DNA of 38,735 bases from Actinomycetota bacterium (GTDB lineage Bacteria; Actinomycetota; Thermoleophilia; UBA2241), in assembly GCA_026392275.1 (NCBI GenBank), contig JAPLCM010000058.1, forward strand, positions 1 to 38,735, read 5' to 3'. This document shows, piece by piece, positions 1 through 38,735 of this stretch. Made by a program: the position numbers and the translations under genes. Each line of letters opens with the position of its first letter. Position 1 is the first letter of the stretch. Below the pieces are notes generated by a model, which was not told where the DNA came from, made no database searches, and saw only the letters and a list, made by a program, of their open reading frames with translations.

Positions 1-2
1 TG

Positions 3-857
3 CTGATCGCCAGCGAGGGGCTCCCGGCGGAGCGCAGCGACGCCCACCAGGTCGATCGCTGGATCACGAGCCGCTTCCAGCGCTGCCTGGCCGAGGTCGA
101 GGCGGCAGTGACGGTCTTCGATTTCGCCGCGGCCATCGACACGCTGTATCACTTCGTCTGGGACGAGTTCTGCGACTGGTACCTGGAGCTCGTCAAGGTG
201 CGCCTGTACGGCGACGACGAGGTGCAGAAGGCGCAGGCCGGCGGGCACGCGCGCTGGCTGCTGGCCCAGATCGTGCGTCTGCTCCATCCTTTCCTCCCGT
301 TCGTCACCGAGGAAGTCGCGGCGCAGTACGGCGAAGCGCCGCTCCTCGAGCGTGGGCATCCGCTGCACGATGACGCGCTGCTCGCGCCGGCCGACGAGGC
401 GTCGGTCGGCGAGTTGCAGGCCGTGGTCGATGCCCTACGCCGTTTTCGTGCCGAGGCCGAGGTCCCGCCGGGCAAGGTGCTCGAGGCTTTGTTCATCGCC
501 GAGGGCGGCGAAGCGGCCGGGCGCTATGCACCGTATGCCGCCGCGTTTCGTGCCCTGGCGCGCACCGAGGTGCGCTTCGCCGGCGAGCCCGACTCCGAGG
601 CGACCGTGGTACTGGTGCCCGGGGGTCGCCTCGAGGTGGCCGCCGTGATCGACAAGGCCGAGGAGATCGCCCGCCTCGAGCAACAGCTTGGCAAGGTCGA
701 GGCGGAGATCAAGCGCGGCGGGGCGAAGCTCGCCAACGAAGGCTTCACCGGTCGCGCCCCCGCGGCTGTGGTGGCCAAGGAGCGTGACAAGCTTGCCACG
801 CACGTTGCCGACCGCGACGAGCTCGCGGCACGACTCACGCACATGCGCGGGGCCTGA
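3..857 (+). CDS. valS: Valine--tRNA ligase, C-terminal part (5' end outside window)
   Basis: Frame open from nt 3: LIASEGLPAERSDAHQVDRWITSRFQ...TLYHFVWDEFCDWYLE; C-terminal coiled coil EEIARLEQQLGKVEAEIKRGGAKLANEGFTGRAPAAVVAKERDKL typical of ValRS. Confidence 0.92.
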   Translation: MIASEGLPAERSDAHQVDRWITSRFQRCLAEVEAAVTVFDFAAAIDTLYHFVWDEFCDWYLELVKVRLYGDDEVQKAQAGGHARWLLAQIVRLLHPFLPFVTEEVAAQYGEAPLLERGHPLHDDALLAPADEASVGELQAVVDALRRFRAEAEVPPGKVLEALFIAEGGEAAGRYAPYAAAFRALARTEVRFAGEPDSEATVVLVPGGRLEVAAVIDKAEEIARLEQQLGKVEAEIKRGGAKLANEGFTGRAPAAVVAKERDKLATHVADRDELAARLTHMRGA

Positions 858-887
858 CGCGGGCGCCGTGAACGGCGCAGGAGTCTC

Positions 888-2228
888 GTGAGCGCCGGCG
901 CGCCCCAGTGGGGCGCCTACCTCGAGACTCTGGCCGCCTTCGGCATGCGGCCGGGGCTGGAGCGCGTGAGCGCCCTGCTCGACGCCCTGGGGCGGCCGCA
1001 GGATGCCTACCGCGTGATCCACGTCGTGGGCACCAACGGCAAGTCCTCGACCTCGCGTTACTGCGAGGCGCTGCTCCGCGCCCATGGCCTGCGCGCCGGG
1101 GCCTATCTCTCGCCGCACATCTCGGGCTGGACCGAGCGCGTCGTGGTGGACGGCCGCCCCGTGGAGGAGGACGTCTTCGCAGCCGCCGTCGAGACGGTGC
1201 GCGCGGCGACGGCGGCGCTGCCGGAGGAGGTGGGGGAGACCACGCAGTTCGAGGTGCTCACCGTGGCGGCGCTTCTGGCCATGGCTGAGAGCGGGGTGGA
1301 GGTCGCCGCTCTCGAGGCGGGTCTCGGTGGCCGTCTCGACGCAACGAACGTCGTCCAGGCGCCGGTCGTGGTGCTGACCAACATCGCCCTCGAACACACG
1401 CAGGTGCTCGGCGGCACGCGCGAGCTGATCTTCGCGGAGAAGGCGGCGGTCATCAAAGGTGGCGACGTCGTGTTCGGCGAGCTCGACGGTCTGGAAGACA
1501 GAGCACGCCGGGTCTGCTCCGCGGCCGGCGCGCACCCCTACTTCTTGCGGGATGCGACGGTCGAGGGCGAACGTGCGGCGTTCCCTGTGGGAAGTCTGTA
1601 CGTCGTCGGCGACCCCGCGGATTTCGGAGTCGCGCTGGCTGTGGACGGCGTTCTCGAGGCGTGGTCCGGACTCACCGTGCCCACGCCGGCCCTGTACCAG
1701 GTCATGAACGCCGGTCTGGCGGTGGCGGCCGTGCGGCTGCTGCTCGGCCGCCTGGACGAGGCCGCCGCGCGAGAGGCGCTGGCCGCGACCGTCGTGCCCG
1801 GCCGCCTGCAGAAGGTGGACGAGAATCCACTGGTGCTTGCCGACGGCGCCCACAACCCCGACGGCGTGCGCGCACTCGCGCGTAGCCTGGCGGCCGTGGC
1901 CGTGCCGCGTCCCGCTGTGGGCGTCCTCGCGATCATGCGCGACAAGGGCTACCAGGAGATGCTCGAGTCGTTGGTCCCGCTGCTGGATGCGGTCGTGTGC
2001 ACGCAGGCCAGCGAGTCGCGCAGCCTCGCGGCCGAGGAGTTGGCCGGCGCCCTGCGGGCCGCGGCCGCCCGCCTCGGCCGACCGCTCGTGGAGGTCCGCG
2101 TCGCGACTGACCCGCACGAGGCCTTGACGCTGGCCCGAGGACTTGCGGGGGTGGGCGGATCCGTCCTGATCGGCGGCTCTCTCTACCTGCTCGAGGATCT
2201 GCGCGACGTGCTTGCCGGCGGCGTCTGA
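888..2228 (+). CDS. folC: Bifunctional folylpolyglutamate synthase/dihydrofolate synthase
   Basis: GTG start; VIHVVGTNGKSSTSRYCEALLRAHGLRAGAYLSPHI P-loop motif, LEAGLGGRLDATN, DGAHNPDGVRAL. Confidence 0.95.
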   Translation: MSAGAPQWGAYLETLAAFGMRPGLERVSALLDALGRPQDAYRVIHVVGTNGKSSTSRYCEALLRAHGLRAGAYLSPHISGWTERVVVDGRPVEEDVFAAAVETVRAATAALPEEVGETTQFEVLTVAALLAMAESGVEVAALEAGLGGRLDATNVVQAPVVVLTNIALEHTQVLGGTRELIFAEKAAVIKGGDVVFGELDGLEDRARRVCSAAGAHPYFLRDATVEGERAAFPVGSLYVVGDPADFGVALAVDGVLEAWSGLTVPTPALYQVMNAGLAVAAVRLLLGRLDEAAAREALAATVVPGRLQKVDENPLVLADGAHNPDGVRALARSLAAVAVPRPAVGVLAIMRDKGYQEMLESLVPLLDAVVCTQASESRSLAAEELAGALRAAAARLGRPLVEVRVATDPHEALTLARGLAGVGGSVLIGGSLYLLEDLRDVLAGGV

Positions 2229-2245
2229 CGGCTTCTGCTGCGCGG

Positions 2246-2273
2246 TTGTCGGCCCAGGCGCGTCCGCTATACT
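2246..2273 (+). promoter_or_regulatory. Sigma70-like promoter TTGTCG-N16-TATACT
   Basis: -35 TTGTCG 2246-2251 and -10 TATACT 2268-2273, followed by SD AGGGAGGG and ATG at 2297. Confidence 0.55.
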
Positions 2274-2296
2274 GGCGCAAACTCAGGGAGGGTCGA

Positions 2297-2443
2297 ATGG
2301 CACAGAAGAAGGCGCACCCGGCTGTGCGGTTCCTGATCGCTTTTCTCATCGTGATCGCGGTCGCGTTCGTCGCTTTCTTCGTCGGCTACCTCCTTGGCAT
2401 GCGCATCGCCGTCGCGCCGCTTCTGTTTGGCGGTATGCTCTAG
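2297..2443 (+). CDS. Small single-pass membrane protein (48 aa)
   Basis: MAQKKAHPAVRFLIAFLIVIAVAFVAFFVGYLLGMRIAVAPLLFGGML; strong SD GGGAGGG 5' of ATG, promoter upstream. The longer ORF start at 2246 lies in the -35 element. Confidence 0.6.
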   Translation: MAQKKAHPAVRFLIAFLIVIAVAFVAFFVGYLLGMRIAVAPLLFGGML

Positions 2444-2490
2444 ACGTTCCACACGACCATCGTGGCCGCCTGCGGCCGCAGGAGGGACCG

Positions 2491-4011
2491 ATGAACGCAA
2501 GCATCACCACGTCGTCGTCGCGGGCATCGCGCGAACAGCTGATCCTCGTCTCCGGCGCCACCGGCTACGTCGGCGGCCGCCTGGTCCCACGACTGTTGGC
2601 GTCGGGCCATCGCGTGCGCTGTCTGGTCCGCGATCCGTCCCGCCTACAGGGTCGTGACTGGTTGCCGCATGTCGAGGTGGCGACCGGCGACGTCCTGCGG
2701 CCGACCAGCCTCTTGGAGCCTCTGGTCGGCGTCGACGTCGCCTACTACCTCATCCACAGCATGGCGGGTGGAGGCGGCTTCCACGAGCGCGATATCGTGG
2801 CGGCGAGGGGCTTCGCCCGCGCCGCCGCCGACGCAGGGGTCGGCCGCATCGTGTATCTCGGCGGCCTCGGCGACCCCGAGGCCGACATCTCCGACCATCT
2901 GCGCTCGCGCCACGACACCGGCGATGCGCTCCGTGAAGCCGGCGTGCCGGTCACCGAGTTCCGCGCCGCCGTCGTCGTGGGGTCCGGGAGCATCTCCTTT
3001 GAGATGATCCGCTACCTCACCGAGCGTCTGCCCGTGATGATCTGCCCGAAATGGGTGTACACGAAGGTACAGCCCATCGGTGTAGACGATCTGCTGCACT
3101 ATCTGGTGGAGGCGCTGGACGTGCCCGAGAGCGCCGGTCGCGCGATCGAGGTGGGCGGCTCCGACGTGCGCACCTACGAAGACATGATGCTCGGTTACGC
3201 GCAGGCGCGCGGACTGCGCCGGCGCCTGCAGCCCGTGCCCGTGCTCACTCCCGTGCTGTCGTCCTACTGGGTCCATCTCGTGACCCCGATCCCCTCGACC
3301 ATCGCGCGGCCGCTCATCGAGGGCCTCAGCAGCGAGGTCGTCGTGCGCGACGACACGGCGCGCCGCCTGTTTCCGCAGATCCACCCGGTCGACTACATGA
3401 CCGCCGTGCGCGCCGCCGTCGCGACTCTCGAAAGCGGCGAGGTCGAGACGTCCTGGGCGGACGCTCTCGTGACCAGCGGCGGCGACGCCACCCCGAAGGT
3501 GCTTGCGCAGCAGGCCGGCATGATGATCGAGCGCCGCCAGGCGCAGGTCGCCGCCGACCCGGCGGACGTCTTCGCCGTCTGCCTCGGCATCGGCGGCGAG
3601 CACGGCTACGGCTACGCCGACTGGATTTGGGAGGTGCGGGGGGCGATCGACCGGCTGGTCGGCGGCGTCGGGCTGCGCCGCGGCCGCCGCGATGCCCACG
3701 ACCTGCGCGTCGGCGACGCCCTCGACTTCTGGCGCGTGGAGGCCGTGGAGCCGGGGCGGCTTCTGCGCCTGCGCGCCGAGATGAAGGTTCCCGGGCGCGC
3801 CTGGCTGCAGTTCGAGACGCTGCCGCAGGCCGGTGGCACGCTACTCGTGCAGACGGCCTACTTCGCGCCCAAAGGGGTGCCCGGCCTTCTCTATTGGTAC
3901 TCCCTGTACCCTGTCCACGGCAAGGTGTTCTCGGGTATGATTGCCGCGCTGGCCGAGGCGGCCAGCCGGCCGGTCGGGCGCCAAGGGGGCGTCGCGTCAT
4001 CGGGCTCGTGA
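2491..4011 (+). CDS. NAD(P)-binding SDR/epimerase-like protein with C-terminal DUF2867-type domain
   Basis: ATG after GGAGG; LILVSGATGYVGGRLVPRLLASGHRVRCLVRDPSRL Rossmann motif; YYLIHSM; C-terminal RLLRLRAEMKVPGRAWLQFE...YFAPKGVPGLLYWYSLYPVHGKVFSGMI resembles DUF2867. Confidence 0.83.
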   Translation: MNASITTSSSRASREQLILVSGATGYVGGRLVPRLLASGHRVRCLVRDPSRLQGRDWLPHVEVATGDVLRPTSLLEPLVGVDVAYYLIHSMAGGGGFHERDIVAARGFARAAADAGVGRIVYLGGLGDPEADISDHLRSRHDTGDALREAGVPVTEFRAAVVVGSGSISFEMIRYLTERLPVMICPKWVYTKVQPIGVDDLLHYLVEALDVPESAGRAIEVGGSDVRTYEDMMLGYAQARGLRRRLQPVPVLTPVLSSYWVHLVTPIPSTIARPLIEGLSSEVVVRDDTARRLFPQIHPVDYMTAVRAAVATLESGEVETSWADALVTSGGDATPKVLAQQAGMMIERRQAQVAADPADVFAVCLGIGGEHGYGYADWIWEVRGAIDRLVGGVGLRRGRRDAHDLRVGDALDFWRVEAVEPGRLLRLRAEMKVPGRAWLQFETLPQAGGTLLVQTAYFAPKGVPGLLYWYSLYPVHGKVFSGMIAALAEAASRPVGRQGGVASSGS

Positions 4012-4074
4012 CCGGTCGCCATCCCGGCTAAATGCCGCGGGCCTCGTCGTCGATGTGCTCCTGAGGAGGAGACG

Positions 4075-4599
4075 TTGCCTCACTGGATCCTCGCAGCAGC
4101 AGCGAGCAGCGACAGTAATCCGTTCCAGTCGGCCCTCGACTTCTTCAAGTCGCCGACTTGGCACTTCATCACGCTGATGGGCTACTTCCTGTTCGCCGTG
4201 CTCTGGATCGCCTGCGCCTACTGGGTCTTCAAGGATGCTCGACGGCGCGTCGACGACAAGATCATCCTCGCGGTCTGCGCGCTCACCGGCATCGTCTTCG
4301 GTCCGCTCGGCCTCATCGTCTACGCCATCGTGCGGCCTCCCGCACTTCTTGCCGACAGTCGCGAGCAGGAGCTTGAGATGCGGATGATGGAGCAGCGCCT
4401 CGCCGAGGAGTCACGCTGCTCGTTCTGCAAGACGCCGGTACGCGACGACTACCTGGTGTGCCCCACGTGCGCTCGCCGCCTGCGTGCCACCTGCGTCTCG
4501 TGCGGCAAGCCCGTCGAGCCGAGCTGGCGGGTGTGTCCGTACTGCGAGACCGATGTCCACGGCGCCATGCCCCCTGTGTCGGTCTACGACCGCGTCTGA
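4075..4599 (+). CDS. Membrane protein with two zinc-ribbon motifs, PLDc_N-like N-terminus
   Basis: TTG start after GAGGAGG; two TM segments, then [18 protein letters not shown] and [18 protein letters not shown]. Confidence 0.75.
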
Positions 4600-4667
4600 G
4601 CACCACTCGCCCACACGGCCATGTCCGGGGCGCTTCGCGCCGTCGCGACTTCCCAGGAGGGACTTCA

Positions 4668-5081
4668 ATGGAACGCACGTTCGTCATGGTCAAGCCCAAC
4701 GGCGTGGCCCGAGGCCTCGTCGGCGAGATCGTCGCACGCTTCGAGCGCCGCGGCTTCACGCTCCGGGGCATGAAGGCGCTGCGCATCGACCGCGCTCTCG
4801 CCGAACGGCACTACGCCGAACACATCGGCAAGCCGTTCTTCGAATCGCTGGCCGCGTTCATCAGCTCCGGCCCGGTCGTGGCCATGGTGTGGGAGGGCCG
4901 CGAGGCGGTCTCCGTGGCTCGCGCCATGATGGGCGTCACCGACTCGGCGCTGGCCGCGCCGGGTACCATCCGCGGCGATTTCTCGCTGAGCAAAGAAGAG
5001 AATGTGGTGCACGGCTCAGACGGCCTCGAGAGCGCGGCCCGCGAGATCGCCCTGTTCTTCCGTGAGGACGAGCTCGTCTAG
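4668..5081 (+). CDS. ndk: Nucleoside diphosphate kinase
   Basis: [30 protein letters not shown]...[33 protein letters not shown]; catalytic HGSD; SD AGGAGGG. Confidence 0.97.
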
Positions 5082-5733
5082 CGCCGCCGCGCCGGGCGCG
5101 CCTCACGAGGCAGCGGGCGGCGCGCCGGGGCTGCGGCTCGTCCTCGCCTCGCGCTCGCCGCAGCGCGACGCGTTGCTGCGCCAGCTGTGCATCCCGTTTC
5201 GCGTGGTCGTCAGTGCGCACATCGAGGACCTGCACGACGGCGACCCCGTGCTCACCGTGGAACGCAACGCTCGCGGCAAGGCCGAGGAGGTGCTCGCTCG
5301 CACGCGGCTGCGACCCGGCGAGCTCGTTCTCGGCGTCGACACAGTCGTCGTCGCCGGCGGCCGCGTACTCGGCAAGGCGGCCGGCGAGCAAGAGGCGGCG
5401 CAGTTCCTGCGCTTGCTCGCCGGTCGCCGTCACGAGGTCTACAGCGGCCTGTACCTGTGCTCGCCGGAGCGCGCCGAGATCGGTCATGCCGTCACCGGCG
5501 TCACCTTCCGCTCGCTCGGCGCCGCCGACGTCGCACGCTACGTCGCCTGCGGCGAGTGGCGGGAGCGCGCCGGCGCCTACGCCATCCAGGGCGTCGGCTC
5601 AGCGCTCGTCGAGCGTGTCGACGGCGACTACTTCAATGTCGTCGGCCTTCCGGTGGCGGCCCTGCTGACGGCGCTCGCCGCCTTCGGCGCTCCCCCGTTC
5701 TGCTGGCTGCCGGCCGGCTTTGGGTCCTCGTGA
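5062..5733 (+). CDS. maf: Maf-like nucleotide pyrophosphatase
   Basis: [81 protein letters not shown] start overlaps ndk end. Confidence 0.93.
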
Positions 5734-5775
5734 AGGGCCTCCTCCGCTAGCTCCGCAGCCCCGTCGCCGCCGCGG

Positions 5776-5805
5776 TTGGCCATGCCTTCGGCGAGCGTAT
5801 ACAAT
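5776..5805 (+). promoter_or_regulatory. Sigma70-like promoter TTGGCC-N18-TACAAT upstream of mreB
   Basis: -35 TTGGCC 5776-5781, -10 TACAAT 5800-5805, SD AAAGGAG 5826-5832. Confidence 0.5.
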
Positions 5806-5838
5806 CGTCGTTCGATAGCTCACCGAAAGGAGCTCGCC

Positions 5839-6882
5839 ATAAGCTTCCTCGGATTCCTGACAGGCTTCGGCGCTCGCGACATGGCGATCGACCTCGGCAC
5901 CGCCAACACGCTGGTCTATCTTCGCGGCAAAGGGATCGTGCTCTCCGAGCCCTCAGTGGTCGCCATCGATCATCGCAGCGGCGAGGTCCACGCCGTGGGC
6001 GCCGAGGCGAAGCGCATGTTGGGCCGCACTCCGGCCACGATCAGCGCCGTACGCCCTCTCAAAGACGGGGTCATCGCCGACTTCGATGTCACCGAGCAGA
6101 TGCTCCGCCACTTCATCCGCAAGGTCAGCCAGAACCGCTGGGCGCACCCGCGGGTGGTCATCTGCGTCCCCAGTGGCGTGACCGGCGTCGAAAAACGAGC
6201 AGTGGAAGAGGCGACCTACTCCGCGGGCGCCCGCTGGGCGACCCTCATCGAGGAGCCCATGGCGGCAGCCATCGGCGCCGGTCTGCCGGTCGCCGAGCCC
6301 ACCGGCAGCATGGTGGTCGACATCGGCGGCGGCACCAGCGAGGTGGCCGTCATCTCGCTGGGCGGCATCGTCGTGAGCCAGTCCATCCGCGTCGGCGGCG
6401 ACGAGCTCGACGAGTCGATCATCAGCTACGTCAAGAAGGAGTACAAACTCCTGATCGGCAGCCAGACCGCCGAAGAGATCAAGCTCGAGATCGGCTCGGC
6501 GTACGCACTGCCTCAGGAGGAACAGGCCGAGATCCGCGGCCGCGACCTCGTCACCGGCCTTCCCAAGACCATCGTCCTGTCGTCCGAAGAGGTGCGCGCC
6601 TCCATCGAAGAGCCCGTGCAAGCGATCATCGACGCCATCAAGGCGACTCTCGACAAGACGCCGCCGGAGCTCGCCAGCGACATCCTCGACCGCGGCATAA
6701 TGCTGGCCGGCGGCGGGTCGCTGCTTCAGGGTCTGCCAGAGCGCCTGCGCGAGGAGACTCAAATGCCGGTGCACCTGGCCGAATCTCCGCTCACCTGCGT
6801 AGCCGTGGGTTCGGGCAAGTACCTCGAGGAGTTTGATGTCCTCGTCAAGAGCAAGCGCAACTCCCGGCCGCGGGGCCGGTAG
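5839..6882 (+). CDS. mreB: Rod shape-determining protein MreB (start codon atypical)
   Basis: (I/M)SFLGFLTGFGARDMAIDLGTANTLVYLRGKGIVLSEPSVVAI; VVDIGGGTSEVAVISLGGIV; LAGGGSLLQGLPERL. Start placed at ATA 5839, 6 nt after AAAGGAG; the next in-frame ATG, 5881, lacks an SD. Confidence 0.93.
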   Translation: MSFLGFLTGFGARDMAIDLGTANTLVYLRGKGIVLSEPSVVAIDHRSGEVHAVGAEAKRMLGRTPATISAVRPLKDGVIADFDVTEQMLRHFIRKVSQNRWAHPRVVICVPSGVTGVEKRAVEEATYSAGARWATLIEEPMAAAIGAGLPVAEPTGSMVVDIGGGTSEVAVISLGGIVVSQSIRVGGDELDESIISYVKKEYKLLIGSQTAEEIKLEIGSAYALPQEEQAEIRGRDLVTGLPKTIVLSSEEVRASIEEPVQAIIDAIKATLDKTPPELASDILDRGIMLAGGGSLLQGLPERLREETQMPVHLAESPLTCVAVGSGKYLEEFDVLVKSKRNSRPRGR

Positions 6883-6901
6883 TCCCGCCCCTCGCTGACT
6901 C

Positions 6902-7732
6902 GTGAATCGCCGGCGCGTACTCCGGCGGCGGATCGTCGTGGCGATCCTGCTGCTGCTCTGTGTCGGCATGCTCACGCTGTACTTCCGCGAATCCGACAGC
7001 GGCTTCGTGCACAGCGCGCAAGGCGTCGTTTTGCGGGTCGTGGCGCCGCTGCAGAACGGCACGGCGCGCGCCACGAAGCCGTTTCGCGACGCCTGGAACT
7101 GGACCGGCGACCTGTTCAGCGCCAAGTCCGAGAACGCCAAGCTACAGAAGGAGCTGGAGCAGCTGCGCGCCGGGGTCGCCAAGGAGCTCACCACCCAGGA
7201 CGAGAACGCCCAGATGAAGGCCATGCTCGCCCTGCAAGGCGACGGCGTCTACCCGGACGGCGTGCGGCTCGTCACGGCGCGCGTCGTGGCGCGTTCCGGC
7301 ACCGCCTGGTACTCCACCGTGACCATCAGTGCCGGTAGCAGCAGCGGGGTTGAGGTGTATGACCCGGTGGTCAACGGCGCCGGCCTCGTGGGCCGCGTGA
7401 CGAAGGTGGACGCGAACGCGGCCCAGGTCACGCTCATCATCGACCAGCAGAGCTTCGTCGACGCCATGGTACAGCCGGGCGGCGCACAGGGTATCGTCTC
7501 CGGCAGCGTCACCGGCGACGTCACGCTGGAATACGTCGACAAGAACGAGCGCGTCAAGGTGGGTCAGTACGTCGTGACCTCCGGGCGCCGGGGCTCCATC
7601 TTCGTGAGGGGCATCCCCATCGGTCAGATCGAGAGCATCGGCAGCCAGGAGGTCGAGCTGTACCAGAGCATCTCGCTGCGCCCGTTCGTCGACTTCCGCA
7701 AGCTCGACCTCGTCCAGGTGGTCGTACGATGA
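6902..7732 (+). CDS. mreC: Rod shape-determining protein MreC
   Basis: N-terminal TM, coiled coil, then VVARSGTAWYSTVTISAGSSSGVEVYDPVVNGAGLVGRVTKVDANAAQVTLIID; between mreB and mreD. Confidence 0.93.
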   Translation: MNRRRVLRRRIVVAILLLLCVGMLTLYFRESDSGFVHSAQGVVLRVVAPLQNGTARATKPFRDAWNWTGDLFSAKSENAKLQKELEQLRAGVAKELTTQDENAQMKAMLALQGDGVYPDGVRLVTARVVARSGTAWYSTVTISAGSSSGVEVYDPVVNGAGLVGRVTKVDANAAQVTLIIDQQSFVDAMVQPGGAQGIVSGSVTGDVTLEYVDKNERVKVGQYVVTSGRRGSIFVRGIPIGQIESIGSQEVELYQSISLRPFVDFRKLDLVQVVVR

Positions 7733-8289
7733 GGCTCGCCCGCACCCCCGCCGACAAGCAGGAGCGGCAGTGGCCATCGGGTGGCGAGATTGCCCGGCTC
7801 GTGGTCACGCTTGTCGTGGCGACGCTGCTGCAGACCACCGTGGCGCCCAACATCCGCATCCTCGGCGCCAACCCCGATTTCGCGCTGATCATCGTCGTCT
7901 GTGTCGCCCTGCTCAAGGGTTCCGAGATCGGCTCCGTGTTCGGCTTTCTCACGGGCACGCTCGTGGCCGTCGCGCTCATGGAGCCGTTGGGCCTGAGCGC
8001 GTTCGTCTTCGTGCTCGTGGGCTTTCTGGCGGGGCGCTACGCCGAGACCGCCGACCTCTCGGCCGGCTTCGCGCCGCTGGTCAGCGCCTTCGCCGCCACG
8101 CTGCTCGCCAACGTGATCCTCGCTGTGGCCCAGTATCTGCTCGAGCGGCAGGTGCCGCTCGGCTTCTTCGTGGGCCGCGTGCTCGTGCCTTCTCTCATCC
8201 TCAACACGCTGCTGGCGGCGCCGCTGTACCTCGTCGTGCGCCTCTGGCTGCGAGGGGCAGGTGATCTGCGTGTTGCTCGGGCCCGCTAA
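7729..8289 (+). CDS. mreD: Rod shape-determining protein MreD
   Basis: Polytopic protein, ATGA overlap with mreC; NPDFALIIVVCVALLKGSEIGSVFGFLTG typical of MreD. Confidence 0.88.
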   Translation: MRLARTPADKQERQWPSGGEIARLVVTLVVATLLQTTVAPNIRILGANPDFALIIVVCVALLKGSEIGSVFGFLTGTLVAVALMEPLGLSAFVFVLVGFLAGRYAETADLSAGFAPLVSAFAATLLANVILAVAQYLLERQVPLGFFVGRVLVPSLILNTLLAAPLYLVVRLWLRGAGDLRVARAR

Positions 8290-10288
8290 CGACTCCGGGC
8301 GTCGTGACCGTCCCATCCGCACCGGTCGTCGTGACAAGCCCATCATCCAGCTGCCCTCAGTCGCCCTCAGGGTGGCGATCATGGTCGGCATCGCCGTCGT
8401 CCTGTTCACGATCATCCTCTTCCGGCTGTGGTTCCTGCAGATCCTCAGCGGGCAGCAGTTCGTGGTGCAAGCCAACGACAACCGCTTGCGCTCCGTGAAG
8501 CTCGTGGCGCCGCGCGGCGCCATCGTCGATCGCCACGGACAAGTGATCGTCGAGAATCGGCCGGGCCTGGCCGTGGGCTTCCGTCTCATGGACGTGCCCG
8601 ACGGGCAGCTCGATCGCGAGGTCACGGACCTGGCGAAAGTGCTCAAGATGCGTCCCGGCAAGATCCGCACTGAGATCATGGATCACCTGCGCCCAAGCTG
8701 GCCGAGCGGGGAGGGCGCGTGGCCGCTGACCTGGGAGAACGTGGTCGCCGGCAAGGGCTCCAGCCTCGACCTCGTGGTCGTCAAAGAGGACATCAGCGAG
8801 CGTGACAGGTCGTACATCCTTGAGCACATCCAGTCGTTCCCGGGCGTCGAGACGCCGAGCAACTACCTGCGCGCCTACCCTCACGGCTTCCTGGCCGCTC
8901 ACCTGCTGGGCAACATAGGTGAGATCTCCAAGGAGCAGCTCAAGGAGCGGCGCTTCAAGGGCTATGCGCAGGGCGACCTGGTCGGCCAGGGCGGCCTCGA
9001 GTGGAGCTACGATCGCTGGCTGCGCGGCCGCGACGGCGTGGCCAAGGTCGAGGTCGACGCCTTGGGCCGGCCCAAGCAGCACGACCCCGTGCCCGGCGGC
9101 CGTCTGCCGGAGCCGGGCGACACGCTGGTCACGACCATCGACAACAACGTGCAGGCGAAGGCCGAGGAGGCGCTCAGGTACGCCATCGATCTGGCGCACA
9201 CCAGCGGCAGCTACAAGGCGAACGGCGCCGCCGCGCTGGTGCTGGATGTGAAGACCGGCGAGGTCATCGCCATGGCCAGCTTCCCCACCTTCGACCCCAA
9301 CGTATGGGTGGGGGGCATCAGCACCAAGGACTTCAAGAAGCTCTCCGATCCCCAGGCCAACCGGCCGCTGCTCAACCGCGCGATTCAGGAGCAGAAGGCG
9401 GTGGCCTCCACGTTCAAGGTCGTCGACGCCATCGCGGGCCTCGAGGAGGGCGTGATCGCGCCGTCAACGACCTTCTTCTGCCCCGGCAGCTTCAAGGTGC
9501 CTATCTCGAGCGACGACACGGTCTGGAACTGCTGGGCGCTTGACGGTCACGGCACCCTCGATCTGGTGCAGGCCATCACGCAGTCGTGCGACGTGTACTT
9601 CTACAACGTCGGCTATCTCTTCTATCAGCGCAAGGGCACCGAGCTCGAAGACTGGGCGGTGCGCCTGGGCATGGGCAAGCCTACCGGCATCGACATACCC
9701 GGCGAGGTGGCCGGACGGGTGCCCACACCGGCCTGGCGCCGTTCCTACTTCGAGAGCGAGGTCGACAAGCTTTGGACGCCGGGCAACTCGGTCAATCTGG
9801 CGATCGGGCAGGGTGACCTCGAGGCCACGCCGCTGCAGCTGGCCGTGACCTACGCGGCGATCGCCAACGGCGGCTCCATCGTGCAGCCGCACATCGGCAA
9901 GAAGATCGTCGACGCGCAGGGCAAGATGGTGCGCGACCTCCCGGCCGCCGAGCCGCGCCAGGTCGACATCTCGCAGAGCACGCTCGACGTCGTTCGCCGC
10001 GGTCTCTACGAGGCGGCCAACTCGGTGACCGGCACCTCGTCGGCGGTGTTCGCCGGCTACCCCGTGGAGGTCGCCGGCAAGACCGGCACCGCCGAGGTCT
10101 TCGGCGCCGGCGACTACGCCTGGTATGCGAGCTATGCACCGGCCAACGACCCCAAGTACGCCGTGGTCGTCATGGTGGAGCAGGGCGGCCACGGCGGCAC
10201 CGTCGCGGCGCCCGCGACGCGGCTCATCTACGACGCCCTCTTCAAGATCCAGAGCGAGAAGGTCACCGGCGCCGTGAGGAGCGACTAA
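8261..10288 (+). CDS. mrdA: Penicillin-binding protein 2
   Basis: LVAPRGAIVDRHGQVIVENRPG; transpeptidase motifs STFK, SCD, KTGT; AALVLDVKTGEVIAMASFPTFDPN. GTG start overlaps mreD. Confidence 0.94.
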   Translation: MICVLLGPANDSGRRDRPIRTGRRDKPIIQLPSVALRVAIMVGIAVVLFTIILFRLWFLQILSGQQFVVQANDNRLRSVKLVAPRGAIVDRHGQVIVENRPGLAVGFRLMDVPDGQLDREVTDLAKVLKMRPGKIRTEIMDHLRPSWPSGEGAWPLTWENVVAGKGSSLDLVVVKEDISERDRSYILEHIQSFPGVETPSNYLRAYPHGFLAAHLLGNIGEISKEQLKERRFKGYAQGDLVGQGGLEWSYDRWLRGRDGVAKVEVDALGRPKQHDPVPGGRLPEPGDTLVTTIDNNVQAKAEEALRYAIDLAHTSGSYKANGAAALVLDVKTGEVIAMASFPTFDPNVWVGGISTKDFKKLSDPQANRPLLNRAIQEQKAVASTFKVVDAIAGLEEGVIAPSTTFFCPGSFKVPISSDDTVWNCWALDGHGTLDLVQAITQSCDVYFYNVGYLFYQRKGTELEDWAVRLGMGKPTGIDIPGEVAGRVPTPAWRRSYFESEVDKLWTPGNSVNLAIGQGDLEATPLQLAVTYAAIANGGSIVQPHIGKKIVDAQGKMVRDLPAAEPRQVDISQSTLDVVRRGLYEAANSVTGTSSAVFAGYPVEVAGKTGTAEVFGAGDYAWYASYAPANDPKYAVVVMVEQGGHGGTVAAPATRLIYDALFKIQSEKVTGAVRSD

Positions 10289-10290
10289 GT

Positions 10291-11436
10291 ATGAATTGGC
10301 GCGCCTACCTCAGGCACCTCGACTACATCCTGATCGTGGCCACGCTCGGGCTCGTCGCCTACGGCCTCACGATGATCTACTTCGCCACGCGTCACGACAT
10401 GGATGGGCGGCCACTGTACTTCGTGATCAAGCAGCTGGTCGCCGTCGTCGTCGGGTTGGTGGCCGGCGCGGTCGTATCGCTGCTCGATTACGAGATCTAC
10501 CGCCGCTTCCAATGGCTGCTGTACGTATTCGCGGTCTTCATCCTTGTGCTCGTGCTGCCCTTCGGCCAGGTGGTGAACGGGGCGCGGCGCTGGATCGACC
10601 TCGGCTTCCAGAGCTTCCAGCCCTCCGCGCTGGCCCTGCTCCTGCTCGCCCTCAGCATCGGCGCGTACCTTGCCGACCGCATGGACCTGCTGGGCTCCAA
10701 ACGCGTGACGCTGGTGGCGCTGGCCATGGTCGCGGTGCCGGCCTTCCTCGTCTACCAGGAGCCCGACTTCGGGTCCGCCATGGTCATGGTCGTGCTCACC
10801 CTGGCGATGCTCTACTTCTACGGCACGTCGTGGACTCACTTCGCGGTTCTTGCGGGGAGCGGGGTGGCGGCCTTCGTCGTCGCCCTCAAGGTCCTGCCTA
10901 TGGCCGGCGTCCATCTCATTCAGCAGTACCAGATCGACCGTCTGTTCGTGTTCCTCAACGCCGGCCACAATCCCCAGGGGAGCGGCTACAACATCATCCA
11001 GTCGAAGATCGCCGTCGGCTCGGGGGCGCTCATGGGGCGCGGCGACATGGCCACGCAGACCGCGCTCGACTTTCTGCCCGAGCACCACACCGACTTCATC
11101 TTCGCCGTTCTCAGCGAGCGCAACGGATTCCTCGGGGCGCTGCTGCTCATCGCGCTCTACGGCGTCGTGATCTGGCGGTGCCTGCGGATCGCCACGCTGT
11201 CGCGCGATATGTATGGCAGCATCCTTGCGGGGGGGGTCGCCGTGATGTTTCTGTTCCAGGCATTCGTGAACATCGGCATGACGATTGGTATCATGCCGGT
11301 GACGGGCATCCCGTTGCCGTTCTTGAGTTATGGCGGCACGGCCATGATCGCGTTCCTGATGTTCGTCGGTCTGCTGGAGGCCATCCACCTGCGGGCCACG
11401 GTCACGCCGAGCAACAGGGGGCTCCTTGTCCAGTAG
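10291..11436 (+). CDS. rodA: Rod shape-determining SEDS protein RodA
   Basis: Polytopic; VNGARRWIDLGFQSFQPSALALLLLALSIGAYLADR, QEPDFGSAMVMVVL, EHHTDFIFAVLSERNGFLGALLLIALYG, GIPLPFLSYGGTAMIAFLMFVGLL. Confidence 0.95.
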   Translation: MNWRAYLRHLDYILIVATLGLVAYGLTMIYFATRHDMDGRPLYFVIKQLVAVVVGLVAGAVVSLLDYEIYRRFQWLLYVFAVFILVLVLPFGQVVNGARRWIDLGFQSFQPSALALLLLALSIGAYLADRMDLLGSKRVTLVALAMVAVPAFLVYQEPDFGSAMVMVVLTLAMLYFYGTSWTHFAVLAGSGVAAFVVALKVLPMAGVHLIQQYQIDRLFVFLNAGHNPQGSGYNIIQSKIAVGSGALMGRGDMATQTALDFLPEHHTDFIFAVLSERNGFLGALLLIALYGVVIWRCLRIATLSRDMYGSILAGGVAVMFLFQAFVNIGMTIGIMPVTGIPLPFLSYGGTAMIAFLMFVGLLEAIHLRATVTPSNRGLLVQ

Positions 11437-11443
11437 CCTGAGC

Positions 11444-12346
11444 ATGTCGAAGATATTCAGGGCCATCAGCGACGCCCGCCCGGGCGAACACGAGGTCGCG
11501 CGCCTCTGCCTGGTCGGCGCCGGCCCGGAGCTCGTGCGCGTGACCCGCGCTCTCTCTGCGGAGGTGGCCGACGACCACGCCGACGGCGCCACCCCCGACG
11601 CCTTGCCGCCGGCGGAGTTTCCTCGGGACGCGTCGCTGGCCGGGCGCTGGGACATCGTCGTCCTCGTGGCCGCCGGATGCACGCCCGCGGACATGGCGCC
11701 AATCGCCCGCGCGGTGCGCGACGCCGGGCGCCAGGTCATCGCTCTCGTCGAGGCTCCCTACGGCGAGTGGATCGATGCCGCCGGCGTCTTCGACGACGAG
11801 GTCGCTCGCGGCCTCGACGGCGACCACGCCGGCGCGCCTAATCTCGAGAACCGCATTGTGCGCGCCGCCGGCGACGGCGCCGCGGCGCTGGCCGCCCGGC
11901 TTCCCGCCGTGCGCCGCGCGTACTGTGACCATGTGGTGCTTGCCAACGCGTCCCAGAACGCCGTGATCGGCTCCGTGGTCATCATCCCCGGCGCCGATAT
12001 GCCGGCGATGACCGCCAACCAGGTCCGCATGGTGCTCAAGATCGCCGCCGCCTACGGCGAGCAGATCGGGCTCGACCGCGCCCTCGAGATACTCTCTGTC
12101 GTGGGCGCCGCTTTCGCCCTCCGCGCGCTGGCCCGCCAGGCGCTCGACTTCGTGCCGGGTTTCGGCTGGGCTCTGAAGGGAGCCGTCGGCTTCACCGGCA
12201 CGGTGGCGCTGGGCGAGACCGCAATCGCGTATTTCGAGGCTGGGGCACCGCTCCAGGTCTCGCACATGCAAAGGATGAATCAGCAACTTGAACGGGCACG
12301 CTCCAAGCTCCCCGGATTCCTGCAGCGAAGGCTGGCCTCCGGGTGA
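11444..12346 (+). CDS. DUF697-like membrane-associated protein with an N-terminal domain resembling a degenerate GTPase
   Basis: C-terminal VRMVLKIAAAYGEQIGLDRALEILSVVGAAFALRALARQALDFVPGFGWALKGAVGFTGTVALGETAIAYFEAG resembles DUF697. Alternative TTG start at 11426. Confidence 0.65.
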   Translation: MSKIFRAISDARPGEHEVARLCLVGAGPELVRVTRALSAEVADDHADGATPDALPPAEFPRDASLAGRWDIVVLVAAGCTPADMAPIARAVRDAGRQVIALVEAPYGEWIDAAGVFDDEVARGLDGDHAGAPNLENRIVRAAGDGAAALAARLPAVRRAYCDHVVLANASQNAVIGSVVIIPGADMPAMTANQVRMVLKIAAAYGEQIGLDRALEILSVVGAAFALRALARQALDFVPGFGWALKGAVGFTGTVALGETAIAYFEAGAPLQVSHMQRMNQQLERARSKLPGFLQRRLASG

Positions 12347-14069
12347 GCTAGCGAGGCTGCTGGCGCGCGTCACGCGCCCCGGGCGCTACACGGGCGGCGA
12401 GTTCAACCTCCGCCTGAAGCCCGGCGCGAGCCCGCGCATCGTACTGTCCTACCCGGACGTGTACGAGATCGGCATCTCCAACCCGGGTCTGCAGATCCTG
12501 TACGCCCATCTTAGCGACGCCACGCCGGCGGCGGCGGAGCGCGCCTATTGCCCGTGGCCCGACATGGCGGCGCAAATGCGCGCTCACGACGTGCCGCTGT
12601 GGACGCTCGAGACCATGGCGCCGGTCGCCGGCTGCGACCTCTGGGGCTTCACGCTGCCGCACGAGCTCACGTACACCAACGTCCTCGAGATGCTCGACCT
12701 CGCGGGCGTTCCGCTCCACGCTGCCGAGCGCGGCGAAGGGCACCCTATCGTGCTCGGCGGCGGGCCGGCCGTGGCGAACCCCTGGCCCCTGGCGCCGTTC
12801 TTCGAGGCCTTCTTCATCGGCGAGGTGGAGCACCGCCTGGACGAGATCGTCGAGGCGCTGGCCTCGCCCTCACGCGCCCGGCGCCTCGAGGCGCTCGCCG
12901 CCGTCCCTGGCATGTGGTTGCCGGGGGTGAGCGAGCGCCCGGCTCAGCGGCAGGTGTTCACGGCGTTCTCCAGCACGTCGCCTGTCCTGCGCCCGGTCGT
13001 CCCGGTGCTCGAGGCGGTGCACGATCGGGCGATCGTCGAAGTGATGCGCGGCTGCACCGCGGGCTGCCGCTTCTGCCAGGCAGGCATGTGGTATCGGCCG
13101 GTGCGCGAGCGCCCTGTCGACATGGTGGTCGAGGCGGCCGCTCAGCTTCTCCGCGAGACGGGCTGCGACGAGGTCTCACTGCTCTCGCTGAGCTCCTGCG
13201 ACTACTCGGGGGTCGAACAAGCGCTGAGGCGCATCCGCGCCCTGCAGCCGGGGGTGCGTGTGTCCTTGCCGTCTCTGCGCATCGATTCCGCCGCGGAGAG
13301 CCTCGGGCGCTTCGCCGCCGACCAGCGAGGCTCGGTGACCCTGGCGCCGGAGGCGGGTACGCAGGAGCTGCGCGACGCCATCAACAAGGGTGTCGACGAC
13401 GCGCAGTTCGAGGAGGCCGTGCGCGCCACCTTCTCGGGCGGCTTCACCGGCCTCAAGTTGTACTTCATGATCGGGCTGCCCGGCGAGACCGACGCCGATG
13501 TCGCCGGCATCGCGCGCATGGCCGGCACCGCCGTACGTCTGGCGAAGGACATCGCCCGCGGCCGCGCCCGTCTTACCGTCGCGGTGTCCTCCTACGTGCC
13601 CAAGGCGCACACGCCGTTCCAGCTCGAGCCGTTCGCCGGCGAGGCCGTCCTGCGTCGTCGGCAGCAACTGCTGCGCGAAGCGATGCCGCGCGGCGTGCGC
13701 GTCAACTTCCACGACGTCGCGACATCGCTCGTCGAGGCCACCCTGGCGCGTGGTGGGCTGGGCAGCCACCACCTCGTCGAGGAGGCCTGGCGACGCGGCG
13801 CCCGCTTCGACGGCTGGAGCGAGCATTTCCGCGTCCCCCTGTGGGAGGCTGCGGCTGTCGCCACCGGCATCGAGCTGGGCACTGCCGATCTGGACGGCGC
13901 CGTTTCCTTGCCGTGGGAGTCCGCCGTGGCCGTGGGCGCGTCGCGGTCATTTCTCAGCGACGAGCGCGCGCGCGGCGCGCGCGGCGAGCTCACCGACGAC
14001 TGTCGCGACGGGCTCTGCTCGTCGTGCGGCGTCTGCGGCGGTGGCGTCGAGATGGACGTGCTGGCATGA
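12288..14069 (+). CDS. Radical SAM protein, TIGR03960-like
   Basis: VEVMRGCTAGCRFCQAGMWYRPVRERP (CxxxCxxC); RPGRYTGGEFN...IVLSYPDVYEIGISNPGLQILY; C-terminal CRDGLCSSCGVCGG. TTG start, overlaps previous gene; start uncertain. Confidence 0.88.
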   Translation: MNGHAPSSPDSCSEGWPPGELARLLARVTRPGRYTGGEFNLRLKPGASPRIVLSYPDVYEIGISNPGLQILYAHLSDATPAAAERAYCPWPDMAAQMRAHDVPLWTLETMAPVAGCDLWGFTLPHELTYTNVLEMLDLAGVPLHAAERGEGHPIVLGGGPAVANPWPLAPFFEAFFIGEVEHRLDEIVEALASPSRARRLEALAAVPGMWLPGVSERPAQRQVFTAFSSTSPVLRPVVPVLEAVHDRAIVEVMRGCTAGCRFCQAGMWYRPVRERPVDMVVEAAAQLLRETGCDEVSLLSLSSCDYSGVEQALRRIRALQPGVRVSLPSLRIDSAAESLGRFAADQRGSVTLAPEAGTQELRDAINKGVDDAQFEEAVRATFSGGFTGLKLYFMIGLPGETDADVAGIARMAGTAVRLAKDIARGRARLTVAVSSYVPKAHTPFQLEPFAGEAVLRRRQQLLREAMPRGVRVNFHDVATSLVEATLARGGLGSHHLVEEAWRRGARFDGWSEHFRVPLWEAAAVATGIELGTADLDGAVSLPWESAVAVGASRSFLSDERARGARGELTDDCRDGLCSSCGVCGGGVEMDVLA

Positions 14070-14755
14070 CCTGGTGGCTGCTCACCTTCTCGCGCGGCGG
14101 TCCCGCCGCGTACCTCTCGCACCTCGACACGGCGCGCGCCGTGCAGCGCACCTTCGCGCGCGCCGGTGTCCCCATCGCCCTGTCTCACGGCATGCGGCCC
14201 AAGCCGCGGCTCTCGCTGCCCCTGCCCCTGCCGGTCGGCGCCGCGGGCTGTGAGGAGCTGGCTGTGGTCGAAGTGCCGGACGAGCAGCCGGGCACGGCGG
14301 CGGTGCTGCGCGAGCTGCGCGCCGCCGCACCGCCCGGCCTCCTGCTTAGGGCGGTGGCGGTCGTTGGCGACGAGCACCCTCGACCGCAGGCCCTCGAAGC
14401 CCGGTATGCGTGCCTCCTTGAGGGGGACGCAGGCGCCGTGCTGGCCGCCGTCGAACGCTACGCCACGGAAGTATCGGTCGTCCGCGAGCGCGTGTCCCCC
14501 AAGGGCAGGCGCACGCTCGACCTCAAGGAGTACGTCGTCAACGCCGCCTCAGAAGCGGTACCGGGAGGAGCGAGGCTCTCGTTCTCCATCCGGCACCGCG
14601 ATGACGGTGCGGCGCGACCACAGGAGTTCATCGATCTCATCGCCACCTGGGCGGAGGTCGAGCCGGTGATGCGTGGCCTGGAACGCCAGAGCGTCACCTG
14701 GAAAGGTCTGCCATCGGGGCCAAACCCCGGGGCCGGAAGGAGTGCGTCAACGTGA
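14066..14755 (+). CDS. DUF2344 / TIGR03936-like radical-SAM-linked protein
   Basis: MTWWLLTFSRGGPAAYLSHLDTARAVQRTFARAGVPIALSHGMRPKPRLSLPLPLPVG; ATGA overlap with upstream gene. Confidence 0.87.
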   Translation: MTWWLLTFSRGGPAAYLSHLDTARAVQRTFARAGVPIALSHGMRPKPRLSLPLPLPVGAAGCEELAVVEVPDEQPGTAAVLRELRAAAPPGLLLRAVAVVGDEHPRPQALEARYACLLEGDAGAVLAAVERYATEVSVVRERVSPKGRRTLDLKEYVVNAASEAVPGGARLSFSIRHRDDGAARPQEFIDLIATWAEVEPVMRGLERQSVTWKGLPSGPNPGAGRSAST

Positions 14756-17721
14756 ACACAGACGACAAGGCGCCCGACGGCGATCAGCCGTCCGCGAAGC
14801 CGCCTGAGCCGAACACCGGCGGACGCGTGTCCGCCGGAAGGCAGTCGGGCAACGAACCGGCCGCTGCCGGCCAGGCCGGCAGCGGCCGCGGCAGACGGGG
14901 CTCCCGTGGCGGCCGCCGCCGGCGTAGGCCGGCGGAGCCGCACACAGCCGCGGCTGCCGCGGCAGAACCAGACAAGGGCGGACCGGCTCCGCAGCGCTCG
15001 GCCGGCGTGTCGGCGTCTCTGGAAGGACTGCCGACGGCGCCCTTGATCCCGATCGTGTCACAGGCCAGACCACCCTCGACCGGCGCCGCGCCGCGCGGCA
15101 GAACCAGATCGCGGTCGCGGCGGCCGGTCACTGTGGAGCCGGCGGCCGCGGGTCTCGACAGCACGATCACCCCTCGACCGGTGCCCACGGCGACCGCGCC
15201 CTCGAGGCAGCCGCGTACGCCCGCCTCCGTGAAGGCCGCGGCCGCCGCGATGCAGGCCGCGCCGGCCACTTCCGCCGCGGCCGTGCCCGCGCCGGACACT
15301 ACCGCCGCGGCCGTGCACGCGCCGGCGACGACCGCCTCAGAGGTCGCGACGAGCAGCGGTGCGACGGCGGAAGGAGGGTCTGCGGATGACGCGACGGCGC
15401 CGAAGCGGCGCCATCGTGGTTCGCGCGGCGGGCGACGCCGCCGCAAGACGGCCGAAGCCGTTCACGACGAGGTCGTCCGCGAGGTCGAGGAGGCGGCGAC
15501 CGGTGTGGCCGCGCCCCTCCCGGAAACACCCGCGGCGGCTTCGGCTCCACCTGGGCGGACGCGTGTCAGCGACGCGCCGGCGCCGAGCCGTGGTCGCCGC
15601 CGCAAGCCGCAGGCCGCCGCCGTGCCCGCCGCGCCAGAGGCGCCCGCATCTGCGCCTGCGGTGACAGCGATCTCAGGGCCGGCAGACGAGGCCGGCGGGC
15701 CGGCGCCAGAAGAGACCGTGCCGGCGTCGGACGAGAGCGGAGAAACCGGCGAGACCAGCGACGGGGCGCCGGCGCCCAAGCGCCGCCGCCGCGGCGGGCG
15801 CGGCGGGCGCGGCGCCCGCGAACAGCGCACCGGCGACGCCGAAGTGGCGCCCGCACCCGACGCGCAGGAGAAGAAAGCGGCGCCTGTGGCCGAACCGGCC
15901 AGAGCGACTGCCAAGCCGGCGGCCCCGGCGACCCGCGAGAGCAAGGCTCGCGGGCGCGACCGCCGCCGGCCTCAGGCCATCGTGCGTCAGGACGAAGGCA
16001 GCGGCCTCGCGACGCCGATGACGGCGCCGCCGCCCCAGCGTCTCGGTGTGGTCGCCGACCAGCCAAAGCGCAAACTCATCCTCGTCACCGACGACGGTCA
16101 GGAGCTGCGCGTCGCTTTAGTCGAAGACGGCCGCCTCGCCGAGATCTACATCGAGCGCCCTGACAAGAAGTCGTATCTCGGCGACATCTACCAGGGCAAG
16201 GTCGAAAGCGTGCTCGGCGGCATCGACGCCGCGTTCGTCGATTTCGGCCTCGAGAAGAACGGCTTTCTCTACGTCGACGAGGTGACCACGCCGGAGGGCG
16301 AGAAGCGGGCGCGGCGCATCGGCGACGCTCTCAAGACCAAGCAGCAGGTGCTCGTCCAGGTGACCAAGGATCCCATGGGTCACAAGGGCGCCCGGCTGAG
16401 CACCAAGATCTCGCTGGCCGGTCGCTATCTCGTCTACGTGCCCGGAGGGAGTGGCGCCGGCGTCTCGCGGCGCCTCGGCCAGGCCGAGCGCGAGCGACTG
16501 CGCGACATCTCGCGCGAGCTCAAGCCCAAGAACGCCGGCCTCATCGTGCGGACCATCGCCGAGGGCCACGGCCTTGAGGACCTCAAGCGCGACCTGCGGT
16601 ATCTCTCACGCCTCTGGTCGCGGCTCAAGAAGAAGGCCGAGACGGTCCGGGCGCCGGGTCTCGTGCACAAGGAGGTCGACATCTCCATCGAGGTCGCCCG
16701 CGACCTCTTCAACGACACCTGCGAGAGCCTCATCGTCGACGATCCCAAACGGCACAAGGCCATCGTCTCGTTTCTCGACAAGGAGGCGCCGGAGCTTCTG
16801 CCCAAGGTGCACCAGCACACCGGCGACGAGCCGCTCTTCGAGGCCTACGGCATCGAGGACCAGATCGCCAAGGCCCTCGAGCGCAGAGTCCCTCTGCCGA
16901 GCGGTGGCAACCTCGTCATCGACCACGCCGAGGCGCTCACCGTCATCGACGTAAACACGGGCCGCTTCACGCGCGGCAAGGGCCTCGAGGACACGATCAC
17001 CAAGACCAATCTCGAGGCCGCGCGCGAGGTCGTTCGTCAGCTGCGCCTGCGCGACATCGGCGGCATCATCATCATCGACTTCATCGATATGGCGCACGCC
17101 AAGAACCGCGAGATGGTTCTCGCCACCCTCGAGGCCGAGCTCGAGACCGACCGCACCAAGACCTACGTGGTGGAGCTCTCCCCGCTGGGGCTCGTCGAGA
17201 TGACGCGCCAGAACACCACCGACGGCGCCCGCGGCATCCTCACGCGCACGTGCCCCGCCTGCCTCGGCAAGGCGCGCGTGACCAGCGACGAGACCATGGC
17301 GCTCAACGTCGAGCGCCGTGTGCGCACCCTGGTGCGGCGCTCACAGGCACAGGCCTGGCTCATCGAGGTGAGCGGGGGTGTCGCCGAGCGGCTGAGCGGT
17401 GACCGCCTGAAGAAGCTCGAGAAGCAGATCGGCCGGCGCGTGTTCTTCGAGGGCGGCGCCGGCCTGCCCGTGGAGACGTTCCGCGTGCTGTCGGAGGGCA
17501 CCTCGGCGCACGTCCAGGAGCAGCGCATCCCCGTGAAGGAGGGGCAGGAGGTCGAGTTGGAGCTTGAGTTCAGCCTCACCTACAGCCCGCGCGACGCCGT
17601 GGGCTACATCGACGGCTACATGGTCATCGTCGAGGGCGGCCGCCAGGCCCTCGGCACGCGCTGCAAGGTGCGCATCACCGATACGGCGCGCACGGGCGCC
17701 TACGCTACCGTCATAACGTAA
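14752..17721 (+). CDS. rne: Ribonuclease E/G with long N-terminal Ala/Pro/Arg-rich extension and C-terminal TRAM-like segment
   Basis: RKLILVTDDGQELRVALVEDGRLAEIYIERPDKKSYLGDIYQGKVESVLGGIDAAFVDFGLEKNGFLYVDEV (S1); LTVIDVNTGRFTRGKGLEDTITKTNLEAAREVVRQLRLRDIGGIIIIDFIDM; Zn-link CPAC. Confidence 0.93.
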   Translation: MNTDDKAPDGDQPSAKPPEPNTGGRVSAGRQSGNEPAAAGQAGSGRGRRGSRGGRRRRRPAEPHTAAAAAAEPDKGGPAPQRSAGVSASLEGLPTAPLIPIVSQARPPSTGAAPRGRTRSRSRRPVTVEPAAAGLDSTITPRPVPTATAPSRQPRTPASVKAAAAAMQAAPATSAAAVPAPDTTAAAVHAPATTASEVATSSGATAEGGSADDATAPKRRHRGSRGGRRRRKTAEAVHDEVVREVEEAATGVAAPLPETPAAASAPPGRTRVSDAPAPSRGRRRKPQAAAVPAAPEAPASAPAVTAISGPADEAGGPAPEETVPASDESGETGETSDGAPAPKRRRRGGRGGRGAREQRTGDAEVAPAPDAQEKKAAPVAEPARATAKPAAPATRESKARGRDRRRPQAIVRQDEGSGLATPMTAPPPQRLGVVADQPKRKLILVTDDGQELRVALVEDGRLAEIYIERPDKKSYLGDIYQGKVESVLGGIDAAFVDFGLEKNGFLYVDEVTTPEGEKRARRIGDALKTKQQVLVQVTKDPMGHKGARLSTKISLAGRYLVYVPGGSGAGVSRRLGQAERERLRDISRELKPKNAGLIVRTIAEGHGLEDLKRDLRYLSRLWSRLKKKAETVRAPGLVHKEVDISIEVARDLFNDTCESLIVDDPKRHKAIVSFLDKEAPELLPKVHQHTGDEPLFEAYGIEDQIAKALERRVPLPSGGNLVIDHAEALTVIDVNTGRFTRGKGLEDTITKTNLEAAREVVRQLRLRDIGGIIIIDFIDMAHAKNREMVLATLEAELETDRTKTYVVELSPLGLVEMTRQNTTDGARGILTRTCPACLGKARVTSDETMALNVERRVRTLVRRSQAQAWLIEVSGGVAERLSGDRLKKLEKQIGRRVFFEGGAGLPVETFRVLSEGTSAHVQEQRIPVKEGQEVELELEFSLTYSPRDAVGYIDGYMVIVEGGRQALGTRCKVRITDTARTGAYATVIT

Positions 17722-17754
17722 GAGCCGAATTGACGGGTTTGCCTGAGCCGGCCA

Positions 17755-17781
17755 GGCGGGGGCCGATTGACGGCCCCCGCC
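17755..17781 (+). terminator. GC hairpin, possible terminator of the RNase E/G transcript
   Basis: Perfect 11-bp stem GGCGGGGGCCG / CGGCCCCCGCC, 5-nt loop ATTGA, starting 34 nt after the stop; no T-tract. Confidence 0.5.
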
Positions 17782-17795
17782 CGGTTGGCTATCAT
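17767..17795 (+). promoter_or_regulatory. Sigma70-like promoter TTGACG-N17-TATCAT upstream of rplU
   Basis: -35 TTGACG 17767-17772, -10 TATCAT 17790-17795, spacer 17; ATG of rplU at 17825. Confidence 0.65.
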
Positions 17796-17824
17796 CATCT
17801 GCCGTTGTCTTGTGGGGAGTTGAA

Positions 17825-18178
17825 ATGACGAAGTCCGATGTCACGTACGCGGTCATCCGCGCCGGTGGACAGCAATTCAAGGTAAGCGCCGGCGACACCA
17901 TCGTGGTCGATCGCGTCGACGCCGAAGAAGGCAAGAGCGTCACCTACGATACCCTGGCCGTGCGCACGGACAGCGGTACGTTTGACGGCGACGCCGCCAG
18001 GCACGCCAAGGTCGAGGCCAAGGTCAGCGAGCACTTGCTCGGCAAGAAGATCAAGGTCTTCACCTACAAGGCCAAGAGCACGTTCAAGAAGACCAAGGGT
18101 CATCGCAGCCGGCTGACCAAGCTGACCATCGAGTCGATCACCCTCAAGAATACGAAGGAGACCCAGGGTGGCGCATAA
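17825..18178 (+). CDS. rplU: 50S ribosomal protein bL21
   Basis: [24 protein letters not shown]...[32 protein letters not shown]. Confidence 0.96.
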
Positions 18179-18422
18179 GAAGGGCGCCGGCACCAGCCGT
18201 AACGGCCGCGATTCCGAGTCCAAGCGTCTCGGCGTCAAGGCGTTCGCCGGCCAGGTGGTCCCGGCAGGATCGATCATCGTGCGCCAGCGCGGAACGAAGT
18301 TCCGCCCCGGCGAGAACGCCGGCATCGGCGTCGACCATACCATCTTTGCCAAGGTGAGCGGACGTCTCGTCTTCACCGAGAAGGGCGCCGGGCGCTTCAT
18401 CTCGGTGGTCGCCGAGGCCTGA
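18168..18422 (+). CDS. rpmA: 50S ribosomal protein bL27
   Basis: [65 protein letters not shown] start. Confidence 0.97.
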
Positions 18423-18453
18423 TTGCCGCCGGCCCCGGCCGGCCGCGCTCATC

Positions 18454-19728
18454 ATGCTCGATAGGGCCAGCATCTGCGTGCGCGCAGGCCGTGGCGGCAA
18501 CGGCTCGCTGAGCTTCCGCCGCGAGAAGTACGTGCCCAAGGGCGGGCCCGACGGCGGCGACGGAGCGCCCGGCGGCGACGTGGTGCTCATGGCTACGCGC
18601 CAGTTTCACGACCTCAGCCACTTCCGCCACAAACACCACTTCCGTGCCGCCGACGGCGGCCAGGGCCGCGGCGCCAACAAGCGCGGCGCCGACGGCGGGG
18701 TGCTGGAGGTCCAAGTGCCGGTGGGCACCGAGGTGTTGGGCGCCGACGGCGTCATGCTGGGTGATCTCGTGACCGAGGGCCAGCGCCTGCTGGTCGCGCG
18801 CGGTGGCGAAGGCGGCCGCGGCAACGTCTGTTTCAAGAGCTCCACACGCCAGGCGCCGAAATTCGCCGAGAGAGGGCTGGACGGGGAGGAACTCTGGCTG
18901 ACGCTCTCGCTGAAGCTCCTCGCCGACATCGGCCTGGTCGGGCTGCCCAACGCCGGCAAGTCGTCATTGCTGGCGGCGCTCACGAGGGCACACCCCAAGA
19001 TCGCCGCCTACCCGTTCACCACCATCGAGCCCAATCTCGGGGTGCTCTCCGTGGGCCAAGGCACGGCCGTCATCGCCGACATCCCGGGCCTCATCGAGGG
19101 AGCCGGCGAGGGCGCCGGGCTGGGGCACCGCTTCCTGGCGCACATCGAACGCACGGCGCTGCTGATGTTCGTGCTCGACGGTGGCGACGGCGCGGCGGAC
19201 TGGTCCGCCGCGCTCGACACGGTGCGCGGCGAGCTCGGCGCTTTTCGCGCCCAGCTCCTCCAGCGGCCAGCGCTCGTGGTCGTGAACAAAGCCGACCTGT
19301 TGGACGCCGCCGGCAGGGAAGAGGCCGGCGCGTTCCTCGCCGGCCTCGAGTGGCCGGCGGCGTCACTGCTGGTCTCCGCGCAGCGAGGCGACGGCCTGAA
19401 GGACCTGGTCGCGACGCTTGCCGAGGTCATGGTGAGCGCCCGCGAGGCGCAGGCCCCGGCGGCCTCGGCCGCGGCGGCCGCGACCGTGCTGCGCCCGGCG
19501 GACGCGCGACTCGAGTCCTTCACGGTCGCGCGCGACGGCGAGTGTTTCGTGGTGCGCGGCTTCCAGATCGAGCGCCTGTTCGCCAAGGCCGACCTCGACA
19601 ACGAAGACGCCGTCGCGTATCTGCAGCAGCTTATCGAGCGCGCCGGGCTCAACGACGCCCTGCGCAAGGCTGGCGCGACGCCTGGCGACACAGTCCTCGT
19701 CGGCGCGCAGGAGTTCGAATTCGCGTGA
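18454..19728 (+). CDS. obgE: Obg GTPase
   Basis: Gly-rich Obg fold RAGRGGNGSLSFRREKYVPKGGPDGGDGAPGGDVVL; GLVGLPNAGKSSLLAALT; C-terminal OCT-like domain. Confidence 0.96.
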   Translation: MLDRASICVRAGRGGNGSLSFRREKYVPKGGPDGGDGAPGGDVVLMATRQFHDLSHFRHKHHFRAADGGQGRGANKRGADGGVLEVQVPVGTEVLGADGVMLGDLVTEGQRLLVARGGEGGRGNVCFKSSTRQAPKFAERGLDGEELWLTLSLKLLADIGLVGLPNAGKSSLLAALTRAHPKIAAYPFTTIEPNLGVLSVGQGTAVIADIPGLIEGAGEGAGLGHRFLAHIERTALLMFVLDGGDGAADWSAALDTVRGELGAFRAQLLQRPALVVVNKADLLDAAGREEAGAFLAGLEWPAASLLVSAQRGDGLKDLVATLAEVMVSAREAQAPAASAAAAATVLRPADARLESFTVARDGECFVVRGFQIERLFAKADLDNEDAVAYLQQLIERAGLNDALRKAGATPGDTVLVGAQEFEFA

Positions 19729-20831
19729 AGACCATCGTCGTCAAAGTCGGCTCGAGCACCGTGGCCGACGATCAGCTGCGCCTGCGCCGCCGACTGCTCG
19801 CCGGCCTGGCCGCCGACGTGGCGGAGCTCGTGCACGGTGGGCGCCGGGTGGTGCTCGTGTCCAGCGGCGCCATCGCCTGCGGTCAGCATGTGCTGGGCGT
19901 CGCCGAACGGCCCCGCCTTGTGCCGGCCCTGCAGGCCGCGTCCGCCGTCGGTCAGGGCCGGTTGTTCGCTCACTACGAGAGGCTGTTCGGCGATCACGAG
20001 CTGATCGCCGCCCAGGTGCTGCTCACCAGCGACGACTTCGCGCGGCGCACGAGCTACGTCAACGCGCGCAACACGTTGCGCCGGTTGCTCGGATGGGGAG
20101 TGGTGCCGGTGGTCAACGAGAACGACACGACGGCCACCGACGAGATCCGCTTCGGCGACAACGACGTGCTCGCCGCCCAGGTGGCCATCATGCTTGGCGC
20201 CTCGATGCTGGTGCTGCTCACCGACCAGGACGGTCTCTACACCAGCGACCCACGGCATGACCCGGAGGCTCGTCTTGTCGAGCGCGTCGAGCACCCTCGC
20301 GAACTCGTGGCGCTCGACGTCGGCCAGGCGTCCCGGCGCGGAGCCGGCGGGATGCGCGGCAAGGTGGCGGCAGCCGTCATGGCCGCCGCCGCCGACGTGC
20401 GCACGGTGATCGCCAACGGCGCCCGTCCGGGCGTGCTCGCCGCCGCCGTCGCCGGTGAACCTGTGGGGACCAGCGTGTGCCCCCAGCCGGCGGGCGTGTC
20501 CGCCTTCAAGCTGTGGCTGCGCTACGCCAAACCCGTGCGTGGTACTCTAGAGGTCGACGCCGGGGCCGCGCGTGCGGTGGCGTCGGGGGGCGGCAGCCTG
20601 TTGCCGGTCGGGGTTTTGGTTGTGCACGGGGGGTTCGCCGCCGGGGACGCCGTGGCCATCGTCGGCCCCGACGGCGCCGAGATCGCGCGAGGGCTCGCCA
20701 CGATGAGCGCCCGCGACGTGCGTCGCGTGCGCGGTCTGCGCAGCGACGAATTGCGCGCGCAGAGCCCTCATCTCGAGGACGAAGTAGTGCATCGGGACTG
20801 CCTGGTGCTGGTAGGCGAGGAGGCCGAGTGA
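19725..20831 (+). CDS. proB: Glutamate 5-kinase (with PUA domain)
   Basis: VKTIVVKVGSSTVADDQ; VVLVSSGAIACGQHVLG; VVPVVNENDTTATDEIRFGDNDVLAAQVA; C-terminal PUA region. GTGA overlap with obgE. Confidence 0.95.
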   Translation: MKTIVVKVGSSTVADDQLRLRRRLLAGLAADVAELVHGGRRVVLVSSGAIACGQHVLGVAERPRLVPALQAASAVGQGRLFAHYERLFGDHELIAAQVLLTSDDFARRTSYVNARNTLRRLLGWGVVPVVNENDTTATDEIRFGDNDVLAAQVAIMLGASMLVLLTDQDGLYTSDPRHDPEARLVERVEHPRELVALDVGQASRRGAGGMRGKVAAAVMAAAADVRTVIANGARPGVLAAAVAGEPVGTSVCPQPAGVSAFKLWLRYAKPVRGTLEVDAGAARAVASGGGSLLPVGVLVVHGGFAAGDAVAIVGPDGAEIARGLATMSARDVRRVRGLRSDELRAQSPHLEDEVVHRDCLVLVGEEAE

Positions 20832-22075
20832 GCGTGCAACAGACCTGCGCTGCGGCTCAACGCGCTGCGCGCGTGTTGGCGGGCCTGCCCCGCGCCCGCA
20901 AGGACGAGGCGCTCGGCAACGTCGCCGACGCTCTCTCGCGCCGCGCCGCCGAGATCCTTGCCGAGAACGCCGAAGACGTGCGGCTTGGCCGCGAGAATCG
21001 GCTCCCCGACGCGCTCGTCGATCGCCTGCTCCTCGATGAGGACCGGCTGCACGACGTAGCGACGAGCGTGCGTGCCTTGGCGGCGCTGCCCGATCCCGTG
21101 GGGCAGCTGGTCGACGGCTGGCGTCTCGAGAACGGCGTCGAGCTGCGCAAGGTGCGCGTGCCTTTGGGCGTCGTCGCTGTGATCTACGAGGCGCGGCCCA
21201 ACGTCACCGTCGACGCCGCGTGTCTGTGCCTCAAGACCGGGAACGCCGTCATCCTGCGCGGCGGCAGCGCCGCCATGCACTCCAACCGTATCCTTTCTGA
21301 GGTCGTCCAGGGCGCCGTCATCGAGGCCGGCCTGCCATGCGAGGCGGTCTCGTGCCTCACCCCGGACCGTCGCGAGCTCGACGAGCTGCTCGAGCAGCGC
21401 CGCTACGTCGATCTCGTGATCCCGCGCGGCGGCGAGGACCTCAAGAACTACCTCATGGACCGCAGCAAGGTACCCGTGATCTACGCGGCTGGCGGCAACT
21501 GCCACGTGTACGCCGATGCCGCGGCCGACCTCGACAAGGCAGTGCATATCATCGTCAACGCCAAGTGCCAGCGTCCTGGCGTGTGCAATGCCGCCGAGAC
21601 GCTACTCGTCCATCGCGACGTGGCCGCCGAGTTCCTGCCCCGCGCCGTCGACGAGCTGAAGCGGCGTGGCGTCGAGCTCGTGGTCGACAAGGCCGCCGGC
21701 GACCTGCTCGGCGATCCGACCTTGAAGCGCGCCAACAAGACGCACTACGAGACGGAGTTCCTGGCGCTCAAGCTCGCCGTGCGCGTCGTCGACTCTCTGG
21801 ACGAGGCCCTCGAGCACATCGCCACCTACGGCACGCGGCACTCCGAGGCGATCGTCACCGAAGACCTCGGCGCTGCCCGGCGGTTCACGGCCGAGGTCGA
21901 CGCCGCCTGCGTGTACGTGAATGCCTCGACGCGCTTCACCGACGGTGGCGCGTTCGGGCTGGGCGCGGAGATGGGCATCTCCACGCAGAAGCTTCATGCG
22001 CGCGGCCCCATCGCCCTCCAGGAGCTCACCTGCGTCAAGTACGAGCTGTGGGGCGACGGGCAGGTGCGCCCCTAG
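20828..22075 (+). CDS. proA: Gamma-glutamyl phosphate reductase
   Basis: VRVPLGVVAVIYEARPNVTVDAACLCLKTGNAVILRGGS; VNASTRFTDGGAFGLGAEMGISTQKLHARGPIALQELT. GTGA overlap with proB. Confidence 0.96.
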   Translation: MSVQQTCAAAQRAARVLAGLPRARKDEALGNVADALSRRAAEILAENAEDVRLGRENRLPDALVDRLLLDEDRLHDVATSVRALAALPDPVGQLVDGWRLENGVELRKVRVPLGVVAVIYEARPNVTVDAACLCLKTGNAVILRGGSAAMHSNRILSEVVQGAVIEAGLPCEAVSCLTPDRRELDELLEQRRYVDLVIPRGGEDLKNYLMDRSKVPVIYAAGGNCHVYADAAADLDKAVHIIVNAKCQRPGVCNAAETLLVHRDVAAEFLPRAVDELKRRGVELVVDKAAGDLLGDPTLKRANKTHYETEFLALKLAVRVVDSLDEALEHIATYGTRHSEAIVTEDLGAARRFTAEVDAACVYVNASTRFTDGGAFGLGAEMGISTQKLHARGPIALQELTCVKYELWGDGQVRP

Positions 22076-22079
22076 CGCC

Positions 22080-22688
22080 GTGCACGAGGCACGAGCGCGC
22101 CTCGGCGTCATCGGCGGGAGCTTCGACCCGCCGCACCTCGGCCATCTCGTCATCGCCTCCGAGGCGCACGCGCTTCTCGGTCTCGAACGCGTGCTCTTCG
22201 TGCCGGCCGCCGCGCCGCCGCACAAGGACCTCGAAGAGCACACGGCGGCCGACGTCCGTCTCGAGATGACCGCGCTGGCCGTCGCCGACGACATCCGTTT
22301 CGCCGCGTCGGGTCTGGAGATCGAGCGCGGCCTCGTCTACACGCGCGACACGCTGTCCGCCGTGGCGGAGCGCTTCCCGGGGCGCGACCTCGTGTTCATC
22401 ATGGGCTCCGATTCGCTGTTGCAGTTTGACGCGTGGCACGATCCCGAGGGCATCCTCGAGCGTTGCAGCCTCGCGGTGGCGCCGCGCCCCGGCGACGATC
22501 TCGCGGTCGTCGCTGCCGCCACGGCTCGCTGGGGTGCGGCGCGGGTCACCATCCTCGAGGCTCCGCCGGTCGGCGTGTCGTCGAGCCAGATCCGGGCGCG
22601 CGTCGCCGAGGGCCTGCCGATTCGCTATATCGTGCCGCGGGCCGTCGAGAAGTTCATCGCCGGTCGCGGTCTGTACGGGCGCTCGTGA
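22080..22688 (+). CDS. nadD: Nicotinate-nucleotide adenylyltransferase
   Basis: RLGVIGGSFDPPHLGHLVIASEAHALLGLERVLFVPAAAPPHK; MGSDSLLQFDAWHDPEGIL; SSSQIRARVAEGLPIRYIVPRAVEKFI. Confidence 0.95.
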   Translation: MHEARARLGVIGGSFDPPHLGHLVIASEAHALLGLERVLFVPAAAPPHKDLEEHTAADVRLEMTALAVADDIRFAASGLEIERGLVYTRDTLSAVAERFPGRDLVFIMGSDSLLQFDAWHDPEGILERCSLAVAPRPGDDLAVVAAATARWGAARVTILEAPPVGVSSSQIRARVAEGLPIRYIVPRAVEKFIAGRGLYGRS

Positions 22689-23248
22689 TCGACCGGGCAC
22701 AGGCGGAGCTGCTCATCGCCGGGCGCCTCTCGGAGAAGCGGCGCGAGCACTCGCGACGCGTGGCGGCCGAGGCCGCCGAGCTGGCGCAGCGCTTCGGCGC
22801 CGCGCCCGAAGCGGCCGTGATCGCCGGCCTGCTGCACGACTACTGCCGGGACCTCACGGACGCGGAGACGCTGGCCGCCGCGGCGCGCTACGGCCTCAAG
22901 GTGGGGCCGGTCGAGGCGCGGCGCCCCAGGAATATCCTGCACGGTCCCGTGGCCGCCGCCGAGCTCTCCGCAGCCGGCCTCGACGCCGCCATCGTCGGAG
23001 CGATCGCCCGCCACACCACCGGCGGCCCCGGCATGACGGTGCTCGAGAAGTGCCTGTATCTGGCCGACTTCTGCGAGCCGGGCCGCAAGTTCCCCGGCCT
23101 CGATGAAGTTCGCGCCCTGGCGGGCGCGTCGCTCGATGCGGCCGTGGCGGCCGCGGCCCGGATCACCTTGCTCGACCTCATCGTCCGCGGGCGCGGGGTG
23201 GTGCCCGATGCGCTGGCGTTGTACAACGAGACCCATGCCGGCCACTAA
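22685..23248 (+). CDS. yqeK: YqeK-like HD-domain hydrolase
   Basis: EKRREHSRRVAAEAAELAQRFG...AVIAGLLHDYCRDL; HGPVAA; ARHTTGGPGMTVLEKCLYLADFCEPGRKFPGLDEVRALA. Confidence 0.9.
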   Translation: MIDRAQAELLIAGRLSEKRREHSRRVAAEAAELAQRFGAAPEAAVIAGLLHDYCRDLTDAETLAAAARYGLKVGPVEARRPRNILHGPVAAAELSAAGLDAAIVGAIARHTTGGPGMTVLEKCLYLADFCEPGRKFPGLDEVRALAGASLDAAVAAAARITLLDLIVRGRGVVPDALALYNETHAGH

Positions 23249-24404
23249 GAAGGGCTACAGGGTCGCTCGTCTGCGCCGCCGCCGCCGCACCAAGGCGGAG
23301 CTCTGGCAGGCCTGGGTACTCTACGTCCTCGCTGCCGCCGTGGCCTTCGGCGCCGTGTTCGGCGCCTGGCAACTGGGGTCTCGCTGGCTGCAGAAACCGG
23401 AGGAGCCGGCGAGAGGCAGCTACCTGGCACTCGTCACGCTGACGGCGCCGGGATCCGCCGAGCCGGTGGCGGCTGCGCTGGTCGTCAAGGATGCAGCGAA
23501 CGACGCCACTGCCTTGTACGTGATCCCCAGGGATCTGTTGCTCGAGGGGCCGGACGGCGAGTATGTGTTCGCCGGCGACGCCATGGCGGCGGGCACGCTG
23601 AAACAGGATCTGCAGCGCGTCGTGCACGCCGGGATCGACGCGCAGTACGAGTTGCCGTTCGCCGCTCTCGGCGATCTCGCCGCGGCAGGGGAGTTCCAGC
23701 TCTCGCTGCCCGATCCGGTGGAGCTTGACGTGGCAGGCACGACACGGACGTTCGAGGATCGCGCCATCGTGTCAGCCTCTGAGCTTCCCGCACTCTTCGC
23801 TGCAAGCGGGCCGAGCGGCGAAGACGCGGCGCACATGCAGGAAGCGCTCTGGAAGGCGGTGCTTGACGCCGCGGCACTGCGCCCGGGCGACGTACGCGTC
23901 GCGGCCGCCCGCGCTGCCGCCGCACGAGCCAAGGGCAGTGCCGACCGGTGGTATCTGGGCGACGCGTTGCGCCGGCTCACGGGTGGCGCGGCCGTGGCAG
24001 GACGCATTCCTTCGTACTGGCGGGTGGCCGAGGGCCAGTTCGCCTTCCTTCCCAAGGTCGACGACATCATGGCCCAGATCACGCGCAAGGCCCCGGACTA
24101 CCGCAGCCGCTTCACGGTCGTGGTGCGCAACGGCAGCGGACGGGTGGGTGCCGGCTTGGGCGTCGCGGAGCGGCTCGCCATCCTCGATGTGAATCTCCCG
24201 GCGCCGACCAACGCCGACACCTTCGACTACCGGCAGACGCAGATCCTGGCGGGCAGCCGGGCCCTTCCGGTGGCGCAGGACATCCGTGCTATACTCGGCC
24301 GCGGAGTCATCCTCGACGGCGCGGACGTGCCTCCGGACACGGTCGTGGTCATCGTCGGTGCCGACACCGAGCCCACCAATGCCAAGCCAAAGGAACAGCC
24401 GTAG
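23235..24404 (+). CDS. Membrane-anchored protein with LytR C-terminal-like domain
   Basis: TM near N-terminus (WVLYVLAAAVAFGAVFGAWQLG); C-terminal FTVVVRNGSGRVGAGLGVAERLAILDVNLPAPTNADTFDYRQTQILAGS...PPDTVVVIVGAD; between yqeK and rsfS. Confidence 0.75.
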   Translation: MPATKKGYRVARLRRRRRTKAELWQAWVLYVLAAAVAFGAVFGAWQLGSRWLQKPEEPARGSYLALVTLTAPGSAEPVAAALVVKDAANDATALYVIPRDLLLEGPDGEYVFAGDAMAAGTLKQDLQRVVHAGIDAQYELPFAALGDLAAAGEFQLSLPDPVELDVAGTTRTFEDRAIVSASELPALFAASGPSGEDAAHMQEALWKAVLDAAALRPGDVRVAAARAAAARAKGSADRWYLGDALRRLTGGAAVAGRIPSYWRVAEGQFAFLPKVDDIMAQITRKAPDYRSRFTVVVRNGSGRVGAGLGVAERLAILDVNLPAPTNADTFDYRQTQILAGSRALPVAQDIRAILGRGVILDGADVPPDTVVVIVGADTEPTNAKPKEQP

Positions 24405-24832
24405 CACTCGAGGCAGAGCTCACGGCGGCCGAAGAACTGGCGCGCGACATCGCCGGCCACGCCGCCGACAAGAAGGCCGACGACATCGTCGTCCTTGCGA
24501 TGGGCGACGCCGTCAACTGGACCGACTTCTTCGTGATCGCCACCGGTGCCAACTCCCGCCAGACCAAAGGCATCGCCGAAGAGATCGAGGGCAAGCTCCG
24601 CCCGCGACGGCGTGCGGCGCGTGTCGAGGGCGCACACGAAGCCGAGTGGATCCTGCTCGACTTCATCGATGTGGTCGTGCATGTGTTCACGCCCGCGGCA
24701 CGTGATTTCTATCGTCTCGAGACGCTGTGGGGCGACGTCCCTCGCCTGGACCTCGCGGGCAGGGTCGGCGAGGCGCACGGCGAACCTGCCGGGAAGGTCC
24801 AAGCGAGTGTGGGGGAGGCTCCATATGCTTAG
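24401..24832 (+). CDS. rsfS: Ribosomal silencing factor RsfS (start codon atypical)
   Basis: (V/M)ALEAELTAAEELARDIAGHAADKKADDIVVLAMGDAVNWTDFFVIATGANSRQTKGIAEEIE...EAEWILLDFIDVVVHVF. Start assigned to GTA 24401, 6 nt after AAAGGA; no ATG/GTG/TTG for more than 40 codons upstream. Confidence 0.9.
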   Translation, partial: VALEAELTAAEELARDIAGHAADKKADDIVVLAMGDAVNWTDFFVIATGANSRQTKGIAEEIEGKLRPRRRAARVEGAHEAEWILLDFIDVVVHVFTPAARDFYRLETLWGDVPRLDLAGRVGEAHGEPAGKVQASVGEAPYA

Positions 24833-25343
24833 GCCGGTTTCCGCGGCGTGTGCCGCACTCATCCTCATCATTGCCGTCGCGGCCGTCGCGGCGGGGCCCG
24901 TAGGTGCTTCTCAGCGCACCGCCAACGAGGCCGCCTTACTTCAGCTCATCAACCATGCCCGCACGCAGCGGGTGTTGGCGCCTCTGCACCTGCACGCGGC
25001 CTTGAACCGTTCCGCACTGGCTCACTCCCGGGACATGATGCGCCGTCACTACTTCTCTCACTCGTCGCCGGGCGGCGCGAGTTGCGGCGCTCGCACGCGT
25101 CGCGCCGGCTATGCGACGAGCGGCTGTCGTTCCTGGGCCGTCTCCGAGGTGATCGGCTGGGGCATGGGCTCCGTCGGCACGCCGCAGGCCGTTTTCAGAG
25201 CCTGGATGAGGTCCGCGTATCATCGCTCGATCATCCTCGGCGGGCGCTGGCGAGACGTGGGCGTAGGAGCCGTCTCCGGCACGTTCCAGGGCGCCTCGGG
25301 GTCGTGGATGTACACGGTCGACGTGGGGCGCCGCAGCAAGTAG
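24825..25343 (+). CDS. Secreted CAP/SCP-like domain protein
   Basis: Signal peptide MLRPVSAACAALILIIAVAAVAAGPVGAS; LLQLINHARTQRVLAPLHLHAALNRSALAHSRDMMRRHYFSHSSPGG; AWMRSAYHRSIILGGRWRDVGVG; SD GGGGGAGG. Confidence 0.85.
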   Translation: MLRPVSAACAALILIIAVAAVAAGPVGASQRTANEAALLQLINHARTQRVLAPLHLHAALNRSALAHSRDMMRRHYFSHSSPGGASCGARTRRAGYATSGCRSWAVSEVIGWGMGSVGTPQAVFRAWMRSAYHRSIILGGRWRDVGVGAVSGTFQGASGSWMYTVDVGRRSK

Positions 25344-25378
25344 CCTGGGCGCGGCGGCGCTCTGCTTTCCCCACACGA

Positions 25379-25408
25379 TTGACCAGCCGTCCTGTTCGGG
25401 GGTAAGAT
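25379..25408 (+). promoter_or_regulatory. Sigma70-like promoter TTGACC-N18-TAAGAT upstream of dinB
   Basis: -35 TTGACC 25379-25384, -10 TAAGAT 25403-25408; ATG of dinB only 8 nt after the -10. Confidence 0.65.
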
Positions 25409-25409
25409 A

Positions 25410-25423
25410 CGAACGTATGTTCG
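25410..25423 (+). promoter_or_regulatory. LexA/SOS box, overlapping dinB start codon
   Basis: CGAAC-GTAT-GTTCG, Gram-positive/actinobacterial CGAAC-N4-GTTCG type; dinB ATG 25417-25419 lies inside it. Confidence 0.75.
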
Positions 25424-26661
25424 TCTCCCACCGGGCAATCCTGCACCTCGATATGGACGCCTTCTTCGCTTCGGTCGAGCAGGCGCGGCGCCCCGAGCTG
25501 CGCGGCCTGCCGGTGATCGTCGGCGGCGAGCACGGCGGCCGCGGCGTCGTCTCCGCATGTTCGTACGAGGCGCGCGCCTTCGGCGTCCACAGCGCCATGC
25601 CCATCTTCCAGGCCGAACGCCTCTGCCCGCGGGGGGTGTTTCTCCCCGTCGACATGAATGCCTACGTGGCCGTGCACCGCGACCTCGTGGAGCTACTCGG
25701 GCAGTACACCGATCTCGTCGAGGTGGCCTCCATCGACGAGGCCTATCTGGACGTCACCGGCAGCCGGCGGCTGTTCGGGCCGCCGCGCGCCATCGCCTTA
25801 CGCGCCCAGGAACAGGTGTACGACGCCCACGGCATCACCTGTTCCATCGGCATCGGGCCCACGAAACTGCTGGCCAAGCTGGCCGCCGGCCTCAACAAGC
25901 CGGCCGGTATCGGCGAGCTCACCGCCGCCGACGTCCACGGCCGCCTGCGCGGGCTGCCGGTCGGCGATGTCTGCGGCATCGGGCCGGTCACGCAGGAGCG
26001 GCTCGCCGCCCTCGGTCTCACCACGCTCGGCATGCTGCAGGACGTCCCTTTCCCGCTGCTCGCTGCGGCCTTCGGCCGCGGCGCCCACGACCTGCGCCAG
26101 CTCGCCCTGGGGCGTAGCCTGTCGCCGGTGCGCAGTACACGGCCGCTACCCCAATCGGTCGGCCGCGAGGTCACGTTCGCCGACGACACCAACGACCTCG
26201 AGCTGCTGCGTGCCACTCTGCTCGCGCTCACCGACAACGCCGTCGCCGAACTGCGCCGCAAGGGTCTGGCGGCGCGCACCGTCGAGCTCAAGGTGCGCTT
26301 CAACACCTTTCATACCGTGGGGCGGCGCCGCACGCTGGCGCGCTCCGTCAGCGCCACGCGGCCTCTCTACGAGACGGCCGTGGCGCTGCTCGACGAGCTC
26401 GGCATCGGCGCCCGCTGGGTGCGCCTCGTCGGGGTGAGCATCAGTGGCTTCACGCACAACGCCTTTCAGCTCACGCTCGACGAGGGCTGGCGCGAGGTGG
26501 CGCTCGGCGAGGCCGTCGACCGCGTCCGCGAGAAGTACGGCTTCAAGGCGCTCAAGCTGGCCGGTGGCGCCGTGGCCGAGCGGCATCTCGAGCGCTCCAG
26601 CCCCGGGCTCGCGTTCACGCCCTCCGCGGCGGGGCCTCCGGCGTCCTCGCGCGACGCGTGA
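25417..26661 (+). CDS. dinB: DNA polymerase IV (Y-family)
   Basis: ILHLDMDAFFASVEQARRPELRGLPVIVGG; VVSACSYEARAFGVHSAMP; VASIDEAYLDVTGS; GITCSIGIGPTKLLAKLAAGLNKP. Confidence 0.96.
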   Translation: MFVSHRAILHLDMDAFFASVEQARRPELRGLPVIVGGEHGGRGVVSACSYEARAFGVHSAMPIFQAERLCPRGVFLPVDMNAYVAVHRDLVELLGQYTDLVEVASIDEAYLDVTGSRRLFGPPRAIALRAQEQVYDAHGITCSIGIGPTKLLAKLAAGLNKPAGIGELTAADVHGRLRGLPVGDVCGIGPVTQERLAALGLTTLGMLQDVPFPLLAAAFGRGAHDLRQLALGRSLSPVRSTRPLPQSVGREVTFADDTNDLELLRATLLALTDNAVAELRRKGLAARTVELKVRFNTFHTVGRRRTLARSVSATRPLYETAVALLDELGIGARWVRLVGVSISGFTHNAFQLTLDEGWREVALGEAVDRVREKYGFKALKLAGGAVAERHLERSSPGLAFTPSAAGPPASSRDA

Positions 26662-26766
26662 ACGCCCGGGCCCTGTGCTAGACTTCACCCTTCCGACAGG
26701 CCCCGCTCCGCCCCCCGCGTGTACGCGCGCGAGGGGCCGGCGAGACGACACACGAGGAGAGCCCGG

Positions 26767-28842
26767 ATGAACGACCCAGGCAAGATCAGAAACATCGCCC
26801 TCGTCGGCCATCGCGGTACCGGCAAGACTTCGCTGCTCGAGGGCCTGCTGTACAAGGCCGGCGTGGTCAATCGCCTGGGGCACGTGGTCGACGGCACGAC
26901 CGTCTCCGACTACGACGACGACGAGAAGCGGCGGCAGCTCAGCCTGTCGGCCGGCCTCGCGCACATCGAGCGCAAAGGGCTCAGCTTCAACCTCATCGAC
27001 ACGCCCGGCGACTCGAGCTTCCTCGCCGACACCATCGCCTCGCTGCGGGTCGTCGAGACGGCGCTCATGGTCGTCAACAGCGTCCTCGGCGTCGAGGTCC
27101 AGACCGAGCGCATCTGGGCGCGCGCCGATCGTCGCGGCCTTGCGCGCATCCTGTTCTGCAACATGCTCGACCGCGAGCGCGCCGACTTCACGGTCGCCGT
27201 CGACCACCTGCGCAAGGCTTTCGGTCCGCAGGTCGTCGCCGTCGCGATCCCGATCGGCAGCGAACACGATTTCACGGGCGTCGTCGATCTGTTCAGCATG
27301 AAGGCCCACATCTACGATGACGAGAAGGTCACCGAGGGCGACATCCCCGCCGAACTCGCAGCGGCCGCAGAAGAGGCCCGCGGCAAGCTCGTCGAGGCGG
27401 TCGCCGAGACCGACGATGAGCTCCTCGAGAAGTTCTTCGCCGAGGAGCCCATCACCACGGCCGAGCTCGAGGCGGCCTTTGCCAGGGCGGTCGCCGCGGC
27501 CCAGCTGTTCCCGGTCGCCGCCGGCTCCGCCACGCACCTCATCGGCGTCGACCGCCTTCTTGACCTGCTCGCCCTGGCTCCCGCGCCCGACGCCGTCGCG
27601 CCGCCGCGCGCGCTCGGCGTCGACGACGCCGAGGTCGAGCTCGCCTGCGACCTCGACAAGCCGGCGGTCGCGTTCGTGTTCAAGACCATGGCCGATCAGT
27701 TCAGCGGCCGCATCAATGTCTTCCGCGTCTTCCAGGGTGCCGTCAAGAGCGACGCCAACGTCGTCGTCGGGCGCGACGGCCACAAGGAGCGCATCGGCCA
27801 GCTGCTCAAGAACCAGGGCAAGGAGACCAAGCCGGTCGACGGTCTCTGCGCCGGCGACATCGGCGCGGTAGCCAAGCTCAAGGACGTCGTCACCGGCGAC
27901 ACCCTGGCCGCCGAGGGCGCGCGCGTCACCTTCCCTGCCATCGACTTCCCCTCGCCGCTCATGAGCGCGGCCATCGAGGCCAAGAACAAGGGCGACGAAG
28001 ACAAGGTCATCCAGGCGCTGCGTCGCCTGTCCGAAGAAGACCTCATGATGGAGGAGCACCGCGACCAGCAGACCGGCGAGACCATCGTCTCCGGCATGAG
28101 CCAGCTGCACGTCGAGGTCATCTGCGAACGCCTCAAACGCCGCTTCGGCGTCGAGGTCCACCTGCACCCGCCGCGGGTGCCGTATCGCGAGACGGTCAAG
28201 ACCAGCGCCAAGTCGCAGGGCCGCCACAAGAAGCAGACCGGCGGCCGCGGCCAGTTCGGCGACACCTGGATCGAGGTGCAGCCGATGCCGCGCGGCGAAG
28301 GTGTCGAGTTCGTCGACAAGATCGTCGGCGGCGTCATTCCGCGCAACTTCATCCCCGCCGTCGAAAAGGGCGTTCTGGAGGCGACGCACGAAGGCTTCCT
28401 CGCCGGCTACCCGGTGGTCGACGTGCGCGTCATCCTCTACGATGGCTCCCATCACCCCGTCGACTCTTCCGAGATGGCGTTCAAGATCGCCGGCTCCATC
28501 GGCTTCAAGGCGGCCGCCGAGAAGGCGCAGCCCACGCTGCTCGAGCCCATCATGCACGTCGACGTCACCGTGCCCGAAGAGAGCGTCGGCGACATCATCG
28601 GCGATCTCAATTCGCGGCGCGGCAGAGTGCTCGGCATGACGCCGCGCGGGCACTCCGACGTGGTCGCCGCCGAAGTCCCGCTCGCCGAGATGCTTGCGTA
28701 TGCCCCCGATCTCACATCGATGACCGGCGGGCGCGGCGACTACACCATGGAAGTCCTGCGCTACGAAGAAGTCCCGGCGCATCTGTCGCAGAAGATCATC
28801 GAGCAGGCTAAGGCCGACAAAGAAGAGGCCCACAAGAGCTGA
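26767..28842 (+). CDS. Elongation factor G-like translational GTPase (EF-G paralog type)
   Basis: MNDPGKIRNIALVGHRGTGKTSLLEGLLYKAG; FNLIDTPGDSSFLADT; domain IV SQGRHKKQTGGRGQFGDTWIEVQP; PLAEMLAYAPDLTSMTGGRGDYTMEVLRYEEVP. Confidence 0.93.
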   Translation: MNDPGKIRNIALVGHRGTGKTSLLEGLLYKAGVVNRLGHVVDGTTVSDYDDDEKRRQLSLSAGLAHIERKGLSFNLIDTPGDSSFLADTIASLRVVETALMVVNSVLGVEVQTERIWARADRRGLARILFCNMLDRERADFTVAVDHLRKAFGPQVVAVAIPIGSEHDFTGVVDLFSMKAHIYDDEKVTEGDIPAELAAAAEEARGKLVEAVAETDDELLEKFFAEEPITTAELEAAFARAVAAAQLFPVAAGSATHLIGVDRLLDLLALAPAPDAVAPPRALGVDDAEVELACDLDKPAVAFVFKTMADQFSGRINVFRVFQGAVKSDANVVVGRDGHKERIGQLLKNQGKETKPVDGLCAGDIGAVAKLKDVVTGDTLAAEGARVTFPAIDFPSPLMSAAIEAKNKGDEDKVIQALRRLSEEDLMMEEHRDQQTGETIVSGMSQLHVEVICERLKRRFGVEVHLHPPRVPYRETVKTSAKSQGRHKKQTGGRGQFGDTWIEVQPMPRGEGVEFVDKIVGGVIPRNFIPAVEKGVLEATHEGFLAGYPVVDVRVILYDGSHHPVDSSEMAFKIAGSIGFKAAAEKAQPTLLEPIMHVDVTVPEESVGDIIGDLNSRRGRVLGMTPRGHSDVVAAEVPLAEMLAYAPDLTSMTGGRGDYTMEVLRYEEVPAHLSQKIIEQAKADKEEAHKS

Positions 28843-28891
28843 GTCGAGTCGGCTGCGATAGGATCGGCACGATACATCAACGGAGGTTCCC

Positions 28892-29776
28892 GTGTTTGAC
28901 ATCGGCACCATGCGCGTGAAGAGCGGCCTCGCCGAGATGCTCAAGGGCGGCGTCATCATGGACGTCACCAACGCCGAGCAGGCCAAGATCGCAGAAGAGG
29001 CTGGGGCTTGCGCCGTGATGGCTCTCGAGCGCGTGCCCTCCGACATCCGCGCGCAAGGCGGCGTGGTGCGCATGGCCGACCCCACCAAGATCACGGAGAT
29101 CCAGGCGTGCGTCTCCATCCCCGTCATGGCCAAGGCGCGCATCGGCCACTTCGTCGAGGCCCAGATCCTCGAGGCTCTCGAGGTCGACTACATCGACGAG
29201 AGCGAGGTGCTCACGCCCGCCGACGAGGCCAACCACATCAACAAATGGAAGTTCGAGGTGCCCTTCGTCTGCGGCGCCGTGAACCTTGGCGAGGCCCTGC
29301 GCCGCATCAGCGAGGGCGCCGCCATGATCCGCACCAAGGGCGAGGCCGGCACCGGCGACGTCGTCGAGGCCGTGCGTCATATGCGCACCATCATGGGCGA
29401 GATCCGCCGCCTCAGCACGCTCGATCCGGACGAGCTGTACGTGGCCGCCAAGCAGCTCCCGGCGCCCTACGAACTGGTCCGCTGGGTGGCCGAGAACCGC
29501 AAGCTCCCGGTGGTCAACTTCTCCGCCGGAGGCATAGCCACCCCCGCCGACGCGGCGCTCATGATGCAACTCGGCGCCGAGGGCGTCTTCGTGGGCTCCG
29601 GCATCTTCAAGAGCGAGGATCCTCAGAAGCGCGCCAGCGCCGTCGTCAAGGCGGTCACAAACTACCGCGACGCGAAGATCATCGCCGAGGTCTCCGTCGG
29701 CCTCGGCGAGGCGATGCCCGGCATCGACGCGGCGCGCATGCCCGAAGAAGCCAAGATCCAGCATCGCGGCTGGTGA
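28892..29776 (+). CDS. pdxS: Pyridoxal 5'-phosphate synthase subunit PdxS
   Basis: [92 protein letters not shown] start with GGAGG. Confidence 0.98.
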
Positions 29777-29789
29777 GCCCGGGGGCGGC

Positions 29790-30533
29790 ATGAGCGCAGG
29801 CAACGGCACGCGCCGGCTCGACTGGATCCTGTCGCCCGAGCCCAGCCTCGACCCGCGGGGTCCCGGCGTGGGCCTCACGATCGGCGTGCTTGCCCTGCAG
29901 GGCGACTTCCGCGAGCACAGGGTGGTGCTCGAACGGCTCGGCGCGCTCACCCGTGAGGTGCGGCGCGCCGACCAGCTCGCGGGTCTCGACGGCCTCGTGA
30001 TCCCCGGCGGCGAAAGCACCACCATCAGCAAGCTCATGGACGCCTACGATCTGGCGCTGCCGATCACGGCGTTCTCACGCGCCGGCGGCCTTGTGTTCGG
30101 CACCTGCGCCGGCCTTATCACCGTCGCGCGCGACACCGTCGAGGGCTCGCCGCCCACGCTCGGCCTCATGGACATCGTGGCGCGGCGCAACGCCTTCGGG
30201 CGCCAGGTCCGCAGCTTCGAGGCCGACCTTCCGGTCGCCGGCATCGGCCCCGCGCCGCTGCGCGCCGTGTTCATCCGCGCTCCGTGGGTCGAGAGCGCCG
30301 GACCCGCGGTCGAGGTGCTGGCCACCTGGGAGGGCCGCATCGTCGCCGCCCGCGAGGGCGGGGTGCTCGTCACGGCGTTCCATCCCGAGCTCACCGACGA
30401 CCCTCGCATTCACGAGCTCTTCATCACCATGATCCGCCGTCGCGAGGGCGCGGCGTATGAGCCGGCCGGCGCGGCGCAGCCGCGAGCCTCCGGCGAGCCG
30501 GGCCGCGCCGTCGCGGCCCCCGCAAACCACTGA
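29790..30533 (+). CDS. pdxT: Pyridoxal 5'-phosphate synthase glutaminase subunit PdxT
   Basis: LTIGVLALQGDFREHRVVLERLGA; LVIPGGESTTISKLMD; FGTCAGLI; VTAFHPELTDD. GTG at 29868 is an alternative start nearer the canonical N-terminus. Confidence 0.95.
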   Translation: MSAGNGTRRLDWILSPEPSLDPRGPGVGLTIGVLALQGDFREHRVVLERLGALTREVRRADQLAGLDGLVIPGGESTTISKLMDAYDLALPITAFSRAGGLVFGTCAGLITVARDTVEGSPPTLGLMDIVARRNAFGRQVRSFEADLPVAGIGPAPLRAVFIRAPWVESAGPAVEVLATWEGRIVAAREGGVLVTAFHPELTDDPRIHELFITMIRRREGAAYEPAGAAQPRASGEPGRAVAAPANH

Positions 30534-30552
30534 GAGAGGAGGTGGTGTCCTC

Positions 30553-31302
30553 GTGTCCGGGCACTCAAAGTGGGCCACCATCAAGCACAAGAAGGGTAAG
30601 ACAGACGCCAGGCGCGGCAAGCTGTTCTCCAAGCTCTCCCGCGCCATCACGGTAGCCGCCCGTGAGGGCGGCACCGACCCGAACATGAACGTGTCGCTGG
30701 CCAACGCCGTCGAGAAGGCCAGGAGCGAGTCGATGCCCAAAGACAACATCGAGCGCGCCATCCAGCGGGGCGGAGGCGGCGCCGACGGCGTCGCCTACGA
30801 GAGCATCCTCTACGAGGGCTACGGCCCCGCCGGCGTGGCGATCATCGTCGAGGTCCTCACCGACAACAAGAACCGGTCCGCCGCCGACATCCGCAACACC
30901 TTCGGCAAGCACGGCGGGCAGCTTGCCCAGCCGGGCGCCGTGGCCTGGGTCTTCGAGCGTCGCGGCTCCATCGTCGTCGACGGCGAGAAGTACAGTGAGG
31001 ACGACGTCATGGCGGCCGCCATCGACGCCGGCGCCGACGACGTGGTACAGGACGGCGACGAGTTCCAGGTCCTCACGCAGCCGGGCGATCTCGCGGCCGT
31101 GCGTGACGCCCTGGCGGCCGCCGGCATCGAGTTCGGCCAGGCCGAGCTCACCATGATCCCCAAGAACACGGTCAAGCTCGAGGAGAACGATGCGCGCAAG
31201 ACCATGAAGATCATCGACGCGCTCGACGACAACGACGACGTGCAAGAGGTCTACGCCAACTTCGACATCCCCGAAGACATCCTCGAGCTCCTGGCCGGGT
31301 AA
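30553..31302 (+). CDS. yebC: YebC/PmpR-type transcriptional/translational regulator
   Basis: VSGHSKWATIKHKKGKTDARRGKLFSKLSRAITVAAREGG; GYGPAGVAIIVEVLTDNKNRSAADIRNTF; SD GAGAGGAGG. Confidence 0.96.
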   Translation: MSGHSKWATIKHKKGKTDARRGKLFSKLSRAITVAAREGGTDPNMNVSLANAVEKARSESMPKDNIERAIQRGGGGADGVAYESILYEGYGPAGVAIIVEVLTDNKNRSAADIRNTFGKHGGQLAQPGAVAWVFERRGSIVVDGEKYSEDDVMAAAIDAGADDVVQDGDEFQVLTQPGDLAAVRDALAAAGIEFGQAELTMIPKNTVKLEENDARKTMKIIDALDDNDDVQEVYANFDIPEDILELLAG

Positions 31303-31361
31303 CTGGTGAAGATGGCCGCAGGGCCCGGCCGGGGGCGCAGGCACAGCGTGGGGCGAAGGCC

Positions 31362-31877
31362 GTGATCGTGCTCGGCTTCGACCCGGGCACCGCGAGTACC
31401 GGCTGGGGCGTCATCGAACAAGACGGCAACCGTCTCAGGTCCCTCGGCTACGGCTGCATCGTCACCTCCGCGAAAGACGACACCCACGTGCGCCTGCGGC
31501 GTATCTACGACCAAGCGCTGGGGCTCATTGAACGCTTCTCTCCCGACGTCGTCGTGCTCGAGGATCTCTTCGTCAACGTCAACGTCAAGACGGCGCTGGC
31601 GGTCGGCCAGGCCAAGGGCGTGCTCTACCTGGCCGCCTCGGACCTCACGACCGCACCGCGCGAGTATTCGCCGCTGCAGATCAAGCAGGCGGTCACCGGG
31701 TACGGACGCGCCAGCAAGATCCAGGTGCAGGAGATGACCAAGGTGATCCTCGGTCTGGCGCGCATCCCGCAGCCCGACCATGCTGCCGACGCACTGGCTG
31801 TCGCCATCACCCACACCCATCACAACAGCGCCGCGTTTGCGGCGGCGCTGCGTCGCACCCCGGGCGGCCGCCGATGA
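31362..31877 (+). CDS. ruvC: Crossover junction endodeoxyribonuclease RuvC
   Basis: VLGFDPGTASTGWGVIEQDGNRL; VVVLEDLFVNVNVKTALAVGQAKGVLYLAA; PDHAADALAVAITH. Confidence 0.95.
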   Translation: MIVLGFDPGTASTGWGVIEQDGNRLRSLGYGCIVTSAKDDTHVRLRRIYDQALGLIERFSPDVVVLEDLFVNVNVKTALAVGQAKGVLYLAASDLTTAPREYSPLQIKQAVTGYGRASKIQVQEMTKVILGLARIPQPDHAADALAVAITHTHHNSAAFAAALRRTPGGRR

Positions 31878-32479
31878 TCGCCTCGCTCCGCGGCGCGCTG
31901 CGGCTTGTCGACGGCGACCACGCCGTCGTCGAGGTGGGGGGTTTGGGCCTTGAGGTCCTGGCCTCGGGGCGCACCCTTGGCGGTCTGGCGGGCAGGCTCG
32001 GCGAAGACGTCAGCCTGCACACGTACCTGCACGTCCGCGAAGACGCGCTGCAGTTGTTCGGCTTTCGCAGCGTCAGAGAGCGCGTGTTCTTCCTGTGGCT
32101 CATCGGGGTCAGCGGCGTGGGGCCCAAGGTGGCGCTCGCGGTGCTCTCCGGCTATCCGGTGGAGGAGCTTGAGCTGGCCGTGGCCCGCGACGACGTGAAG
32201 AAGTTCGAGAGCATCCCGGGCATCGGCAGGAAACTCGCGCAACGCCTCGTCGTGGAGCTCGGCGACAAGGTCGGCAAGCTGCCGTCGGCCGCCGTCGGCG
32301 AAGCAGATGCGGCCTCCGGCCCCGCCCCGACCGACTCCTTCCTGGCCGCACGGTCGGCCCTTCAGAACCTCGGTCTCAGCCTGCGGCAGGCAGAGACGGC
32401 GCTCCGCGGCGCGCCGGAGGGCGCGCCTCTCGAAGACCTGGTCAAGTTCGCCCTCGCGCGCGACAGAGGCGCTACGTGA
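31874..32479 (+). CDS. ruvA: Holliday junction branch migration protein RuvA
   Basis: [83 protein letters not shown] overlap with ruvC. Confidence 0.96.
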
Positions 32480-33510
32480 CACCGCCCGTCGACCGCATCG
32501 GCGACCCCAACGAGCGCCCCGGCGACCGCGAGCTCGAGCTCAGCATCAGGCCGCGCCGCTTTGCCGATTTCGTCGGCCAGCGCGTGGCCAAAGAGCAGCT
32601 CGAGATCTTCGTGCAAGCCGCCCGCAACCGCGGCGACACGCTCGATCACGTGCTCATCGCCGGGCCGCCCGGCCTCGGCAAGACCACGCTGGCCGGCATC
32701 ATCGCCACCGAGCTCGGCGTGGGCATGCACACCACGTCGGGGCCGGCGCTCGAGCGCAAGGTCGATGTCGCCGGGCTGCTCACCAACCTGCAGGAGGGCG
32801 ACGTCCTCTTCGTCGACGAGATCCACCGCCTCAACGCCGCCGTTGAAGAAGTCCTCTATCCCGCCATGGAAGACTACGAGATCGACATCATGATCGGCGA
32901 AGGCCCCGCGGCGCGCAGCATCCGCATGCAGGTGGCGCCGTTCACGCTCATCGGTGCTACCACACGCACCGGCCTGCTCACGACGCCGCTGCGCGATCGC
33001 TTCGGGGTGTGGCAACGGCTCGAGTACTACGAGATCGAGGAGCTGGCGCAGATCGTGCGGCGCTCTGCAGGGATCCTCAAGGTGCGCATCGACGACGAGT
33101 CCACGGTCGAGATCGCCGGTCGCTCGCGCGGCACGCCGCGGGTCGCCAACCGCCTGCTGCGCCGCGTGCGCGACTTTGCCGAGGTGCGTCATCAAGGCGT
33201 TGTCGACCACGGCATCTGCCTGGCGGCACTCGAGCTCTTCCAGGTCGACGGCGAAGGGCTCGACAAGCTCGACCGCGACATCCTCTGCACCATCGCGCAG
33301 AAGTTCGACGGGGGGCCTGTCGGCCTCGACACGCTGGCTGTGGCGCTGGGCGAGGAAGCCGACACGGTGATGGACGTGTACGAGCCCTACCTCATCATGC
33401 AGGGCTTCCTCATGCGCACCCCGCGCGGGCGGGTGCTCACGCGCTCGGGCTTCAAGCACTGCGGCCTCACGCCGCCGGCCGGCACGGGCACGCTGTTCGA
33501 CGAGCGCTGA
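32476..33510 (+). CDS. ruvB: Holliday junction ATPase RuvB
   Basis: [72 protein letters not shown] overlap with ruvA. Confidence 0.97.
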
Positions 33511-33518
33511 GCGCCGAG

Positions 33519-34088
33519 ATGCACGGCCTTCTTCTTCACGTCTGCTGCGGGCCGTGTGCGACGGTGGCCGTTCCGGCTTGGCGCGACCGCGGCGTCGAGC
33601 CCGTCGCGTGGTTTCACAACCCCAATATCCAGCCGGCCGCCGAACTGGAGCGTCGCGTCGAGAGTACGCGTCGCTACAGCCGGGCGGCGGGTCTCGAGCT
33701 CTTGGTCGCTGAGCGGCGCCCCGAGGCGGCGGTCTGGCGCGAGTGGGTCGCCGCGCTCGCCGCGGCGACACCAGACCAGCGCTGCGCCGTCTGCCTCGGC
33801 CTGCGCCTGCGGGCGGCGGCTGCGGCGGCCGCGCGTCTGGGCGTACCGCGCTTCAGCACGACGCTGAGCGTCAGCCCCTACCAGCGGCACGACCTGATCG
33901 TCGCGGCCGGCGAAGCCGCCGCCGCCGAGCACGGCGTGCACTTCGTGTATCTCGATCTGCGCGCGACGTTCCGCGAGAGCTACGCCGAGAGCCGCCGGCT
34001 CGACCTCTACCGGCAAGCCTACTGCGGCTGTGCGGCGAGCAAATGGGAAGCCTGGCACGAGCGGACGCAGCGTAAGAGGGCGGGATGA
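33519..34088 (+). CDS. queH: Epoxyqueuosine reductase QueH
   Basis: LLLHVCCGPCATVAVPAWRDRGVEPVAWFHNPNIQP; RCAVCLGLRL; FSTTLSVSPYQRHDLI; RQAYCGCAAS; next to queA-tgt. Confidence 0.92.
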   Translation: MHGLLLHVCCGPCATVAVPAWRDRGVEPVAWFHNPNIQPAAELERRVESTRRYSRAAGLELLVAERRPEAAVWREWVAALAAATPDQRCAVCLGLRLRAAAAAAARLGVPRFSTTLSVSPYQRHDLIVAAGEAAAAEHGVHFVYLDLRATFRESYAESRRLDLYRQAYCGCAASKWEAWHERTQRKRAG

Positions 34089-35250
34089 CGAGCCGTAGCG
34101 CCACGCCATGCGTCGCCCGCGCTCAGGGTCTGAGCCTCGAGGACCTGGACTACGACCTGCCCAAGGACCTCGTCGCGCAGGCGCCGGCAGAGCCGCGCGA
34201 CGCGTCGCGGCTGCTCGTGTACGGCCGCGCCGACGGGGCTCTGCGCGACCGCATCTTCAGCGATCTCCCCGATCTGCTCCGCGAGGGTGACATGCTGGTT
34301 CGCAACGACACACGCGTCTTCCCGGCGCGGGCGTTCTTCCGTCGTGCCACCGGCGGGCGCATCGAGGTCCTCTTCCTGCGGCCCTTTGCCGCAGAGGAGG
34401 TCGCGGCGGGGAGGGGGGGCAGTGACGCGGCGGCGGCATCCCACGACCACGCCGAGGTGTGGGAAGCATTGCTGCGCGGCCGCCCGCGAACGGGCGAGAC
34501 GCTCAGCAGCGAGGCTCTGGGAGAGGCTTGGCCCCTGGTTGCCGTGCGGCCTCTCGGCGACGGCCGGTGGCTGGTGGCCGCTCGGGGCGCGCGGCCGGTG
34601 CTCGAGTTTCTCGACGAGGCCGGCGCCATGCCTCTGCCGCCGTACATCCACGAGCGCCTGAGCGACCCCGAGCGCTATCAGACGACCTACGCGCGCCTCG
34701 TGGGCTCCGCCGCGGCGCCCACGGCCGGCCTGCACTTCACGCCGGCCCTCGACGCCGCCCTGACCTCCGCCGGCGTGAGCATCGAGACCGTGACGCTCCA
34801 TGTGGGCCTCGGTACCTTCAAGCCTCTGCGGCAGAGCACGCTGGCCGCGAACCGCCTCCACAGCGAGACCTACGAGGTCGACGCGGCCACGTGGGCGCGC
34901 CTGCGCGCGGCGCGCGCCCAGGGCCGCCGCGTCGTAGCCGTGGGCACGACCTCCGTGCGCACCCTCGAGCATCTCGCGCGCAGCGCGCCGGAGGCGACCG
35001 CGGCCGCCGGCCAGTCGCCCAGCTCCTCCGCCGGCCGGGCCGACTACCGCGGCGAGACGAGTCTCTTCATCACGCCGGGCTGCGAGTTCCGCGTCGTCGA
35101 CGCCATCGTCACCAACTTCCACCTGCCGCGCACCAGTCTGCTGGCCCTGGTGATGGCCTTCTGCGGCGAGGAGCAGACGCGGCGCCTCTATGCCCACGCC
35201 GTGCGCGAGCGCTACCGTTTCTACAGCTTCGGCGACGCGATGCTGGCGCT

Positions 35251-35254
<4 letters not shown>
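34085..35254 (+). CDS. queA: S-adenosylmethionine:tRNA ribosyltransferase-isomerase
   Basis: LEDLDYDLPKDLVAQAPAEPRDASRLLVY; DMLVRNDTRVFPARAF; SAAAPTAGLHFTPAL; ATGA overlap with queH. Confidence 0.96.
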
Positions 35255-36427
<1,173 letters not shown>

Positions 36428-36432
36428 GCCGC

Positions 36433-36840
36433 ATGGGCGGAGGCGCGGCCATCATCATCTGGATCCTGGTCTTCTTCGGGATCTTCTACTTTCTGGCCAT
36501 CCGGCCGCAGCGTCGTCAGCGCCAAGCTCACTCGCAGATGGTCGCGATGCTCAAGAAGGGCGACGAGGTCGTCACCATCGGCGGCCTCTTCGGGACGGTC
36601 ACCAGGATCGGTGACGACTGGGTGGAGCTCGAGATCGCCAAGCGCACCAAGGTGCGCTTCCTCAAGCGCTCCATCTCCTCGATCACCAGCATCGTGGAAG
36701 ACGAAGACGAGTACGAGGACGAGTACATCGAAGCCGCCGACGACGACGTGGTCGACGAGACCGACGCGGTCGTCGAGGTCGAGGCCGAGGCCGATGCCGA
36801 CCCAGAGGCTCCGGAACCACCGCAGGAGCCCAAGGCCTGA
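36433..36840 (+). CDS. yajC: Preprotein translocase subunit YajC with long acidic C-terminal tail
   Basis: IIIWILVFFGIFYFLAIRPQRRQRQAHSQMVAMLKKGDEVVTIGGLFGTVTRI; SD CAGGAGG upstream; follows tgt. Confidence 0.92.
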   Translation: MGGGAAIIIWILVFFGIFYFLAIRPQRRQRQAHSQMVAMLKKGDEVVTIGGLFGTVTRIGDDWVELEIAKRTKVRFLKRSISSITSIVEDEDEYEDEYIEAADDDVVDETDAVVEVEAEADADPEAPEPPQEPKA

Positions 36841-36877
36841 CGATTCTCCCGAGCAGCCTTTCCTCATGACGATCTCA

Positions 36878-36912
36878 GCGACGAGCCCTGGCCAATCCGC
36901 AGGGCTCGTCGC
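36878..36912 (+). terminator. Hairpin between yajC and parA, possible terminator or leader structure
   Basis: Perfect 12-bp stem GCGACGAGCCCT / AGGGCTCGTCGC, 11-nt loop; no T-tract. Confidence 0.5.
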
Positions 36913-36989
36913 ATACGGGGGATGCAGGGAATCCTGCCTGCGGCCCGAACTGCGTTCTGACGTGGTGTCGACACAGGGGTAACGCATCC

Positions 36990-37748
36990 ATGGCGCATGT
37001 CATCGCCTTCGCGAACCAGAAGGGCGGCGTAGCCAAGACCACATCCACCGTGAATCTCGGCGCCGCGCTGCGCGAGCACGGCCTTCGCGTGCTCGCCGTC
37101 GACATGGATCCTCAGGGCAACCTCACCATGAGCCAGGGGATCGACACGGAGGGCCTCGAAAAGAGCATGTACGACGTCCTTGTCCATCGCACGCCGATCG
37201 AGGACGTCATCTACGAGCGCGAGTTCGACGTCGCGGCATCCACCATCGATCTTGCCGGCGCGGAGATGGCCCTCGCCCAGATGATCGGGCGAGAGCGGGC
37301 CCTGCAGCGCGCCCTCGACCCCGTGCGCGAGCATTACGACTACATCCTCATCGACACGCCGCCGTCGCTGGGCCTGCTCACCATCAACGCGCTCACCGCC
37401 TCCGAGGGCGTCATCGTGCCGGTGCAGTGCGAGTACCTTTCGCTGCGCGGCCTGCTGCAGCTCGAGAAGACGCTCGAGATGATCCGCGAGAACCTCAACC
37501 CCGAGGTCCGCATCCAGGGCATCCTGGCGACGCTCTTCGACGCCCGCACCAGCCACGGCAAGGAGTCCATCGAGGTGCTGCGCGACAACTTCGGCCCGCT
37601 GGTCTTCGACACGGTGGTGCGCAAGACGATCAAGTTCGCGGAGGCGCCGGTGATCGGTGCCTCTGTGCTGAAGTACGATCCCAAGGGCAGAGGGGCCGAA
37701 TCATACCGTGCCCTCGCGCGGGAGGTGCTGAATGGCAGATCGTCCTAG
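36990..37748 (+). CDS. ParA/Soj-family ATPase (no parB in window)
   Basis: [77 protein letters not shown]. Confidence 0.93.
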
Positions 37749-38735
37749 CATGAAGGATGGACTGAGCGAGCTCTTTCGGCGCACCGACAGCGGTGGCGCC
37801 CCGAGCGAGAGCGGCGCCCAGGACGCGGTCGTCAAGGGACGGCCCTACGTGACGACCATCAAGGTCGTCGGCATCGGTGGCGCAGGCACGAACGCCATCA
37901 ATCGCATGGTCGACTCGGGCGTCAAGGGCGTCGAGTTCATCGCCGTCAACACCGACGTCCAGCAGCTCGACGTGTGCGACGCAGACGTCAAGATCCACAT
38001 CGGCCAGGAGCTCACCCACGGGCTCGGCGGCGGGGCGAACCCCGACGTCGGGCGCGAAGCCATGGAGATCTCCCGCGACCAGATCAAGGCGGCTCTGCGC
38101 GGCGCCGACCTCGTGTTCGTCACCGCCGGCGAAGGCGGCGGCACCGGCACCGGAGGCGCTCCGGTGGTGGCGCAGGTCGCCCGCGAGCTGGGCGCCGTCA
38201 CCATAGCCATCGTCACCAAGCCGTTCGGCTTCGAGGGCAACCGCCGTCTGCGGCAGGCCCTCGACGGCATCGAGGTCCTCAAGGACGTCGCCGACACGGT
38301 CATCAGCATCCCCAACGACCGTCTGCTCGAGGTGGTGGAGCGAAACACCAGCGTCGTCGAGGCGTTCCGCTACGCCGACGACACCCTGCGCCAGGGCGTG
38401 CAGGGGATCACCGACCTCATCACCGTCCCCGGTCTTATCAACCTCGATTTCGCCGACGTACGCACCATCGTCAAGGACGCCGGTACGGCGCTCCTCGGCA
38501 TCGGTCTGGCCGGCGGCGAGAACCGTGCCCAGGCCGCCGCCGACATGGCCATCCACTCGCCGCTCCTCGAGACGTCCATCGACGGGGCGCATGGCCTGCT
38601 GCTCAACATCACCGGCGGCAGCGACCTCACGCTTTTCGAGGTGAACGAGGCCGCCGGGGTCATCAGCGAGGCCGCCGACGACGACGCCAACATCATCTTC
38701 GGGGCGGTCGTCGATGAACGTCTCGAGGGCAAGAT
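37732..38735 (+). CDS. ftsZ: Cell division protein FtsZ (3' end beyond window)
   Basis: ATG after [104 protein letters not shown]. Missing from the ORF track because no stop falls in the window. Confidence 0.96.

Follow-up and report, generated by a model that had tools for sequence, protein, structure and literature searches.

The window analysed here, a stretch of 38,735 nucleotides from an Actinomycetota bacterium (Thermoleophilia, UBA2241; contig JAPLCM010000058.1), carries an rsfS gene without a canonical start codon near its apparent beginning, which raises the question of which codon starts the translation of RsfS. The first-pass annotation had proposed a GTA codon placed 6 nt after an AAAGGA motif, and the coordinates of the motif, the spacer and the codon all check out (Table 1). 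The gene product was identified by a profile search, which matched PF02410 at 103 bits (cut-off 21.6) over profile positions 3-98 of 98. Upstream of the GTA, the closest in-frame ATG, GTG or TTG is the GTG at 23948, 151 codons off, and the earlier figure of more than 40 codons without any such triplet was thus an understatement. Downstream and in frame, the CTG at 24437 is codon 13, and the first ATG, at 24500, is codon 34 and lies within the RsfS fold, as had been claimed. The described overlap of the GTA with the preceding stop codon, read as GTAG, is also present, the stop being that of an upstream gene with a LytR_C domain. The 15-nt pattern AAAGGA-N6-GTA occurs once in the window compared to 0.02 occurrences expected. 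AAAGGA alone is not rare (6 in the window, 3.4 expected), and the case for this start therefore rests on conservation and not on the motif.

Table 1. Features of the rsfS and mreB start regions (positions are those of the whole window)
Feature	Position	Strand	Remarks
rsfS coding sequence	24401..24832	+	143 codons plus TAG stop, predicted start GTA; PF02410 match; Shine-Dalgarno and GTA kept in 15/15 family genomes
rsfS start codon GTA (predicted)	24401..24403	+	Invariant column in the 15-genome alignment
Shine-Dalgarno AAAGGA of rsfS	24389..24394	+	6 nt 5' of GTA; GGA invariant
Spacer between Shine-Dalgarno and GTA	24395-24400	+	ACAGCC
rsfS stop TAG	24830-24832	+	
RsfS residues 1-12 if begun at GTA			VALEAELTAAEE or its M- form
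Upstream gene, LytR_C domain	23235..24404	+	PF13399, 30 bits; ATG 23235 kept in 9/9
LytR_C gene stop TAG	24402-24404	+	GTAG overlap with rsfS GTA; overlap in 13/15 genomes
mreB coding sequence	5839..6882	+	Start ATA 5839-5841; PF06723, 505 bits
Shine-Dalgarno AAAGGAG of mreB	5826..5832	+	AAGGAG kept in nearly all family copies

We assessed the conservation of this start in the organism's own family, termed f1 (family codes are those given by the genome search), which was represented by 15 genomes from six genera; the relatives with names are MAGs labelled Thermoleophilia or Actinomycetota. An rsfS gene was present in all 60 relatives searched. Within f1, a Shine-Dalgarno sequence (SD) stands precisely 6 nt 5' of the GTA in 15 of 15 genomes, compared to at most 5 of 15 at columns further upstream. 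The start zone lacks an in-frame ATG, GTG or TTG in 14 genomes, the exception being G010, which has one late GTG. In a 78-nt alignment of the 15 genomes, the GGA of the SD and the GTA are among the few invariant columns, and in G011, where the GTA is located one codon further 5' relative to the fold, the SD has shifted along with it. The GTA is kept in 14/14 relatives, whereas ordinary GTA valine codons of the window genes are kept in 11.3% of ortholog codons. Among the closest relatives, rsfS codons 2-12 vary mainly at third positions, which suggests that they are already coding; this pattern is weak in the wider set.

The overlap of the rsfS start with the upstream stop, as GTAG or GTAA, was found in 13 of the 15 genomes. 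The upstream stop begins at -5 in G001 and at -28 in G004 (the latter read by eye), and the GTA is retained in both. The overlap described earlier was borne out but is not required, and these two genomes also contradict the idea that the codon is conserved merely via the upstream stop. These comparisons indicate that the rsfS codon is conserved beyond the demands of coding or of the overlap. With the SD, the 6-nt spacing and the GTA in every family genome, and with no canonical alternative in the start zone, the proposal of GTA as the start was upheld. We consider that GTA is probably a true, selected weak start of rsfS in this family (probability about 0.8).

If the true start were located elsewhere, at the CTG at 24437, at an ACG (24422..24424, forward strand) with a GAGG 8 nt upstream, or further in, then the SD and GTA would be kept for a different purpose, such as the C-terminus or stop of the upstream protein. 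CUG and ACG are indeed better known as weak starts, and the letters of the SD double as codons for the K-D with which the upstream protein ends. However, the CTG, named in the first-pass annotation as the alternative, is replaced by CTC in G008 and by CTT in G012 and has no conserved SD of its own, while neither the ACG nor its GAGG is kept in the family; both codons were rejected. Given in addition the retention of GTA where it lies outside the upstream stop, and the coding character of the first codons after it among close relatives, we regard a start elsewhere as very improbable. A frameshift fusion of LytR_C and RsfS was ruled out by the different stop position and frame in G004. The genome is a fragmented draft (334 contigs, 7.8% contamination), which would favor a sequencing or assembly error, with GTG as the real codon or with a shifted frame. 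Against this, the identical GTA is found in 15 separate assemblies, in most of which a GTG would abolish the upstream stop as well. The misread GTG at 24401 and the upstream frameshift, both previously listed as possible refutations, are thus excluded or very unlikely, and the chance of an error of this type is close to nil.

The mreB gene had been presented as a second case in the window of an xTA start, likewise 6 nt after AAAGGA, where xTG would be expected. Its ATA start was supported, although the distance was misjudged, as AAAGGA lies 7 nt from the ATA and the 6-nt spacing belongs to the longer AAAGGAG. In f1, the mreB start column contains ATC or ATA in every copy, with ATC in most and ATA only in G000, G001, G002, and G006. 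Among the genomes looked at (loci L045-L063 and L304-L333), mreB starts with ATC, ATA or ATT behind AAGGAG in f1, f2, f4, and f6, and with ATG or TTG in f3 and f7. An overlap of the rsfS kind is absent from the non-canonical mreB start. A general xTA rule did not hold, with mreB mostly starting with ATC in the family and rsfS using quite different codons in other families.

When the window genes were aligned over the family, nearly all had a conserved ATG, GTG or TTG. A wider start scan covered approximately 1.1 Mb of stretches from the family, as opposed to whole genomes, and comprised 44 groups with at least four members. One column with ATG, GTG or TTG in all members was found in 25 groups, and the codons at these columns were ATG (80), GTG (76), and TTG (9). 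The remaining 19 groups, inspected by eye, comprised shadow reading frames, normal starts of ragged position, a small number of genes with unclear starts (maf, scpA), and one clear case, mreB, in which every member has AAGGAG with ATC or ATA. For maf (window positions ~5079-5125), no SD-backed start codon was evident in the organism's own genus, and the start may overlap the upstream gene. Similarly, scpA had no evident SD-backed start in the G002 and G013 stretches, where an overlap with the upstream gene is possible. The automatic scan did not flag rsfS as a candidate, probably because of its overlap with the upstream frame and the short SD match in G010, and the gene was examined separately.

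The anticodon of the initiator tRNA in the family is the ordinary CAU, and an altered initiator tRNA was rejected on these grounds; the other anticodon-arm match, in G000, is a tRNA-Pyl. A lineage with altered start decoding was rejected as well, given this CAU anticodon and the ATG, GTG or TTG at the conserved start columns of the 25 groups. The IF3 alignment, inspected by eye, had no evident change, the predicted RNA structure at the rsfS and mreB starts was not better than that of shuffles, and no match to known RNA families was found. As read from these comparisons, the use of a non-canonical start is gene-specific, with rsfS and mreB as the clear exceptions here. As a separate observation, the family harbors pyrrolysine machinery, with tRNA-Pyl (CUA) in several genomes (L094, L091, L092, L097, L100, L082, L087) and PylS above the cut-off in 14 of the 15 (L375-L382). 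Despite this machinery, TAG is still the stop of about a quarter of conserved genes (46/179).

Beyond the family, we compared 129 rsfS genes from the class and phylum. In more than half of them (68), the zone from codon -26 to codon -4 relative to the Pfam start has no ATG, GTG or TTG, and just 26 genes combine such a codon with an SD there. The control gene bL27 starts with ATG (29) or GTG (1) in 30/30 genomes of the class. The start assignments in f2, f3, f4, and f6 were derived from SD position and alignment, those in f4 being the least certain. The rsfS start is CTG in 8/11 genes of f3 and in 4/4 of f26, and CTG, ATC, ATT or ACG is found behind the SD in f6. The predicted starts in f7 are canonical, and the weakness of the rsfS start is in this respect not universal. 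Seven codons before the Pfam start, 17 of the 21 f2 genes have GCG or TCG, and 20 of 21 have an SD at that place. The codon keeps its CG while its first base and the encoded amino acid vary, and it looks like a start codon and not like a residue under selection. The same column contains GCG in f23 (3/3) and f37 (1/1), and ATG, TTG or CTG in several other genomes. Loci of f2, f23, and f37 with GCG or TCG and without a usable ATG, GTG or TTG include L125, L129, L145, L153, L157-L173, L215, L266, L267, and L269. The comparison outside Actinomycetota comprised Escherichia coli and four loci.

The proposed mechanism is that rsfS in f1 would be translated from GUA, with the SD six nucleotides upstream setting the position, and that initiation would usually be linked to LytR_C termination at the overlapping GUAG or GUAA. 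Selection would maintain the weak start as a throttle on RsfS synthesis. GUA is outside the accepted start codons, and a very low efficiency would be expected for it in E. coli. The ordinary initiator fMet-tRNA would read GUA with a third-position mismatch, and the mismatch may lead to an unstable 30S complex that is sensitive to IF3. RsfS binds to the 50S subunit and may prevent the final step of initiation, in which this subunit joins the 30S initiation complex (PMC7125091). If RsfS acts in this way, a rise in its level would affect an unstable start complex first, which, more speculatively, would result in negative feedback of RsfS on its own synthesis. Taken alone, these regulatory steps (IF3 and RsfS feedback) are tentatively proposed and more doubtful than the start itself. 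The coupling to LytR_C probably adds to the control but is dispensable, as suggested by G004.

The sequence evidence fits equally well with a constant low dose of RsfS, in which the GTA start is weak and no regulation via IF3 or RsfS takes place. The same sort of start in mreB, which has no role in initiation, is in line with this explanation, whereas the fact that non-canonical codons recur in a factor acting on subunit joining hints at more than dosage. We give a fixed low dose nearly even odds and rate it no lower than the regulatory version. Alternatively, ribosomes that end the LytR_C gene at GUAG or GUAA could restart at once, which would make the identity of the codon nearly irrelevant. 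Such reinitiation would account for the overlap in 13 of 15 genomes, and in f6 the stop is often immediately 5' of the rsfS start. However, the invariant codon implies that its identity matters, the SD is kept, the stop in G004 is 28 nt upstream, and the non-canonical start of mreB lacks an overlap of this kind, making this an unlikely explanation. Both the dosage and the reinitiation explanations share the GTA start with the mechanism that we prefer, and the respective confidences do not sum to one. The preferred mechanism could be extended to an infC-like role of rsfS across Actinomycetota, in which the start would be kept weak while the codon changes (GUA, CUG, AUC, AUU, ACG), even GCG and UCG, without a central U, would truly initiate translation in three or more families (f2, f23, f37), and RsfS synthesis would be self-limiting via the block of subunit joining. 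We view this extension as conceivable, though on balance unlikely.

Conserved non-canonical starts are already known for infC, pcnB, sigR, ccpN, and cvfC1. The sigR gene of Streptomyces starts with GTC and is repressed by IF3; GTC is found in 32 of 34 species and GTT in the other two (PMC5472188). Like sigR, rsfS is an Actinomycetota gene with a conserved G-T-non-G start and a good SD, in which ATG, GTG and TTG are unused. It differs from sigR in gene and codon, in the conservation of the start over six genera with non-canonical starts in further families, and in being known from sequence alone, whereas the effects of codon and IF3 mutants were measured for sigR. The resemblance to infC, which uses AUU, AUA or AUC in IF3 self-control, lies in a factor that acts on subunit association and in a long-kept non-canonical start. 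In contrast to that system, self-control of rsfS is hypothetical, and infC is predicted to start with ATG in f1, so that the classical IF3 self-control via a weak start would be absent from infC here. Upstream of infC (L254-L263), an SD-like AAAGGAG is parted from the ATG in most genomes by a terminator-like hairpin (GGCTCGCC...GGCGAGCC, followed by a T-run). This hairpin, for which no Rfam match was found, may be an attenuator or may unite the SD with the ATG.

Precedents are provided by infC, ccpN, and cvfC1; non-canonical starts lower expression to approximately 10% of the AUG level, with values as high as 30% for ccpN in rich medium (PMC13009471). The Staphylococcus aureus genes ccpN (AUA) and cvfC1 (AUU) share with rsfS a conserved non-canonical start and a strong SD, theirs giving ~10-30% of AUG (PMC13009471), but their codons differ from AUG at the third base only, whereas GUA differs at the first and third. 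For the CUG start in E. coli, a value of 0.86% is cited in PMC11497404. The rsfS gene of E. coli starts with UUG (PMC10917681), as is also seen in its sequence. It is thus the same gene with a strong SD-like AGGGGGA and a minor start codon; unlike GUA, UUG belongs to the three accepted start codons of bacteria.

The phrase "GUA start codon" was not found in the open-licence literature searched, which is no proof of its being unknown, and neither were a GUA start of rsfS, its conservation over six genera, or recurrent non-canonical rsfS starts. The GCG and TCG starts of rsfS, if real, would go beyond a variant of the known non-canonical kind. Because the GUA start is fixed in the whole family and falls outside the usual gene-calling rules, many genome annotations probably get rsfS and mreB wrong or lack them altogether. 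Initiation at GUA in f1, and at GCG or UCG in other families, becomes directly testable. The rsfS start suggests that weak initiation of translation is a conserved means of controlling the ribosome-silencing factor.
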